Positions 1-64,000 of a stretch of 64,000 nt of DNA are shown here, piece by piece. Position 1 is the stretch's first letter, and each line of letters begins with the position of its first letter. A program made the translations under genes and the position numbers. The stretch covers positions 310,001-374,000 of the forward strand of contig NZ_QYUK01000016.1 of the NCBI RefSeq assembly GCF_003590945.1, in the 5' to 3' direction. Under the pieces are notes generated by a model. It made no database searches. It saw only the letters and a program-made list of their open reading frames with translations, and was not told where the DNA came from. This stretch comes from Oleomonas cavernae (lineage in GTDB: Bacteria > Pseudomonadota > Alphaproteobacteria > Zavarziniales > Zavarziniaceae).

Positions 1-272
1 AGTACCACCCGGAATATTCCTTCGGCGAGATGGCCGCGGTGCTGCGCCGCTATGGCCCGGTGATGGTCGCCAACGGTTTCGTCCACGACGAGGCGGAACT
101 GGCCCGCATCATCGCCCTCTACGATGGCCTCCACGCCGATCCACAGGACACGGCGCTGGCCTGGCAACTGGGCGTCGACCACCAGACCATCGCCCCCGCC
201 GATCGCCACCGCGACCTCGCCAACTGGCTGGAGCACCTGGTGCGCCCGACCCGGGTACGGCGCGGGCGGTAG
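1..272 (+). CDS. class I glutamine amidotransferase, C-terminal part (truncated by window edge)
   Basis: The frame is open from the left edge (first full codon at base 3) and stops at TAG 270-272, so only about 89 C-terminal residues are visible. Near the start is YHPEYS, which matches the HPE motif holding the catalytic His and Glu of class I glutamine amidotransferases; the nucleophile Cys would lie upstream, outside the window. The remaining LAWQLG...R..NWL tail resembles the C-terminus of stand-alone GMP-synthase-like amidotransferases of Alphaproteobacteria. The substrate that receives ammonia cannot be told from this fragment. Other HPE-containing amidotransferase families are possible. 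Confidence 0.6.
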   Translation, partial: YHPEYSFGEMAAVLRRYGPVMVANGFVHDEAELARIIALYDGLHADPQDTALAWQLGVDHQTIAPADRHRDLANWLEHLVRPTRVRRGR

Positions 273-281
273 GGCGGAGTA

Positions 282-424
282 GCCCTCTCCGCCCTCCGGG
301 GGAGAGGGTTGGGTGAGGTGGGTGGTCGGCGTAAGGCGCGTCTGTTCCCGCCACCACCTCACCCTCCCATCGCTGACGCGACGGGCCCCTCCCTCTCCCC
401 CGCAAGCGGCGGAGAGGGGGAGAA
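282..424. repeat. palindromic intergenic repeat, CCTCTCC-type
   Basis: A hairpin-forming segment begins with a CCCTCTCCGCCCTCCGGGGGAG-like half, continues through GGTGAGGTGG and its complement CCACCTCACC, and closes with CGGAGAGGG. Similar units occur at 38507, 53473, 59971 and 63418, with a short form at 42234. It fills most of the gap between the amidotransferase and reductase genes and probably forms a stem-loop in RNA. Confidence 0.7.
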
Positions 425-528
425 GAAGCTGAAACGGGGCGTCAACTGGATCGACGTGCCCGAAGCTTGAATTGAGGCAATCGTGGCGCCATGGTGGCGC
501 CCTTCGCGCCTTGGGATTGGAAAGCAGC

Positions 529-1551
529 ATGTCCGAAGTCATCACCACCGATGTCGCCATCATCGGCGCCGGCCCCGTCGGCCTGTTCGCCGTGTTCGAG
601 GCGGGCATGCTGGGCATGAAGGCGGTGGTGATCGATGCCCTCGATGCCCTGGGCGGGCAATGCACCGCGCTCTACCCGGAAAAGCCGATCTACGACATTC
701 CCGGCCATCCCGCGATCGACGGCCAGGGCCTGATCGGGCAGTTGGAGATCCAGGCCGCCCCCTTCGCGCCCTACTACCTGCTGGACCAGCAGGTGACCCA
801 CCTCGGCACCCAGGAGGCCGGGTTCCGCCTGCGCACCTCCAAGGGCGCCGTGGTCGAGGCCCGGGCGGTGATCGTGGCGGCAGGCTGCGGCGCCTTCGGC
901 CCCAATCGCCCGCCGCTCGACGGGCTGGAGGCCTATGAAGAGGCCAAGACGGTCCAGTACCTGGTGCGCCGGCGCGAGGATTACCGCGACAAGAAGATCG
1001 TCATCGCCGGCGGCGGCGATTCCGCCGTCGACTGGGCCCTGAGCCTGGTCGAGGTGGCCGAGAGCGTCAGCCTGGTGCACCGCCGGCCCAAATTCCGCGC
1101 GGCGCCCGAATCCCTGCGCAAGCTCGACGACCTGGCCAAGGCCGGCGCCGTCGACCTGGTGGTGCCCTACCAGCTCGACGGCCTGGAAGGCGACGGCGGC
1201 ATCCTGAACGGCGTGCGGGTGGCGACCCTGGACGGGCAGAAGCGCGTGATCCCGGCCGATGTCCTCCTCCCCTTCTACGGCCTGGCCATGACGCTGGGGC
1301 CGATCGCCGACTGGGGCCTGGGCCTCGATCACAATCACATCGCGGTCGAACAGCGCAACAGCGCCACCAGTGTCCCCGGCATCTTCGCCATCGGCGACAT
1401 CGCCACCTATCCCGGCAAGCTCAAGCTGATCCTGTCGGGCTTCGCGGAAGCCGCCGCGGCGGCCCATGCCATTCACCCGCTGGTCTTCCCCGACAAGGTG
1501 CTGCACTTCGAATATTCGACCACGCGCGGCGTGCCGACGGCGGCGCAGTAA
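529..1551 (+). CDS. ferredoxin--NADP reductase, thioredoxin-reductase-like type
   Basis: This 340-residue flavoprotein should move electrons between NADPH and ferredoxin or flavodoxin in the cytoplasm. The N-terminal FAD-binding GAGPVG lies at residues 13-18, followed by [18 protein letters not shown], a segment typical of the thioredoxin-reductase-like FNR family. A second Rossmann motif, [11 protein letters not shown], binds NADP. The C-terminal FAD segment reads [15 protein letters not shown]. The redox CxxC of true thioredoxin reductase is absent, which separates this family from TrxB. Length fits the family. An upstream in-frame ATG at 472 is rejected because the FAD domain normally begins right at ATG 529. 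Confidence 0.85.
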
Positions 1552-1559
1552 GCGGCGCG

Positions 1560-2027
1560 GTGCTCTCGATCGGCCTGTTCGCGCTGGCGGCCGTCGCCGA
1601 GATCGGCGGCTGCTTCGCCTTCTGGGCCTGGGCGCGGCAAGACAAGTCGATCCTGTGGCTGGTCCCCGGCCTGCTTTGCCTGGCCTTCTTCGCCTGGGTT
1701 CTGACCCGCGTGGAAGCGGATTTCGCCGGCCGCGCCTATGCCGCCTATGGCGGCATCTACATCGCCGCCTCGCTGCTCTGGCTCTGGCTGGTCGAGGGCG
1801 CGCGGCCCGACCGTTTCGACCTGATCGGCGGCGCGGTCTGCCTGACCGGCACCGCCATCATCCTGTTTGCGCCAAGGGGGCATGATCCAAACACATTGCG
1901 AAAACTTCGAAGATTTCGTATTTTGTGTGAAAGGAGCTCGCCATGGCCATCACGGTTCCTGCCACGGAATTCATTCGCCGGCCCGGCCGATACAAGGATG
2001 CCGCGAAGCACGAGCCTATCGCGGTGA
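1560..2027 (+). CDS. YnfA/UPF0060 family small membrane protein, 3' end read through by probable frameshift
   Basis: The start is GTG at 1560. The first 107 residues match the YnfA (UPF0060) family: four hydrophobic segments, the [11 protein letters not shown] start, [12 protein letters not shown] in the middle and a final IILFAPRG. Family members normally stop there at about 108 residues. Here the frame continues for about 48 non-family residues into the antitoxin gene and stops at 2027. Adding one G to the GGGGG run at about 1876-1880 would give APRGA and a TGA at 1883-1885, exactly the expected length. The authentic gene is therefore probably 1560-1885. It resembles small multidrug-resistance-type transporters, but its substrate is unknown. 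Confidence 0.75.
1896..1924 (+). promoter_or_regulatory. candidate promoter/operator of the first Phd/PemK-like module
   Basis: TTGCGA (1896-1901) and TATTTT (1919-1924) are separated by 17 bases, a normal sigma-70 spacing. A palindrome CTTCGAAG (1905-1912) lies in the spacer, where an autoregulating antitoxin could bind. The antitoxin start codon follows 19 bases after the -10 element, with AAGGAG as ribosome site. The local AT content is higher than in neighbouring sequence. Confidence 0.4.
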
Positions 2028-2209
2028 CCAGTCACGGCGTACCCGAGGTGTATCTCCTGTCGCCAGCCGAATACGAACACTATCGCCTGTTGAAGCGGCG
2101 GGAGCGTGAGGCTTTCCACCTCAAGGAACTGCCAGAGGAATTCGTCCGGGCGATACTGACGGCGCCCATCGATCCCGCATTCGAGGCATTCAACGACGAA
2201 GCGCCCTGA
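1943..2209 (+). CDS. Phd/YefM-family antitoxin (module 1)
   Basis: This 88-residue protein has the Phd/YefM antitoxin layout: a short N-terminal strand and helix (VPATEFIRR), a conserved [22 protein letters not shown] segment that forms the DNA-binding dimer fold, and a charged C-terminal tail (PEEF...DPAFEAF) expected to wrap and neutralise the toxin. A clear AAGGAG ribosome site precedes ATG 1943. The toxin gene starts 15 bases downstream. Antitoxins of this family normally repress their own operon, fitting the palindrome just upstream. A paralogue sits at 36080-36343. Confidence 0.8.
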
Positions 2210-2224
2210 TCGGGACTGTCGGGG

Positions 2225-2656
2225 ATGGAAATCCCGGCGCCCAAGGTGGGCCACGTCATCGCCTATGCCTATGTTTGGCGGCAGGAATACGCAGCCGGTC
2301 AGCGGGAAGGCGCAAAGAACCGTCCCTGCGCCATCGTGCTTGCGACGGCACGTGACAATGGCGGGCGCCTCATCGTCACCGTCGCCCCTATCACCCACAC
2401 CCCTCCGTCCGATCCCGCCGCCGCCGTCGAAATCTGGCCCCTCACCAAAAAACGTTTGGGCCTCGACGGCAATCGCTCGTGGGTAATCGTCGATGATCTG
2501 AACGTCTTCACTTGGCCCGGGTTTGATCTCCAGCCGGTGCCGCAGCGACCGGAAACGTGTCTTTATGGTCCCTTGCCGGGAGGCTTGATCCGCCAGATCC
2601 GGGCGGCAATAGCACGCTGCTATCCCTCCGCCGCCCTCTCTGATCGCGACGTTTAA
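2225..2656 (+). CDS. PemK/MazF-like toxin (module 1)
   Basis: A 143-residue protein encoded directly after a Phd-type antitoxin. Its shape suggests the MazF/PemK/CcdB beta-barrel fold of mRNA-cleaving toxins: an N-terminal PKVGHVIAYAYVW strand, then RPCAIVLA, a VAPITH strand, and conserved RSWVIVDDLNVF and WPGFDLQPV segments. The same motifs occur in the product of 36340-36777, which also follows a Phd-type gene, so the pairing is a repeated unit. Endoribonuclease activity is inferred from fold and context only; no catalytic residues can be assigned with certainty. Confidence 0.65.
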   Translation: MEIPAPKVGHVIAYAYVWRQEYAAGQREGAKNRPCAIVLATARDNGGRLIVTVAPITHTPPSDPAAAVEIWPLTKKRLGLDGNRSWVIVDDLNVFTWPGFDLQPVPQRPETCLYGPLPGGLIRQIRAAIARCYPSAALSDRDV

Positions 2657-2701
2657 GCAGCCTCCCTTTCCGCCGCCGGCCCTTCGCGCTATATCAGCCA
2701 C

Positions 2702-2896
2702 ATGTCCGGTGCATTCTCCTTCCTCATCCCCCTCGCCCTCGTGGTGGTCGTCGTGATCCTGGCCGTGGGCGTCACCGTGCTGGTGCGCGGCGGCGGTGAC
2801 CGTCGGCTGTCGAACAAGCTGATGCAGTACCGCGTTCTGGCCCAGGCGGTGGCGATCATCCTGATCCTGCTCGCCTTCTATTTCGGCTCCAAGTGA
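2702..2896 (+). CDS. twin-transmembrane (HIG1-like) small protein
   Basis: A 64-residue protein with two hydrophobic helices (about residues 6-27 and 46-61) joined by a short basic loop, RGGGDRRLSNKLMQYRVLAQ. The loop and second helix resemble HIG1-domain proteins of Alphaproteobacteria, which in related systems associate with respiratory complexes. Its stop codon overlaps the start of the cobalamin adenosyltransferase gene (TGATG at 2894-2898), so the two are probably co-translated. Respiratory involvement is inferred from family resemblance. Confidence 0.7.
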   Translation: MSGAFSFLIPLALVVVVVILAVGVTVLVRGGGDRRLSNKLMQYRVLAQAVAIILILLAFYFGSK

Positions 2897-3456
2897 TGGT
2901 GAAGCTGGACCGCATCTATACCCGCGGCGGCGACAAGGGCCTGACCTCGCTGGTCGACGGCAGCCGGGTGCCCAAGCATGCCCTGCGCGTCGCGGCCTAC
3001 GGCGAGGTCGACGAGCTCAATGCCACGATCGGCCTGCTGCGCCTGGAAACCACCGATCTCGCGACGGTCGACGCCATGCTGGGCCGGATCCAGAACGACC
3101 TGTTCGACCTGGGCGCCGACCTCGCCACCCCCGACGGCATCGACGGCGCCCTGCGCATCGTCGAGGCCCAGGTGACAAGGCTTGAGGGCGAGATCGACGC
3201 CATGAATGCGGCGATCCCGCCCCTGCGCTCCTTCATCCTGCCGGGCGGCAGCCGCGCCGCCGCCTTCGCCCACCTGACCCGCACCGTGGCCAGGCGCGCC
3301 GAACGGGCGATCAGCGCGCTTGGCGAGGTGGAGCCGATCAACATGGCGGCCTTGCGCTACGTCAACCGCCTCTCCGACCATCTCTTCGTCCTGGCCCGCC
3401 ACCTCAACGACGATGGCGCCGCCGACGTCCTGTGGGTGCCCGGCGCCAACCGCTGA
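2896..3456 (+). CDS. PduO-type cob(I)yrinic acid a,c-diamide/cobalamin adenosyltransferase
   Basis: This enzyme transfers the adenosyl group of ATP to cob(I)alamin, giving adenosylcobalamin, the cofactor needed by the class II ribonucleotide reductase at 46454. The 186-residue length is typical. Diagnostic PduO motifs are present: YTRGGDKGLTSLVDGSRVPK near the N-terminus (ATP loop), YGEVDELNA, FILPGGS, and the terminal helix RRAERAISAL...NRLSDHLFVLAR. ATG 2896 is preferred over the overlapping GTG 2893. A second, truncated copy of the last 164 bases lies at 4480-4628. No cobalamin riboswitch was recognised upstream. Confidence 0.9.
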   Translation: MVKLDRIYTRGGDKGLTSLVDGSRVPKHALRVAAYGEVDELNATIGLLRLETTDLATVDAMLGRIQNDLFDLGADLATPDGIDGALRIVEAQVTRLEGEIDAMNAAIPPLRSFILPGGSRAAAFAHLTRTVARRAERAISALGEVEPINMAALRYVNRLSDHLFVLARHLNDDGAADVLWVPGANR

Positions 3457-3465
3457 TCACCCTGT

Positions 3466-4427
3466 TCAGGCATAGCGCCGCAGGTCCGCACTGGTGATTG
3501 GCTGCCAGATCATGGCGCGGCGCCAGGCGACGAGGCGTCCGATCGTGCCCAGTTGTCGACGGGCTTCCTCAAGGGTGGACTGGGCTTGGTCGCGCATCGT
3601 GCCGGCCGGCAGCATGCGCAGGGCCAGACTAGACCACTTGTAGGCTTCTCCGGGTTCGGCCGGTGGCCCGCCTCGCCCGCCAGCGCCAGGCCCGCCAGCC
3701 GCTGCTGCGACGCCGAATGGCCGCGCTCGGCGGCCCAGCGAAACCAGTTGTGCGGTTGTGCCGGATCTGACACCGGCGTCTCTCCGGCCTCGCTCATCAA
3801 CCCCATGCGGTAGGCGGCGAGAACCGATCCCATATCGACTGCCTTCAGCAGCAGGTCGCGACCGCGGAAGGCATCGCGCGGGAAAGCGCGGCCCTGCCAA
3901 CGCATGAAACCGATATGGCATAGCGCCTCAGCCTCGCCCAGGGCTGCGGCCTGCTCGAAATATTGCCGGGCCCGAGCGTCGTCCTGGGGTAGCCCCCTGC
4001 CCTCGAGATGAGCGACGCCGAGATCGCAAAGCGCTGCCGCGTTCTCCTGCTCGGTTGCTTTGCTCAGCCACGACAGCGCCTTGGCGTCATCCGGCTTGAC
4101 GCCGCAGCCCTCGAAGTAAAGCCGCGCCAATTGGCGCTGCGCCACGGGATGCCCCTGGTCGGCCGCCTTCTTGGTCCAGCGGAACGCCGCCGCGGGACTT
4201 CGCCCAACGCCCAGGCCATCCGCATAGATGAGGCCGATGGCCCCCTGTGCAGTCGCGTTGCCGGAACGGGCCAGGGGCTTGAGATGGCGTCGGGCGGCAG
4301 CAAAGTCGTCGCGCTCAATCGGCTCGGTCTTTAGGAGCCATGACGGATCGACATCCCACACCGCCAAACCGATGCCGAACAGAAGAGCAACCCGTCGGGA
4401 AAATGTCATCAGACCCGCCGCAAACAT
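3466..4427 (-). pseudogene. Sel1-repeat (TPR-like) protein, frameshifted near the 3' end
   Basis: From ATG 4427 the protein has a short hydrophobic N-terminus (possible signal or membrane anchor) and about six Sel1 repeats with the usual A...G.....G...D...A..W...AA..G pattern, for example GLIYADGLGVGRSPAAAFRW and GVAHLEGRGLPQDDARA. In frame the repeat pattern is lost after GEAGHRPNPEK at about 3645 and an unrelated tail runs to 3510. Shifting by one base restores AYKWSSLALRMLPAG and a normal end at 3466. One missing G (C on the + strand) near 3643-3648 explains this. Sel1 proteins are scaffolds in signalling or envelope stress; no partner is evident. The gene lies in opposite orientation between two copies of an adenosyltransferase 3' end. 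Confidence 0.75.
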
Positions 4428-4479
4428 TGAGATGGCCGATTGTATATGGGGACCACCTGCACGCCATCAAACAGCGAGC

Positions 4480-4628
4480 GGCGCGCCGAACGGGCGATCA
4501 GCGCGCTTAGCGAGGTGGAGGCTATCAACATGGCCGGCTTGCGCTATGTCAACCGCCTCTCCGACCATCTCTTTGTCCTGGCCCGCCACCTCAACGACAA
4601 CGGGGCCGCCGATGGCGCCAACCGCTAG
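4480..4628 (+). pseudogene. duplicated 3' fragment of the cobalamin adenosyltransferase gene
   Basis: The segment matches bases 3293-3456 at about nine bases in ten, from the GGCGCGCC that begins the last helix to the stop codon. It encodes RRAERAISALSEVEAINMAG and NRLSDHLFVLARHLN, has a 15-base in-frame deletion shortly before the end, and keeps GANR-stop. It lacks the ATP-binding half and cannot make an active enzyme. It lies just beyond the Sel1 gene, so that gene is flanked by the intact 3' end on one side and this remnant on the other. Confidence 0.9.
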
Positions 4629-4637
4629 GCGGTCGCC

Positions 4638-5654
4638 CTACCGGCCACCGATGAAGTCGGTAATGGCGGGCAGGAGGCCATCGGCCAGGGGCAGGAGCGG
4701 GATCGCATAGGTCTGCCGGTTCAAGAACCGGTTCGCCGGGGCCCGCTTCAGCACATGGTTCATGCCCTCGATCAGGACCAGCTTCGCATCGGGCCGCGCC
4801 GCCTGCAGCAGGCGGGCGTCCGCCACGGAGATCTGAATATCGATCGTCCCTTGGACGATCAGCACCGGCACGTCCGTGCGGGCCAGTTCCGCCGCCGGAT
4901 CCAGCGGCAGCCAGGAGATCAGGTAGTCCTGCACGCTGGGCCGGTAGAGCGCCGCCAGGTCCGGCGGCACATCGGCGACATGGCGCCCTTGGACCAGTTC
5001 GTCGGTGATGTGCTTCGAGGCGGCCTGCAGGGCCGCCGAAACACCCATTTCGGCAAGCTGGCGCTCGATCACCTGCGCCGCCGACTGACCCGCGCCGGCG
5101 AGGAGGATCAGGCCGGACACGCTGCCCTTCGGCGCCTTCTGTGCCGCCAGGGTCACGACCAGCGCGCCTTCGCTGTGCCCCAGCAGGTAGATCGGTCCGA
5201 TTCGCGGGTCCTGCCGCAGGCTTTCGGCCCAGGCCAGGGCATCGTCCACAAAGGTCTGAAAGCGCAGATCCTCCTCCCGCGGGCCGGCGGGCCCACTTTC
5301 GGCGATGCCGCGCTTGTCCACCCTGAGGGAGGCGATCCCCTGTTCGGCCAGGCCGTGCGCCACCAGGCGCAGGCTGTTGTTGATCATGCCGGGCAGGTTG
5401 CCGTCGCGATCGACCGGGCCGGAACCGGCCAGGATGAGCACAGCCGGCACGCGGTTCCCCGCCGCCAGAGGCGGCAACGCCAGCGTGCCCTGGAGCAGGC
5501 CGAGGCTGACGGCTTCCTCGGTCAGGGCCAGGGCGGGAGCGGAAAGGGAGCCGACCATGCTGCCCAGCAGCGACAGCAGGAACACCCTCAACACGGCCCG
5601 CCAGTGCGCCGGCAGGCCGACCGGATATCGAGATTCTGCGCAAGACATAGCCAT
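4638..5654 (-). CDS. alpha/beta hydrolase with signal peptide
   Basis: A 338-residue protein with an N-terminal hydrophobic stretch (VLRVFLLSLLGSMVG, then an ALA-type cleavage region) that predicts export. The hydrolase core shows the oxyanion segment LILAGSGPVDRDGN, the strand SLRVDKRGIAESG, the nucleophile elbow GHSEG, an acid-bearing VPVLIVQGTIDIQI strand and a terminal GMNHVLK with the catalytic His. The pattern resembles serine aminopeptidase S33/DLH-like esterases; the substrate cannot be named. The start at 5654 is the first ATG giving a plausible signal peptide. It faces away from the etf promoter. Confidence 0.8.
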   Translation of the reverse strand: MAMSCAESRYPVGLPAHWRAVLRVFLLSLLGSMVGSLSAPALALTEEAVSLGLLQGTLALPPLAAGNRVPAVLILAGSGPVDRDGNLPGMINNSLRLVAHGLAEQGIASLRVDKRGIAESGPAGPREEDLRFQTFVDDALAWAESLRQDPRIGPIYLLGHSEGALVVTLAAQKAPKGSVSGLILLAGAGQSAAQVIERQLAEMGVSAALQAASKHITDELVQGRHVADVPPDLAALYRPSVQDYLISWLPLDPAAELARTDVPVLIVQGTIDIQISVADARLLQAARPDAKLVLIEGMNHVLKRAPANRFLNRQTYAIPLLPLADGLLPAITDFIGGR

Positions 5655-5797
5655 CCCCCTCCCAAAGTCGTGTAGTCATAAATGCGCCAAGCCCGCGACT
5701 GTCCGTCGCGGCGCCTTGCCAAGGCGGAATTCCCTGCCATTCTTGCTCGCCACGGTGGCCACCAGGCCTCGGGGGTGGCGCGCTTGGTTGCGGTTCG

Positions 5798-5826
5798 TTG
5801 ACACGGCCGCAACCGCTTCATATGGT
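5798..5826 (+). promoter_or_regulatory. candidate sigma-70 promoter of etfBA-hbd
   Basis: A perfect TTGACA (5798-5803) and TATGGT (5821-5826) are 17 bases apart, about 110 bases upstream of the etfB ATG. The intervening leader contains a GC-rich region and ends with GGGCGGAG as ribosome site. No other strong promoter-like pair was seen in the 5655-5937 gap. Confidence 0.5.
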
Positions 5827-5937
5827 GCGGCGCGGCAAATGGGCAGGTCTGTTGCGGGCCTCCTCTATTGCTGACCCTCGGGCCAGGCGGCCCTGGTCAC
5901 CAAGTGTTCCTTAAGAACAGGGCGGAGCGATAGTCCA

Positions 5938-6687
5938 ATGAAGGTCCTGGTACCCGTCAAGCGGGTGGTCGACTACAACGTGAAGATCCGCGTCAAGGCG
6001 GACGGTTCGGGCGTCGACCTCGCCAATGTAAAAATGTCGATGAACCCCTTCGACGAAATCTCCGTCGAAGAGGCGATCCGCCTCAAGGAAGCCGGCAAGG
6101 CGACCGAAATCGTCGTGGTTTCGATCGGCCCGCAGGGTGCCTCCGAAACCATCCGCACCGCGCTGGCCATGGGCGCCGACCGCGGCATCCTGATCAAGAC
6201 CGACGACGAGGTTCAGCCGCTGGGCGTCGCCAAGCTGCTGGCCGCCGTGGTGGCCGAGGAGCAGCCGGGCCTGGTCATCGTCGGCAAGCAGGCGATCGAC
6301 GACGACTGCAACCAGACCGGCCAGATGCTGGCCGCCCTGCTGGGCTGGGCCCAGGGCACTTTCGCCTCCAAGATCGTGATCAACGACGGCTCCGCCGACG
6401 TGACCCGCGAAGTGGACGGCGGCCTGGAGACCATCACGGTGAAGCTGCCGGCGATCGTCACCTCGGACCTGCGCCTGAACGAGCCGCGCTATGCCTCGCT
6501 GCCCAATATCATGAAGGCGAAGAAGAAGCCGCTGGCCGACAAGTCCCCGGCCGACTACGGCGTCGACATCGCCGTGCGCCTGAAGACCTTGAAGGTCGAG
6601 GAGCCGCCCAAGCGCTCCGCCGGCATCAAGGTCAAGGATGTCGCCGAACTCGTCGCCAAGCTCAAGACCGAAGCGGGAGTGATCTGA
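5938..6687 (+). CDS. etfB: electron transfer flavoprotein subunit beta
   Basis: EtfB pairs with EtfA to accept electrons from acyl-CoA dehydrogenases and pass them to ETF-ubiquinone oxidoreductase. The 249-residue length is standard. Visible marks are [20 protein letters not shown] at the start, [17 protein letters not shown], the AMP-binding segment [20 protein letters not shown], and the ETF beta signature region [18 protein letters not shown]. The C-terminal arm that reaches to EtfA ends at [14 protein letters not shown]. The etfA gene starts two bases after the stop, so the pair is one operon. Confidence 0.96.
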
Positions 6688-6689
6688 TC

Positions 6690-7625
6690 ATGGCGATCCT
6701 CGTCATTGCCGAAAACGACGCCCAGTCGTACAAGCCCGCCACCCTGAACGCCGTCTCCGCCGCCAAGGCCATCGGTGGTGACATCCACCTGCTGGTCGCC
6801 GGGTCAGGCATCGCCGGCGTTGCCGCCGAGGCTGCCAAGATCGACGGCGTCGCGAAGGTCCTGACCGCCGACGACGCGGCCTATGCCAACCGCCTGGCGG
6901 AACCCCTGGCGGCCCTGATCGTCGCCCTGGCGCCCGGTTACGACTACATCGTCTCGCCGGCCACCACCTCGGGCAAGAACGTGACCCCGCGCGTCGCTGC
7001 CCTGCTCGACGTCGCACAGATCTCGGACATCGTGAAGGTCGTCTCGGGCGATACTTTCGTGCGCCCGATCTATGCCGGCAACGCGCTCGCCACCGTGCAG
7101 TCGTCGGATGCCAAGAAGGTCATCACCGTGCGCACCACCGCCTTCCCGGCGGGTGCGGTCGACGGCGGTTCGGCTTCGATCGAGGCCGTGGCCCCGGTTG
7201 CCAACCCCGGCCTGTCGACCTTCATCGGCGCCGAACTGTCGAAGTCGGAACGGCCGGAACTGACTGCGGCCCGCGTCATCGTCTCGGGCGGTCGCGGCAT
7301 GCAGTCGGGCGACAATTTCCACCTGCTCGATGCCATCGCCGACAAGCTGGGTGCCGCTGTCGGCGCCAGCCGCGCCGCGGTCGACGCCGGCTTCGTGCCC
7401 AACGATTACCAGGTCGGCCAGACCGGCAAGATCGTGGCGCCCGAGCTCTACATCGCCGTCGGCATTTCCGGTGCCATCCAGCACCTGGCCGGCATGAAGG
7501 ACAGCAAGGTCATCGTCGCCATCAACAAGGATGAAGAAGCCCCCATCTTCCAGGTCGCCGACTATGGCCTGGTGGGCGACCTCTTCAAGATCCTGCCCGA
7601 GCTGGAAGCGGAACTGTCGAAGTAA
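6690..7625 (+). CDS. etfA: electron transfer flavoprotein subunit alpha
   Basis: EtfA carries the FAD of the ETF heterodimer. The 311-residue protein has the N-terminal adenine-nucleotide-hydrolase-like domain beginning [17 protein letters not shown] and a C-terminal FAD domain with [64 protein letters not shown] and DYGLVGDLF, the expected FAD contacts in order. It is tightly coupled to etfB and followed 54 bases later by a 3-hydroxyacyl-CoA dehydrogenase gene, placing the group in fatty-acid or butanoate oxidation. Confidence 0.96.
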
Positions 7626-7679
7626 CGCAACCAATCGGCTAGGCTCAAGCACGCACGACGCACAGACGGGATCAAGGTA

Positions 7680-8555
7680 ATGGCGCTCAAGACGATTGGT
7701 GTCATCGGTGCCGGCCAGATGGGCAACGGCATTGCCCATGTCTGTGCGTTGGCGGGTTACGACGTGTTCCTGATGGATGTCAGTCTCGAGCGGGCACAGG
7801 CCGCGCTCGAGACCATCCGCGGCAACATGAACCGGCAGGTGACCAAGGGCACGGTCACCGCCGCCAATCGCGACGTCGCGCTGAAGCGCATCATGCCGAC
7901 CGACGATCTCGACCAGTTCAGCGTCGTCGACCTGGCGATCGAATCCGCCAGCGAGAACGAGGCGCTGAAGAAGCAGATCTTCACCGCGCTGTGTCCCAAG
8001 CTGAAAGACAGCGCCCTGGTGGCGTCCAATACCTCGTCGATCTCGATCACGAGGCTTGCCGCGATCACCGACCGGCCCGAACGCTTCATGGGCCTGCATT
8101 TCATGAACCCCGTGCCGGTGATGCAGCTCGTCGAGCTGATCCGCGGCATCGCCACCGACGAGACGACCTACAACACGGTCCGGGAATTCGCCGTCGCCAT
8201 CGGCAAGACCCCGACCTCGGCCGAGGATTTCCCGGCCTTCATCGTCAACCGCATCCTGCTGCCCATGATCAACGAGGCGGTCTACACCCTCTACGAGGGC
8301 GTGGGCTCGGTCGATGCCATCGACACCGCCATGCGCCTGGGCGCCAACCACCCCATGGGCCCGCTGCAACTGGCCGACTTCATCGGCCTCGACACCTGCC
8401 TGTCGATCATGCAGGTGCTGCACGAGGGCCTGGCGGACTCAAAGTACCGGCCCTGCCCCTTGCTGGTGAAGTACGTCGAGGCCGGCTGGCTGGGCCGCAA
8501 GACCAACCGCGGCTTCTACGACTACCGCGGCGAGACCCCCGTCCCCACGCGCTAA
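7680..8555 (+). CDS. 3-hydroxybutyryl-CoA dehydrogenase
   Basis: A 291-residue NAD-dependent dehydrogenase that interconverts 3-hydroxyacyl-CoA and acetoacyl-CoA. The Rossmann motif GAGQMGNG starts at residue 10, and VASNTSSISIT is the conserved active-site Ser/Asn region. FMGLHFMNPVPVMQLVE contains the catalytic His; a Glu-bearing RG.AT follows. The C-terminal domain has FPAFIVNRILLPMINEA and GANHPMGPLQLADFIGLD, then GRKTNRGFYDY at the end. These match the short, monofunctional Hbd/PaaH family. It probably belongs to the etf transcription unit. Confidence 0.95.
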   Translation: MALKTIGVIGAGQMGNGIAHVCALAGYDVFLMDVSLERAQAALETIRGNMNRQVTKGTVTAANRDVALKRIMPTDDLDQFSVVDLAIESASENEALKKQIFTALCPKLKDSALVASNTSSISITRLAAITDRPERFMGLHFMNPVPVMQLVELIRGIATDETTYNTVREFAVAIGKTPTSAEDFPAFIVNRILLPMINEAVYTLYEGVGSVDAIDTAMRLGANHPMGPLQLADFIGLDTCLSIMQVLHEGLADSKYRPCPLLVKYVEAGWLGRKTNRGFYDYRGETPVPTR

Positions 8556-8580
8556 GGCGGCTTTCCTAAAAGCTGAAATA

Positions 8581-8675
8581 CGTCATCCCCGCGCAGGCGG
8601 GGATCCACGGCTGTGGCAGGCCGGATCCGCTCCAGTATGCCCCGGCGGTGGATCCCCGCCTGCGCGGGGATGACG
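8581..8675. repeat. REP-like palindrome, GTCATCCCC type
   Basis: Two 28-base arms (8581-8608 and 8648-8675) are perfect reverse complements, each running between CGTCATCCCCG and GGGGATCCAC. The central 39 bases contain a smaller CCGGATCCG-type symmetry. It follows the hbd stop and could end transcription. Diverged relatives are at 54742 and 58179. Confidence 0.85.
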
Positions 8676-8956
8676 TGACTCAATAAATCGGAAGACGGCT
8701 CTCGCCCGATTTCGCCCTGGCACCATGGAAAACTGCCCCGTGGCACCATGAAAAGCCCTCTGGACCCAAATTTCATTGTGGTCTGGATCTACAAAATCAC
8801 GCGCGGTTGCATCATCTTGTCTCTACCCAAAATGGGCGGTGGCTGGTAGCGACCCGTTCCCCCCATGCGGATCGATGACAATCGGCGCGGACGCTCCGAC
8901 AGCACGCAGGGCCATGCCTTGCGCGAATGCCCCGCCATGGCAAAGGGAGAGCCAAC
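8676..8956. other. intergenic leader of the first RTX gene
   Basis: About 280 bases without a convincing gene. The only striking element is the dyad CCCAAAATGGGC at 8826-8837, repeated before the second RTX gene. The final bases AAAGGGAGAG (from about 8942) act as ribosome site for ATG 8957. No clear -35/-10 pair stands out. Confidence 0.6.
8826..8837. promoter_or_regulatory. CCCAAAATGGGC dyad upstream of RTX gene 1
   Basis: CCCA and TGGG arms flank an AAAA core. The identical 12 bases occur at 14277-14288 before the second RTX gene, and both copies are followed 35-43 bases later by GGATCGATG. Shared presence before the two paralogous genes suggests a binding site for a common regulator, or simply an inherited duplicate. 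Confidence 0.35.
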
Positions 8957-11900
8957 ATGACTCAGACGATCAACGGCACCGCCGGCAACGACACCCTGAC
9001 CGGCACCGATCCCGGCAACCCGGGCAATCCCGATGGCATCGACATCATCAACGGCGGCGCCGGCAACGACACGCTGGTCGGCCTGGGCGGGAACGACGTC
9101 ATCGAGGGTGGTGCGGGCGGTGATAACATGAATGGCGGCGCGGGCATCGACACGCTGAGCTTCGCCAATGCCGCCGGCGGCATGTGGGTCGTCTTGAACG
9201 GCCCCGGCCTTGGCGGTGAAGCGGTCGGCGACACGATTGTCGGGTTTGAGAATCTCGTCGGCTCCAACTTCAACGACATCCTCGCCGGCGACGGCGGCGC
9301 CAATGTGATCAACGGCCTGGGCGGCACCGACATCATCCAGGTCTCCGCCGGCGCCGACAGCCTGAACGGCGGCGACGGCGGCGACTTCCTCGACGGCCGG
9401 GGCGCCGGCGGCGCGATCACCGTCAACCTGGAGACCGGCGTCGGCGGCGGCGCCATCCTGGGCACAACCTTCTCCGGGTTCGAAACCGTGATCGGCTCCG
9501 GCTTCAACGACATCCTCACTGGCTACCTCAACGTCGGCAATACGATGGGGGGCATCAATGGCGCCGACACCCTGAACGGCGGCAATGGCAACGACACGCT
9601 GCTGGGCGACAGCTTCCTCAACGTCGTCGTCGATGCCAGCAACGGCGGCGCCGATACGCTGAACGGCGGCGACGGCAACGACTACATGGAGGGTGGCGTC
9701 CTCGGCGATGCGCTGAACGGCGGCAACGGCATCGACACGGCCGGCTACTATGGTTCGTCGGCAGCGGTAAACGTCAACCTGACCACGGGGACCGGCAGCG
9801 GCGGTGACGCCCAGGGCGACACGCTTACCGGCATCGAGAATCTGACAGGGTACATCTACAATGACTTCCTGACCGGCAACGCCGTCGCCAACGTCCTCAC
9901 CGGCGCCGCCGGCGACGACCTGCTCGACGGCGCCGGCGGTGACGACCTGCTCAACGGCAACGAAGACAACGATCAGATCAACGGCGGTGCCGGCATCGAC
10001 CAGATCAACGGCGGTGCCGGCAACGACGTGATCAACGGCGGCGATGACAACGACCTGATCGACGGCTGGACCGGGGCCGACGGCCTGCAGGGCGGCAATG
10101 GTATCGACACGGTCACCTATGCCCAATCCACCGCGGCCGTGAACGCCAATCTGACAACCGGCCTGGGGTTCGGTGGCTTTGCCGAGGGCGACACGCTGGC
10201 GGGCATCGAGAGCCTGATCGGTTCCATCTACAACGACTTCCTCACCGGCGGCGCCGGCGCCGACGTGCTCAATGGCGTCGACGGCGCCGACCTGCTCGGC
10301 GGTAGCGGCGGCAGCGATCAGATGATCGGCGGCAACGGCATCGACACGGCCACCTATGCCTTATCCACCGCGGCCGTGAACGCCAATCTGACAACCGGCC
10401 TGGGGTTCGGTGCCTTTGCCGAGGGCGACACGCTGTCGGGCATCGAGAACCTGCTCGGTTCCGCCTTCAACGACTTCCTCACCGGCGGTGCCGGCGCCAA
10501 CGTGCTCGATGGCGCCGACGGCAACGACCTGCTCGGCGGTAGCGGCGGCGCCGATCAGATGATCGGCGGTAACGGCATCGATACCGCCGACTACTCGGCC
10601 TCCTCGGCCGCGGTCAACATCGTCGTCAACGTCAGCGCCTCGGGCGGCGATGCCACGGGTGACGTCCTTTCCGGCATCGAGAGCCTGCTGGGCAGCGCCT
10701 TCGCCGACACGCTGACCGGCAGCGCGGCAGGCAACGGCCTGCTCGGCAACGACGGCAACGACATCCTGGCGGGCCTGGGCGGCGCCGACAGCATCCAGGG
10801 CGGCAACGGCATCGATACCGCCGACTACACGGCCTCCACCGCCGGGGTCAACATCGTCGTCAACGTCAGCGCTTCGGGCGGCGATGCCGCGGGTGACATC
10901 CTCTCCGGGATCGAGAGCCTGCTGGGCAGCGCCTTCGCCGACGGGCTGACCGGCAGCGCGGTGGCCAACGGCCTGCTGGGCGGCGACGGCAACGATACCC
11001 TGGCCGGCCTGGGCGGCGGCGACAGCCTCCAGGGCGGCAACGGCATCGACACCGCCGACTATTCGGCCTCCGGCGCCGCAGTCAACATCTGGATCAGCGT
11101 CAGCGCCTCCGGCGGCGATGCCGAGGGCGACGTACTGAGCGGCATCGAGAACCTGGTCGGATCCGCCTTCAACGATACGCTGCAGGGCGAAGGTAGCAAT
11201 AACGTGCTGGCCGGCGGGGACGGCGACGATACGCTGCGCGGTGGCGGCGGGGCCGATGCGCTGCAGGGCGGCAACGGCAACGACACGGCATCCTACGACA
11301 ATTCGGGTGCCGCCGTGCAGGTCAACCTGGCCTTGGGAACCGCCACCGGCGGCAGCCACACCGCGGGCGACACCTTCAACAGCATCGAAAGTGTGCTGGG
11401 CTCCGCCTTCGACGACACGCTGACCGGCAGCGCAGTAGGCAACGTCCTGTCGGGCAACGACGGCAACGACACCTTGGCAGGCCTGGGCGGCGGCGACAGC
11501 ATCCAGGGCGGCAACGGCATCGACACCGCCGACTACTCGGCGTCGAGCGCCGCGGTCAATATCTGGATCAGTGTCGGCGCGTCCGGCGGCGATGCCCAGG
11601 GGGACATCCTCTCCGGCATCGAGAACCTGATCGGGTCGGCCTTCAACGACACGCTGCAGGGCGAAGGCGGCAATAATGTCCTGGCCGGCGGCGACGGCGA
11701 CGACACGCTGCGCGGCGGTGGCGGGGCCGATGCGCTGCAGGGCGGCAACGGCAGCGACACGGCATCCTACGACAACTCGGATGCTGCCGTGCAGGTCAAC
11801 CTGGCCGCGGGAACCGCTTTCGGCGGCAGCCACACCGCGGGCGATACCTTCAACAGCATCGAGAACCTGCTGGGTTCCAGCTTCGGCGACTCGCTGACGG

Positions 11901-14182
11901 GCACCTCGGGCGCCAATGTCCTGAATGGCGGTGGCGGCGACGACAACCTGCTGGGCGGGGCCGGGGCGGACACGATCATCGGCGGCGCCGGCATGGATCG
12001 CGCGTCCTATGTCGGCTCCGCCGCGGCGGTGGCGGTCGATCTCGGCGCGGGCACCGCGTCGGGCGGCGACGCCGCGGGCGACATGCTGACCGGCATCGAG
12101 TACCTGGTCGGCTCGTCCTTCGCCGACAGCCTGACCGGCGATGCCGGCGTGAACCGCCTGGAAGGCCGCGACGGCAACGACACGCTGAGCGGCGGCGGCG
12201 GGGCCGATACGCTGTTGGGCGGCAACGGCGGCGACAACCTGACCGGCGGCGAGGGCAACGACAAGCTGCTGGGCGATGCCGGGGCCGACGCGATGACGGG
12301 CGGCATCGGCGACGACAGCTACGAGGTCGACGATGCCGGCGACGTCGTCACCGAACTGGCCGGCCAGGGCAGCGACCGGGTAACCTCGACCATCTCCTAC
12401 ACCCTGGGCGACAATGTCGAGATCCTGCTGTTGTCCGGCACGGCGGCGGAGGGCACGGGCAACAGCCTGGACAATTCGATCACCGGCAACGCCGTCGCCA
12501 ACCTGCTGACCGGGCTGGAGGGCGACGACATCCTCAAGGGCATGGACGGCGACGACACCCTGGTGGGCGGCGCCGGCCGCGACTCCCTGGACGGCGGCAA
12601 CGGCGTCGACACGGCCAGCTTCGCCGGGTCGAGCGCCGGGGTCACCGTTTCGGTGAACGGCACGGCCAGCGGTGGCGACGCCCAGAACGACGCCCTGCTG
12701 AACTTCGAGAACCTGGTCGGCTCGTCCTTCGACGACGCGCTGACCGGCGATGCCGGCGCCAACGCGCTGTCCGGCGGCGACGGCGACGATACGCTGCACG
12801 GCGGGGCCGGGGCTGACGTCCTGGCCGGCGGCAACGGCTTCGACACCATCGACTACCGCGACTCGCTCGTCGGGGTCGCCGTCGCCATCGGCGGCGGGCC
12901 CGGCAGCGGCGGCGATGCTGAAGGAGACAGCCTGAGCGGGATCGAGAGCCTGATCGGTTCCGCCTTCGACGACACGCTGGCCGGCGACGGCGCCGACAAC
13001 CGGCTGGAAGGCGGCGCCGGGGCCGACACGCTCACCGGCGGCGGCGGCATCGACACGGCAAGCTATGCCGCCGCGGCAGCCGGCGTCTCGGTCAGCCTGG
13101 CGACCGGCAATGGCACCGCGGGCGAGGCCCTGGGCGACCAGTTGAGCGGCGTCGAGAACCTGGTGGGTTCGGTCTTCGGCGACACGCTGGTGGGCGACGG
13201 GGCCGACAACCGGCTGGTGGGCAACGATGGCGACGACCTGCTGACCGGCGGGGCCGGGGCCGACAACATCAACGGCGTCGACGGCGTCGACCGCGCCTAT
13301 TACACCGCCTCGGACGCGGCGATCTTCGTCAACCTCGACCTGCGCACCAACTCGGGCGGGGATGCGGAAGGCGATGTCATCCGCAACGTCGAGGGCATCG
13401 TCGCCACCGCCTTCGACGACGAGCTGATCGGCAGCGACGCCGCCAACAAGCTGGAAGGCCGGGCCGGTGCCGACACGATCGACGGCGGCCGCGGCGCCGA
13501 CGAGCTGATCGGCGGCGAGGGCAACGACAGCTTGACCGGCGGCGACGGGGCCGATCGCCTGGTGGGCGGCGAAGGGGCCGATGCCATGGCGGGCGGCGAC
13601 AGCGGCGACAGCTACTATGTCGACGATTTGGGCGACGTGGTCACCGAACTGGCCGGCCAGGGCAGCGACCGCGTGACGGCCTCGGTCTCCTATACGCTGA
13701 CCGACAATGTCGAGATCCTGACCCTGGCCGACGGCGGCACCGACGGTACCGGCAACGACCTGGGCAACTCGATCACCGGCAATGCCGCCGACAATACCCT
13801 GTCGGGGCTTCTCGGCGACGACACGCTGAAGGGCGGCGACGGCACGGACATCCTCGATGGCGGTGCCGGGATGGATCGCCTGTTCGGCGGCCTGGGCGCG
13901 GACAGCTTCGTGTTCCACGCCCTGGGCGAGGGCACCGACCGCATCGAGGATTGGGAGAGCGGCGACCTCATCCAGGTCGACCAGTCCGGCTTCGGCATCG
14001 ACGGCGGCGTCGAGGTGGTCAACGGCACCTCGTCCGCCGGTCTGTCGGGCGACGTGTTCTTCTACCAGACCACCTCGGGCCGCCTCTACTTCCACGAGGG
14101 CGACACCGACACGCTGACCCAGTTCGCCGTCCTGACCGACAAGCCTCTCGAGCTCTCCCTCTCGGACTTCTCCCTGGTCTGA
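8957..14182 (+). CDS. giant RTX/haemolysin-type calcium-binding repeat protein 1
   Basis: This 1741-residue protein consists almost wholly of calcium-binding nonapeptide repeats (GGxGxDxLx; for example [20 protein letters not shown]). They are arranged in about 16 larger units, each adding an A.YxxSxxAVxVNLxTGxxxGGDAxGD insert and an IENLxGSxFNDxLxG segment. Two [17 protein letters not shown]-type modules occur near residues 1120 and 1555. No N-terminal enzymatic domain exists. The C-terminus ([15 protein letters not shown], then [11 protein letters not shown]) resembles an uncleaved type I secretion signal. ATG 8957 is chosen because [14 protein letters not shown] begins the second RTX gene too and has the better ribosome site. 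A secreted, surface-associated or biofilm role is inferred; no type I exporter genes are in the window. Confidence 0.88.
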
Positions 14183-14189
14183 GGTGGAG

Positions 14190-14219
14190 GGGGCCGGGCG
14201 TTGCGGCGCGCCCGGCCCC
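14190..14219 (+). terminator. GC-rich hairpin after RTX gene 1
   Basis: An 11-bp perfect stem, GGGGCCGGGCG (14190-14200) with CGCCCGGCCCC (14209-14219), and an 8-base loop lie eight bases after the stop codon. There is no U-run, so strict intrinsic termination is uncertain. An equivalent hairpin follows RTX gene 2. Confidence 0.55.
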
Positions 14220-14547
14220 GCTGACCCTCTCTGCCCCGGCGGCTTTCCGCCGGCCCCCGGCGGGTGGTGCTTGGTGCCCAAAATGGGCGCCAAGCACCGC
14301 CAATCCTCCCTGGATCGATGTAGACTGGCATCATGCGATCTTCCGGTGATTGCATCGCACAGGGGCGGGGGAATATCAGCGCCAGGCATCAGGCAGACGG
14401 TTGCCCGTCGGTGGCCTCATAGCCGCAGACATGGGCGCCGCGCGCCGACTTTGCCCCCAGCCCGATCACCGGGGATCGGCTTGGCCGTTGTCCATGCCGC
14501 AGGGACGCCGGCCGATCGCCATGGCTTACGTTCAGGGAGCAGTAATC
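14220..14547. other. intergenic region between the RTX genes
   Basis: About 330 bases without a gene. It holds a GGCTTTCCGCCGGCCCCCGGCGG-like GC-rich inverted segment near 14237-14262, the CCCAAAATGGGC dyad at 14277-14288, a less GC-rich stretch around 14305-14360 that could hold the promoter, and GGGAGCAGTAATC just before ATG 14548 as ribosome site. Confidence 0.55.
14277..14288. promoter_or_regulatory. CCCAAAATGGGC dyad upstream of RTX gene 2
   Basis: Identical to the site at 8826-8837; here the arms extend by one base (GCCCA/TGGGC). It lies 271 bases before the RTX gene 2 start, compared with 131 bases for gene 1. Confidence 0.35.
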
Positions 14548-15087
14548 ATGACTCAGACGATCAACGGCACCGCCGGCAACGACACCCTGACCGGCACCAA
14601 TGTCGGTGATGCCGCCAATCCCGACGGCATCGACATCCTCAACGGCCTGGCCGGCAATGACACGCTCCAGGGCCTGGGCGGCAACGACGTCATCGCCGGC
14701 GGGGCCGGCGCCGACGCCATGTCCGGCGGTGCCGGCATCGACACGTTGACCTATGCCAACGCCACCGCCGGCGTGCAGGTCGCCCTGAATGCCTTCGCCG
14801 GCAGCGGCGAGGCGGCCGGCGACACGATGAGCGGCTTCGAGAACCTCACCGGCTCCAATTTCGAAGACCAGCTCGCCGGCGACAGCGGCCACAATGTGAT
14901 CCAGGGCGGCAACGGCAATGATTACATCCAGATCAGCAGCGGCAGCGACACGCTGGACGGCGGCGCCGGCGGCGCCGACCTCTTGGACTGCCGGGTCTGG
15001 GGTGCCGGGCTCACCGTCAACCTGACGGCCGGGACCTTAGCCGGGCCGGCACCGGCGGCGCAACGCTCAGCGGCTTCGAGTGGGTAG
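14548..15087 (+). CDS. RTX gene 2, first open segment (N-terminus)
   Basis: Starts at ATG 14548 with the same [14 protein letters not shown] as RTX protein 1 and carries the first two repeat units. The authentic frame ends at about 15044; the last 14 residues up to the TAG at 15085-15087 are out of frame. The correct frame then continues as GTGGATLSGFEWVVGSGFND from 15045 to about 15150. Confidence 0.75.
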   Translation: MTQTINGTAGNDTLTGTNVGDAANPDGIDILNGLAGNDTLQGLGGNDVIAGGAGADAMSGGAGIDTLTYANATAGVQVALNAFAGSGEAAGDTMSGFENLTGSNFEDQLAGDSGHNVIQGGNGNDYIQISSGSDTLDGGAGGADLLDCRVWGAGLTVNLTAGTLAGPAPAAQRSAASSG

Positions 15088-15151
15088 TGGGCTCCGGCTT
15101 CAATGACGTCTTCACCGCCAACGCCAGCGTGAACAGCATCCTGGGCGGGGC

Positions 15152-16816
15152 GGCGGCAACGACACGCTGAACGGCGCCGCCGCCAACGACCAGCTCTTCG
15201 GCGACAACTTCGCCGGCACCGGCGGCAACGGCACCGACACGCTGAACGGCGGCGACGGCAACGACTACCTGGAAGGCGGCAACGCGGCCGACGTGCTGAA
15301 CGGCGGCAACGGCATCGACACCGCCGGCTATGCCGAATCGACCGCAGGGGTCACGGTCAATCTGTCGACCGGCGCCGCCAGCGGTGGTGAGGCCGACGGC
15401 GATACGTTGACCTCGATCGAGAACCTGACCGGCAGCGGCCAGAATGACGTTCTGACCGGCGACGCGGGTGCCAATGTGCTGAGCGGCGGCAGCGGCGCCG
15501 ATATACTGGCCGGCCTGGGCGCCGCCGACGTACTGAACGGCGGCTTCAGCGCGGACACGGTCACCTACGCCGCCTCGGCCGCGGCCGTGTCGGTCAACCT
15601 GCTGACCAACGTGAACACGGGCGGCGATGCGGAGGGCGATTCGCTCATTTCCATCGAGAACCTGATCGGTTCCAACTTCGACGACATCCTGTTCGGCCAT
15701 GCCGGAGCAAATGTACTGACCGGCGGCAATGGCGACGACGCGCTCCAGGGCGGCGTCGGGGCCGACGTGCTTGACGGCGGTGCCGGCATCGACAGGGTGA
15801 GCTACACTACTTCTTCCGTCGCGGTCGTGGTCACGGTTAACGGCGCGGCATCGGGCGGCGATGCCGAGGGCGACGTGCTCAGCGGCATCGAGAACCTGAC
15901 CGGTTCGACCAACTCCGACACGCTGACCGGTGACGCCGGCGCCAACCTCCTCAGCGGCGGCGACGGCAACGACATCCTGCGCGGGCTGGCCGGCGCCGAC
16001 ACCCTGGCCGGCGGCAACGGCAGCGACACGGCGGACTATTCGACCTCGGCCGCCGCCGTCAATGTCACGGTCAACGGCGCCGCCTCGGGCGGCGACGCGG
16101 CGGGCGACGTGCTCAGCGGCATCGAGAGCCTGATCGGCTCCGCCTTCAACGACACGCTGATCGGCGATGCCGCCGCCAACGTCCAGACCGGCGGCGACGG
16201 CAACGACACCCTGCGCGGCGGCGCAGGCGCTGACATCATCGCCGGCGGCAACGGCACCGACCTCGCGGACTATTCGACCGCCGCGGCGGCCGTTGCCGTC
16301 ACGGTTAACGGCACGGGAACGTCCGGCGACGCCGCAGGCGACGTGCTCGGCGGCATCGAGAACCTGACCGGGTCGGCCTTCAACGACGCGCTGATCGGCG
16401 ACGCCGGCGTCAACACCCTGACCGGCGGCGACGGCAACGACTCGCTGCGCGGCGGCGGCGGTGCCGACAGCCTGGCCGGCGGTGCCGGCGCCGACACGGC
16501 GAACTATTCGACTTCTGCCGCCGCCATCACCGTCACGGTCAACGGCGCGGCATCGGGCGGCGATGCGGCGGGCGACGTGCTCAGCGGCATCGAGAGCCTG
16601 GTCGGGTCGGCCTTCAACGACACGCTCACCGGCGATGCCGCGGCCAACACCCTGACCGGCGGCGACGGCGACGACACGCTGCGCGGGGTGCCGGCGCCGA
16701 CGCGCTGGTCGGCGGCAACGGTACAGACCTGGCGGACTACTCTGCCTCCGCTGCCGCCGTCAATGTCACGCTCAACGGCGCCGGGACGGGCGGCGACGCC
16801 CAGGGCGACACGCTGA
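15152..16816 (+). CDS. RTX gene 2, second open segment
   Basis: Frame resumes at GGNDTLNGAAANDQLFGD (15152) and carries seven full repeat units. The RTX pattern is lost at LRGVPAPTRW (about 16687) and the out-of-frame tail stops at 16816. There is no credible ribosome site, so this is an internal part of the larger gene. Confidence 0.7.
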   Translation, partial: GGNDTLNGAAANDQLFGDNFAGTGGNGTDTLNGGDGNDYLEGGNAADVLNGGNGIDTAGYAESTAGVTVNLSTGAASGGEADGDTLTSIENLTGSGQNDVLTGDAGANVLSGGSGADILAGLGAADVLNGGFSADTVTYAASAAAVSVNLLTNVNTGGDAEGDSLISIENLIGSNFDDILFGHAGANVLTGGNGDDALQGGVGADVLDGGAGIDRVSYTTSSVAVVVTVNGAASGGDAEGDVLSGIENLTGSTNSDTLTGDAGANLLSGGDGNDILRGLAGADTLAGGNGSDTADYSTSAAAVNVTVNGAASGGDAAGDVLSGIESLIGSAFNDTLIGDAAANVQTGGDGNDTLRGGAGADIIAGGNGTDLADYSTAAAAVAVTVNGTGTSGDAAGDVLGGIENLTGSAFNDALIGDAGVNTLTGGDGNDSLRGGGGADSLAGGAGADTANYSTSAAAITVTVNGAASGGDAAGDVLSGIESLVGSAFNDTLTGDAAANTLTGGDGDDTLRGVPAPTRWSAATVQTWRTTLPPLPPSMSRSTAPGRAATPRATR

Positions 16817-19425
16817 ACGGGATCGAGAACCTGCTCGGGTCCGCCTTCAACGACAGCCTGACCGGCGATGCCGGCGCCAATACGCTGAGCGGTGGCGACG
16901 GCGATGACACGCTGCGAGGCGCCGCTGGCGCCGACACGCTGCAGGGCGGCAACGGCACAGACACGGCCAGCTATGCGGCCTCGGCCGCCGCGGTGTCGGT
17001 CAGCCTCAACAGCGGGTCGGCGTCGGGCGGCGATGCCCAGGGCGACACGTTCTCCAGCATCGAGAATCTGCTCGGGTCCGCCCTCAACGATACGCTGACG
17101 GGTAACGCGAGCGTCAATGTGCTCAATGGCGGCGACGGGAACGACGCGATGCATGGCGGTGCCGGTGCCGACCAGATCATCGGCGGCAACGGCACGGATA
17201 CGGCGTCCTATGTGAATTCCACAGCGGCCGTCACGATCAACCTGTTGACCGGCGCCGCCAGCGGCGGCGATGCCGCAGGCGATACGTTCAACGCCGTCGA
17301 GAGCGTGTCCGGCAGCAACTTCAACGACCTCCTGACCGGCACGGGGAGCGACAACGTCCTCGCCGGCAATGACGGCAACGACACCTTGGAGGGCCTGGGC
17401 GGCGCCGACACGCTGAACGGCGGCAACGGGATCGACACGGCCAGCTATGCCTCCTCGGCAGGCGCCGTGACGGTCAACATGACGACCAATGTAAACACGG
17501 GCAACGGCGCCCAGGGCGACACGCTGACCGCCATCGAGAACCTGCTCGGGTCCGCCTTCAACGACAGCCTGACCGGCGATGCCGGCGCCAACACCCTGGC
17601 CGGCGGCGACGGCGACGACACGCTGCGAGGCGCTGCCGGCGCCGACGCACTACAGGGCGGCAACGGCATCGACACGGCCAGTTACGCGGCCTCGGCCGCC
17701 GCGGTGTCGGTCAGCCTCAACAGCGGGTCGGCGTCGGGCGGCGATGCCCAGGGCGATACGTTCTCCGGCATCGAGAACCTGAGCGGTTCCGCCTTCGACG
17801 ACACCCTCACCGGCGATGCTGGCGCCAATACCCTGGCCGGCGGCGACGGCAACGACACCCTGCGCGGTGCCGCCGGCGCCGACGTGCTGATCGGCAGCAA
17901 CGGCAGCGACACGGCCAACTACTCGACCTCCGCCGCCGCCGTCAATGTCACGGTCAACGGCCCGGCATCGGGCGGCGACGCCGCGGGCGACGTGCTCAGC
18001 GGCATCGAGAGCCTGACCGGCTCGGCCTTCAACGACACGCTCACCGGCGATGCCGTCGCCAACCTGCTGACCGGCGGCGACGGCAACGATACGCTGACCG
18101 GCCTGGGCGGCGCCGATGTCCTCGCCGGCGGCAACGGCACCGACACGGCCAGCTACGCGGGGTCCGCCGCCGGCGTCACTGTCACCGTGAACGGTGGCGG
18201 CGTGGGCGGCGATGCCCAGGGCGACACGCTCAGCGGCATCGAGAACCTGCTCGGATCCGCCCTGAACGACACCCTGACCGGCGATGCCGCCGCCAACGTG
18301 CTGACCGGCGGCGACGGCGATGACACGCTGCGCGGTGCCGCCGGCGCCGACGCGCTGATCGGCGGCAACGGCGCCGACACGGCCAGCTACGCGGCCTCGG
18401 CCGCCGCGGTGTCCGTCAGCCTCAACAGCGGGTCGGCGGCGGGCGGCGACGCCCAGGGCGACACGTTCTCCAGCATCGAGAACCTGCTCGGGTCGGCCTT
18501 CAACGACATTCTGACGGGCAGCGCAGGCGTCAATGTGCTCAATGGCGGCGACGGGGACGACGCGATGCACGGCGGTGCCGGTGCCGACCAGATCATCGGC
18601 GGCAACGGCACGGATACGGCCTCCTATGTGAATTCCACAACCGGCGTCGCGGTCAACCTGTTGACCGGTACCGGCAGCGGCGGCGATGCCGCAGGCGACA
18701 CCCTCAGCGGCATCGAGAACGTGACCGGCTCGAACTTCAACGACACCATCGTCGGCAGCGCGGGCGCCAATGCGATCAGCGGCGGCGACGGCAACGACAC
18801 CCTGACCGGCGGCGCTGGCGCCGACACCCTGACCGGCGGCAACGGCATCGACACGGCCAGCTATGCGAGCGCCGCCGCGGCCGTCAACGTCACGGTCAAT
18901 AGTGCGGCCTCGGGCAGCGATGCCGCGGGTGACGTGCTCAGCGGTATCGAGAATCTGACCGGGTCGGCCTTCAACGACATTCTGACCGGCGATGCCGGGG
19001 CCAATACGCTGACCGGCGGCGACGGCAACGACACACTGATCGGCTTGGGCGGCGCCGACATCCTTCAAGGCGGCAACGGCATCGATCTGGTTAGCTATTT
19101 GGCATCCGCCGCGGCGGTCAATGTGACCATCAATGGCGCGGCGTCGGGCGGCGATGCCGCCGGCGACGTCCTGAGCGGCATCGAGGATCTGATCGGATCG
19201 GCCTTCAATGACACGCTCGTTGGCGATGCCGGGTCCAACGAGCTGCTCGGGGCCGATGGCGACGACACGCTGCGCGGCGGCGGCGGGGCTGACTACCTCA
19301 GCGGGGGCGTCGGCATCGACACGGCCAGCTACTCGACATCGGCCGCCGGCGTCACCGTCACGGTCAACGGCACGGGTCGGGCGGCGACGCCCAGGGCGAC
19401 AACCTGGACTCGATCGAGAACCTGA
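16690..19425 (+). CDS. RTX gene 2, third open segment
   Basis: The longest internal run of near-identical units, with successive units starting 234 or 237 bases apart (17208, 17445, 17682, 17919, 18153, 18387, 18624, 18861). Frame is lost at VNGTGRAATP (about 19375), where paralogous units read [10 protein letters not shown]. It is an internal part of the larger gene. Confidence 0.7.
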   Translation, partial: AGADALVGGNGTDLADYSASAAAVNVTLNGAGTGGDAQGDTLNGIENLLGSAFNDSLTGDAGANTLSGGDGDDTLRGAAGADTLQGGNGTDTASYAASAAAVSVSLNSGSASGGDAQGDTFSSIENLLGSALNDTLTGNASVNVLNGGDGNDAMHGGAGADQIIGGNGTDTASYVNSTAAVTINLLTGAASGGDAAGDTFNAVESVSGSNFNDLLTGTGSDNVLAGNDGNDTLEGLGGADTLNGGNGIDTASYASSAGAVTVNMTTNVNTGNGAQGDTLTAIENLLGSAFNDSLTGDAGANTLAGGDGDDTLRGAAGADALQGGNGIDTASYAASAAAVSVSLNSGSASGGDAQGDTFSGIENLSGSAFDDTLTGDAGANTLAGGDGNDTLRGAAGADVLIGSNGSDTANYSTSAAAVNVTVNGPASGGDAAGDVLSGIESLTGSAFNDTLTGDAVANLLTGGDGNDTLTGLGGADVLAGGNGTDTASYAGSAAGVTVTVNGGGVGGDAQGDTLSGIENLLGSALNDTLTGDAAANVLTGGDGDDTLRGAAGADALIGGNGADTASYAASAAAVSVSLNSGSAAGGDAQGDTFSSIENLLGSAFNDILTGSAGVNVLNGGDGDDAMHGGAGADQIIGGNGTDTASYVNSTTGVAVNLLTGTGSGGDAAGDTLSGIENVTGSNFNDTIVGSAGANAISGGDGNDTLTGGAGADTLTGGNGIDTASYASAAAAVNVTVNSAASGSDAAGDVLSGIENLTGSAFNDILTGDAGANTLTGGDGNDTLIGLGGADILQGGNGIDLVSYLASAAAVNVTINGAASGGDAAGDVLSGIEDLIGSAFNDTLVGDAGSNELLGADGDDTLRGGGGADYLSGGVGIDTASYSTSAAGVTVTVNGTGRAATPRATTWTRSRT

Positions 19426-22400
19426 CCGGCTCGGCCTTCAACGACACGCTCATCGGCGATGCCGGCGCCAACGGCCTGGGCGGCGGCGACGGCGATGACA
19501 CGCTGCGCGGCGGTGCCGGCGCCGACAATCTGCAGGGCGGCAACGGCACCGACACGGCCGACTATTCGACCTCCGCCGCGGCCGTCACTGTCACGGTCAA
19601 CGGCGCCGCAGCGGGCGGCGATGCAGCGGGCGACACGCTGGGCAACATCGAGAACCTGACCGGGTCGGCCTTCGCCGACACGCTGGTCGGCAATGCCGCG
19701 GCCAACGTCCTGAGCGGCGGCGACGGCAACGACACCCTGCGCGGCGGCACCGGCGCCGATACCCTCGCCGGCGGCAACGGCAGCGACACGGCCGACTATT
19801 CGGCATCCCTCACCGCGGTCGCCGTCACCGTCAACGGCGCCGCCGCGGGCGCCGATGCCGCGGGCGACGTGCTGAGCGGCATCGAGAACCTGACCGGTTC
19901 CGCCTTCAACGACATTCTGACCGGCGATGCCGGTGCCAACACGCTGACCGGCGGCGACGGCAACGACACGCTGATCGGCCAGGGCGGGGCCGATGTTCTC
20001 GCTGGCGGCAACGGCATCGACATGGCCAACTACTCGACCTCCGCCGCGGCGGTCAATGTCACCGTCAACGGCGCGGCATCGGGTGGCGACGCCCAGGGCG
20101 ACGTGCTCAGCGGCATCGAGTACCTGACCGGGTCGGCCTTCAACGACACGCTCATCGGCGATGCCGCCGCCAATGGCCTGGGCGGCGGCAACGGCAACGA
20201 CACCCTGCGCGGCCTGGGCGGCGCCGACGCGCTGGCGGGCGACAACGGCATCGACACCGCCGACTATGCGGCCTCCGCCGCCGGCGTCACCGTCACGGTC
20301 AACGGTACGGGATCGGGCGGCGATGCCCAGGGCGACACGCTCTCCGGCATTGAGAACCTGGTCGGGTCCGCCTTCAACGACACGCTGACCGGCGATGCCG
20401 CCGCCAATGTGCTGACCGGCGGCGACGGCGATGACACGTTGCGCGGCGCCGCCGGCGCCGACGCGCTGATCGGCGGCAACGGCAGCGACACGGCCAGCTA
20501 CGCGGCCTCGGCCGCTGCGGTGTCCATCAGCCTCAACAGCGGGGCGGCGGCGGGCGGCGACGCCGCGGGCGACACGTTCTCCAGCATCGAGAACCTGCTC
20601 GGATCCGCCTTCAACGACACGCTGACGGGTAGCGCGGGCGTCAATGTGCTCAATGGCGGCGACGGGGACGACTCGATGCACGGCGGTGCCGGCGCCGACC
20701 AGATCATCGGCGGCAACGGCACGGATACGGCCTCCTATCTGAATTCCACAGCCGGCGTCGCGGTCAACCTGCTGACCGGTACCGGCAGCGGCGGCGATGC
20801 CGCAGGCGATACGCTCAGCGGCATCGAGAATGTGACCGGCTCGAACTTCAACGACACCATCGTCGGCAGCGCGGGCGCCAACGGGCTCACCGGCGGCAAC
20901 GGCAACGACACCCTGCGCGGCGGCGCCGGCGCCGACACGCTGGCCGGCGGCAATGGCACCGACACGGCCGACTATTCGACCTCCGCCGCCGCCGTGAATG
21001 TCACGGTCAACGGCGCCGGCTCGGGCGGCGATGCCGCGGGCGATGTGCTCAGCGGCATCGAGAACCTGACCGGTTCCGCCTTCGCCGACACATTGGCCGG
21101 CGATGCCGGTGCCAACGTGCTCGCGGGCGGCGACGGCGACGACACGCTGGAGGGCGGCGCCGGCGCCGACATCATGCAGGGCGGCAACGGCAGCGACACG
21201 CTGTCCTACCAGGGTGCTGATGCCGCCGTGCAGGTCGATCTGTCGGCGGGGACCGCCAACGGCAGCAGCCACACCACGGGGGACAGCTTCTCCAGCATGG
21301 AGAATGTGCTGGGCTCCGCCTTCGGCGACGCCCTGACCGGCGATGCCGGCGCCAATGTCCTGGACGGCGGCGATGGCGACGACAACCTGGTGGGCGGCGC
21401 CGGGGCCGATACGCTGGCCGGCGGCGCGGGCATGGACCGGGCGGCCTATGTCGGCTCCGCCGCGGCGGTGACGGTCGACCTGGGTGCCGGTACGGCCGCC
21501 GGCGGCGATGCCGACGGCGACGTGCTGACCAGCATCGAATACCTTGTCGGCTCGTCCTTCGACGACAGCCTGACCGGCGACGCGGGGCTGAACCGCCTGG
21601 AAGGCCGCGACGGCATCGACACGCTGGCGGGCGGCGGCGGGGACGACACGCTGTTCGGCGGCAATGACAACGACAGCCTGACCGGCGGCGACGGTAACGA
21701 CAGCCTGCTGGGCGAAGCCGGGATCGACACCATGACCGGCGGCACCGGTGATGACACCTACGAGGTGACCGAAGCCGGCGACGTGGTCAACGAACTGGCG
21801 GGCGAAGGCCGGGACCGGGTGAATGCATCGGGTTCCTATGTCCTGGGCGACAACCTGGAGATCCTGGAACTGACCGGCAGTGCGGCCGACGGCACGGGCA
21901 ATGCGCTCGACAACTCGATCATCGGCAACGCGGTCAACAACACCCTCCTGGGCCTGGACGGCGACGACATCATCCAGGGCTTCGACGGTGACGACTTCAT
22001 CGTCGGCGGCGCCGGGCGAGACAGCCTGGACGGCGGCAACGGTATCGACACGGCGAGCTTCGCCGGGTCGAGTGCCGGCGTCACCGCCGCGGTCAACGGC
22101 ATGGCGACCGGCGGCGAGGCGCAGAACGACACGCTGCTGAACTTCGAGAACCTGATCGGCTCGAACTTTGCCGATGCCCTGACCGGCGACGGCGGGGTCA
22201 ACGTGCTGTCCGGCGGCGACGGCGACGACACGCTGCGCGGCGGCGCCGGGGCTGACATCCTGGCCGGCGGCGACGGCTTCGACACCCTCGACTATCGCGA
22301 CTCGCTCGTCGGGGTCTCCGTCACCATCGGCGGCGGGCCGGGCAGCGGCGGCGATGCCGAGGGCGACAGCTTCAGCGGGTTCGAGAGCCTGATCGGCTCC

Positions 22401-23621
22401 GCCTTTGACGATACGCTGGCCGGCGACGGCGCCGACAACCGCCTGGAAGGCGGCGCCGGTGCCGATGCACTGACCGGCGGGCTGGGCATCGACACCGCGA
22501 GCTATGCCTCGGCGCTGGCGGGCGTCTCGGTCAGCCTGGCAACCGGCAGGGGCACGGCCGGCGAGGCCCTGGGTGACACGTTGAGCGGCTTCGAGAACCT
22601 GACGGGTTCGGTCTTCGGCGACTCGCTGGTGGGCAATGCGGCCGACAACCGGCTGGTGGGCAACGCCGGCGACGACCTGCTGACCGGCGGCCAGGGCGCC
22701 GACTTCATCCAGGGCGGCGACGGCTTCGACCGGGCCTATTACACCGGCTCGAACCAGGCCATCTTCGTCAACCTGGACCTGCGCACCAATTCAGGTGGCG
22801 ATGCGCAAGGCGACACGCTGCGTGATATCGAGGGCATCGTCGGCACCGCCTTCGACGACGAGCTGATCGGCAGCGCCTCGGCCAACAAGCTGGAAGGCCG
22901 GGCCGGCAACGACACGATCGACGGCGGCCGCGGCGCCGACGAGCTGGTCGGCGGCGACGGCAACGACACGCTGGTGGGCGGCGACGGGGCCGATCGCCTG
23001 GTGGGCGGCGCGGGTGCCGACGCCATGGCGGGCGGCGGCAGCGGCGACAGCTACTATGTCGACGATTTGGGCGACGTGGTCACCGAACTGGCCGGCCAGG
23101 GCAGCGACCGCGTCTCCGCCTCGGTCTCCTACACGCTGACCGACAATGTCGAGATCCTGGCCCTGACGGACAGCGCCGCGGACGGCAACGGCAACGGCCT
23201 GGCCAACACGATCACCGGCAATGCCATCGACAACATCCTGACGGGCCTCATCGGCGACGACACGCTGAAGGGCGACGACGGCAACGACACCCTGGACGGC
23301 GGCGCCGGCACCGACCGGCTGTTCGGCGGCCTGGGCGAGGACACCTTCGTGTTCCACGCCCTGGGCGAAGGCTACGACCGTGTCGAGGATTGGGAGGCCG
23401 GCGACCTGCTCCAGGTCGACCTGGCGGGCTTCGGCATCGAGGGCGTGGTCAGCGTGGTCAACGGCACCGCCGCCACCGGGCTGACCGGCGACGTGTTCTT
23501 CTACCAGACCACCTCGGGCCGCCTCTACTTCCACGAGGGCGACACCGACACCCTCACCCAGTTCGCCGTCCTGACCGACAAGCCTCTCGAGCTCTCCCTC
23601 TCGGACTTCTCCCTGGTCTGA
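19376..23621 (+). CDS. RTX gene 2, fourth open segment (C-terminus)
   Basis: Carries the final repeat units, two domains of the form AGDVVNELAGEGRDRV and [17 protein letters not shown], and the C-terminal [16 protein letters not shown]...LSLSDFSLV tail shared with RTX protein 1. As a stand-alone frame it would begin at an internal ATG or GTG such as 19869, but no separate start is likely. Confidence 0.75.
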
Positions 23622-23628
23622 GGTGGAG

Positions 23629-23657
23629 GGGGCCGGGCGCGCGGCGCGCCCGGCCCC
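23629..23657 (+). terminator. GC-rich hairpin after RTX gene 2
   Basis: A 12-bp perfect stem, GGGGCCGGGCGC (23629-23640) with GCGCCCGGCCCC (23646-23657), five-base loop, then ATTTGCC. It sits eight bases after the stop codon, as after RTX gene 1, and the sequence before it is nearly identical in both genes. Confidence 0.6.
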
Positions 23658-23759
23658 ATTTGCCGTAAAACCTTCACACGAATTTAACGCGGTCGAGACA
23701 ATCAGGAAAACTTATTCCGTTAGGGTCGCTCCCGGTTCCCCAAGTAACCGGAGGCGTTC

Positions 23760-25340
23760 ATGTCGGACCAAGATAACCGCTTTATCATGACCAGGCGCGG
23801 CCTGATCGCGCGCAGCGCCCTGATCGGTGCCGGCGCCATCGCAACCGCCCAGCCCTTCCGTGCCTTCGCGGCATCGGCCCGGCCCCGCTTCACCCACGGC
23901 CTGCAGACCGGCGACATCGTCGGCGACCGCGCGGCCCTGTGGGCCCGGGCCGACCGTCCGGCCCGCCTGAACGTGCAATGGGCGACCACCAGCGACTTCG
24001 CCAGCCCGACCAGCCTCGCCCCCGTCGACGCCCTGCCCGAGAGCGACTTCACCGCCCAGGTGATCGCGCAGGGCCTGCCGGCCGGCCAGCAGATCTACTG
24101 GCGCGCCGCCTGGACCAACATCGACGATGTCAATGCCGTCTCCAACCCGGTGATCGGCCGCTTCCGCACGGCGCCGGAAGCCGCGCGTGACGTTACCTTC
24201 ACCTGGTCGGGCGACACCTGCGGCCAGGGCTGGGGCATCAACCCCGACATCGGCGGCATGACGATCTACGAGACCATGAACCGCATGTCCCCGGACTTCT
24301 TCATCCATTCCGGCGACACCATCTATGCCGACGGCCCGATCCTGGCCGAAGTGGCGCTGCCCGACGGCTCCACCTGGCGGAACCTGACCCTGGAGGGCAA
24401 GCACAAGGTTGCCGAGACGCTCGACGAGTACCGCATCGCCTACAAGTACAATCTGATGGACGACAACCTGAAGGCCTTCAATGCCCGGGTGCCCATGTTC
24501 GCCCAGTGGGACGACCACGAGACCACCAACAACTGGTATCCCAGCGAGATCCTGACCAACACCGGCAGCGACACCCGCTACACGGTGAAGCGCGTCGCCC
24601 TGCTGGCGTCCCGTGCCAAGCGCGCCTTCCTCGACTACATGCCGATGCTGCCGGTGACCGACGCGGGCCAGAAGCGCATCAACCGCCACATCCCCTATGG
24701 CCCGTCGCTCGACGTGTTCTTCCTCGACATGCGCTCGTTCCGCGGCCCCAACACCGCGAACCTGCAAACGGAAGAAAGCGCCGACACCGCCTTCCTGGGC
24801 GACTCGCAGATCCTGTGGCTGAAGCGCCAGCTCCTGGCCTCCAAGGCGACCTGGAAGGTCATCGCCGCCGACATGCCGATCGGCCTGAAGGTGCCCGACG
24901 GCGCCCAGTGGGAAGCGATCGCCAACGGCGAGGACGGCACCGCCAAGGGCCGCGAGCTGGAGATCGCCCGCGTCCTCGCCTACATCAAGGAGAAGGACAT
25001 CAAGAACGTGGTCTGGCTGACCGCCGACGTCCACTACACCGCGGCCCACTACTACGACCCCAACAAGGCGCAGTTCCAGGACTTCAAGCCGTTCTGGGAA
25101 TTCGTCTCGGGCCCGCTCAACGCCGGCACCTTCGGCCCCAACGCGCTGGACGCGACCTTCGGCCCGGAAGTGAAGTTCGTGAAAGCGCCGCCCGCGGGCC
25201 AGGTGAACCTGCCGCCGTCGGCCGGCTATCAGTTCTTCGGCCATGTGAAGATCGACGGCAAGACCAAGGCCATGACCGTGACCCTGATGGACACCGCCGG
25301 CGCCAAGCTGTGGTCGACCGACCTGACGCCCGAAGCCTGA
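23760..25340 (+). CDS. phoD: alkaline phosphatase D (PhoD family), Tat-exported
   Basis: A 526-residue periplasmic phosphodiesterase/phosphatase that releases phosphate from organic esters and uses Fe3+/Ca2+ in characterised members. The N-terminus contains the twin-arginine motif TRRGLIA followed by a hydrophobic stretch and AFA, predicting folded export by Tat. An N-terminal Ig-like domain (GLQTGDIVGDRAALWARAD) precedes the metallophosphatase core with TWSGDTCGQGWG, SPDFFIHSGDTIYADGP, AQWDDHETTNNW, FLDMRSFRG and WLTADVHYTAAHYY, all PhoD metal-ligand motifs. CGGAGG lies eight bases before ATG 23760. Confidence 0.93.
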   Translation: MSDQDNRFIMTRRGLIARSALIGAGAIATAQPFRAFAASARPRFTHGLQTGDIVGDRAALWARADRPARLNVQWATTSDFASPTSLAPVDALPESDFTAQVIAQGLPAGQQIYWRAAWTNIDDVNAVSNPVIGRFRTAPEAARDVTFTWSGDTCGQGWGINPDIGGMTIYETMNRMSPDFFIHSGDTIYADGPILAEVALPDGSTWRNLTLEGKHKVAETLDEYRIAYKYNLMDDNLKAFNARVPMFAQWDDHETTNNWYPSEILTNTGSDTRYTVKRVALLASRAKRAFLDYMPMLPVTDAGQKRINRHIPYGPSLDVFFLDMRSFRGPNTANLQTEESADTAFLGDSQILWLKRQLLASKATWKVIAADMPIGLKVPDGAQWEAIANGEDGTAKGRELEIARVLAYIKEKDIKNVVWLTADVHYTAAHYYDPNKAQFQDFKPFWEFVSGPLNAGTFGPNALDATFGPEVKFVKAPPAGQVNLPPSAGYQFFGHVKIDGKTKAMTVTLMDTAGAKLWSTDLTPEA

Positions 25341-25392
25341 TCGCGCCTTAAGGCCATTGCGATCCCGGGAGCCGCACCCTAGAGAATAAGGG

Positions 25393-25983
25393 ATGCGGTT
25401 CCCGGAGCGCTTCAATCCCCGACACCTGCCCAGGCGGATCGCCCGGTTCCGCGTCATCATCGTCCGGCGGGCGAGCTGGAAGTTCGCCCTGGTCGCCTCG
25501 ATCGGGGCGATGATCGCGATTCTGGGTGCCGTCGCGATCGGCGAATGGTCGGGACACCCCCTGCTGCTGGCCACCTTCGGGCCGACCGGGGTGCTGATCT
25601 TCGGCTTTCCCCAGGTCCCCTTCGCCCAGCCGCGCAACGTGCTGGGCGGCTACCTCATCGCCGGCCTGTGCGGCCTGGCCGTCTGCGCCCTGCTGGGCTC
25701 CGGCCCCTGGGCGCCGATCCCGGCGGTGGGGCTGGCCATGTTCCTGATGATGCTGTCGCAGACCGTGCACCCGCCGGCCGCGGGCCTGCCGATCGTCATC
25801 GCCATGACCGATCCCGGCTGGGCCTTCCTGGGCTTTCCGGTGATGGCCGGGGCCCTGCTGATGGTGCTGGCCGGCCTGCTGTTCAACCGGCTGGGCCGCC
25901 AGGCCGAACGGCAGGAGCGGTCGACCCGGCGCGGCCGCCGCGCCCGCGCCGCCGCCAAGGCACCGTTGCGCCCCCCACCCTGA
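25393..25983 (+). CDS. HPP family membrane protein
   Basis: A 196-residue integral membrane protein with about four hydrophobic helices (from FALVASIGAMIAILGAVAI to FPVMAGALLMVLAGLLF). The family-defining motif HPPAAGLP lies near residue 131, preceded by PLLLATFGPTGVLIFGFP and AQPRNVLGGYLIAG, both typical of HPP proteins. Some members transport nitrite, but the substrate here is unknown. The C-terminal tail is strongly basic (RRGRRARAAAK) and likely cytoplasmic. Confidence 0.88.
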   Translation: MRFPERFNPRHLPRRIARFRVIIVRRASWKFALVASIGAMIAILGAVAIGEWSGHPLLLATFGPTGVLIFGFPQVPFAQPRNVLGGYLIAGLCGLAVCALLGSGPWAPIPAVGLAMFLMMLSQTVHPPAAGLPIVIAMTDPGWAFLGFPVMAGALLMVLAGLLFNRLGRQAERQERSTRRGRRARAAAKAPLRPPP

Positions 25984-25998
25984 TTGGCTGATCCATGG

Positions 25999-26109
25999 TG
26001 CGTCCTTCGAGACGGCCCTTCGGGCCTCCTCAGGATGAGGACAATCTTTATGGCAAACAAAATCTCCTCATCCTGAGGAGCCGCCAAAGGCGGCGTCTCG
26101 AAGGACGCA
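25999..26109. repeat. palindromic repeat, TGCGTCCTTCGAGACGG type (copy 1)
   Basis: Ends are the inverted pair TGCGTCCTTCGAGACG and CGTCTCGAAGGACGCA. Inside are CCTCCTCAGGATGAGG and CCTCATCCTGAGGAG, also an inverted pair, with an AT-rich centre. A second copy at 49945-50055 shares the same order. It lies between the convergent HPP and TlpA genes and may act as a bidirectional terminator. Confidence 0.85.
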
Positions 26110-26131
26110 CGGCGCTTGTCCAAGGCGCTGA

Positions 26132-26704
26132 CTAGCCGGCCTTGAAGCCGCGCAGGAAGTCGAGCGCCGCGGGCGAGGCCCAGTCGGCCGGGCCGACCAG
26201 GCTGCCCCGCCAGGTGCCGTCGGCGCCGATGATCACCGTGGTGGGCAGGCCCTTGACCCCTAGATCGCGGGCCAGCGCCATGCCCTCGTCGTGGAAGGCT
26301 TCCAGGCCCCGGGCCTGGTTGGCGTCCAGGAACTTGCGCACCACCGCCTGGTCGGCCCGGTCGACGGAGATCGCCACCACCTTGATGCCCTGGCCCCGGG
26401 TCGCCTCGGCCAGCTTGGCCAGGGAGGGCAGTTCCTCGATGCAGGGCGCGCACCAGGTCGCCCACAGGTTGACCACCAGGATCTCGCCCTTGAGGGCGCC
26501 CAGGGTGATGTCGGCGCCGGCGCCATCCTTGAACACCGTCGCTGGCGCTGGCTTCGCCGGGTCGGCCGCGATAAAGTCCGGCATTCCTGCCGGCAAGGCG
26601 GCCTGACGGGTGCTCGTACCGGCGGGCCACCAGACGGCGACCGCCCCGGCCACCGCCGCCACCAAGACGATCATCGCGACTACCGGCACCAATCTCATGT
26701 TCAA
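26132..26704 (-). CDS. TlpA-family thiol:disulfide oxidoreductase, membrane-anchored
   Basis: A 190-residue thioredoxin-fold protein anchored by one N-terminal helix ([20 protein letters not shown]) with the domain in the periplasm. The active site is [15 protein letters not shown], with the WCAPC motif of TlpA/ResA/CcmG proteins, and the cis-proline loop is [11 protein letters not shown]. It likely reduces disulfides in apocytochrome c or copper proteins. It is divergent from argH, an arrangement known from other Alphaproteobacteria. ATG at 26704 gives a good signal anchor; an alternative Met lies two codons further on. Confidence 0.9.
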
Positions 26705-26752
26705 CTCTCCCAGGGCGGCATGCCGGCCGTGACCAACAGCGCAGTTTCATCC

Positions 26753-28168
26753 ATGTCCGACGACCAGACGACCCAGACCCCGAACGCCTCCAACACCATG
26801 TGGGGCGGCCGCTTCGAGCGCGGCCCCGCGGAAATCATGGAGCGCATCAACGCCTCGATCGATTTCGACCGCAAGCTCTACGCCCAGGACATCCAGGGCT
26901 CGAAGGCCCACGCCCAGATGCTGGTGGCGACCGGCATCCTGACGAACGAGGACGGCGCATCAATTGCGGCCGGGCTCGACCGCGTCAAGGCCGAGATCGA
27001 GCAAGGCAGCTTCGCCTTTCGCAAGGATCGGGAAGACATCCACCTGAATATCGAGGCGCGCCTGGCCGAGCTGATCGGCCCCGCCGCCGGCCGGCTGCAC
27101 ACGGCACGCTCGCGCAACGACCAGGTGGCGACCGATTTCCGCCTGTGGGTGCGCGACGCGATCGACCGGCTCAGCGCCCTGACCATGGGCCTCGTCGCCG
27201 CCCTGCTGGACAAGGCCGCGACTCATGCCGAGGTGATCATGCCCGGCTTCACCCACCTGCAGGTCGCCCAGCCCATCACCTTCGGCCACCACCTGATGGC
27301 CTATGTCGCCATGCTGGAGCGTGACCTGGGCCGCCTGCGCGATGCACGGGTGCGCCTGAACGAGTGCCCGCTGGGCGCCGCCGCCCTGGCCGGCACCTCG
27401 TTTCCCATCGACCGCCACCTGACCGCCAAGGCCCTGGGCTTCGACCGGCCCACGGCCAATTCGCTCGATTCGGTCTCCTCGCGCGATTTCGCGCTCGAAT
27501 ACCTCGCCGCCGCCTCGATCCTGGGCGTCCACCTGTCGCGCCTGGCGGAGGAACTGGTGATCTGGACCAGCGCGCAGTTCCGCTTCGTGACCCTGACCGA
27601 CGCCTTCACCACCGGCTCGTCGATCATGCCGCAGAAGCGCAACCCCGACGCGGCCGAGTTGTCGCGTGCCAAGGTCGGCCGCATCATCGGCGCCCTGAAC
27701 ACCCTGCTGATCGTCATGAAGGGCCTGCCGCTCGCCTATGCCAAGGACATGCAGGAAGACAAGGAGCCGACCTTCGACGCCGCCGACGCGATCGAGCTGG
27801 TGGTCGCCGCCATGGCCGGCATGGTCGCGGACCTGACCCCCAACGACGTCGCCCTGCACGCCGCCGCCGGCAGCGGCTTCTCGACCGCGACCGACCTGGC
27901 CGACTGGCTGGTGCGGACCTTGAACCTGCCCTTCCGCGAGGCCCACCACGTCACCGGCCGCATCGTCAAGCTGGCCGAGACCCGGGGCATCACGCTCGAT
28001 GCCCTGAGCCTCGCCGACATGCAGGGGATCGAGCCGCGTATCTCGGCGGATGTATTCGCGGTATTGTCGGTCGAGAATTCGGTGGCCAGCCGGGTCAGCT
28101 TCGGCGGCACGGCGCCCAGCGGGGTCAAAACCCAGATCGCCGCCGCCCGCGCCCGCCTCGGCCTGTAA
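26753..28168 (+). CDS. argH: argininosuccinate lyase
   Basis: Catalyses the last step of arginine synthesis, cleaving argininosuccinate to arginine and fumarate, as a cytoplasmic tetramer. The 471-residue protein shows [20 protein letters not shown] near the start, [33 protein letters not shown] and the superfamily signature [12 protein letters not shown] with the catalytic Ser loop. ATG 26753 gives [10 protein letters not shown]; an in-frame ATG at 26720 is possible, and the long open frame further upstream is antisense to tlpA. It is the first gene of argH-lipoprotein-lysA-TIGR02302. Confidence 0.97.
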
Positions 28169-28186
28169 CGTTCAGGATTTCAGTCG

Positions 28187-28384
28187 ATGACGCTCCAGAA
28201 ACTCGTTGCCTGCCTGCTGATCGTCACCGCCGCCGCCTTGCCGGCGGCCTGCGGCAAGCGCGGCGCGCCCACGCGCCCGTCCGGCTCGACCGCCACGCAG
28301 CCGGTGCCCGAGACGGCGCGGCCCAGCCAGCCGTCGACGCCCGAGCAGGATTTCCCGATTCCCACCACCCGCCCGCTGCCGTAA
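28187..28384 (+). CDS. small lipoprotein of the argH-lysA cluster
   Basis: A 65-residue protein with a lipoprotein signal: hydrophobic core LVACLLIVTAAALPAAC with LPAAC as lipobox and the lipidated Cys near residue 22. The mature part, CGKRGAPTRPSGS..., is short and proline-rich. Its start (CGKRG.P) and its place between argH and lysA match the LptM/YifL-like lipoproteins found beside these genes in many Proteobacteria. A role in outer-membrane LPS-translocon assembly is inferred only from that resemblance. Confidence 0.8.
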   Translation: MTLQKLVACLLIVTAAALPAACGKRGAPTRPSGSTATQPVPETARPSQPSTPEQDFPIPTTRPLP

Positions 28385-28398
28385 GAGACCGCCCGCCG

Positions 28399-29685
28399 AT
28401 GAATCACTTCGAGTATCGCGACGGCCGCCTCCACGCCGAGGGCGTATCGCTGGAGGCGATCGCGGCCCAAGTCGGCACGCCGTTCTACTGCTATTCGACC
28501 GCCACGCTGGAGCGGCACTACCGGGTCTTCGCCGATGCCTTCGCCGGCCAGAAGGCCCTGGTCTGCTATGCCCTGAAGGCCAATTCCAACCAGGCGGTGA
28601 TCGCCACCCTGGCCCGCCTGGGCGCCGGGGCCGACGTGGTTTCCGGCGGCGAGCTGAAGCGGGCGCTTGCCGCCGGCGTGCCGCCCGCCCGCGTGGTCTT
28701 CTCCGGCGTCGGCAAGACGGCCGAGGAGATGGCCGCGGGCGTAGAGGCCGGCATCCACCAGTTCAATGTCGAGAGCGAGCCGGAACTGGAACTGCTCTCG
28801 ACCGTGGCCGCGGCCAAGGGCGCGGTCGCCCCCATCACCATCCGCGTGAACCCGGACGTGGATGCCAAGACCCATGCCAAGATTTCCACCGGCAAGGCGG
28901 AAAACAAGTTCGGCATCGCCTGGGAGCGGGTGCGTTCCGTCTATGCCCGCGCCGCCGCCCTGCCCGGCGTGAAGGTGGTGGGCGTCGATGTCCATATCGG
29001 CAGCCAGTTGACCGCGCTGGAACCCTTCGAGGCGGCGTTCAGGAAGGTTGCCGAACTGGTCACCGCGCTGCGCGGTGACGGCCACAAGATCGAGCGCCTG
29101 GATTTAGGGGGAGGCCTTGGCATTCCCTATGAGGAGAATCGCCTGGTCCCGCCCGAGCCGACCAATTACGCCGATATCGTCAAGCGGACGACAGGGCACC
29201 TGGGTTGCGCTATCATCCTGGAGCCGGGGCGCCTGCTGGTCGGCAATGCCGGCGTGCTCGTAGCCAAGGTGCTTTATGTCAAGAAGGCCACCGCCAAGAC
29301 CTTCGTGATCGTGGATGCGGCGATGAACGACCTGATCCGACCCACCCTGTACGAGGCCTATCACGGCGTCCTGCCCGTGGTCGCGGCCGACCCGGATGCC
29401 GTCACCACCCAGGTCGACGTGGTCGGCCCGGTGTGCGAGACCGGCGATTTCCTGGCGCTGGACCGGCCGATGGCGCCGGTCAAGGCGGGCGACCTGGTCA
29501 CCCTGCTCTCGGCCGGGGCCTACGGCGCCGTCATGGCCTCGACCTACAATACCCGCGCGCTGATCCCCGAAGTGCTGGTGAAGGACGACCGCTTTGCCGT
29601 GGTGCGCGAGCGTGTCCCGGCGGAGCGGATCATCGCGCTCGACCACCTGCCCGGCTGGCTGACGCCGGCCGACAGCGGGGCCTGA
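28399..29685 (+). CDS. lysA: diaminopimelate decarboxylase
   Basis: Converts meso-diaminopimelate to lysine with pyridoxal phosphate. The 428-residue enzyme has the PLP lysine in CYALKANSN, the phosphate-binding DLGGGLGIPY and EPGRLLVGNAG, HIGSQL at the barrel, and the second-subunit motif GPVCETGDF that supplies the substrate-contacting Cys/Glu. AGAYGAVMASTYN near the end completes the fold type III alanine-racemase-like family. ATG 28399 begins MNHFEYRDGRLHAEGVSL, a normal LysA N-terminus. Downstream coupling to the TIGR02302 gene is five bases. Confidence 0.97.
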   Translation: MNHFEYRDGRLHAEGVSLEAIAAQVGTPFYCYSTATLERHYRVFADAFAGQKALVCYALKANSNQAVIATLARLGAGADVVSGGELKRALAAGVPPARVVFSGVGKTAEEMAAGVEAGIHQFNVESEPELELLSTVAAAKGAVAPITIRVNPDVDAKTHAKISTGKAENKFGIAWERVRSVYARAAALPGVKVVGVDVHIGSQLTALEPFEAAFRKVAELVTALRGDGHKIERLDLGGGLGIPYEENRLVPPEPTNYADIVKRTTGHLGCAIILEPGRLLVGNAGVLVAKVLYVKKATAKTFVIVDAAMNDLIRPTLYEAYHGVLPVVAADPDAVTTQVDVVGPVCETGDFLALDRPMAPVKAGDLVTLLSAGAYGAVMASTYNTRALIPEVLVKDDRFAVVRERVPAERIIALDHLPGWLTPADSGA

Positions 29686-29689
29686 GGCC

Positions 29690-32193
29690 ATGGCGGGCGA
29701 GACCAGCAACGCGCGCTTCGGCCGCCGTCTCGCCGCCGCCCGCCTCGCCCTGTGGTGGGAGGCGCTGTGGCCCGCCCTGTGGCCGGGCCTGGGCGTCGCC
29801 GGCCTGTTCGTGGCCCTGGCCTGGGCCGGCGTGATCGAGCGCCTGCCCGCCACCATCCATGCCATGACGCTGGGCCTGTTCGGCCTGTGGCTGCTGTGGG
29901 CCTGGCGCCGGGTGCCCGAGGCCCTGGCCCTGCCGGCGCGCGAGCGCGCCCGCCGCCGCCTGGAGACCGACAATGCGGTGCCCCACCGGGCGCTGGAGGT
30001 GCTGGACGACAGCCTAGGCCTGGACAACGGCGACGACCCGATGACCCACGCCCTGTGGCACAGCCACCGCGCCCGGGCCGCCGCCCGGGTGGACGGCCTG
30101 CGGGTGAAGGCGCCTTCCCCTGAGCTGTTCCGCCACGACCCCTATGCCCTGCGCGCCGCCGTGATCCTGGCCCTGGTGGTGACCGGCGTGGCCGCCGGGC
30201 CGCTGGCCGCCTCGCGCTTAGGACAAGCCCTGGTGCCCCATTTCGGCCGGGGCGGGGCGGGCGGCGGCGGCGAGGCCACCGGCTTTACCGCCTGGATCAC
30301 CCCGCCCGGCTATACCCGCCTGCCCCCGGTCTACCTGGGGGCCCAGGGGGCGGCACCCGGCTTGGGGCTACGCGTGCCCGCGGGTGCCAGCGTCATCGCC
30401 CGGCTTTACGGCACCGTCGCCGGCGCCATCGCGATCGACGACGAGGCCCGGGACCTGGAACAGATCGAGCCGGGCACCTTCGCCGGCGAGACCACCGTGA
30501 CCGCGGGCAGCCTGTTGCGCCTGCTGGACGATGGCAGCGAGCTGGCCGCCTGGCCGATCGAGGTGATCGCCGACGCGCCGCCCACCGTGGGCTTCCCCGC
30601 CCCGCTGGGCGCCAGCGAACGGCGGTCCTTACGCATCGCCTTCGAGGCCCATGACGATTACGGCGTCGCCAGCGTCGCCCTGCGCCTGCGCTTAGGCGGC
30701 CCCGGCCGCCCCGGCGTCGAGCCCCTGGTGGTGGTGCCGCTAGGCGGCAGCACCGGCCGGCCCGAGGCCAAGGGCACGGTGTTCAAGGACCTGACCGCCC
30801 ACCCCTGGGCCGGGCTGGACGTGATCGCCGAATTGACCGCGACCGATGCCATCGGCCAGGTGGCGCGATCCGCCCCCGTCACCATCGCCCTGCCCGAGCG
30901 CAATTTCCGCAATCCGGTGGCCCGCGCCGTGATCGCCCAGCGCAAGCGCCTGGTCGCCAACCCGACCCAGCGCCGCGCCGTGGCCCAGGCCCTGGCCGGC
31001 ATCGCCGACGAACCCCAAGCCTATGGCGGCCGTCTGGCGGTGTTCCTCGCCCTCGATGTCGCCACCATCACCCTGGTGCGCCATGCCGCGCCCGAGACCG
31101 ACGCCGCCATGGTCGACCTGCTGTGGGACCTGGCGCTCGACCTCGAGGAGGGCCGCGTGGCCGGGGCCGAGGCCGCCCTGCGCGCCGCCCAGGAGGCGCT
31201 GGAGCAGGCCTTGCAGAACGGCGCCTCGGATGCCGAGATCGCCCGCCTGATGGACGACCTGCGCGCCGCCATGAGCGAATACCTCCAGGCCATGACCGAG
31301 GAGGCGATGCGCCGCGGCATCGACCCCGACGCCGCCCAGGCCATGCCCAACGGCCAGATGATCACCAGCGAGGACCTGGCCCGCATGCTGGACGAGGCCC
31401 AGCGCGCCGCCGAAAGCGGCTCGCGCGAGGAAGCCCAGCGCATGCTCTCGGACCTGCGCGAGATGCTGGAAAACCTCCAGGCCATGCAGTCGATGATGGA
31501 GCCGGGCAGCCAGGCCCAATCGATGAACCAGGGCCTGAACGAACTGGGCCAGATGCTGCGCCAGCAGCAGCAGTTGCGCGACCGCGCCTTTGCCGAGCAG
31601 CAGCGCCAGCAGGGCGACGGCGCCATGCCCGGCGAGCAGGGCCAGCCCCGCCCCGGCCAGGGCAGCCAGCCGGGCCAGGGCGGCCAACCCGGGCGCAATG
31701 GCCAGCCCGGCGGCATGGGCCAGATGGCCGCCGACCAGGAAGCCCTGCGCCAGCAACTGGGCGATTTGCTGCGCCAGTTGGGCGAGGCCGGCGTGCCCCT
31801 GCCCGATGCGCTCGCCCGGGCCGACCAGGCCATGGGCCAGGCCCAGGGCGCCCTGGAAGGCAACAACCCCGGTGCCGCGGCGCAAGCCCAGGGCGAGGCC
31901 CTGAGCGCCCTGCGCGAAGGCATGGGCGCCTTGAGCGAGGAAATGGCCCGCCAACTGGGCACCGACCCCGGCCAGGGCCCGGCGGCCAAGGCCGCGCCGG
32001 CACCGACCGCGACCCCTTAGGGAGGCCCCGCCCCGCCCGCGACTTCGGCACCGGCGACGACGTGAGGGTGCCCACCGAAGCCGAGGCCAAGCGAGTGAGG
32101 GATATCCTGATGGAATTGCAGCGCCGCGCCGGGGATCGCAGCAGGAGCCAGGACGAGCTGGATTACATCAACCGGCTGCTGGAGCGGTTTTGA
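29690..32193 (+). CDS. TIGR02302/DUF4175-family envelope protein, frameshifted close to the 3' end
   Basis: A large protein with two N-terminal membrane helices (about residues 22-42 and 50-65), another near 155-175, then a beta-rich region and a long Gln/Met/Gly-rich helical C-terminal half (LRQQQQLRDRAFAEQQRQQG; QPGRNGQPGGMGQMA). This is the layout of alphaproteobacterial TIGR02302 proteins, which lie beside lysA or ftsEX. In frame it stops at 32020 after PTATP. One base lost near 31979-31981 hides the true end: the shifted frame reads AGTDRDPLGRP and closes with DELDYINRLLERF at 32193, the usual family ending. The function is unknown; an envelope role is inferred. Confidence 0.8.
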
Positions 32194-32205
32194 GGGGGTG
32201 ATGGG

Positions 32206-32226
32206 GGAACAGGAGGATTCTGTTCC
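32206..32226 (+). terminator. weak hairpin after the TIGR02302 gene
   Basis: GGAACAG (32206-32212) pairs with CTGTTCC (32220-32226) around a seven-base loop, 13 bases past the corrected stop codon. No U-run follows, so only weak support as a terminator. Confidence 0.3.
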
Positions 32227-32281
32227 TGACCCTTAACAGGCCGTCGGAGCGCGCTGAGGCCGAAGGGGTCCGAGCCTTAGT

Positions 32282-33733
32282 CTAGTATTTGGTCGTCACA
32301 TACGTGCCGAAGGTACCGTAGCATTGGAAGCCGGACTTGCGGTTCTTATGCGGGTTGAGGGAGCCGTCGTAGGTCTTCTTGTTGAAGGTTTTCCCACAGA
32401 CCGAGCATTTGAAAACGTAGGTTGGCCCGCTCGCCGTGCTCAAGCCGGCACGACTTGAAGAGCGACCTGCCGTCGGGCTCGGCCAAGCGCCAGCCCGTTG
32501 TGTTGTTATGCGTGGCGTGCTGGATTTGCGCGGGATTGACTCTGTGCCTGTCGGCGTCAACTCTATCGGATAGCGCGCGGTGAAGGTCGTCTGTGTTGGC
32601 TTGGCGCCAAGGATGCTATCGACACGGTAGCTGCGCGGCTCGCCGTTGTCAGAGCGCACGGCCATGAGAAGAACGTCATCGGCCTGCGTTCGGCGTAGTG
32701 AGTAGGCCTCGATGAGCCGCGTTGACCGTTTCCCTTGCTGGTCTCGGTAGTCGATTTCCACAAGAAGCCGATTGGCGGCGGCAAACCTTATGACCTCAAT
32801 GTAGCCTTGACCGGAAGTACCGACAGGCAGACCAACGATTCGGTCGCGGATTAGCATACTGGTTCCGCCAATCGGCATGGCCGCGAGCGCAGGAATCGCC
32901 TGGCCATGCAGCCAATCGAAGATTTCTGGAAGCGCATCCCAAAAGGCGGCCACCGGAAGCAGTGCGGGAAGCTGATGGTCCAGCATGTGAACCCACCCCG
33001 CCTCCAACTCCTCGCGGTGTAGTTCCAGGTCCGCGATTTGCGGCAAGCCTATACCCTTATGCTCACACTTCTGGCGCAGAACTTCGACGAAGCGCCGCGG
33101 CTCCGGCCGCGCCTCGGTGTTCCGATAGAGGTTCACGACGTCGTAGAGGTCACGCGGTCGCGTGCGCTCGGCCAGCGCGCGGAACTTCTCTGCGAAGGCC
33201 TCGACATAGTCATAGGCAAGCACGCTGATCCCGTCCTCGGGGGCGTCCGAGTACGGGTGGAAAATCTGCGTCTGAATGGGCGACAGGACGATCCGTTCGT
33301 CGGCGGTCAAATCGAGTTTGATCCGGGGCAAGCCGTGGCTCGACGAGATAGGGCCTTTGTAGCTGATCTTGCCTTGGCAGGAGATGGTGCCGCGCGGGTT
33401 CTGGTAGATATCAAACTCCTGGCGGGCGGCCGGCACTTCGATGCCAGTCTCGTCATAAATCCACTCACCGATCTCGGCGAAGACGCGTTTCAAGAATTCT
33501 TTGTCAAGGTGACCTTCGTCGCGCAGCGTGAAATCGAGGTCTTCGGAGAAGCGATAGGTCTCGAAGAAGCACTTCTTCAAGCAGGTGCCACCCTTGAACA
33601 CCCAATTCTCAACAAGCTCCTCGTGGCTGTAAATGCCTGCGAGCATCCAGCCCAACACATAGTCTTTCTCGACGACATGAGGCGTGAGGGATGTCTGCTT
33701 TGCGATGGCAAGGAGTTCGCGTTTTTCGATCAT
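32282..33733 (-). CDS. AbiEii-type nucleotidyltransferase toxin with WYL-like and zinc-finger C-terminal parts
   Basis: The N-terminal ~270 residues are an AbiEii/AbiGii nucleotidyltransferase: FKGGTCLKK at 46-54, FSEDLDFTL at 62-70 with the metal-binding acidic pair, a KLDLT strand near 139, and EAFAEKFRALAERTRPRDLYD. AbiEii proteins of this family modify tRNA or nucleotides and arrest growth. Residues ~310-395 (EVIRFAAANRLLVEIDY..., ending RSYRVDSIL) resemble a WYL ligand-sensing domain. The last ~45 residues hold CSVCGKTF...H...C, a probable zinc finger. At 483 residues it is much longer than a minimal AbiEii. It overlaps the antitoxin gene by four bases. Lower GC than its neighbours suggests transfer. 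Confidence 0.8.
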   Translation of the reverse strand: MIEKRELLAIAKQTSLTPHVVEKDYVLGWMLAGIYSHEELVENWVFKGGTCLKKCFFETYRFSEDLDFTLRDEGHLDKEFLKRVFAEIGEWIYDETGIEVPAARQEFDIYQNPRGTISCQGKISYKGPISSSHGLPRIKLDLTADERIVLSPIQTQIFHPYSDAPEDGISVLAYDYVEAFAEKFRALAERTRPRDLYDVVNLYRNTEARPEPRRFVEVLRQKCEHKGIGLPQIADLELHREELEAGWVHMLDHQLPALLPVAAFWDALPEIFDWLHGQAIPALAAMPIGGTSMLIRDRIVGLPVGTSGQGYIEVIRFAAANRLLVEIDYRDQQGKRSTRLIEAYSLRRTQADDVLLMAVRSDNGEPRSYRVDSILGAKPTQTTFTARYPIELTPTGTESIPRKSSTPRITTQRAGAWPSPTAGRSSSRAGLSTASGPTYVFKCSVCGKTFNKKTYDGSLNPHKNRKSGFQCYGTFGTYVTTKY

Positions 33734-34542
33734 GGCTGGTTCTCGCGCGCCCAGCTTTCAGGGATGCGCAGGCGCCACTTCGAGACGATGCGCGGACAAG
33801 CGAGTGCCGGGTCCAGCTTGGCATGACCTCCGCTCAGACGGTGTTGGCAGAGCTGAACGAGTTCGTCCGTGCCTGGCAGGCGCCGCTCTGCGAGGAAACC
33901 AAGGCGCTTAAAGACGGCCCCATTACCGAAACGGATCGCGTAATCGATAAGCTTCGCGTCATCGCGATCAGGTCGACGTAAATAGGCATTCAGACAGTCG
34001 GAAACGTGCTGAATGCCGCCGCCAAGAGACGGATCGTCGAGGATGTCGATCATCGTACGGTGAACGTCGGAAACGGCAACCCGGGTTTGATGCCGCCAGA
34101 CCGGCTTGGTGCCGAATATCTTCCGTTCATCGACGTGCTTGAGGATGAATGGAACGCCGTGACGTTCCTGACGCTTCTCCCGCACGGCCTGCGCGGTCAT
34201 GACCAAGACGTCTTTGAAAATCTGCTCGGTGAGGTCCCAATGCTCCGCGGCCGTACGGCCCCCGATGTAAGCAGGCGCGAAGAGCGCCGGCACCAGTACC
34301 CACGTATCATCAAGCACGCGCTCGGAACCTAGCGTGTCGATGGAGGCTGCCACATAGGCGCCGCGTCCGACACGGCTTAGCCAGCCTTGCTCCATCCATC
34401 GTGACAGGCGTTGGGCGGCGCTCGTACGGGTCAGATGCAGAGTCGCAGCAACGTCGTCGATATGGATCACATCGCCAGCTGCAACGAGCACCTGGACAAG
34501 TTGGGCGCGCCCCTGCGGTAAACTAGACAAATGTTTGTCCAT
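33730..34542 (-). CDS. AbiEi-family antitoxin / transcriptional regulator
   Basis: A 270-residue protein encoded directly upstream of the AbiEii-type toxin with a four-base overlap (33730-33733), the standard AbiE operon order. The N-terminus is a winged helix-turn-helix (VIHIDDVAATLHLTRTSAAQ, then RVGRGAYVA), followed by the AbiEi C-terminal domain (GGRTAAEHWDLTEQIFKDV; a conserved VSDVHRTMIDILDDPSLGGG). In characterised AbiE pairs this protein represses its own promoter and counteracts the toxin without stable complex formation. It starts next to an AT-rich stretch with inverted repeats. Confidence 0.85.
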   Translation of the reverse strand: MDKHLSSLPQGRAQLVQVLVAAGDVIHIDDVAATLHLTRTSAAQRLSRWMEQGWLSRVGRGAYVAASIDTLGSERVLDDTWVLVPALFAPAYIGGRTAAEHWDLTEQIFKDVLVMTAQAVREKRQERHGVPFILKHVDERKIFGTKPVWRHQTRVAVSDVHRTMIDILDDPSLGGGIQHVSDCLNAYLRRPDRDDAKLIDYAIRFGNGAVFKRLGFLAERRLPGTDELVQLCQHRLSGGHAKLDPALACPRIVSKWRLRIPESWARENQP

Positions 34543-34680
34543 ACGCTTGGATTATCAAAAACTGCGAATTTAGACAGTTATAATATACTCATAAACACCG
34601 CCCATCAAGTTTTTCCAATTCGCGAAATTCGCACTAAATGCGAGTTTCCGCGTAGATAGTAACAATACCCTAGGCTGAAT
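34543..34680 (-). promoter_or_regulatory. AT-rich promoter/operator region of the abiE operon
   Basis: The AT-rich stretch at 34555-34660 is the least GC-rich part of this area. It has AATTCGCGAAATT (near 34618-34630), a near-perfect palindrome, and the pair TGCGAATTT (34562-34570) and AAATTCGCA (34626-34634) as inverted repeats about 55 bases apart. AbiEi-type antitoxins bind paired inverted repeats near their start codon. Precise -35/-10 elements could not be assigned. The rest of the gap, 34681-34884, shows nothing recognisable. Confidence 0.45.
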
Positions 34681-34884
34681 GTCAGCTGATCGCTGCGGGC
34701 ACAAGTCCGACCCCTGGCGCTGGGTGGACCCTCCCTTCAACAGCCGACGTCCCGACTTCGGCTCTTAGTGCAAATCGGCACGCCCCTCGCAGCGAATGGA
34801 CAGAATGCTCCCACAACAATCTCCCGCCCTTCCGGCTCCTCTTAGGTTATGACACGCTGAGCGTTCCCAACAGCGGTTTCTCCC

Positions 34885-35511
34885 ATGATCCTCATCGGCC
34901 AATTCGACTCCCCCTTCGTGCGCCGGGTCGGCATTGCGCTCACCCTCTACGATCTGCCCTATGAGCACCGGCCGTGGTCGGCGTTCGGGGATGGGGAGAA
35001 GGTGCGGGCGTATAACCCGTTGGGCCGGGTGCCCACGCTGGTGCTGGACGATGGCGCGGTGCTGGTCGACAGCCATGGCATCCTCGATTACCTCGATGGC
35101 CTGGTCCCCGTGGAACAGGCCCTGTTCCCGGCAGCGCAGCCGGCGCGGCGCCAGGCGATGGCGGTGGCGGGGCTGGCCACCGGGCTGGCCGACAAGGCGG
35201 TGAGCCTGTTCTATGAGCAGCGGCTGCATGCGCAGGTGTCGCCGGTCTGGGTCGAGCGGTGCCGGGCGCAGATCACCGGCGTGCTGCGCGCGCTGGAAGC
35301 CGATCGGGCCGGGCGGGCGGGCGAGTACTGGTTCGGGCCTCGCATCGGCCATGCCGATATCGCCGTCGCCGTGGTGCTGCGGTTCCTGGCCGAGGTTCAT
35401 GGCGACGTGGCGCGGGTCGCGGATTATCCCGCCCTCGCCGCCCATGCCGCGCGGCTGGAGGCGCTGCCGGCGTTCTTGGCCGTCCAGCAGCCGTTCATCC
35501 CGCCGGCGTGA
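34885..35511 (+). CDS. glutathione S-transferase family protein
   Basis: A 208-residue cytosolic protein of the GST fold. The N-terminal thioredoxin-like domain reads LIGQFDSPFVRRVGIAL (S8-type active-site loop), LPYEHRPW, NPLGRVPTLVLDDG with the cis-proline, and VDSHGILDYLD for the gamma-glutamyl contact. The C-terminal helical domain includes FGPRIGHADIAVAVVLRFL, matching the conserved N-capping G.tlADia motif. It would conjugate or bind glutathione; its specific substrate is unknown. It converges with a receiver gene whose stop codon is ten bases away. Confidence 0.85.
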   Translation: MILIGQFDSPFVRRVGIALTLYDLPYEHRPWSAFGDGEKVRAYNPLGRVPTLVLDDGAVLVDSHGILDYLDGLVPVEQALFPAAQPARRQAMAVAGLATGLADKAVSLFYEQRLHAQVSPVWVERCRAQITGVLRALEADRAGRAGEYWFGPRIGHADIAVAVVLRFLAEVHGDVARVADYPALAAHAARLEALPAFLAVQQPFIPPA

Positions 35512-35521
35512 GGGCCGGCGC

Positions 35522-35881
35522 TCAGCGGGCGAGCGCGCCGTCGACCGCGTCGAGCAACTCGTTCAGGGAGAAGGGCTTGAGCAGCAGGCCGGCGGTGAAC
35601 TCGTCGAGGTCGGTCGCGTGCTCGAACTTGTCGGAGAAGCCGGTCATCAGCAGGATCGGCAGGGCCGGCTGGTCGCCGCTGAGCGCGAGCGCCAGCGCAA
35701 TGCCGTCCACCACCGGCAGGCGGATGTCGGAAATCAGCAGGTCGAAATGCTCGTCCATGGCCAGGCGATAGCCGATGCCGCCATCCTCGGCCAGTTCCAC
35801 ATTGTGGCCGGCGGTGTCCAGCGCGCGGGCGATGAACTGCGCGACCGAGGTTTCGTCTTCGACCACCAGCACACGGGCCAT
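35522..35881 (-). CDS. CpdR-like single-domain response regulator B
   Basis: A 119-residue stand-alone receiver: acidic pocket VVEDE near residues 6-10, phosphoacceptor Asp in LLISDIRLP, conserved Thr in LMTGFSD and Lys in LLKPFS. There is no output domain. Sequence and neighbourhood (hpt, zinc-ribbon gene, ftsE) resemble CpdR-type receivers that control ClpXP-dependent proteolysis in Caulobacter. It is closely related to the receiver at 36783-37142, and together they look like a tandem duplication now separated by a toxin-antitoxin module. Confidence 0.8.
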   Translation of the reverse strand: MARVLVVEDETSVAQFIARALDTAGHNVELAEDGGIGYRLAMDEHFDLLISDIRLPVVDGIALALALSGDQPALPILLMTGFSDKFEHATDLDEFTAGLLLKPFSLNELLDAVDGALAR

Positions 35882-35935
35882 GTCGAACCTCCTAAGGATG
35901 AGCCCGGCCAGCCTACGCCCGATCCACGCGCCAGC

Positions 35936-35989
35936 CTAGCGCGCCTGCGCCCTTTCCACCGCCGCGCGCAATTGCGCCAGGGTGAAGGG
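35936..35989 (-). pseudogene. 54-base duplicated 3' end of receiver gene A
   Basis: On the minus strand this encodes PFTLAQLRAAVERAQAR-stop, against PFTLAQLRAAVEKALGR-stop at 36783-36836. The two 54-base segments differ at about six positions and end at the same TAG. Nothing of the rest of the receiver is present. The second Phd/PemK-like module lies exactly between the two copies. Confidence 0.9.
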
Positions 35990-36012
35990 CAGCGATCGAT
36001 GGCCGTGCGGGT

Positions 36013-36056
36013 TTGCATATGGGCCGAACTCTGTATAATTCGGAGTATTCATATTC
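36013..36056 (+). promoter_or_regulatory. candidate promoter/operator of the second Phd/PemK-like module
   Basis: A perfect TATAAT at 36034-36039 is preceded by TTGCAT at 36013-36018 (15-base gap; a shifted -35 would give 17). Around the -10 are the inverted arms ACTC and GAGT (from 36029 to 36047) and a GAGTATTC/ATATTC repeat, a plausible antitoxin operator. AT content is well above the flanks. Confidence 0.45.
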
Positions 36057-36079
36057 TTCGAATGATCGGGACCGCTACA

Positions 36080-36343
36080 ATGCGCGTGACCACCGCCGAA
36101 TTCATCAAACGATACGGCAGCTTGGCGGACCGGGCACTGACCGAACCGCTGACCATCACCAAGAATGGCCGCGACCGGCTTGTCGTCCTTTCAGCGGAGG
36201 AATATGCCCGCCTCAAACGCCGGGACCGGCGGGTGATCCGGGCGGGGGAGCTGACCGACGAAGAGATCGCCCTGATCAGCAAGGCCGAGGTTCCGGCGGA
36301 ATACGATTATCTCGACGCTGAACTGGCCGACGACAAGCCGTGA
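36080..36343 (+). CDS. Phd/YefM-family antitoxin (module 2)
   Basis: An 87-residue antitoxin with the Phd/YefM N-terminal dimer domain: MRVTTAEFIKRYGSLAD, PLTITKNGRDRLVVLSAEEY, ending in an acidic tail (EYDYLDAELADDK) that should bind the toxin. ATG 36080 fits the family start; an in-frame ATG at 36062 would add six residues. The stop overlaps the toxin GTG by four bases. It is a paralogue of the antitoxin at 1943-2209, with similarity mainly in the central segment. Confidence 0.85.
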   Translation: MRVTTAEFIKRYGSLADRALTEPLTITKNGRDRLVVLSAEEYARLKRRDRRVIRAGELTDEEIALISKAEVPAEYDYLDAELADDKP

Positions 36344-36777
36344 CCTTGCCGGTTCCCACGCCGGGCCTGGTCATCCGCTATGCCTATCTCTGGGGCCGGG
36401 AGGCCGACGCCGGCCTGGAAGAAGGGCTGAAGGATCGTCCTTGCGCGGTCGTCATCGCCCATCGCGACCGGGAGGGCGAACTGCAGGTTTATGTCCTGCC
36501 CGTGACCCACGCCGAACCCGGTCGCGACCAGGCAGCCATCGAAATCCCGCGATTGGTCAAGCAGCGGCTGCGTCTCGACGGCGAAAGATCCTGGGTCGTG
36601 GTCGACGAGGCCAATCTGTTTGCCTGGCCAGGACCCGACATTCGCCCCGTTCCCGGCGATAGCAAACAGGGTTTCGCCTACGGCTTCCTGCCACCGGGCT
36701 TTTTCCGCCTCGTCCGGGACCGCTTTCTCGCCCTCGCCCGATCGGGTAAGGCATCAGCCACCCGCCGGAGCGAATAG
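36340..36777 (+). CDS. PemK/MazF-like toxin (module 2)
   Basis: A 145-residue protein, GTG start at 36340 overlapping the antitoxin stop. It aligns over its length with the protein of 2225-2656: PGLVIRYAYLW, RPCAVVIAH, VYVLPVTHAEP, LRLDGERSWVVVDEANLFAWPGPDIRPV. The shared pattern (RPCA...; P.TH; RSWV.VD..N.F.WPG.D..PV) defines the family. MazF/PemK-type endoribonuclease activity is inferred from fold-like features and Phd pairing. The module occupies 35990-36782, between two copies of a receiver-gene end. Confidence 0.65.
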   Translation: MTLPVPTPGLVIRYAYLWGREADAGLEEGLKDRPCAVVIAHRDREGELQVYVLPVTHAEPGRDQAAIEIPRLVKQRLRLDGERSWVVVDEANLFAWPGPDIRPVPGDSKQGFAYGFLPPGFFRLVRDRFLALARSGKASATRRSE

Positions 36778-36782
36778 CGAGC

Positions 36783-37142
36783 CTAGCGCCCCAGCGCCTT
36801 TTCCACCGCCGCGCGGAGTTGCGCCAGGGTGAAGGGTTTCAGCAGCATGCCTGCGACCAGGCCTTCGAGGTCGCCGGCGCGTTCGTATTCTTCCGTATAG
36901 CCGGTCATCAGCAGGATCGGCAGGGTGGGCTGCTCGGCGCTCACCGCCAGGGCCAGAGCGATGCCGTCCATCACCGGCATGCGGATGTCGGAGAGCAGCA
37001 GGTCGAAGCGTTCGGCGGTGACGAGGCCGTAGGCAGCGCCACCGTCCTGGACCAGGACCACGGTGTGGCCGGCGGTATCGAGCGCGCGGGCGATGAAATG
37101 GGCGACGGCGGGTTCGTCTTCAGCCACCAGCACCCGTGCCAT
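36783..37142 (-). CDS. CpdR-like single-domain response regulator A
   Basis: A 119-residue receiver with AEDE acidic pocket, phosphoacceptor in LLLSDIRMP, Thr in LMTGYTE and Lys in LLKPFT; no output domain. It lies 15 bases downstream of hpt in the same orientation, so zinc-ribbon gene-hpt-receiver probably form an operon. CpdR-like cell-cycle function is inferred from size, sequence style and place next to hpt and ftsEX. Its 3' end borders the inserted toxin-antitoxin module. Confidence 0.82.
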   Translation of the reverse strand: MARVLVAEDEPAVAHFIARALDTAGHTVVLVQDGGAAYGLVTAERFDLLLSDIRMPVMDGIALALAVSAEQPTLPILLMTGYTEEYERAGDLEGLVAGMLLKPFTLAQLRAAVEKALGR

Positions 37143-37157
37143 CCGCGCCCGGCCCGC

Positions 37158-37700
37158 TCAGTCGTCCACGACGCCGATGAAGGGCAGTTCGCGGAAGCAG
37201 TTGGCGACGTCCATGCCATAGCCGACGACGAAACGCTCGGGGCATTCGAAGCCGACGTATTCAGCGCTCAGCGCATTCTCGCGCCGCTTGGGCTTGTCCA
37301 GGAGGACGCACAAGGTCACCTTGGCGCCGCGCGCGGCCATCAGGTCCTTGGCGAAGGAGAGGGTGCGGCCCGATTCGAGGATGTCGTCGATCAGCAGCAG
37401 CTTCTTGTCGCGCACGAAGACGCCGATGTCGCGCTGGATCGTCACCTGGCCGGAGCTCACCCTGCCGTCGCCATAGGACGAGAGCATGACGAAGTCGACC
37501 TCGACCTCCGCGCCATGGGCGTGGAGCGCGCGCAAGAGGTCGGCGGCGAAGACGAAGCTGCCTTTCAGCACGGGGATGGCGACGAAATCGGTGCCCAGCT
37601 TGGCGATGATTTCCTGGGCCAGCTCGTCGACGCGCCTTGCGATGGTCGCCGCGTCGAACAGCACGCGGACAGGCTTGCCGCGGGCCACGGTCCGGGTCAT
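37158..37700 (-). CDS. hpt: hypoxanthine phosphoribosyltransferase
   Basis: Salvages hypoxanthine/guanine to IMP/GMP using PRPP. The 180-residue enzyme has the family's KGSFVFAADLLRAL loop, the PRPP-binding LLLIDDILESGRTL with its Asp-Asp pair, a flexible-loop region VMLSSYGDG, and a C-terminal FVVGYGMDV purine-stacking segment. ATG 37700 overlaps the stop of the zinc-ribbon gene (four-base overlap), indicating translational coupling. Confidence 0.95.
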   Translation of the reverse strand: MTRTVARGKPVRVLFDAATIARRVDELAQEIIAKLGTDFVAIPVLKGSFVFAADLLRALHAHGAEVEVDFVMLSSYGDGRVSSGQVTIQRDIGVFVRDKKLLLIDDILESGRTLSFAKDLMAARGAKVTLCVLLDKPKRRENALSAEYVGFECPERFVVGYGMDVANCFRELPFIGVVDD

Positions 37701-38362
37701 GGGGTCTCTCCGAAGGTGACGGCAACCTTGGTCGCCTCGTGGGGCGGTGCCGCGAAGCGCACCTTGTATTGAACCTGCGCCCCGGCGCCGACCACGGCAG
37801 GCTCGGGGATCGCCATTTCCCGGCGCAGCACGCGGCCCTGGTCGTCGAGCAGGCTGACCCACAGGGGCGGCACCGGCCGTTCGCCCTCCAGGGTGGAGCG
37901 CACGGTGCCCGACACGGTGAGGATTTCCGAGCCGCCTTCGCTACTGCGCTCGGTCACCGGCTCGGCCAGGACCAGGCCATAGGCCGCAACGCGCAGGCCG
38001 ACCAGTTCGTAGAGCTTGCCCGCCGGCGGCCAGGCCGCCACCACACGGTCGCGGTACAGGGCGGCGGCGCCCAGGGCGCCGGCCAGAATCACGACGAAGA
38101 GCAGCCAGCCCACGGCGCCGGCGCGGCGGCGCGGCCGCGGGGGGCCGGGCAGGTTGGCGATCTTCTCCGGCACGCCGCTCACCCCGGCGGCGCCGTGCTG
38201 GCGCACCGGCTCGGTCAGGTCGACGGTGCGCGGCATGTCGGCCGGCGGCGCCTGGAACCAGACATTGCCGCATTTGGCGCAACGCACCTCACGCCCCGCC
38301 GGGCTGAGCGCCGCCGGCGGCAGCAGGTAACGGGTGCTGCAGGAAGGACAGGTAAGGATCAT
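37697..38362 (-). CDS. MJ0042-type zinc-ribbon, DUF3426-like membrane protein
   Basis: A 221-residue protein starting with a zinc ribbon, CPSCSTRYLLP...CAKCGNVWFQ (four Cys), a proline-rich linker, one transmembrane helix (VGWLLFVVILAGALGAAALY), and a C-terminal beta-rich DUF3426-like domain (VSGTVRSTLEGERPVPPLWV). Such proteins neighbour ftsE in many Alphaproteobacteria; the function is unknown, though the domain order suggests a cytoplasmic sensor joined to a periplasmic part. ATG 38362 is chosen because the ribbon starts at once. Confidence 0.88.
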   Translation of the reverse strand: MILTCPSCSTRYLLPPAALSPAGREVRCAKCGNVWFQAPPADMPRTVDLTEPVRQHGAAGVSGVPEKIANLPGPPRPRRRAGAVGWLLFVVILAGALGAAALYRDRVVAAWPPAGKLYELVGLRVAAYGLVLAEPVTERSSEGGSEILTVSGTVRSTLEGERPVPPLWVSLLDDQGRVLRREMAIPEPAVVGAGAQVQYKVRFAAPPHEATKVAVTFGETP

Positions 38363-38506
38363 GCGCAAGGTTCTGGGAAAGGCATTCCGGCGTTTATAGG
38401 CGAGCGGGACCCGCCCTGCCAACCACTGCCATGGCGCAGCGGTACGATAGGGAGTGGTTCGCCAGGATCAACCGCTTGGCCGCCAATGTCGAGAGAAGCT
38501 AACGAC

Positions 38507-38646
38507 TCCCTCTCCGCCGCTTGCGGGGGAGAGGGAAGGGGCCCGTCGCGAAGCGATGGGAAGGGTGAGGTGGTGGGTCGGACAGAGCGTGATTTACGCC
38601 ATCGACCCACCTCACCCAACCCTCTCCCCCCTGAGGGCGGAGAGGG
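38507..38646. repeat. palindromic intergenic repeat, CCTCTCC-type
   Basis: Runs from TCCCTCTCCGCCGCTTGCGG through GGTGAGGTGG and its complement CCACCTCACC to GGCGGAGAGGG. Same family as 282-424. It separates the divergent zinc-ribbon gene and ftsE. Confidence 0.75.
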
Positions 38647-38728
38647 CTTAACGGTGGCGGGCCGGCCCGACTTTACGGCCCGGGCCGCTTCATGCCATGG
38701 TGCCGCCATTCATGGCCAGGCGTTTGGG

Positions 38729-39403
<675 letters not shown>

Positions 39404-39421
39404 GACGGAACCCGGCCGCCG

Positions 39422-40303
39422 ATGCTGTTCGACCACCTTCACCTGCTGCCGCGCGGCGCCCTGTCCAGCCGCCTGATCCCGGCGATCATCGCCACCATGG
39501 TCCTGCTGCTGACGCTTGGCGCCGCCGGGGCGGTGGCGATCGACGTCTCGCTCTCCAGCTTCCAGGCCGAACTGTCGGGCCGCTATACGGTCGAACTGCC
39601 GGCGACCGAGATCGGCGGCATCGACGAGGAGAAGATCGCCGAGGTGGTCGACCTGCTGGCCGAGACCCAGGGCGTCATCGCCGCCGAGGTGGTGCCGGCG
39701 CCGACCATCGAACGCCTGCTGCAACCCTGGCTGGGCGGCCAGGCGGCGATGGCCGACCTGCCCCTGCCCGTCCTGATCGATATCGTCGCCACGCCGGGCA
39801 CCGCGCTGGATACGCAAGGCCTGGCGACCCGCATCGAGACAATCGTCAAGGGCGCGCGGGTCGAGGCGGCGGTCGAGAGCATGGACGAGATCGCCTCGCT
39901 GGCGGAAGTCATCGAACTTGCCGCCTATGCCATCGTGGCGCTGGTCGCCGCCTGCCTGGCCGCGGTGATCGTCTTTGCCACCCGTTCGGGCCTCGCCGCG
40001 CATTTCGGCATCATCGAGATCGTCCACCAGATCGGCGCGCGCGAGGCCGCCATCGCCCGCGAGTTCGAGCGCCACTTCTTCCTGCTGGGCCTGGTGGGCG
40101 GGGCCATCGGCGTGGGCCTGGCCGGGCTGATCGTGTTCGGCCTGGCGCAATTCGCCGGCTCGCTCGATTCGCCCTTCCTGCCCAGCCTCAATGACCTGGG
40201 TGCCGCCCTGGTGCCGCTGGGCGCCATCCCGGTCGCGGTCGCGGTGCTGACCACGGTGACGGCCGGGGTCACGGTCGGGCGCAGCCTGCGGCGGCTGACC
40301 TGA
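39422..40303 (+). CDS. ftsX: cell division protein FtsX
   Basis: Membrane partner of FtsE. The 293-residue protein has a cytoplasmic N-terminus, a first helix at about residues 18-40 (IPAIIATMVLLLTLGAAGAV), a large periplasmic loop (about 41-160) that in other bacteria contacts peptidoglycan-hydrolase activators, then three helices at about 165-187, 220-245 and 260-282. FATRSGLAAHFGIIEIVHQIGA is the conserved cytoplasmic FtsX coupling region. Its stop overlaps the ATG of the next gene by one base. Confidence 0.94.
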   Translation: MLFDHLHLLPRGALSSRLIPAIIATMVLLLTLGAAGAVAIDVSLSSFQAELSGRYTVELPATEIGGIDEEKIAEVVDLLAETQGVIAAEVVPAPTIERLLQPWLGGQAAMADLPLPVLIDIVATPGTALDTQGLATRIETIVKGARVEAAVESMDEIASLAEVIELAAYAIVALVAACLAAVIVFATRSGLAAHFGIIEIVHQIGAREAAIAREFERHFFLLGLVGGAIGVGLAGLIVFGLAQFAGSLDSPFLPSLNDLGAALVPLGAIPVAVAVLTTVTAGVTVGRSLRRLT

Positions 40304-40872
40304 TGGCCCGCCTGGTCCTGCTCGAGCGCGACGGCGTCCTGATCGAGGACCGGCCGGACTTCGTCAGGAACCCGGGCGAGCTCACCCTCCTGCCGCGCGC
40401 TGCCGCCAGCTTGCGCCGCTTCAACGAGGCGGGCCTCAAGGTCGCGGTGGTGACCAACCAGCCGGCCGTGGGCCGCGGCATCATCGACGAGGCCATGCTG
40501 GCCCGCATCCACGAGCACCTGTTGGCGCGCCTGGCGCGCGAGGGCGCCCGCCTCGACCTCCTCCTCCACGCGCCCGAGGCGCCCTGGGTGCCCGGCCCCC
40601 GGCGCAAGCCAGGCAGCGGCATGCTGCACGAGGCGATGCGCCGGTTCGGCATTGCGTCATATGATTGCGTCATGATCGGCGATTCCCTGACGGACCTGGA
40701 AGCGGCCAAGGCGGCGGATGTCGCCCGCATCCTGGTGCGCTGCGGCAAGGGCCAGGCGACCCAGGCGGCCGGCATCCCGCGCGAGCTGATGCCCCTGCGC
40801 ATCGCCGACGACCTGTGGCAGGCGGCCGATTTCGTCCTGGGGACGGACGCCGGCAACGCGGGGGCTGGCTGA
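40303..40872 (+). CDS. HAD-IIIA phosphatase homologue (GmhB-like) with altered nucleophile
   Basis: A 189-residue HAD-fold protein resembling histidinol-phosphatase/heptose-bisphosphate phosphatase-type enzymes. Motif I should be DxDG; here it reads LLERDGVL, so the nucleophilic Asp is Glu (codon GAG, 40321-40329 region). Motif II Thr (VVTNQPAVGRG), motif III Lys (RRKPGSGML) and motif IV Asp (MIGDSLTDLEAA) are intact. The Cys-rich zinc loop of classical GmhB is missing (HAPEAPWVPG instead). Activity may be reduced or changed. It overlaps ftsX and the ydcF gene by one base each, so it is translated within the ftsEX operon. Confidence 0.8.
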   Translation: MARLVLLERDGVLIEDRPDFVRNPGELTLLPRAAASLRRFNEAGLKVAVVTNQPAVGRGIIDEAMLARIHEHLLARLAREGARLDLLLHAPEAPWVPGPRRKPGSGMLHEAMRRFGIASYDCVMIGDSLTDLEAAKAADVARILVRCGKGQATQAAGIPRELMPLRIADDLWQAADFVLGTDAGNAGAG

Positions 40873-41510
40873 TGCGCAGCGTGCGCTTCGTCCTGCTGAT
40901 CCTCAGCTTCCTGCTGGGCGCCTATGGCTGGTTCCTGGGGCGGATCCCGACCAGCGTCGCCGATCCCACCCGCGAGACCGACGGCATCGTGGTGCTGACC
41001 GGCGGCGCCCTGCGCCTGGACGAGGCGGCGGTCCTGCTGACCCAGGGCCGGGCCAAGCGGCTGCTGATCTCCGGCGTCTCGACCGACACCCTGCCTGAAG
41101 ATATCCGCAGCCGCCTGCCCGGCCTGCCGCCCGACCTGTTCCAATGCTGCGTCGACCTCGGCTACCAGGCGCGCAACACCATCGGCAATGCCGACGAGGC
41201 GGCGGCCTGGGCCACGGCCAAAGACATGCATACCCTGCGTGTGGTCACCGCCGCCTATCACATGCCCCGCGCCCTGATCGAACTGCGCCGCACCCTGCCC
41301 CAGGTCGACCTGGTGCCGCACCCGGTCTTCCCCGAGCGGGTGTTCGACAGCGGCACCCTGCCGCCGGTCACCGCACCCTTGGAATTCGGCAAGTACATCC
41401 TGGCCCTGGTGCGCCTGCGCCTGAGCGGGCTGGAGCCGCCCGGCGACGGCAGCGTGGTCTCGCGCCTGCCGACCGCACCGCCGACCCTTGCGCCGGAGCC
41501 CGCCCCATGA
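40872..41510 (+). CDS. YdcF family (DUF218) membrane-anchored protein
   Basis: A 212-residue protein with an N-terminal helix (FVLLILSFLLGAYGWFLG) and a DUF218 domain: DGIVVLTGGALRLDEA, AKRLLISGVS, RNTIGNADEAAAWA and LRVVTAAYHMPRALIELRR. The acidic/Arg constellation matches the YdcF/SanA/ElyC family, linked in other bacteria to envelope polysaccharide or undecaprenyl-phosphate metabolism. The biochemical activity is unknown. It sits in the ftsEX-plsC operon with four-base overlap (ATGA) to plsC. Confidence 0.88.
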   Translation: MRSVRFVLLILSFLLGAYGWFLGRIPTSVADPTRETDGIVVLTGGALRLDEAAVLLTQGRAKRLLISGVSTDTLPEDIRSRLPGLPPDLFQCCVDLGYQARNTIGNADEAAAWATAKDMHTLRVVTAAYHMPRALIELRRTLPQVDLVPHPVFPERVFDSGTLPPVTAPLEFGKYILALVRLRLSGLEPPGDGSVVSRLPTAPPTLAPEPAP

Positions 41511-42229
41511 CCGCCCTCCTGTGGCTGCGCTCCGGCCTGTTCAACGCCTTCTTCTACCTGTGGACCTTCGCGATGACCGTCGTCGCCTTGCCGACGCTGG
41601 TCATGCCGCGCGCGGCCATCCTGCGGGCGACGGGGTTCTGGATCAGCGGCCTCAACCTGGCGCTTCGCGTGATCTGCGGCGTGCGCATCGAGGTGCGCGG
41701 GCGCGAGCGCGTGCCGCAGGGCGCCGTGCTCTACGCGGCCAAGCACCAGTCGGCCTGGGACACCATCGCCCTGCTGCCGATCTGCGGCTTTCCCGCCGTG
41801 GTGCTGAAGCGCGAGCTGACCTGGATCCCGCTCTACGGCTGGTACATCCTGCGTCTCAACATGATCCCGGTCGACCGCGCCGCCGGGGCCAAGGCCTTGA
41901 AGGACATGGTGCGCCTGTCCAGGCGCGAGGCCGACAGCGGCCATTCGCTGCTGATCTTCCCGCAAGGCACCCGCGTCGCCGTCGGCGCCAAGCTGCCCTA
42001 CCAGCCGGGCGTCGCCGCCCTCTACGGCCAGTTGGGCCGCCCCTGCGTGCCGGTCGCGCTCAATTCAGGGCAGGTCTGGCCGCGCCGCACCTTCCTGCGC
42101 CGCCCCGGCACCATCGTCGTCGAATTCCTGAACCCGATCCCGCCCGGCCTGCGCCGCGAGCCCTTCATGACCACCCTGGAAGCCCAGATCGAAGCCGCCG
42201 CCGACGCCCTCGCCAAGGTCAATCGCTGA
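41507..42229 (+). CDS. plsC: 1-acyl-sn-glycerol-3-phosphate acyltransferase
   Basis: Adds the second acyl chain in phosphatidic acid synthesis at the inner membrane. The 240-residue protein has one or two N-terminal hydrophobic helices, the catalytic H(x)4D motif in AKHQSAWDT, substrate-binding NMIPVDR and the FPQGTR motif (EGTR-type, here with Gln). VPVALNSGQVWPR completes motif IV. The start overlaps the ydcF stop. A strong hairpin follows four bases after the stop. Confidence 0.92.
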   Translation: MTALLWLRSGLFNAFFYLWTFAMTVVALPTLVMPRAAILRATGFWISGLNLALRVICGVRIEVRGRERVPQGAVLYAAKHQSAWDTIALLPICGFPAVVLKRELTWIPLYGWYILRLNMIPVDRAAGAKALKDMVRLSRREADSGHSLLIFPQGTRVAVGAKLPYQPGVAALYGQLGRPCVPVALNSGQVWPRRTFLRRPGTIVVEFLNPIPPGLRREPFMTTLEAQIEAAADALAKVNR

Positions 42230-42233
42230 AAAA

Positions 42234-42263
42234 GCCCTCTCCGCCCTGAAGGGCGGAGAGGGC
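42234..42263 (+). terminator. hairpin ending the ftsEX-plsC operon
   Basis: GCCCTCTCCGCCC pairs perfectly over 13 bases with GGGCGGAGAGGGC, leaving a four-base TGAA loop. It starts directly after the plsC stop and is a short form of the CCTCTCC-type repeat. There is no U-run. Confidence 0.65.
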
Positions 42264-42341
42264 GATCCTGGGCCACATCCTCAAGCTGTCACGGACGGGT
42301 GCTATTGAGCTTGCTCCCCACGCGACACAACGAGGCAGCCC

Positions 42342-43379
42342 ATGAAACCGGTCATCCCCCTCGCCCTGGCTCTTGCCGCCCTGCTCTCCCAGGCGGCCGC
42401 GGCCGGCCAGCCCGCCCCCCTGGTCATCGGCCATCGCGGCGCCAGCGGTTACCTGCCCGAACACACCATCGAGGGCTACACCCTGGCGATCGAGCAGGGC
42501 GCTGATTTCATCGAGCCCGACCTGGTCTCGACCAAGGACGGCGTGCTGATCGCCCGCCACGAGAACGAAATCGGCGGCACCACCGACGTCGCGGCGAAAT
42601 TCCCCGAGCGCAAGGCCCGGAAGGTCATCGACGGCAAGGAAATCGAAGGCTGGTTCACCGAGGACCTGACCCTGGCCGAGATCAAGACCCTGCGCGCCAA
42701 GGAACGCACCGATTTCCGCAGCCACGACAACGACGGCAAGTTCCTGGTCCCCACCTTCGACGAGGTGATCGCCCTGGCCAAGGCCCGCTCGGCCGCAACC
42801 GGCCGCACCATCGGCATCTATCCCGAACTCAAGCACGGCAGCTATTTCGACCAGGTCGGCCTGTCGCTGGAAGAAAAGCTGGTCGCCGCCCTCAAGGCAG
42901 CCGGCTGGACGGGCAAGGACGCCCCGGTCTTCGTCCAATCCTTCGAGGTCGCCAACCTGAAGGAGCTGAACGGCGTCATCGACGTGCGCCTGGTGCAATT
43001 GATCGACGACGCCAAGAAGGCCCCGGCCGATTTCGTGGCGGCCGGCGACAAGCGCACCTATGCCGACCTGCTGACGGCGGCGGGCCTCAAGGAAATCGCC
43101 ACCTATGCCGACGGCGTCGGCCCCTACAAGCGCAACATCGTGGCCGAGAACCCGGACAAGACCCTGCAGCCGGCCAACACGGTGATCACCGATGCCCATG
43201 CCGCGGGCCTGGTCGTCCACCCCTGGACCTTCCGCAACGAGGACGGCCGTTACCTCAGCCCCGACTACAAGGGTGACCCGATCGCCGAATACCACCAGTT
43301 CTTCGCCCTGGGCGTCGACGGCGTCTTCTCCGATTTCCCCGACACCGCCGTGAAGGCCCGGGCCAGCTTCAAGCCCTGA
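42342..43379 (+). CDS. glpQ: glycerophosphodiester phosphodiesterase, periplasmic
   Basis: Hydrolyses glycerophosphodiesters to glycerol-3-phosphate and an alcohol. The 345-residue protein begins with a signal peptide (IPLALALAALLSQAAAAGQ). The GDPD barrel shows the catalytic VIGHRGASGYLPEHT (His and Arg), FIEPDLVSTKDGVLIARHEN (Glu, Asp, second His), a family insertion, GIYPELKHG for the third metal ligand, and AAGLVVHPWTFRNE near the end. Length and export match the GlpQ branch, not the cytoplasmic UgpQ branch. Confidence 0.92.
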   Translation: MKPVIPLALALAALLSQAAAAGQPAPLVIGHRGASGYLPEHTIEGYTLAIEQGADFIEPDLVSTKDGVLIARHENEIGGTTDVAAKFPERKARKVIDGKEIEGWFTEDLTLAEIKTLRAKERTDFRSHDNDGKFLVPTFDEVIALAKARSAATGRTIGIYPELKHGSYFDQVGLSLEEKLVAALKAAGWTGKDAPVFVQSFEVANLKELNGVIDVRLVQLIDDAKKAPADFVAAGDKRTYADLLTAAGLKEIATYADGVGPYKRNIVAENPDKTLQPANTVITDAHAAGLVVHPWTFRNEDGRYLSPDYKGDPIAEYHQFFALGVDGVFSDFPDTAVKARASFKP

Positions 43380-43513
43380 GCCCAAGACACAACGATCCGA
43401 CCTCGAAAGGCGCCCGGCCCGAATCGGGCCGGGCGCTTGGCCCCGCCGATTCGGCCGGCCGCCCGCGCCACGCGGGAATGAGAACATCTGCTGCCCAGGG
43501 GCTGCTTTCACCC

Positions 43514-43521
43514 CAACATGT
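43514..43521 (+). repeat. target-site duplication, left copy (CAACATGT)
   Basis: Eight bases CAACATGT lie immediately outside the left terminal inverted repeat and are repeated at 46199-46206 outside the right one. Eight-base duplications are characteristic of IS1595-family insertion. Confidence 0.85.
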
Positions 43522-43547
43522 GGGCACTATTATACATTGCGTACCCA
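43522..43547 (+). repeat. left terminal inverted repeat of the IS1595-type element
   Basis: Begins GGGCACTATTATACATTG and ends GTACCCA. It matches the right end except for a two-base gap and four substitutions. The embedded TATTAT (from 43528) could serve as part of an outward or inward promoter for the DUF3800 gene. Confidence 0.8.
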
Positions 43548-43555
43548 GGTGAAAA

Positions 43556-44398
43556 ATGAGTAAGCTATCGCGTGATATCTCCATTTCGGCGCTAGCTGAT
43601 CTTGTGCACGGCGCCGCCTCTCGATGGAAGGCGCTGGCGCTGCTACAGGCTTATTTTGACGAGTCCGGCACCCACGGCTCGGCGAGCATCGCGGCAATTG
43701 CGGGATATGTGGCCGATCAGGCTACTTGGTCTGCACTAGAGGCGGAATGGCGCGCGGCCCAGCCGGCCTATGCTCCTGTATTTCACATGAGCCCCTGCAT
43801 CAGCGGGCACCGGGAATACCATGGAATCCCTGAAACCGAGCGCCATGATCTGATCGTTCGTCTCTCGAAGATATTGGAAGCGCATCCGGTGCGGGCGATA
43901 TGGTCCGCAGTCGTTATTGAAGATTGGGAGAACGAGGCGAAAGACGCGGCGTTTCTGTCTAAGTTTCCCAAGCCGTTTGATCTGTGCTTCCGCCATATCG
44001 TCTGGCAACTGCGCAATTGGTCGATCAGTCATTGCAACGGAGAGGAAATTGCACCCGTCTTTGCACTGAATGACGAATACCAGAAGCGAATGTCAGAAGT
44101 TGGTGCCGCGATCCAGGCCCACCCTAGCTATCTGAATGTCTTGGGAGGACTGTCCTTCTACCCGCCTTCAAAAGTGGTGCCGCTACAAACGGCGGACTTT
44201 CTGGCCTACGAGGTCTGTAAGCATTGGGATAATCATGTGTATGGGCCGCCAATCACGCTTGCTAATAGCGGATACAGGAACGTCTTTGTTAACGCCACGA
44301 CGGGTCATCAGTCAGGAGGTTGCTTTGCCGATCTTGGACTAAAGAACGCCATTTGCCAATTTAAGCAGACGGGCAGCTTCTTTGGCGAGAGTTTTTAA
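43556..44398 (+). CDS. DUF3800 domain protein, IS cargo
   Basis: A 280-residue protein starting eight bases after the left inverted repeat. DUF3800 marks are the acidic LQAYFDESGTHGSASIAAIAGYV near residue 30 (RNase H-like first strand with Asp-Glu), AEWRAAQPAYAPVFHMS, a middle ALNDEYQ and the late VVPLQTADFLAYEV with its Gln-x-x-Asp. The fold is predicted to be RNase H-like, but the molecular function is unknown. Codon use is less GC-biased than in chromosomal neighbours. Position inside the inverted repeats makes it transposon cargo. It converges on a gene on the other strand through a shared palindrome at 44413. Confidence 0.85.
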   Translation: MSKLSRDISISALADLVHGAASRWKALALLQAYFDESGTHGSASIAAIAGYVADQATWSALEAEWRAAQPAYAPVFHMSPCISGHREYHGIPETERHDLIVRLSKILEAHPVRAIWSAVVIEDWENEAKDAAFLSKFPKPFDLCFRHIVWQLRNWSISHCNGEEIAPVFALNDEYQKRMSEVGAAIQAHPSYLNVLGGLSFYPPSKVVPLQTADFLAYEVCKHWDNHVYGPPITLANSGYRNVFVNATTGHQSGGCFADLGLKNAICQFKQTGSFFGESF

Positions 44399-44412
44399 TT
44401 ATTGTATTGTGT

Positions 44413-44436
44413 GCCCCTCACTCATGAGTGAGGGGC
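44413..44436. terminator. perfect palindrome between convergent IS cargo genes
   Basis: GCCCCTCACTCA and TGAGTGAGGGGC form a perfect 24-base palindrome. It sits 14 bases after the DUF3800 stop and overlaps the last codons and stop (44418-44420) of the minus-strand gene. It probably acts as a bidirectional terminator. Confidence 0.7.
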
Positions 44437-44801
44437 GCAAAGCTCTTTTCCTTGATTGCCTGTTTCACGTCATAAATGAGACTCTCCCATACACCATCAG
44501 GACGATAGACGTTAAAGTCTATGGCTCGCATGTACTCGGGATAGGCATCGGCACGAAGGCGATACCCCTCATTCTCCATGCAGAGAGTGATCAAATAGGC
44601 TTCCTGTTCGGTGATGAACGATGATGCTCGAACCTGTACAATACAGCGTCGGATTGCTCTCTGGATATCATCTGGGAAATCTGTGATTACCAATACGACT
44701 CCGAGAGCGCCGGCGGCTGGGATGATAGAGACGGCAGCACAGAAGGCTAAAAGGATCGCAATACCGATCGCATCGCGCACGCTATCCAGGAATTTCAGCA
44801 T
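44418..44801 (-). CDS. small membrane protein of unknown function, IS cargo
   Basis: A 127-residue protein not recognised as a known family. The N-terminus has one long or two short hydrophobic helices (AIGIAILLAFCAAVSIIPAA, then LGVVLVITD); the remainder is a soluble, mixed-charge domain (DDIQRAIRRCIVQVRAS; EAYLITLCMENEGYRL; GVWESLIYDVKQAIKEK). The ribosome site GGGGAG stands eight bases before ATG 44801 and lies inside a hairpin. The long structured stretch directly upstream makes this a candidate for leader-controlled expression. An overlapping plus-strand frame at 44382-44624 is less convincing. Confidence 0.65.
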   Translation of the reverse strand: MLKFLDSVRDAIGIAILLAFCAAVSIIPAAGALGVVLVITDFPDDIQRAIRRCIVQVRASSFITEQEAYLITLCMENEGYRLRADAYPEYMRAIDFNVYRPDGVWESLIYDVKQAIKEKSFAPLTHE

Positions 44802-44808
44802 ATATTTG

Positions 44809-44832
44809 ACTCCCCACCGTCAGTCGGGGAGT
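44809..44832 (-). promoter_or_regulatory. hairpin covering the ribosome site of the IS membrane-protein gene
   Basis: On the minus strand ACTCCCC (44832-44826) pairs perfectly with GGGGAGT (44815-44809) across a ten-base loop. GGGGAG is the Shine-Dalgarno sequence of the gene starting at 44801, so folding would hide it. This resembles translational control by leader structure. Confidence 0.55.
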
Positions 44833-44833
44833 T

Positions 44834-44967
44834 GAGAAAGCCGCAGCATGTGGGCTCGCGTTGACCTTTAGGCTTGCGCCCTGGACATACGTCAACGCCT
44901 CCCCGACCGATACAGGTCGAGGAGTGCTTTTGCGGCTAGCACTCGCGCCGCATGCTGCGGGGTTCTC
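44834..44967 (-). ncRNA. candidate structured RNA (branched, cloverleaf-like) inside the IS
   Basis: The region folds on paper into a closed multi-branch structure. Outer stem: GAGAA/TTCTC (44834-44838 with 44963-44967), a 2x2 internal loop, then CCGCAGCATG/CATGCTGCGG (44841-44850 with 44951-44960), plus a short extension. Inside are three stems: GCGTTGAC/GTCAACGC (44858-44865 with 44891-44898), CGACC/GGTCG (44904-44908 with 44915-44919) and AGTGCT/AGCACT (44923-44928 with 44938-44943). On the minus strand the first inner arm ends in a GGC-GCAA-GCC hairpin with a GNRA tetraloop, which favours that strand. It lies in the leader of the gene at 44801. No known RNA family was recognised. Confidence 0.45.
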
Positions 44968-44975
44968 ACGCCCCA

Positions 44976-44993
44976 GAAAGGAGTTGTCCTTTC
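44976..44993 (-). terminator. hairpin after the transposase-small ORF unit
   Basis: GAAAGGA and TCCTTTC pair perfectly over seven bases around GTTG (CAAC on the minus strand), 24 bases downstream of the small ORF stop. No U-run follows, so it may be an RNA-processing or attenuation element instead of a full terminator. Confidence 0.4.
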
Positions 44994-45016
44994 CGAGGCT
45001 GAAATTAGCGGATCGT

Positions 45017-45190
45017 TTACTTGGCGTCCATGCGACGTTTTTTGGGCGTGGCGAGCTTTCTCAGCACACGCTCAAAGTGTTCGTTTCCATCGTTGGGACT
45101 TAGATCGCCAGCGGCCGCCATGTCGTCGATGGCCTTTCGGAATCGCTCCGATTGCTCCGCCTGCGATAGGTCCGCCTTCTTCTTTGGCAT
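45017..45190 (-). CDS. 57-residue accessory protein of the IS1595-type element
   Basis: A very short frame directly behind the transposase: ATG 45190 follows the transposase stop by five bases, so the two are likely co-translated. The product starts MPKKKADLSQAEQSERFRKA and ends FERVLRKLATPKKRRMDAK, giving a basic, helical protein with an SQAEQSERF...A pattern. Similar tiny proteins with an early QSxRF and late F...L.K.A are, to my recollection, common next to IS1595-type transposases; their role is unknown. Lysine/arginine-rich ends suggest nucleic-acid contact. Confidence 0.7.
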   Translation of the reverse strand: MPKKKADLSQAEQSERFRKAIDDMAAAGDLSPNDGNEHFERVLRKLATPKKRRMDAK

Positions 45191-45195
45191 CGGTT

Positions 45196-46134
45196 TCAGG
45201 CCTCGCCATTAGCTGCTGCATACTTGAGCCGCTTGCCGACGACCCCCAGAAGGGCAACGTTGGCGCGGGCGGCATCGTCAGTGCCAAGAGCCTGACGGTT
45301 GCTGTAGCGGAAATCAAACTCTGCCAGATAGCGGTGCAGGTGCTTAGATGAGCAATGCTGATAGATGCCCTTCATGCCGCGTTTGAAGATGCTGAAATAG
45401 CCCTCGATGGTGTTGGTATGGACGGTGCGATCCGCGCGGCTGACGTACTCGTCCTTGCCGTGGTTGACGCTGCCATGGTCGGCGAAATTCCAGCCGATCG
45501 CCTTGTAGACACCGGCTTCATCGGTCATCAGGCGCGCCTCGCGGGCGATGTTCGCCTCCAGCACAGGGGCGATGCTGGCAATGCTGATCTCGTTGATGAC
45601 GACGCTGCGCGCGGCGCCGGTCTCGCGGTCGACAAGGGAAAGAACCTTGTTCATGTGAGCGATGCGGCGCCCCTTCTTGATCTTGTGCGCCTTGGTCTTG
45701 TCGGTGCCGAGGAAAGTCTCGTCAACCTCCACGGCGCCCCCGTTCGAGCCCATGGGCGACGGGTTGTTAGAGCGCATCGCCTCGCGGATACGGTGGCTCA
45801 TGAACCAAGCGGTCTTGAGGGTCACGTCCAAGGTGCGGTGAAGCTGGTTGGCCGAGATGCCTTTCTTGGAGGCGGACATCAGGTAAATGGCCTGAAGCCA
45901 CAGGTTCATCTTGACGTGGCTGGCCTCGAAGATGGTCCCGATCTTCACGGTGAAGGGCTTGCGGCACTGGTAGCACTTGTAGGCGCCAATCCGGGTCGAA
46001 GTGCCCTTCATCTTCGAGATGCGCTCCACCCCGCCACAGTGCGGGCAGACCGGACCAGTCGGCCAAACGCGGGCCTCGACAAAGGCATAAGCCGCTTCTT
46101 CATCGTGGAAGTGATTCGCCGAAAGATGTGACAT
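45196..46134 (-). CDS. IS1595-family transposase (ISXO2-like)
   Basis: A 312-residue DDE-type transposase. The N-terminus has a zinc ribbon, CPHCGGVERI...CYQCRKPFTVK, and an HTH-like helical segment (KKGISANQLHRTLDVTLKTA). The catalytic core follows: first Asp in AVEVDETFLGTDK, second in MTDEAGVYKAIG, and the final acidic/Asn position in HTNTIEGYFSIFKRGMKGIY, the ISXO2-like DDE signature. It is full length and undamaged, and both element ends are present, so activity is plausible. ATG 46134 lies 41 bases inside the right inverted repeat. Confidence 0.92.
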   Translation of the reverse strand: MSHLSANHFHDEEAAYAFVEARVWPTGPVCPHCGGVERISKMKGTSTRIGAYKCYQCRKPFTVKIGTIFEASHVKMNLWLQAIYLMSASKKGISANQLHRTLDVTLKTAWFMSHRIREAMRSNNPSPMGSNGGAVEVDETFLGTDKTKAHKIKKGRRIAHMNKVLSLVDRETGAARSVVINEISIASIAPVLEANIAREARLMTDEAGVYKAIGWNFADHGSVNHGKDEYVSRADRTVHTNTIEGYFSIFKRGMKGIYQHCSSKHLHRYLAEFDFRYSNRQALGTDDAARANVALLGVVGKRLKYAAANGEA

Positions 46135-46174
46135 AGCCCGTTGACTCCTTATGAGAACAGGATATCAAAATGTG

Positions 46175-46198
46175 TGGGTACGTCAAGTATAATATCCC
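46175..46198 (-). repeat. right terminal inverted repeat of the IS1595-type element
   Basis: Read inward on the minus strand it begins GGGATATTATACTTGACG and ends TACCCA. The TTGACG inside may help drive the transposase. Confidence 0.8.
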
Positions 46199-46206
46199 CA
46201 ACATGT
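46199..46206 (+). repeat. target-site duplication, right copy (CAACATGT)
   Basis: Identical to 43514-43521, directly abutting the right inverted repeat. Confidence 0.85.
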
Positions 46207-46346
46207 GGTGGCTCAGACGAATCGGGAACATTTTTCGCGACTCCTAGATTTCGGTTGTGGATAACATTGGCACCACGACCTGTAGAGATCGGGGACAAGT
46301 CTGATTTGGCAATCCAATCAGCATCTTGTGTTCGGGAACGCGGTGG

Positions 46347-46361
46347 AAACATAAAGAGAAC
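46347..46361 (+). promoter_or_regulatory. LexA-box-like site upstream of nrdJ
   Basis: AAAC-ATAAAGA-GAAC matches the alphaproteobacterial LexA consensus GAAC-N7-GAAC at seven of eight fixed positions. It lies 93 bases before the nrdJ ATG. A cobalamin riboswitch was looked for between 46207 and 46453 and not seen. SOS control of nrdJ is therefore possible but unproven. Confidence 0.4.
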
Positions 46362-46453
46362 AAAGATTGACCCGGGACAGACCCTTGGTCACAATGTTAA
46401 CCCCTTGAGCCGCCCACGGCCCGAGCCGCCGCAGCCTGACAAGGACCCTATTC

Positions 46454-49400
46454 ATGGTGTCGATCGCGCCGATCAGCCAGCAGATCTGGGACATGAAGTA
46501 CCGCTTGAAGGCCCCGGACGGGACATCGGTGGACGCCACGATCGAAGACACCTGGGCCCGGGTGGCCAGTTCGCTCGCCGTGGTCGAGGCGCCGGAGGTG
46601 CGCGCCCATTGGGAGGCCGCGTTCGCCTCCGCCATGGCCGATTTCCGCTTCATGCCGGCCGGCCGCATCATCGCCGGGGCGGGCACCGCGCGCCGCGTCA
46701 CCCTGTTCAACTGCTTCGTCATGGGCACGGTGCCCGACGACATGTCGGGCATTTTCGAGCATCTGCGCGAGGCCGCCTTGACCATGCAGCAGGGCGGCGG
46801 CATCGGTTACGACTTCTCGACCCTGCGGCCCAAGGGCGCCGCGGTGAAGGGCGTGGGCGCCGATGCCTCCGGCCCCCTGCCGTTCATGGACGTGTGGGAC
46901 GCCATGTGCCGCACCATCATGTCGGCCGGCCATAGGCGCGGCGCCATGATGGCGACCATGCGCTGCGACCACCCGGATATCGAGGCCTTCATCGCCGCCA
47001 AGCGCGACCCCGGCCGCCTGCGCATGTTCAACCTCTCGGTCCTGGTCATCGACCCGTTCATGGCCGCGGTCGAGGCCGACGAGCCCTGGAACCTGACCTT
47101 CGACGGCATGGTCTACAAGACGGTGCGCGCCCGCGACCTGTGGGACACGATCATGCGCGCCACCTACGCCTATGCCGAACCCGGCGTGATCTTCATCGAC
47201 CGGATCAACCGGCTGAATAACCTGTGGTACGCCGAGACGATCAGCGCCACCAACCCCTGCATCACCGCCGACACCTGGGTTACGACCACCCGGGGCCCGC
47301 GGCAGGTTGCCGACCTCCTCGGCCGGCCTTTCGCGGCACTGGTCGACGGCGTCGGCCACGACAGCGATGGCCGGGGCTTCTTTCCCACCGGGCGCAAGCC
47401 GGTGGTCGACTTGCTCACCGACGACGGCTTCCGCCTGCGCCTTACCGCCGATCACAAGGTGCTGAAAATCGCGGCCAGGACGCGGTTCCGCCGTGAGACC
47501 GTTTGGGCGCCGGCCGGCTCCCTGCTGCCCGGCGACGAGGTGGTGCTGCACGATCACGGCGCGGCGGCCGAATGGCCGGGCGAAGGCAATGCGGGCGAGG
47601 GCCTGTTGCTGGGCCTGCTGGTCGGCGACGGCACGTTGAAGGCGGAGGCGGGCGTGCTCAGCGTCTGGCCCCAGGCGGCGGCCGTGAACGGCAGCGACCT
47701 GTCCCCTGCCACCCGGGCCCTGATGGCCGAGGCGGAGAATGCCGCCCGCGCCCTGCCCCATCGCAGCGATTTTGCCGGCTGGGTGGAAATTGCCGGCCGG
47801 GGCGAATATCGCCTGAAGATGAAGGCCCTGGCCGATCTGGCCGCCCGCTTCGGCATGGCGCCCGGCAACAAGACCGTGACGCCCGCCATCGAGCGAGCCT
47901 CGTCCGACTTCCAGAAAGCGTTTTTGCGCGCCCTGTTCGATTGCGACGGCAGCGTCCAGGGCACCCAGGAGAAGGGCATCAGCGTTCGCCTGGCCCAGAG
48001 CGACCGCGAGATGCTGGTCGCGGTACAGCGCATGCTGGCGCGCTTCGGCGTCATCAGCCGCCTCTATGACCGCCGCCCGGCCGGCAGCACCCTGCTGCCC
48101 GACGGCAGGGGCGGCCAGCGCCACTATCCGACCCAGGCCCAGTTCGAGCTGATCGTGGCCCGGGCCAATGTCCTGCGTTTCCGCGACCGGATCGGTTTCA
48201 CCGACGTCGCCAAGCAGCATCGCCTGGACGGCCAGATCGCCGCCTTCAAGCGCGCACCCAATCGCGAGGCCTTCGTCGCCACGGTGCGCGCGGTCGAGCC
48301 GGCCGGCGAAGCCGATGTCTTCGACGTCAGCGTACCCGGCATCAACGCCTTCGATGCGGGCGGCCTCTATGTCCACAATTGCGGCGAGCAGCCATTGCCC
48401 CCCTATGGCGCCTGCCTGTTGGGGTCGGTCAATCTGGCCCGGCTGGTGGAGCGGCCGTTCGAGGCCGATGCGGCGATCGACATGGCCGAACTCGACCGGG
48501 TGGTGCGCCTGGCCATCCGCATGATGGACAATGTCGTCGATACCTCGAACTTCCCGCTGCCGCAGCAGCAGGCAGAGGCGACCACCAAGCGGCGCATCGG
48601 CCTAGGCGTCACCGGCCTGGCCGACGCCCTGATCATGTGCGGCGCGCGTTACGGCGGGCCGCAGGCCCTGCGCCTGATCGAGGGCTGGATGCACGCGATC
48701 CAGCGCGCGGCCTACCTCGCCAGCGTCGATCTCGCCCGCGAGAAGGGGCCGTTCCCGCTGTTCGACCGCGACAAGTATCTGGCGGGTGAATCGATCAAGG
48801 CGCTGGACGCCGATATCCGCGAGGCCATCGCCAAGCACGGCATCCGCAATGCCCTGCTCACCTCGATCGCGCCCACCGGCACGATTTCCTTGTTCGCCGA
48901 CAATGTCTCGTCCGGCCTGGAGCCTGTGTTCTCCTTCGCCTATAGCCGCAAGGTGCTGATGCCCGACGGCACCAGGCGGGAGGAGGAAGTCACCGATTAC
49001 GCCTATCGCCTGTGGCGCCGCCTGAAGGGCGAGGATGCGCCCCTGCCCGACTATTTCGTCGATGCCCAGGTGCTTTCCCCGGCCGACCATGTGCGGGTCC
49101 AGGCGGTGGTGCAGAAATACGTCGACAGTTCGATCTCCAAGACCATCAACTGCCCCGAGGACATCGGCTTCGAGGCCTTCAAGGACATCTACCTGCTGGC
49201 CTGGGCGCAGGGCTGCAAGGGCTGCACCACCTATCGTCCCAACGACGTAACCGGTTCGGTTCTTTCGCTCACGCCCAAGAAGGAAGAGAAGAAACCCGCC
49301 GAGCCGCAGTTGCAGCTTGAATCGGCCGCCGCCACGGCCCGCCACGAGGATATCTACGAGGCCGGCGGCGTGGTCTACATGACCAAGCCCCTGGACCGGC

Positions 49401-49930
49401 CGGAAGTCCTGCCGGGCAAGACCTACAAGGTGCGCTGGCCCGAATCCGAGCATGCCCTCTACATCACCGTGAACGATGTGGTGCAGGACGGCCGGCGGCG
49501 GCCGTTCGAGGTCTTCATCAATTCCAAGAACATGGAGCATTACGCCTGGACCGTGGCGCTCACCCGCATGATCTCGGCGGTGTTCAGGCGCGGCGGCGAC
49601 GTCTCCTTCGTGGTCGACGAGCTCAAGGCCGTGTTCGATCCGCGCGGCGGCCACTGGATGCAGGGGCGCTATGTCCCCTCGCTGCTCGCCGCGATCGGCG
49701 AAGTGATCGAACAGCACCTGATCGACATCGGCTTCATCCAGAAGACGCAAGTCGAACTGCCTGAGAAGTTCCAGCGCGCGATGGACATGGGCAGCGCCGA
49801 GGCCGGTGGCGGCAAGGCCACCGGCAGCCTGAAGGGCCTGCGCGGCTGCCCCCGCTGCAGCCAGCCCAGCCTGGTGCGCCAGGAAGGCTGCGACACCTGC
49901 CTGTCCTGCGGCTATTCCAAGTGCGGGTGA
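46454..49930 (+). CDS. nrdJ: adenosylcobalamin-dependent (class II) ribonucleotide reductase with in-frame intein
   Basis: Reduces ribonucleotides to deoxyribonucleotides with a cobalamin-generated thiyl radical, independent of oxygen. The precursor is 1158 residues; removing the intein (residues 269-642) leaves 784. Host motifs: [23 protein letters not shown] (first redox Cys), [44 protein letters not shown] across the splice point, [14 protein letters not shown] and [20 protein letters not shown]. The C-terminus has a CPRCSQP...[12 protein letters not shown] zinc/redox tail. The PduO-type adenosyltransferase at 2896 can supply the cofactor. Without splicing the active-site loop would be split, so the enzyme depends on the intein. 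Confidence 0.95.
47258..48379 (+). other. intein with LAGLIDADG endonuclease domain inside NrdJ
   Basis: A 374-residue insertion in NrdJ. It begins with the nucleophile Cys (CITADTWV, block A), has block B with the TxxH signature TADH at intein residues 63-66, two dodecapeptide motifs of a LAGLIDADG homing endonuclease ([11 protein letters not shown] at about 115-125; [11 protein letters not shown] at about 222-232, each with its acidic residue), and ends [16 protein letters not shown]...VHN, followed by extein Cys. The terminal His-Asn and next Cys are the residues needed for splicing. All key residues are present, so both splicing and homing may work. Confidence 0.93.
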
Positions 49931-49944
49931 TGGCACCGGTAGCC

Positions 49945-50055
49945 TGCGTCCTTCGAGACGGCCCTACGGGCCTCCTCAGGATGAGGAAAATCTTTATGGC
50001 ACAAAGACTTGCCTCATCCTGAGGAGCCACCGCAGGTGGCGTCTCGAAGGACGCA
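49945..50055. repeat. palindromic repeat, TGCGTCCTTCGAGACGG type (copy 2)
   Basis: Same structure as 25999-26109, with outer arms TGCGTCCTTCGAGACG / CGTCTCGAAGGACGCA and inner CCTCATCCTGAGGAG arms; most differences lie in the centre. It lies between the convergent nrdJ and receiver genes. Confidence 0.85.
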
Positions 50056-50071
50056 CCACGCGGCTCCAGCC

Positions 50072-50437
50072 CTATAGCCCCAGAGCCTCGTTGAGGCAGT
50101 CGATCAGCTTGGCCCCGTCGAAGGGTTTTTTCAGGAAGCCCGCGGCGCCGGCCTTCTCGGCCCTGGCCTTGATGGGAGCGTCGGCGAAGGCGGTGATCAG
50201 GATCACCGGCACGGGGTCGCCCGACGCCGCCAGGGCCTCGATCAGTTCGATCCCGTCCATGCCGCCGGGCATCTGCACGTCGCTGATCACGCAGTCGCTG
50301 GCGGTATGGGCACCCAGATAAGCCTCGGCCGAGGCAAAGCTGCACACTCTGTGCCCAAGCGAGCGCACCAGCCCCTCGAGCGAAACGCGAACGGATTCAT
50401 CGTCGTCGATGACGGCAATGAGCGGCGATGCGGACAA
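50072..50437 (-). CDS. single-domain response regulator (FixJ-type receiver)
   Basis: A 121-residue receiver without output domain: VIDDDESVR acidic pocket, phosphoacceptor in CVISDVQMPGGMDG, Thr in LITAFAD, Lys in FLKKPFDG. The style (SLGHRVCSFASAEAYL) is that of FixJ/NarL-type receivers. It lies downstream of the FixJ-like regulator and opposite a sensor kinase, so it may act as a phosphate sink or connector in that pathway. This is inferred from location. Confidence 0.85.
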   Translation of the reverse strand: MSASPLIAVIDDDESVRVSLEGLVRSLGHRVCSFASAEAYLGAHTASDCVISDVQMPGGMDGIELIEALAASGDPVPVILITAFADAPIKARAEKAGAAGFLKKPFDGAKLIDCLNEALGL

Positions 50438-50537
50438 GGTCTCTTCCTCGGCAGAGGACGGCGCGCAGGGTGCGGGGCCATCGTCCCCATAATCACCGCA
50501 AGATCGGCGCCGGCGATATTATACGCAGGTTTATGAC

Positions 50538-51194
50538 TCAGGCCGCCGGCCCGGCCTCCAGCTTCAGCGCCTCCGCCATTTTCACGAAGTCGGCCAGCGA
50601 TTTGGCCGCCATCTTGCGCATGGCATTGCCGCGATGGATCTTCACCGTGATTTCGCTGAGGCCCAGCTCGAAGGCGATCTGCTTGTTCATCAGGCCGGTG
50701 GCGACCATGGCCATGACCCGGGCTTCGCGCGCGCTGAGCGCGCGGTAGCGGGCACGCAGATCCTCCAGGCCGCTGTGCTGTGCCCGGGTGGTGCCGTCGC
50801 GCTCGAGCGCCACGGTCACCGCGTCCAGCATGTCCTGGTCGCGGAACGGCTTGGTCAGGAAATCGACCGCGCCGGCCTTCATGCCCCGCACCGACATGGG
50901 GATGTCGCCGTGCCCAGTCATCAGGATCACCGGCATGCGGACATTGGCCTCGGCCAGCCTGGCCTGGAAATCGAGGCCGCTTAACCCCGGCAGGCGGATG
51001 TCGAGCACCAGGCAGCCGGACGCCTCGGCCTGGCCCGACTGGAGGAATTCCTGGGCGCTGCCGAACAGGCGGGTCGCCAGCCCGACCGAGCGGAACAGGC
51101 TGTCGAGGGCGGCACGCAGGGCGGGATCGTCGTCGACGATATGGACCACGGGGCCCGGCTTTGCCTGGGCAATCGGCGGCGCAGCGGTCGTCAT
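50538..51194 (-). CDS. FixJ/TodT-like response regulator with LuxR-type HTH
   Basis: A 218-residue two-domain regulator. Receiver: HIVDDDPALR, phosphoacceptor in CLVLDIRLPGLSG, Thr in LMTGHGDIPM, Lys in FLTKPFRD. A short linker leads to a C-terminal LuxR/GerE helix-turn-helix (LSAREARVMAMVATGLMNK, then LGLSEITVKIHRGNAM). ATG 51194 is preferred over an upstream in-frame ATG because MTTAAPPIAQ reaches the receiver at once. It is divergent from the histidine kinase gene at 51292 (97 bases apart), the usual layout for a cognate pair. Confidence 0.9.
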   Translation of the reverse strand: MTTAAPPIAQAKPGPVVHIVDDDPALRAALDSLFRSVGLATRLFGSAQEFLQSGQAEASGCLVLDIRLPGLSGLDFQARLAEANVRMPVILMTGHGDIPMSVRGMKAGAVDFLTKPFRDQDMLDAVTVALERDGTTRAQHSGLEDLRARYRALSAREARVMAMVATGLMNKQIAFELGLSEITVKIHRGNAMRKMAAKSLADFVKMAEALKLEAGPAA

Positions 51195-51291
51195 CGTCTG
51201 GCGAAGCCTGTGATAATAAGAACCATTGCAATATGCTGGACCGGGGCCTGGCCCCGCGTCAACAAGGGCGGGCACGGCCCGAGGGGGATCG

Positions 51292-52554
51292 ATGTTCGGA
51301 GCCGAGACGGCACCGGTGACCGGCGACCTTGCGCAGGCACAGGAAGCCCTGCGCCATGCCGAGTACCGCTACCGCAACATGTTCCGTGCCATGGCGGTGT
51401 CGTTCTGGGAACTGGATTTCGCCCAGGTGGGCGCCATGCTGCGGGACTTGCGCAAGCGCGGCATCACGGACCTGCGGGCCTATGTCGCCGCCCATCCCGG
51501 CTTCGTCCGACAGGCGATGGAAGCGACCCGGGTCATCGACGTGAACGAGAAGACCGTCCAACTGTTCGGCGGCACCTGCAAGGCCGACATGCTGGTCTCG
51601 GTCGCGCCGTTCTGGCCGCGCGCCAGCGAGCCGGTCTATGCCGGCAGCCTCTATGCCGCGGTCGACGGCACGCCGCATTTCGAGGCGGAAACCAAATTCG
51701 CCACCCTGGACGGGCGCGAGATCGACGCCCTGTTCACCTGCTGCTATCCGCGCGACGACAACGGCAAGGGCGGCGCCGTGGTCCTGGTCGGCGTGGTCGA
51801 CATTTCCGACCGCATCCGCGCCCATGACGAGGTGACCCGCATCCAGGCGGAACTGGCCCATGCGGCGCGGGTCTCCACCCTGGGCGAGTTGACCGCCTCG
51901 ATCGCCCACGAGGTGAACCAGCCGCTGGCAGCGATCGTCACCAACGGCGAGGCGGCCCTGCGCTGGCTGGGCCGCCAGGCCCCCGACCTGGGCGAGGCCC
52001 AGGCGGCGATCCAGCGCATCATCGGCGAGGGCAAGCGCGCCTCGGACATCATCGCCCGCATCCGCTCGATGTCGACCAAGAGCGCGCCGGAACAGGTCAC
52101 GCTGGACTGTGCCGCCCTGATCGAGGAATCGACCCTGCTGGTGCGCCGCGAAATGCTGACCCATAACGTGGTGCTGCGCCTCGATCTGGCGCCCGGCCTG
52201 CCGCCCATCCGGGCCGACCGGGTCCAGGTCCAGCAGGTCGTCATCAACCTGCTGGTCAATGCCGTCCAGGCCATGGCGCAGGTTCCCCGCGACCGCCGCG
52301 ACCTGGCCATCCGCGCCCGCAGCGACGGCGCGGCGATCCAGATCGACCTGGAGGATTCAGGCCCCGGCATCGCGCCCGACCATGCCGGGCAATTGTTCAA
52401 CGCCTTCTTCACCACCAAGGCGACCGGCATGGGCATGGGCCTGTCGATCTGCAAGTCGATCGTCGAGGCCCATGGCGGGCGGATCTGGGCCAGCCCCGGC
52501 ATCGAGCGCGGCGCCACCTTCCACGTCCTGCTCCCAGCCTATACCCAGGTATGA
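51292..52554 (+). CDS. PAS-domain sensor histidine kinase (FixL/DctB-like), soluble
   Basis: A 420-residue kinase without clear membrane helices. An N-terminal PAS-like region ([18 protein letters not shown]; a [12 protein letters not shown] end) precedes a coiled link and the HisKA domain with [20 protein letters not shown] (phospho-His in AHEVNQPL), then the HATPase domain: N box [14 protein letters not shown]1 DSGPGI, F box [10 protein letters not shown]2 [18 protein letters not shown]. The signal is unknown; no haem-binding FixL residues could be assigned. It should phosphorylate the divergent FixJ-like regulator. Confidence 0.9.
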
Positions 52555-52634
52555 GCCGACCAGACGCCGGGTGGGCTTTCGCCCGCCGCGGGCGTAACGC
52601 ATCCTCGCCGCAGCAGACCACCGGAGACGACACC

Positions 52635-53459
52635 ATGGGTACCATCACCACCAAGGACGGCACCGAGATCTTCTACAAGGACTGGGGCACGGGCCAGCCC
52701 ATCGTCTTCCATCACGGCTGGCCGCTCTCCGCCGACGATTGGGACGCCCAGATGATGTACTTCCTGGGCAAGGGCTACCGCGTCATCGCCCACGACCGGC
52801 GCGGCCACGGCCGCTCGACCCAGACCGCGACCGGCAACGAGATGGACACCTATGCCGACGACGTGGCGGCCCTGACCAATGCCCTGGACCTGAAGGATGC
52901 CATCCATATCGGCCATTCGACCGGCGGCGGCGAGGTCGCCCGCTACCTGGGGCGTCACGGCACGGCCCGCGTTGCCAAGGCGGTCTTGATCGGGGCGGTG
53001 CCGCCGATCATGGTCAAGTCCGAGAAGAACCCCGGCGGCCTGCCGCTCGAGGTCTTCGACGGTTTCCGCGCCGCCCTGGTCGCCAACCGCGCCCAGTTCT
53101 TCCTCGATGTGCCGGCCGGCCCGTTCTACGGCTTCAACCGTCCGGGTGCCAAGGTCAGCCAAGGCGTGATCGAGAATTGGTGGCGCCAGGGCATGATGGG
53201 CGGCGCCAAGGCCCATTACGATTGCATCAAGGCCTTCTCGGAGACCGACTTCACCGAGGATTTGAAGAAGATCGAGGTGCCGGTCCTGGTGATGCACGGC
53301 GACGACGACCAGATCGTGCCGATCGCCGACTCCGCGCCCCTGTCGGCCAAGCTGCTGAAGCACGGCACGCTCAAGGTCTATCCGGGCCTGCCCCACGGCC
53401 TGTGCACCACCCATCCGGATATCGTCAACCCCGACCTCCTGGCCTTCATCCAGGCCTGA
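52635..53459 (+). CDS. alpha/beta hydrolase, cofactor-free haloperoxidase (non-haem chloroperoxidase) type
   Basis: A 274-residue cytosolic hydrolase with the chloroperoxidase-F pattern: [32 protein letters not shown] (oxyanion hole), [12 protein letters not shown], nucleophile elbow [23 protein letters not shown] carrying the Asp, and GLPHGL with the catalytic His. Family members catalyse perhydrolysis or ester hydrolysis; natural substrates are usually unknown. ATG 52635 follows GGAGACGACACC as ribosome site. It is probably independent of the kinase upstream. Confidence 0.9.
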
Positions 53460-53472
53460 CACGCCCGCGAAG

Positions 53473-53594
53473 CCCTCTCCTCCACGGGAGGAGAGGGTTG
53501 GGTGAGGAGGTCGAGGGGGCAACCCCCGGCGCATCTCGAGGCGTTACGACCCACCTCCCCCGACCCCTCCCCTGCCAAGCGGGCGGAAGGGGGA
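53473..53594. repeat. palindromic intergenic repeat, CCTCTCC-type
   Basis: Opens with a perfect hairpin CCCTCTCCTCC-ACG-GGAGGAGAGGG, then GGTGAGGAGG and its partner CCACCTCCCC, and a diverged closing half GGCGGAAGGGGG. It lies between convergent genes. Confidence 0.65.
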
Positions 53595-53604
53595 ATTCAC
53601 GGCA

Positions 53605-53985
53605 TTACTTGCGCTGCCCGTCGATGCTCCACGGCCCCGGGCCGGCAAAGACGAGGTAGAGGAAGACGAAACAGAACAGGATCGCCGCATCGCCGCCGTT
53701 CAGGGCCGGGAACGGGCTCTGGGGGGCATGGGCGATCCAATAGGCTGCGGCCATCAGGCCCGACAGCACGAAGGCGACCGGCCGGGTGAACAGGCCGATG
53801 ATCAGCAGGAAGCCGCCGACCAGTTCGAGGCAACCCGCAATCCAAGGCAGGGTGAGGACTTCGGGGTGGAAGTCGGAGGCTGGAAAGCCCAGCAGCTTCT
53901 GCGTCCCATGGGCAAAGAAGATCAGCGCCGCGACGATGCGCAGGATGCTGAGGAATTGAGGCTGATACCGGGAAAGAGACGACAT
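53605..53985 (-). CDS. DoxX family membrane protein
   Basis: A 126-residue protein with four hydrophobic helices. Family marks are FLSILRIVAALIFFAHGTQKLLGF in the first helix, WIAGCLELVGGFLLIIGLFTRP in the second, and AYWIAHAPQSPFPALNGGDAAILFCFVFLYLVFAGPGPWSID at the end, with the conserved NGG...LF and GPG..S segments. DoxX-like proteins sit in the cytoplasmic membrane and are linked to redox or stress functions in some bacteria; the role here is unknown. ATG 53985 is preferred over the upstream alternative. Confidence 0.88.
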   Translation of the reverse strand: MSSLSRYQPQFLSILRIVAALIFFAHGTQKLLGFPASDFHPEVLTLPWIAGCLELVGGFLLIIGLFTRPVAFVLSGLMAAAYWIAHAPQSPFPALNGGDAAILFCFVFLYLVFAGPGPWSIDGQRK

Positions 53986-54163
53986 GCAGGGATCTCCAGA
54001 GGGCTCGTCAGTCGAGCCCCAGCATAACAACGCTGCCCACGCCAAATCACAAGCGCAGCCGTGATCAGGTCTCTTGATCACGCCCGCCCCCCGGAAACGG
54101 CCATCGACCCCGCCGCGCGAACCTGAAATACTCCTCTTGTCATCACGCCCGGGGGAGCAAGGG

Positions 54164-54727
54164 ATGATCGGCTGGATAGTCCTGGTGCTGGCCCTGGTGG
54201 CGGTGGTCTATGCCGTCGTCCTGTTCAACACCCTGGTCAAGAGCCGGCAGATGGTGGGCGAAGGCTGGTCCGGCATCGATGTCCAGCTCAAGCGGCGGAC
54301 CGATCTGGTGCCGCGCCTGGTCGAGACGGTCAAGGGCTACGTCGCCTATGAAAAAGACGTGTTCGAGCGCATCACCCAGTTGCGCAACCAAGCCCAGGCC
54401 CTGCGCGCCGCCTCGCCGGGCGAGCGGGCGGTGGCCGAAAATGCCCTCTCCGGCGCCATCCTCCAGGTCATGGCGGTGGCCGAGGCCTATCCCGACCTCA
54501 AGGCCAGCGAGAGTTTCCTGAAACTGCAGGAAGGCCTGATCGAGGTCGAGGATCACCTCCAGCTCTCGCGGCGCTATTACAATGGTGCGGTGCGCCAGTT
54601 GAACACCCACATCGAGCAATTCCCCTCGAACCTGATCGCCAACGGCTTCGGCTTCAAGCTCGCCGAATATTTCGAACTGGACGACCCGGGCGACCGCGCA
54701 GCGCCCCAGGTTCGATTGAACAGTTGA
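54164..54727 (+). CDS. LemA family membrane-anchored protein
   Basis: A 187-residue protein with one N-terminal helix (IGWIVLVLALVAVVYAVVLF) and a helical bundle: NTLVKSRQMVGEGWSGIDVQLKRR, DLVPRLVETVKGYVAYE, AYPDLKASESFLKLQEGLIEVED and ARRYYN-type SRRYYNGAVRQLN, ending FPSNLIANGFGF and YFELDD. This is a complete LemA signature. LemA genes often precede DUF2207 or TPM-domain genes, as here (54886), suggesting a shared envelope function that is not yet defined. The start is set by the ATG after GGGGGAGCAAGGG. Confidence 0.93.
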   Translation: MIGWIVLVLALVAVVYAVVLFNTLVKSRQMVGEGWSGIDVQLKRRTDLVPRLVETVKGYVAYEKDVFERITQLRNQAQALRAASPGERAVAENALSGAILQVMAVAEAYPDLKASESFLKLQEGLIEVEDHLQLSRRYYNGAVRQLNTHIEQFPSNLIANGFGFKLAEYFELDDPGDRAAPQVRLNS

Positions 54728-54741
54728 GCGCCAACAAAAAG

Positions 54742-54840
54742 CGTCATCCCGGCCGCAGAGCCGGGATCTCGTGAAGGTTACACGGTGAGAACACTGGTCC
54801 TGAGATCCCGGATCTGCGCTGCGCTCCGTCCGGGATGACG
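54742..54840. repeat. REP-like palindrome, GTCATCCCGG type
   Basis: Arms run between CGTCATCCCGG and GGGATCTC on the left and GAGATCCCGG and CCGGGATGACG on the right, less regular than the copy at 8581. It separates lemA from the DUF2207 gene by 158 bases. Confidence 0.75.
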
Positions 54841-54885
54841 CGTATAGGGATTTTCGACTAATAGCTGAGCCTCGGGAGCACGCCC

Positions 54886-56826
54886 ATGCTGCGCCACCTG
54901 ATCCATGCCATCGCCGTCGCCCTCGCCTGCCTCGCCTCGCCGGCCATCGCGGCCGAAGTCGTCCGCAGTTTCGACGCCACCGTCACCGTGGAGGCGTCGG
55001 GCGATCTGCTGGTGACGGAACGGATCGCGGTCACGGCGGAAGGCAACGAGATCAGGCGGGGCATCTTCCGCGATTTTCCGACCATCCATCGCAATGTCGA
55101 CGGCACGGTGCGCACCACGAGCTTCGAAGTCCAGCGGGTGACCCGCGACGGCCAGCCCGAACCCTATCACGAGGAAGGCATCGAGGGCGGCCAGCGGCTC
55201 TATATCGGCGACAAGGACGTCTTCCTGAACCCGGGCCGCTACACCTACGAGATCACCTATCGCAGCGCCCGCCAGATGCGCTTCTTCGCCGAGTACGACG
55301 AGCTCTATTGGAACGTCACCGGTAATTTCTGGAGCTTCCCGATCGAGCGCGCCAGCGTAGCCGTGACCCTGCCCGCCGGGGCCAGGATCGTGCAGCAAGC
55401 CGCCTATACCGGCGCCCAGGGCCAGACCGGCCATGATGCCCGGGTAACCCGGCAGGACGGGAACACCATCGCCTATGCCACCACCCGCCGCCTGGAAGCC
55501 TCCGAGGGGATGACCATCGCCGTCGGCTTCCCAAAGGGCCTGGTGGCGGAACCCGGCGAGGCCGGGCGGCAGGCGCAATTCGTGCTCGACAATCTGGGTC
55601 TGCTGCTCCTGCTGGCCGGCGTGCCCTTGATGGCGATCTACTACTTCGTCACCTGGCGGCGCCATGGCATCGATCCGCCGCGCGGCATCGTCATCCCGCT
55701 GTTCGGGCCGCCGCGCAAGCTACCGCCGGCCGACGTCAGCTATGTCTTCTATCGCGGCCTGGGGGAGAGCATCGGCGCGGCGCCCCGGGCCTTCGTCGCC
55801 GCCCTGGTGGGGCTGGCCACGGCCAAGCGGGTGCGGCTCGACAATGCCGACAAGATCCTGACGGTGACCGACCTGCACGCCCCGATCGACAAGCTCTCGG
55901 CAGGCGAGCAGGCGATCATGGGCGGCTTCTTCGACGGCCGCACCAGCCTTGCCATCACCAAGGCCTATCGCAGCACCCTGGAGGCCACCCTGGCCAGTTT
56001 CCGCAAGGTCGTGGATAAGGCCAACAAGGGAAGCTGGTTCACCACCAACCCCGGCTGGGTCGCCGGCGGCTTCCTGCTCACCGTGGCCTTCCTGGCCGCG
56101 GCCTTCATCCTGTTCCCGCTGAGCGCCGGGCAGGCGGGGCAACTGATCCTGGCCATCGTCGGCGCCGTCATCTCGATTCCGCTGCTGATCGGCGGTTACC
56201 GCCGCCTGATCGGCGACGTGCCGGGCGGCTCGAAGATCGTCGGCGTCATCATGGGGGTGATCGGCCTGCCCCTTGCCCTGCTGGTGCTGGCCAGCGAGTT
56301 CGGCCTGGCCCGCTGGGTCAACCTGATCGATGGCGTGGACCAGGTGCCCTGGGCGACACTCGCCCTGATCTTCGCGGCCTTTGGCCTGATCGCCCTGTTC
56401 TTCCTGGGCCGTTTCCTGTTGTTCGCCCCGACTATCGAGGGGCGCAAACTGATGGACGAGATCGAAGGCTTCCGCCTCTATCTGTCGGTGGCCGAGGCCG
56501 ACCGCCTGAACATGGCGGGCGCGCCCGATTTCACCACCGACCTGTTCGAACGCTTCCTGCCCTATGCCGTGGCGCTGGGGGTGGAAAAACCCTGGTCGGA
56601 GGCCCTGGAAAGCCACCTGGCCAGGACGGGTGCGGGCAGCCGCGACTACGCCCCGTCGTTCTATACCGGCTCGGCCTGGAGTTCGGCGAGCATCGGTGCT
56701 GCAACCGCCGGCATCGCCTCGACCCTGGGCTCGAGCTTCGCCTCGGCCATGCCGTCGTCGTCGGGTTCGTCGGGCGGCGGCTCGTCGGGCGGGGGCGGCG
56801 GGGGCGGCGGCGGGGGCGGCTGGTAG
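54886..56826 (+). CDS. DUF2207 domain membrane protein
   Basis: A 646-residue protein: signal peptide (LIHAIAVALACLASPAIAA), a beta-rich extracytoplasmic DUF2207 domain (FDATVTVEASGDLLVTERI, GIFRDFPTI, YEITYRSARQMRFF, LYWNVTGNFW), a membrane helix at about 225-250, a cytoplasmic region with AADVSYVF-like PPADVSYVFYRGL, then three more helices (about 385-520), a soluble part and a Gly/Ser-rich tail ending GGGGGGGW. Such Gly-rich ends are usual in DUF2207 and TPM proteins. It probably functions with LemA, though the activity is unknown. Confidence 0.9.
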   Translation: MLRHLIHAIAVALACLASPAIAAEVVRSFDATVTVEASGDLLVTERIAVTAEGNEIRRGIFRDFPTIHRNVDGTVRTTSFEVQRVTRDGQPEPYHEEGIEGGQRLYIGDKDVFLNPGRYTYEITYRSARQMRFFAEYDELYWNVTGNFWSFPIERASVAVTLPAGARIVQQAAYTGAQGQTGHDARVTRQDGNTIAYATTRRLEASEGMTIAVGFPKGLVAEPGEAGRQAQFVLDNLGLLLLLAGVPLMAIYYFVTWRRHGIDPPRGIVIPLFGPPRKLPPADVSYVFYRGLGESIGAAPRAFVAALVGLATAKRVRLDNADKILTVTDLHAPIDKLSAGEQAIMGGFFDGRTSLAITKAYRSTLEATLASFRKVVDKANKGSWFTTNPGWVAGGFLLTVAFLAAAFILFPLSAGQAGQLILAIVGAVISIPLLIGGYRRLIGDVPGGSKIVGVIMGVIGLPLALLVLASEFGLARWVNLIDGVDQVPWATLALIFAAFGLIALFFLGRFLLFAPTIEGRKLMDEIEGFRLYLSVAEADRLNMAGAPDFTTDLFERFLPYAVALGVEKPWSEALESHLARTGAGSRDYAPSFYTGSAWSSASIGAATAGIASTLGSSFASAMPSSSGSSGGGSSGGGGGGGGGGGW

Positions 56827-56927
56827 GCCTCATCGCTGCATTGCACCAGGGGCACTTTCCCGGCCCGATCCTTTGTCTATGATGGCGCAAGGGTGCTGGT
56901 TGTCGTGGATCGAGGGTGGCAGGGGTC

Positions 56928-58169
56928 ATGAGCAGGTCTGATGTGGTGGTCCTGGGTGCCGGGATCGTCGGCGTGTCGGTTGCCCTTCACCTCCAGGCCC
57001 GCGGCCGTTCGGTCGTGCTGCTCGACCGCAAGGCGCCGGGCGAAGAGACCAGCTTCGGCAATGCCGGCATCATCGAGCGGGCCAGCGTCATCCCCTATAC
57101 CTTTCCGCGCGAAATCCCCGACCTGTTCCGCTATGCCCTGAACCGGTCGACGGACGCCCGCTACGACCCCTTGTTCGTGCCCCGCGTGGCACCCTGGCTG
57201 TATCAGTTCTGGCGCGCCTCCAGCCCCGGCCGGCTGAAGCAGATCGTCAAGGACCTGCTGCCCCTGATCGAGAATTGCCTGAGCGAGCACAAGGCCCTGA
57301 TGGCCAAGGCCGGCATCGACGCCCTGCGCCGCGACCGGGGCTGGATCGAATTCTTCCGCCGGCCCCGGAGCTTCGACAAGGCGGTGGCCGAGGCCCGGGC
57401 GCTGGAAGCCTACAAGCTTCGCTACGCCGTGCTGGACCCGGCGGCGCTCCACGCGCTGGAACCCCATCTGGCGCAGGGCCTGGTGGGCGCCGTGCACTGG
57501 CAGGATCCGGCCACGGTGACCGACCCCGGCAAGGTGGTCAAAGCCTATGCCGACCTGTTCGTGCGCCAGGGCGGCATCCTGGCGACGGGCGATGCCCGCA
57601 GCCTCGAGGCGGACGGCGACGGCTGGCGCGTCATGACCGGCTCAGGCCCGGTCGAGGCTAGGGACGCCGTGATCGCCCTGGGCCCCTGGGCCAACGATCT
57701 CTACCGGTCGCTGGGCTATGCCATTCCCATGGCGGTCAAGCGCGGCTACCACATGCATTACCGCCCCGCGGGCGGCGCGGTGGCCAACCACACCATGCTG
57801 GATGTCGACGGCGGTTACCTGATGGCGCCCATGGAGCGCGGCCTGCGCCTGACCACCGGCGTCGAATTCGCCGATCGCGACGCCCCGCCCACGCCGATCC
57901 AGGTCGACCGGGCGGAGGCCAAGGCACGCGAGATCTTCCCCCTGGGCGAGCGGGTCGATCCCGCCCCCTGGATGGGCCGCCGGCCCTGCCTGCCCGACAT
58001 GAAGCCGGTGCTGGGCCCGGCACCCCGCCACAAGGGCCTGTGGTTCGCCTTCGGCCATAACCACCACGGTCTCACCCTGGGCCCGGTCACCGGCCGCCTG
58101 CTGGCGCAGATGATGACCGGCGAGACACCCTTCACCGATCCCGCCCCCTATCGCGCCGACCGCTTCTGA
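56928..58169 (+). CDS. FAD-dependent D-amino-acid dehydrogenase-like oxidoreductase
   Basis: A 413-residue DAO-family flavoprotein. The N-terminal dinucleotide motif VVLGAGIVGVSVALHLQARG is followed by the FAD-ribose Glu/Asp region VVLLDRKAPGEETSFGNAGI, a family mark of DadA-like enzymes, then AVHWQDPATVTDPGKVVKAY and the C-terminal FAD segment LWFAFGHNHHGLTLGPVTGRL. DadA oxidises D-amino acids and feeds electrons to the respiratory chain; the substrate here is not certain (a sarcosine- or hydroxyproline-type relative is possible). ATG 56928 is preferred; a GTG four codons upstream is possible. Confidence 0.85.
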   Translation: MSRSDVVVLGAGIVGVSVALHLQARGRSVVLLDRKAPGEETSFGNAGIIERASVIPYTFPREIPDLFRYALNRSTDARYDPLFVPRVAPWLYQFWRASSPGRLKQIVKDLLPLIENCLSEHKALMAKAGIDALRRDRGWIEFFRRPRSFDKAVAEARALEAYKLRYAVLDPAALHALEPHLAQGLVGAVHWQDPATVTDPGKVVKAYADLFVRQGGILATGDARSLEADGDGWRVMTGSGPVEARDAVIALGPWANDLYRSLGYAIPMAVKRGYHMHYRPAGGAVANHTMLDVDGGYLMAPMERGLRLTTGVEFADRDAPPTPIQVDRAEAKAREIFPLGERVDPAPWMGRRPCLPDMKPVLGPAPRHKGLWFAFGHNHHGLTLGPVTGRLLAQMMTGETPFTDPAPYRADRF

Positions 58170-58178
58170 ATCTCCAGC

Positions 58179-58258
58179 CGTCATCCCGGCGAAGGCCGGG
58201 ATCCATTCTGGGGCAGCGCGCGACGTCTCAATGGATTCCGGCCTGCGCCGGAATGACG
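58179..58258. repeat. REP-like palindrome, GTCATCCCGG type
   Basis: Left arm CGTCATCCCGGCGAAGGCCG with GGATCCATT; right arm AATGGATTCCGG with CCGGAATGACG. It lies between the convergent oxidoreductase and MFS genes and may terminate both. Confidence 0.75.
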
Positions 58259-58304
58259 ATGTTGGGTTTCCCTATCCCCCTGAAGGGCGTAGAGGGAGAA
58301 ATGG

Positions 58305-59468
58305 TCAGGCCGGCACTTCGACGGCCGTCCGGCGTTCCAGCGAATAGGAGAGCAGGGTGAAGCCCAGCGCCACCAGCGCCAGGGCGGCGCCGACCCAGGG
58401 CATGTCGGCATAGGAGATGCCATAGGTGATCGCCAGGCCGCCGACCCAGGCACCCGTGGCATTGCCTAGGTTGAACGCCCCCTGGTTGATGGTGGAGGCG
58501 AGGTTGGGCGCCTGCGTCGCCTCGTTCACCACCCGCATCTGCAGAGGCGAGACCAGGGCGAAGACCAGCACGCCCCAGATGAAGATGGTGATCACCGCCG
58601 GCCACAGCGCAGCACTGGTCTGGGTGAAGACGACCAGCACCGCGGTCAGGGCGATGAAGATCGCGATCACCGTGGGCATCAGGCGCCAGTCGGCCAGCCG
58701 GCCGCCGGCCAGATTGCCGAGTGTCAGGCCGACCCCGAAGATCAGCAGCACCCAGGTAACGCCGGCCGGCTCGAGCCCCGTCACCTGTTCCAGGATGGGC
58801 GCGATATAGGTGAAGACGCTGAACAGGCTGGCCGAGGCAAGCGCGCTGATCAGCATGGCCAGCAGTACCTGGGGCTGGCGCAGGGCGCGCACCTCGCGCA
58901 GCAAGCCGCCGGTGGAGACCGCCAGGTTGCGCGGCAGCCACAGGTAGAGCGCCACGCCGGCGGCGACACCGATGCCGACCACGGCCCAGAAGGTGGCGCG
59001 CCAGCCCAGGGCCTGGCCCAGCGCCGTGCCGAAGGGCACGCCCAGAACATTGGCCAGGGTCAGGCCGGCGAACATCAAGGCGATCGCCTGCGCCCGCTGG
59101 CGCGGCGGCACTACCTCGGCAGCGACCACGGCGCCCAAGCCGAAGAAAGCGCCGTGGCAGAACGAGGTAACCACCCGCGCGCCCATCAGCAGCCAGTAGC
59201 CGGGCGCCACGGCACACAACAGGTTGCCCAGGATGAACAGGCCCATCAGCCACAGCAGGGCCAGGCGCCGCGGCAGCCGCGCGGTGGCGATGGCCAGGAT
59301 CGGCGCGCCGATGGTAACGCCCAGGGCATAGCCCGAGACCAGCATGCCGGCCTGCGGCACGGTCACCTGGAAGTCGCGGGCAACATCGAGCAGCAGCCCC
59401 ATGATGACGAATTCGGTGGTGCCGATACCGAAGGACGCAACGGCAAGGGCGAACAAGGGCAGCCGCAT
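58305..59468 (-). CDS. MFS transporter, AraJ/DHA1-type efflux family
   Basis: A 387-residue protein with about twelve hydrophobic helices. It starts MRLPLFALAVASFGIGTTEF (typical AraJ/Cmx start with TTEFVIMGLL) and has the loop 2-3 motif LAIATARLPRRLALL and the motif-C-like GVPFGTALGQALGWRATFW, marks of H+-coupled drug or sugar exporters of the DHA1 group. The cargo is unknown. ATG 59468 matches the family start; longer upstream frames are rejected. The upstream gap has TGC-rich repeats that may hold an operator. Confidence 0.88.
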   Translation of the reverse strand: MRLPLFALAVASFGIGTTEFVIMGLLLDVARDFQVTVPQAGMLVSGYALGVTIGAPILAIATARLPRRLALLWLMGLFILGNLLCAVAPGYWLLMGARVVTSFCHGAFFGLGAVVAAEVVPPRQRAQAIALMFAGLTLANVLGVPFGTALGQALGWRATFWAVVGIGVAAGVALYLWLPRNLAVSTGGLLREVRALRQPQVLLAMLISALASASLFSVFTYIAPILEQVTGLEPAGVTWVLLIFGVGLTLGNLAGGRLADWRLMPTVIAIFIALTAVLVVFTQTSAALWPAVITIFIWGVLVFALVSPLQMRVVNEATQAPNLASTINQGAFNLGNATGAWVGGLAITYGISYADMPWVGAALALVALGFTLLSYSLERRTAVEVPA

Positions 59469-59503
59469 GGGCACTCCGACGCAACGAAAAGGCTCCCCTT
59501 GAT

Positions 59504-59632
59504 GCTGCGTTGCAGCGGGGGTGATGTGAATTGTGTTTCTTGCAGGGCCCCTGCCCGGCGGGACGCTCAACCGAAAGGTGGAGCCATGCCGTAGCGGGAA
59601 TGCTGCATTGCGCCATTTTATTGTGCAGTGCG
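59504..59632. promoter_or_regulatory. TGC-rich repeats in the MFS/small-protein divergent gap
   Basis: GCTGC-GTT-GCAGC (59504-59516) is a perfect dyad, and TGCATTGCG (59604-59612) is repeated as TGCAGTGCG (59624-59632) 20 bases later, two helical turns apart. The spacing suggests a dimeric regulator. PhaR-type regulators also bind TGC-rich sites, but nothing nearby concerns polyhydroxyalkanoate. The rest of 59469-59703 shows nothing clear. Confidence 0.3.
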
Positions 59633-59703
59633 ACAAAAGAAGCCTTGCCGTTAACACTTTCGACGCCATCTAATGCGGTAGGTAACAAGCGTTAGGTGAC
59701 GTT

Positions 59704-59955
59704 ATGTATGTGCTTCGCACCATCGCCCGACGCGCCGATGCGGCGCTGTTCGGCAATATCGCAGCCCGCGCCGCCTGGGCCATCCTGGGTACCGCCCTGG
59801 GCCTGTGGCAGGGGCCGATCACCATGATCGTCTTCGCCTTCGGCCTGATCGCGGTCAGCGAGACCCTGAATTTCCTCAGCAAGCTGCCGGCTTCCCGGCG
59901 CCAGGCGCCCCGCCCGCAGGTCGCCATCCGTACCGGCCAGATCCGGACGGTCTGA
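59704..59955 (+). CDS. small membrane protein of unknown function
   Basis: An 83-residue protein I do not recognise. It has a basic N-terminus (MYVLRTIARRADA), one or two hydrophobic helices (AAWAILGTALGLWQGP; ITMIVFAFGLIAVSETLNF) and a basic tail (LPASRRQAPRPQ). The composition is coherent and the frame is closed by an immediate stop before a repeat, so it looks real, though the ribosome site (TAGGTGACG) is weak. It stands alone between the MFS gene and thiD. Confidence 0.55.
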   Translation: MYVLRTIARRADAALFGNIAARAAWAILGTALGLWQGPITMIVFAFGLIAVSETLNFLSKLPASRRQAPRPQVAIRTGQIRTV

Positions 59956-59970
59956 GCGGTCCCGCTGACT

Positions 59971-60098
59971 CCCTCGCCCCGCTTGCGGGGAGAGGGCTGG
60001 GGTGAGGGGCCTTCAGGGCCACCATGATTGCGGGCCAGTTCGCGCGCAGGTCCTCGACACCCCTCACCCTAACCCTCTCCCCGCAAGCGGGGCGAGGG
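59971..60098. repeat. palindromic intergenic repeat, CCTCTCC-type
   Basis: Outer arms CCCTCGCCCCGCTTGCGGGG and CCCCGCAAGCGGGGCGAGGG are nearly perfect complements, with a CTGGGGTGAGGGG / CCCCTCACCCT pair inside. It lies between convergent genes. Confidence 0.85.
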
Positions 60099-60125
60099 AA
60101 CTTGCCCGAGCCCTGCAACGGACAG

Positions 60126-60938
60126 TCAAGCGGTGAAGGGCGCCACCGTGTGGCCATGGTTCAGCGGGCCATGGCCAGCGCCCAGGCCCGGCGCCGTCGC
60201 CATGGCCTTGCGCACGTAAGCCCGCGCCCGCGTGACCGCGGCCACCAGGTCCAGGCCCTGGGCAAGGCCGGTCGCCACCGCCGAGGCCAGGGTGCAGCCC
60301 GTGCCATGGGTGTGCCAGGTGTCGATCCGCGGGTCGTCGAAATAAACCAGGCCGTCGGCGGAGACCAGCACGTCGCGGACATGATCGCCCGCCAGGTGCC
60401 CGCCCTTCAACAGCACGGCGCCACAGCCCAGGGCCAGCAGGTCGAAGGCCGCCTGGTCCATCTCGCCGATCGCAACGACCGGGCGACCCAGCAGGACCGA
60501 GGCTTCGGGCAGGTTGGGCGTGATGATGCTGGCGCGCGGCACCAGGCGCCGGCGGATCGCGGCGATGGTCTCGTCGCCCGACAGGATCGCCCCGCCCTTG
60601 GCCACCATCACCGGATCGACCACCAGGCACTCGGGCGCGCCGGGCCGCTCGAGCCCGGCCAGCACCGCATCGACCACCGGCACGGCGTGGAGCATGCCGG
60701 TCTTGATCACGTCGGCACCGATATCGTCCAGGCACGCCGCCATCTGCTGAGTTACCGCTGCCGGCGGCACCTCGACGATGCCGTGGACACCCAGGGTGTT
60801 CTGGATGGTGAGCGCGGTGATGGCGGTCATGGCATAGCCGCCCAGGGCCGTCACGGTCTTGATGTCGGCCTGGATGCCGGCGCCGCCGCCCGAGTCGGAA
60901 CCCGCGACGATCAGCACCCGCCCGCGAACCACAGTCAT
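60126..60938 (-). CDS. thiD: hydroxymethylpyrimidine/phosphomethylpyrimidine kinase
   Basis: Phosphorylates HMP and HMP-P in thiamine synthesis. The 270-residue ribokinase-fold enzyme shows [20 protein letters not shown] at the start (substrate loop), [33 protein letters not shown] and the anion-hole/catalytic motif [18 protein letters not shown] with its Asp-equivalent region. Its start overlaps the glmM stop by four bases, so it is translated with glmM. The order ftsH-folP-glmM-thiD is common in Alphaproteobacteria. Confidence 0.95.
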
Positions 60939-62284
60939 GCCGCCACGCGCTCCAGCGCCTGGACCACTTCGGCCACTGCGTTCTCGACCAGGCTCTGGTC
61001 CTCGCCCTCGGCCATCACGCGGATCACCGGCTCGGTCCCCGACTTGCGGATCAGCAGGCGGCCGGTGCGCTTCAGGCGCGCCTCGACCGCGGCGATGGTC
61101 GCCTTGACGCCATCGTCTTCCAGCGGGTGCCGGCCGGCGGCGGTGAAACGGACATTGCGCAGGACCTGCGGCAGGGGCTGGAAGCGCCGGCACACTTCCG
61201 ACGACGGGCGCCCGGCCTCGACCACCATGGCCAGCACCTGCAAGGCCGCGATCAGGCCGTCGCCGGTGGTGGCGAAATCCGACAGGATGATGTGACCCGA
61301 CTGTTCGCCGCCGACATTGTAACCATGCTCGCGCATGTGCTCGACGACATAGCGATCGCCCACCGCCGTGCGCGCCAGGACCAGGCCGAAGTTGGACAGG
61401 TGGCGTTCCAGCCCTAAGTTGGACATGACGGTGGCGACGATACCGCCGCCCTTCAGCGCCTGGGTATTGTGGAAGTGCTCAGCCACCACTGCCATCAACT
61501 GGTCGCCGTCGACCACCTGGCCGGCCTCGTCGACCAGGATCAGCCGGTCGGCATCGCCGTCGAGCGCGATACCGATATGGGCATCGTGCTGCAACACGGC
61601 CTGGCGCAGCGCCTTGACATGGGTCGAGCCGCATTCGCGGTTGATGTTGAAGCCGTCCGGGGCGACGCCGATCGCCACCACCTCGGCCCCCAGTTCCCAC
61701 AGCACCGTCGGCGCCACCTTGTAGGCGGCGCCATGGGCGCAATCGATGACGACCTTCAGCCCGTCCAGCTTCATGCCGCGCGGGAAGGTCGCCTTGGCGA
61801 ATTCGATGTAGCGGCCGGCGGCATCGTCCAGGCGCTGCGCCCGGCCCACCGCCTTGGGCTCGGCCCGGGCCACGTCACCCGCCTCGATCATCCGCTCGAT
61901 GGCGATTTCGACCTCGTCGGAGAGCTTGTAGCCGTCGGGGCCGAACAGCTTGATGCCGTTGTCCTGATACTGGTTGTGCGAGGCGGAAATCATGACGCCC
62001 AGGTCGGCGCGCAGCGAGCGGGTCAGCATGGCCACCGCCGGCGTCGGCATCGGGCCGACCAGCATCACATCCATGCCCACGGCGACGAAGCCTGCCTGCA
62101 GCGCCGCCTCGAGCATGTAGCCCGACAGGCGCGTGTCCTTGCCGATCACCACGCGCGGCCGGTGCGCGCCCTTCTGGAACAGCCGCCCGGCCGCCTGGCC
62201 CACCGCCAGGGCCAGTTCGGCCGTCATCGGATCGGTATTGGCGAGGCCGCGGATCCCGTCGGTGCCGAACAGCTTGCGCGTCAT
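60935..62284 (-). CDS. glmM: phosphoglucosamine mutase
   Basis: Converts glucosamine-6-phosphate to glucosamine-1-phosphate for UDP-GlcNAc, feeding peptidoglycan and LPS. The 449-residue phosphohexomutase starts [18 protein letters not shown], has the active phosphoserine loop [15 protein letters not shown], the metal-binding [14 protein letters not shown], sugar-specificity [10 protein letters not shown], and the phosphate-binding [15 protein letters not shown] near the C-terminus. ATG 62284 is unambiguous. The gap of 103 bases to folP contains nothing clear. Confidence 0.97.
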
Positions 62285-62387
62285 TTATCTCAGGCCCTCA
62301 AGCGCCGGGCGGCCGCATCCACGGCCTGGGCTCGCTTCGCTGAAGCTTCGCGGGGCCGCAATGGCCCATTGATCATCGTTGTTGGTA

Positions 62388-63404
62388 TCACAGGACAGAC
62401 AGGGCACGCCAGATTGTCACGGCCTGCACGGTCTCGGCCACGTCATGCACGCGCAGGATCCGGGCACCGCGGTCCAGGCCCGCCATCGCGGCCGCCAGCG
62501 AGCCGGGCAGTCGGCCATCGGCGGGGATGTCGCCATTCAGCCGACCGATGAAGGACTTGCGGCTGACCCCCAGCAGGATCGGCAGACGCAGGGCATGGAG
62601 CGCGTGCAGCCCGTCGATCAGGGCCAGGTTATGGGCCACGGTCTTGGCAAAGCCGATGCCGGGATCGACGATCAGCCGCCCCCGGTCGATGCCCGCCGCC
62701 TGGGCCAGGGCGCAGCTCGACGCCAGTTCCGCGACCACCTCGAACAGCACGTCGCCATAGCGCGGATCCTGCTGCATGGTCTGGGGCGTGCCCCTGGTGT
62801 GCATCAGGATCACCGGGCAGCCGATCGTCGCCAGATAGGGCGCCGCCGCAGGGTCGAAGGCCAGGGCCGAGACATCGTTGACGATCGTGGCCCCGGCGGC
62901 GAGCGCCGCCTGCATGACGGCGGCCTTGCGGGTATCGACCGACACGGGCACGCCGAACGGCGCCGCCGCGGCGATCACCGGGCAGACCCGGTCGATTTCT
63001 TCCTGGACCGAAACCTCGGCCGAGCCGGGGCGGGTCGACTCGCCACCGATGTCCAGGATATCGGCTCCGGCCGCGACCAGCCGCTCGGCATGCTGGACGC
63101 CGGCCGCCCCCTGGAACCGCCCGCCGTCCGAGAAACTGTCGGGCGTCACGTTGACGATGCCCATGACCAGCGGCCGCTCGCCGGGCAGGCCCAGGGCGGC
63201 CAGCGGATCGGCCGGCGGGGTGTAACCGGGCGCGGCATCGAGGGGCAGGATGTCGCGGTGGACCGCGCCCCCGGCGCGGCGCGCGCGGGCATGCCTTGTG
63301 AAGGCCAGGCCCGGGGCCAGGGCCAGGGCGAGGCCGGCGCCGATCAGCGCCTGCGCTTCGGCGCCGCGCACGAGCCCCAGGGGCGATATCTGTTCGTCGA
63401 TCAT
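62388..63404 (-). CDS. folP: dihydropteroate synthase
   Basis: Condenses p-aminobenzoate with dihydropterin pyrophosphate, the folate step blocked by sulfonamides. The 338-residue protein carries an N-terminal extension of about 75 residues, then the TIM barrel: MGIVNVTPDSFSDGG, ADILDIGGESTRPGS, PVSVDTRKAAV, INDVSAL-like VNDVSALAFD, MHTRGTPQTMQ, DPGIGFAKT, LLGVSRKSFIG and an RVHDV end. ATG 63404 is taken because the frame further upstream runs through a palindromic repeat. Confidence 0.95.
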   Translation of the reverse strand: MIDEQISPLGLVRGAEAQALIGAGLALALAPGLAFTRHARARRAGGAVHRDILPLDAAPGYTPPADPLAALGLPGERPLVMGIVNVTPDSFSDGGRFQGAAGVQHAERLVAAGADILDIGGESTRPGSAEVSVQEEIDRVCPVIAAAAPFGVPVSVDTRKAAVMQAALAAGATIVNDVSALAFDPAAAPYLATIGCPVILMHTRGTPQTMQQDPRYGDVLFEVVAELASSCALAQAAGIDRGRLIVDPGIGFAKTVAHNLALIDGLHALHALRLPILLGVSRKSFIGRLNGDIPADGRLPGSLAAAMAGLDRGARILRVHDVAETVQAVTIWRALSVL

Positions 63405-63417
63405 CGCTGGATGGATC

Positions 63418-63510
63418 CCCTCGCCCCCGCAGGGGGAGAGGGTCAGGGTGAGGGGGTGTCCGGGCCCTGCGCCCCTCACCCCGGCCCTCTCCCCGCAAGC
63501 GGGGCGAGGG
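63418..63510. repeat. palindromic intergenic repeat, CCTCTCC-type
   Basis: Arms CCCTCGCCCCCGCAGGGGG... and ...CCCCGCAAGCGGGGCGAGGG with inner GGTGAGGGGG / GCCCCTCACCC. It lies between ftsH and folP on the coding side of both and may partly end ftsH transcription. Confidence 0.8.
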
Positions 63511-63522
63511 AGCGGTTCGCGC

Positions 63523-64000
63523 TCAGGCGCCGGGCTGCGGCTCCGGCCGGAAGCCGGGGCCGCGGTCGTCGCTGGCCTTGCCGGTGGGCGGCACGGCCGA
63601 GCCGGGGCCGATGTCGGCCGGCGGGTCGGCGGCGCTCACCTCGCGATGAATATTCTCGCCTTTCAGCAGGGCGCGAATTTCGTCGGCCGACAGGGTTTCA
63701 TACTCGAGAAGGCCCTTGGCGAGGATGTGGAGCTCGTCCATGTACGTGGTCAGCAGGTTCCGGGTGGTGGACTCGGCCGTGTCGATGATCCGGCGCACTT
63801 CTTCGTCGATCAGGCCCGCCGTGGCATCCGAAACGTTCTTGCGCTGCGTAACCGAGTGACCGAGGAAGACCTCTTCCTCGTTTTCGGAATAGCGCAGGCG
63901 GCCCAGTTTGTCGGACATGCCCCATTCGGTGACCATGCGGCGAGCCAGATTGGTCGCGACCTTGATATCGTTGGACGCGCCGGTGGTGACGTTCTCCTCG
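63523..64000 (-). CDS. ftsH: ATP-dependent zinc metalloprotease FtsH, C-terminal part (truncated by window edge)
   Basis: About 159 C-terminal residues of FtsH, the membrane AAA protease that degrades misfolded membrane proteins and regulators. The visible part begins in ENVTTGASNDIKVATNLARR, continues MVTEWGMSDKLGRL, FLGHSVTQRKNVSD, IDEEVRRIIDTA and ALLEYETLSADEI-like LLEYETLSADEIRALL, which are hallmarks of the FtsH peptidase domain after the HExxH site (outside the window). The last ~35 residues are a low-complexity tail rich in Pro, Gly and Asp. The gene enters from the right edge. Confidence 0.96.
   Translation of the reverse strand, partial: EENVTTGASNDIKVATNLARRMVTEWGMSDKLGRLRYSENEEEVFLGHSVTQRKNVSDATAGLIDEEVRRIIDTAESTTRNLLTTYMDELHILAKGLLEYETLSADEIRALLKGENIHREVSAADPPADIGPGSAVPPTGKASDDRGPGFRPEPQPGA

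What the first reader, a model, noticed from the sequence alone, without database searches (positions are those of the whole stretch)
44834..44993. Possible undescribed structured RNA inside the IS1595-type element
About 134 bases fold into an outer stem of 15 or more pairs, including ten perfect consecutive pairs, enclosing three separate perfect stems of 5-8 pairs. One inner hairpin gets a GNRA (GCAA) tetraloop only when read on the minus strand. A further perfect seven-pair hairpin lies at 44976-44993. The stretch has no gene, lies between the transposase unit and a membrane-protein gene on the same strand, and is directly followed by a hairpin that hides that gene's ribosome site. This fits a leader RNA that controls the cargo gene, or a transposon-borne RNA that works with DUF3800 or the transposase. 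It resembles no family I know.
Basis: partly seen in the sequence, partly recalled or inferred. Interest (0 to 1): 0.72.

Follow-up and report, generated by a model that had tools for sequence, protein, structure and literature searches.

The report
Mobile-gene leader RNA masking start sites
The stretch encodes a real folded RNA, found in front of many unrelated genes on phages, plasmids and transposons, that probably switches the next gene on or off by covering or freeing its ribosome-binding site.

Summary
The fold is real, lies on the minus strand, and is conserved. The window fold beats all 200 shuffles (z -7.05). About 190 further copies were collected from Alphaproteobacteria, Magnetococcales and viral contigs. 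On 99 aligned copies, 96.6% of pair cells pair, 22 of 25 pairs show double-sided changes, and G-U cells outnumber A-C cells 295 to 25, which fixes the strand. An internal loop (AUGU..CCAG / AAAG) is unpaired and almost invariant.

74% of copies lie just upstream of a co-directional, SD-preceded ORF (12% at random sites). At least 67 unrelated protein clusters follow: phage antirepressors, DUF2285 and others. The P5 hairpin loop is site-specific. It pairs with an upstream strand (93/125 sites with >=7 Watson-Crick pairs; 8.5 expected) and, in a subset, with the downstream gene's SD (26/125; 1.0 expected). True sRNA-Xcc1 (RF02221) members show the same. In the window, strand c can pair either with b (pseudoknot) or with the SD of the 127-aa cargo ORF.

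Best reading: an RBS-masking leader RNA, a divergent relative of sRNA-Xcc1 below that family's cut-off, working like P1/P7 C4 RNA or a riboswitch expression platform. A DUF3800 or transposase partnership is not supported. The trigger is unknown.

The parts
44970..44999 (-). P0: 5' hairpin (GCCUCGGAAAGGA-CAAC-UCCUUUCUGGGGC), including the UGGGG at the base of P1
   Evidence: fold, coordinates; many homologues also carry a 5' hairpin before UGGGGC
44948..44969 (-). U strand: 5' half of the long outer stem P1 plus the partner of the P5 loop (GUGAGAACCCCGCAGCAUGCGG)
   Evidence: P1 3' strand vs upstream z=20, P5 loop vs upstream z=21, 93/125 sites with >=7 pairs vs 8.5 expected
44922..44944 (-). 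P2 hairpin (GAGUGCU/AGCACUC), variable region
   Evidence: sequence and fold
44915..44924 (-). strand a (CUCCUCGACC), competes with c for strand b
   Evidence: a:b 10 pairs, -17.6 kcal/mol; a:b permutation z=8.4 across homologues
44899..44908 (-). strand b (GGUCGGGGAG), 5' side of the conserved b:c pseudoknot helix; corresponds to the 5' end of the sRNA-Xcc1 model
   Evidence: b:c helix 96.3% paired with 8 of 10 pairs changed on both sides; alignment to RF02221 model position 1
44891..44898 (-). P4 5' strand
   Evidence: 8 of 8 pairs with double-sided changes, 97.6% paired
44866..44890 (-). conserved core: GUAUGUCC AGG-GCGCAAG-CCU AAAG, asymmetric internal loop around a GCAA hairpin
   Evidence: A, U, C, A and AAA invariant in 99 of 99; G, U and the last G at 97-98%
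44858..44865 (-). P4 3' strand
44841..44854 (-). P5/L: hairpin and site-specific loop strand; in the window its best partner is the U strand
   Evidence: CCACAUGCUGCGG / CCGCAGCAUGCGG; helix 4; in other sites pairs with the SD
44833..44840 (-). P1 3' strand (CUUUCUCA)
44822..44831 (-). strand c (CUCCCCGACU): pairs with b or with the SD of the cargo ORF
   Evidence: b:c -18.9, c:SD -14.4 kcal/mol
44810..44818 (-). SD of the cargo ORF (GGUGGGGAG), resembles strand b
   Evidence: sequence
44418..44801 (-). cargo ORF, 127 aa, looks like a membrane protein, no relatives found
45017..45190 (-). small 57-aa ORF between transposase and RNA
   Evidence: sequence
45196..46134 (-). IS1595-family transposase
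   Evidence: PF12762 9.8e-34, PF12760
43556..44398 (+). DUF3800 protein, convergent cargo gene
   Evidence: PF12686, 22 bits vs cut-off 21
43511..43547 (+). left terminal inverted repeat of the IS1595 element, overlapping the direct repeat CCCCAACATGTGG
46175..46211 (-). right terminal inverted repeat

Best explanation
The window carries, on the minus strand, one copy of a widespread structured leader RNA of mobile and accessory genes in Alphaproteobacteria. It is a sister group of the sRNA-Xcc1 family (RF02221). The RNA folds into a long stem (U strand with L, the P5 loop plus P1 3' strand). That stem encloses P2, a hairpin a:b, and P4 with an invariant internal loop; a b:c helix crosses P1 as a pseudoknot. 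The 3' side of the RNA (L and c) can instead pair with the ribosome-binding site of the gene directly downstream, so the two foldings leave that RBS open or hidden. In the window, c pairs with b (RBS of the 127-aa cargo ORF free) or with the SD GGUGGGGAG (RBS hidden). Shown: structure, strand, conservation, leader position, loop:U complementarity, and loop:SD complementarity in a subset. Inferred: that pairing with the RBS represses translation, and that whatever binds the invariant core loop (a ligand, a protein, or processing into a free sRNA of about 89 nt) sets the balance.
For: Fold z -7.05. Covariation: 96.6% of cells paired, 633 double-changed cells vs 181 shuffled, slid controls 38-52% paired (seed alignment). 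G-U 295 vs A-C 25. Same-strand SD-preceded ORF within 130 nt at 74% of 158 sites vs 5% on the divergent side and 12% at random positions. P5 loop:SD >=7 pairs 26/125 vs 1.0 permuted (max 5); ORF-segment control 1 vs 0.9; P5 loop:upstream 93/125 vs 8.5. Independent true RF02221 members: loop:SD z=8.2, P1:upstream z=6.6. Intrinsic terminators overlapping c in low-GC lineages.
Against: Loop:SD complementarity is found in about a fifth of sites. Within multi-copy genomes, own loop:SD is only slightly better than other, or not better. In the window the loop does not match the SD; the proposed masking rests on c:SD. Across sites c:SD is not clearly above permutation (14 vs 7.7, max 14), because both sequences are GC-rich and constant. 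No promoter-like site was found upstream. No transcript or reporter data exist for this locus. sRNA-Xcc1 has been described as a trans-acting sRNA (title of Chen 2011, cited in PMC12444791), which a pure cis model does not need.
Confidence: 0.6

Rival explanations
1. C4-like antisense sRNA: the b..c part (about 89 nt) is cut or terminated off as a free RNA. Lacking the U strand, it binds the RBS of its own downstream gene in cis and in trans, giving copy-specific immunity-type silencing of antirepressors, toxins and other cargo.
For: sRNA-Xcc1 is a discrete 88-nt RNA by RACE and Northern (PMC2996969), is strongly transcribed in E. coli O157:H7 (PMC5331693, 89 nt, 40293 reads) and is detected in Xylella (PMC12189769). 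Antirepressor genes are frequent neighbours. Loop:SD pairing is site-specific in a subset, as in C4 (PMC12197685).
Against: No Rfam C4 family matches. The conserved U strand, present at three quarters of sites, has no role in a simple C4 model. Release of the RNA in the window is not shown.
Confidence: 0.3
2. Stand-alone sRNA or mobile repeat (MITE- or attC-like DNA hairpin) that happens to sit before genes and acts elsewhere or not at all.
For: sRNA-Xcc1 is integron, transposon and plasmid borne (PMC12444791). Several copies per genome, up to 9.
Against: Position before an SD-preceded ORF at 74% of sites, G-U over A-C asymmetry 12:1, and loop:SD co-variation fit an RNA-level role on the next gene.
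Confidence: 0.08
3. Transposon-borne guide- or cofactor-type RNA for DUF3800 or the IS1595 transposase.
For: All three lie in one element here; DUF3800 has been linked to putative ncRNAs (PMC10910872).
Against: Not linked in other genomes; relatives stand before 67 unrelated protein clusters; no DUF3800-associated Rfam motif matches.
Confidence: 0.02

Closest known systems
sRNA-Xcc1 (Rfam RF02221)
   Same: Same scaffold in register over the whole model: outer b:c helix, P4 with asymmetric internal loop, P5 hairpin (CCGUCUU..ACGG), then CUCCCCGnCCACC; same leader position and same pairing of the loop with U and RBS
   Different: Core loop AUGUCCAG..UAAAG instead of AAUACAAuA..GAAUA. The window has no RF02221 match and homologues score 27-43 bits against a cut-off of 53
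C4 antisense RNA of phages P1/P7 (RF01695 and relatives)
   Same: Works like it: an RNA upstream of phage antirepressor genes whose loops are complementary to their RBS
   Different: No sequence or structure match in Rfam; different fold with pseudoknot, invariant core and upstream decoy strand
Riboswitch expression platforms (translation-type, and terminator-type in low-GC lineages)
   Same: Mutually exclusive helices that mask the SD or form an intrinsic terminator, next to a conserved unpaired core
   Different: No ligand known; the regulated genes share no pathway
DUF3800-I to -XI RNA motifs (Rfam)
   Same: Structured RNAs reported near DUF3800 genes
   Different: None matches; no consistent DUF3800 linkage here

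Membership tests
sRNA-Xcc1 (RF02221) | Score at or above the curated gathering score of 53 bits | tested here: not met
   No match in the window even at E<=5; homologues 27-43 bits
sRNA-Xcc1 (RF02221) | Consensus secondary structure: outer helix, P4 with hairpin, P5 hairpin | tested here: met
   Homologues align to the full model 1-87 in register; the same helices covary
sRNA-Xcc1 (RF02221) | Core internal loop AAUACAAuA..GAAUA | tested here: not met
   Core here is AUGUCCAG..UAAAG, near-invariant in its own group
sRNA-Xcc1 (RF02221) | Discrete transcript of about 88 nt | not testable with these tools
   No expression data for this genome
C4 antisense RNA | Match to a C4 Rfam family | tested here: not met
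   No C4 match in window or the loci scanned
C4 antisense RNA | Loop complementary to the RBS of the downstream gene | tested here: inconclusive
   Met in a subset of homologues (26/125) and in RF02221 members; in the window it is strand c, not the loop, that matches the SD
Riboswitch | Conserved aptamer-like core in a 5' leader with mutually exclusive expression-platform helices | tested here: inconclusive
   Core, leader position and competing helices are present; switching itself not shown
Riboswitch | Binds a specific ligand | not testable with these tools
   Needs in-line probing or ligand screens
DUF3800-associated RNA motifs | Match to a DUF3800-x Rfam model, or consistent DUF3800 neighbour | tested here: not met
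   No match; DUF3800 near the RNA in 2 of 24 genomes

The most novel reading that the evidence does not exclude
The window RNA and sRNA-Xcc1 belong to one large, unrecognised superfamily of leader RNAs used by phages, ICEs, plasmids, integrons and transposons. Each carries an interchangeable sensor loop (at least two types) and a freely re-programmed anti-RBS strand buffered by an upstream RBS mimic, so one RNA module can gate any mobile gene.
Probability: 0.4. Interest if true: 0.87.

Novelty: new variant of a known kind. Interest (0 to 1): 0.75.

Why it matters
sRNA-Xcc1 and its relatives have mostly been read as virulence-related sRNAs with trans targets. The data here suggest a local job instead: masking the start site of the next gene, often a phage antirepressor or another control gene of a mobile element. 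Two interchangeable core loops on one scaffold suggest a sensor that could be swapped. If confirmed, one RNA module controls many unrelated mobile genes, its trigger becomes a defined biochemical question, and the pairing rule allows prediction of its targets from sequence alone.

Tried and rejected
Rfam at gathering and loose thresholds on window and loci: only sub-threshold sRNA-Xcc1; HepC_CRE and Lambda_thermo hits are chance. DUF3800 linkage tested and rejected. A duplex-energy test with mononucleotide shuffles was too weak and was replaced by permutation between sites. c:SD covariation was not clearly above permutation. Phage GenBank records gave no blastn match with three different copies. 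Relatives of the cargo membrane protein: none in plasmids or 289 genomes. Padloc/Pfam/PHROG scans of downstream genes gave no common function. No promoter-like site in 44700-45250. The sRNA-Xcc1 primary paper (PMC3256417) is not held. I considered an integron attC site (a DNA-level hairpin) and rejected it because G-U cells exceed A-C cells 12:1 and the element sits before, not after, genes.

Full report
WHAT WAS CHECKED FIRST. The minus strand folds best: -107.7 kcal/mol, z -7.05 against 200 dinucleotide shuffles, none as good; the plus strand gives z -5.35. The element that carries it is an IS1595-family transposon: transposase PF12762 at 9.8e-34 and zinc ribbon PF12760, 37-bp imperfect terminal inverted repeats at 43511-43547 and 46175-46211, and a repeated CCCCAACATGTGG at the ends. 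It is the only IS1595 match in the assembly. Cargo: a DUF3800 protein just above the Pfam cut-off and, on the opposite strand, a 127-aa protein that looks like a membrane protein and has no detectable relatives.

RELATIVES. Blastn against 385 genomes of the same class found 14 others with similar DNA, and three Shinella plasmids. Aligned, they share a core read only on the minus strand: GGUCGGGGAG (b), stem P4, GUAUGUCCAGG..CCUAAAG, P4 back, hairpin P5, P1 3' strand, CUCCCCGAnC (c). A covariance model of 89 positions (R1) finds 53 of 385 class genomes, up to 9 copies in one genome, and 47 of 398 genomes of the phylum. A similar word matched 19 viral contigs.

COVARIATION AND STRAND. On the 22 seed sequences, 86 cells changed on both sides against 29 in shuffles. 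On 99 model matches, 96.6% of pair cells are standard, 22 of 25 pairs have double-sided changes, 633 double-changed cells against 181 shuffled, and slid controls pair 38-52%. That alignment was fitted to the structure, but the seed alignment was not and shows the same. Pairs not used to build the model also hold: P1 3' strand with upstream sequence z=20 by permutation between sites. G-U cells are 295, A-C cells 25, so the transcript is the strand read here, minus in the window. The internal loop AUGU.CCAG / AAAG is unpaired and almost invariant, as expected of a binding or tertiary core rather than of a mere hairpin.

POSITION. With one simple ORF rule, 74% of 158 copies have an SD-preceded ORF on the same strand within 130 nt; 5% have one on the divergent side and 12% of random positions do. 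Median distance from the approximate end of c to the start is 37 nt. The 125 best ORFs fall in 67 unrelated clusters: phage antirepressors (Ant, Rha, Bro-N, AntA), proteins resembling DUF2285 antiactivators of ICEs (PMC10359603 for that family; the assignment of these ORFs is by eye), DUF5818, DprA-like, type IIG restriction, candidate defence proteins, lipoproteins, many unknown. So the RNA is a leader, but not of one pathway.

THE LOOP IS A SITE-SPECIFIC STRAND THAT CAN MATCH THE RBS. The P5 loop has no conserved sequence, yet at 93 of 125 sites it has seven or more consecutive Watson-Crick pairs with a strand upstream of b (8.5 expected by permutation), and at 26 of 125 with the region around the SD of the next gene (1.0 expected, maximum 5 in 200 permutations). 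A control segment inside the ORF gives 1 against 0.9 (scores). Examples: L086 CCAUACGU with ACGUAUGG both upstream and at the SD; L078 CCUUCGG/CCGAAGG; L067 CCUGUAGC/GCUACAGG; L189 UCCACUGG/CCAGUGGA. The RBS region and the upstream strand share words more often than expected (z 6.1): in this subset the RBS imitates the upstream strand. In an independent set of 30 RF02221 loci above the Rfam cut-off (27 usable), the same holds: loop with SD z=8.2, with upstream z=4.3, P1 strand with upstream z=6.6, e.g. L254, upstream CCGAAAAccccuuCAACAAG and RBS CCGAAAAggagCAACAAG, both complementary to CUUGUUGcGGUUUUCGG. Within five multi-copy genomes the loop:upstream pairing is on average better for own than for other copies in every genome, the loop:SD pairing only slightly or not, so RBS matching is a feature of part of the family.

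THE WINDOW COPY. U (44948-44969) pairs with L and P1 3' (44833-44854), -30.4 kcal/mol; a:b -17.6; b:c -18.9; c:SD -14.4. Its RBS does not mimic U but resembles b (GGUGGGGAG against CGGGGAG), so c can choose between b and the SD. That the SD resembles b also in L002, L061, L065, L069, L207 and others is seen, but c:SD co-variation is not clearly above permutation (14 against 7.7, maximum 14). In low-GC relatives an intrinsic terminator overlaps or abuts c instead: L014, L015, L043, L051, L054, L055. So c sits at the decision point in several lineages, by different outputs.

WHAT IT IS. RF02221, sRNA-Xcc1, matches relatives of the window RNA in register over its full length at 27-43 bits against a cut-off of 53, and R1 in turn hits RF02221 loci weakly. 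The scaffold is shared; the core loop differs (AAUACAAuA..GAAUA against AUGUCCAG..UAAAG). A copy of the other core type occurs in the window's own genus and also stands before a Rha-like gene (L023), as L209 and L037 of the window's type do. The window RNA is therefore a divergent sister, not a member by Rfam's own rule. sRNA-Xcc1 is a real 88-nt RNA (PMC2996969), abundant in E. coli O157:H7 (PMC5331693), present in several copies in Xylella (PMC12189769) and upstream of symE in Xanthomonas integrons (PMC12444791).

HOW IT MOST LIKELY WORKS. Shown: structure, strand, conservation, leader position, loop:U pairing, loop:RBS pairing in a subset. Inferred: RBS pairing blocks translation; U pairing or b:c relieves it; the invariant core decides. 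Two versions fit: a cis switch (riboswitch-like) and a processed antisense RNA (C4-like; C4 of P1/P7 binds around the RBS of ant, PMC12197685). I favour the cis leader for the window copy (0.6) over the C4-like version (0.3), because the U strand is so strongly kept; the two share the masking step. A DUF3800 or transposase partner is unlikely.

LIMITS. Gene calls are by simple ORF rules; permutation tests do not remove relatedness, although related sites also raise the permuted values; no expression data exist for this organism; taxonomic names are known only for loci from named collections; literature was limited to an open-access library.

Noticed in passing
46454-49930: ORF of 1158 aa that looks like a vitamin B12-dependent ribonucleotide reductase interrupted by an intein, right next to the IS1595 element; read from the translation only.
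   Followed up: no
L030 (NZ_CP132306.1) 4671-5909: A group II intron with its maturase gene sits immediately 5' of, and apparently inside, a copy of this RNA element in a Shinella plasmid; the sister plasmid L028 has the uninterrupted element.
   Followed up: partly
L062 2894-2958 (-): Type II hammerhead ribozyme (RF02276, 66 bits) about 1.3 kb from a copy of the RNA.
   Followed up: no
L003, L004, L028, L061, L065 and others, just after strand c: A second recurrent hairpin with GCGGGGGCGUACCGC before the SD in sphingomonad and rhizobial copies; function unknown.
   Followed up: no
L005 1335-1542; G304 C6 523859-524066: Two copies of the RNA in tandem, about 120 nt apart.
   Followed up: no
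44410-44439: Near-perfect inverted repeat (TGTGCCCCTCACTCA/TGAGTGAGGGGCGCA) between the convergent DUF3800 and membrane ORFs, perhaps a shared terminator.
   Followed up: no
L013, L014: An alphaproteobacterial tmRNA gene lies a few hundred bases from the RNA copy in both loci.
   Followed up: no
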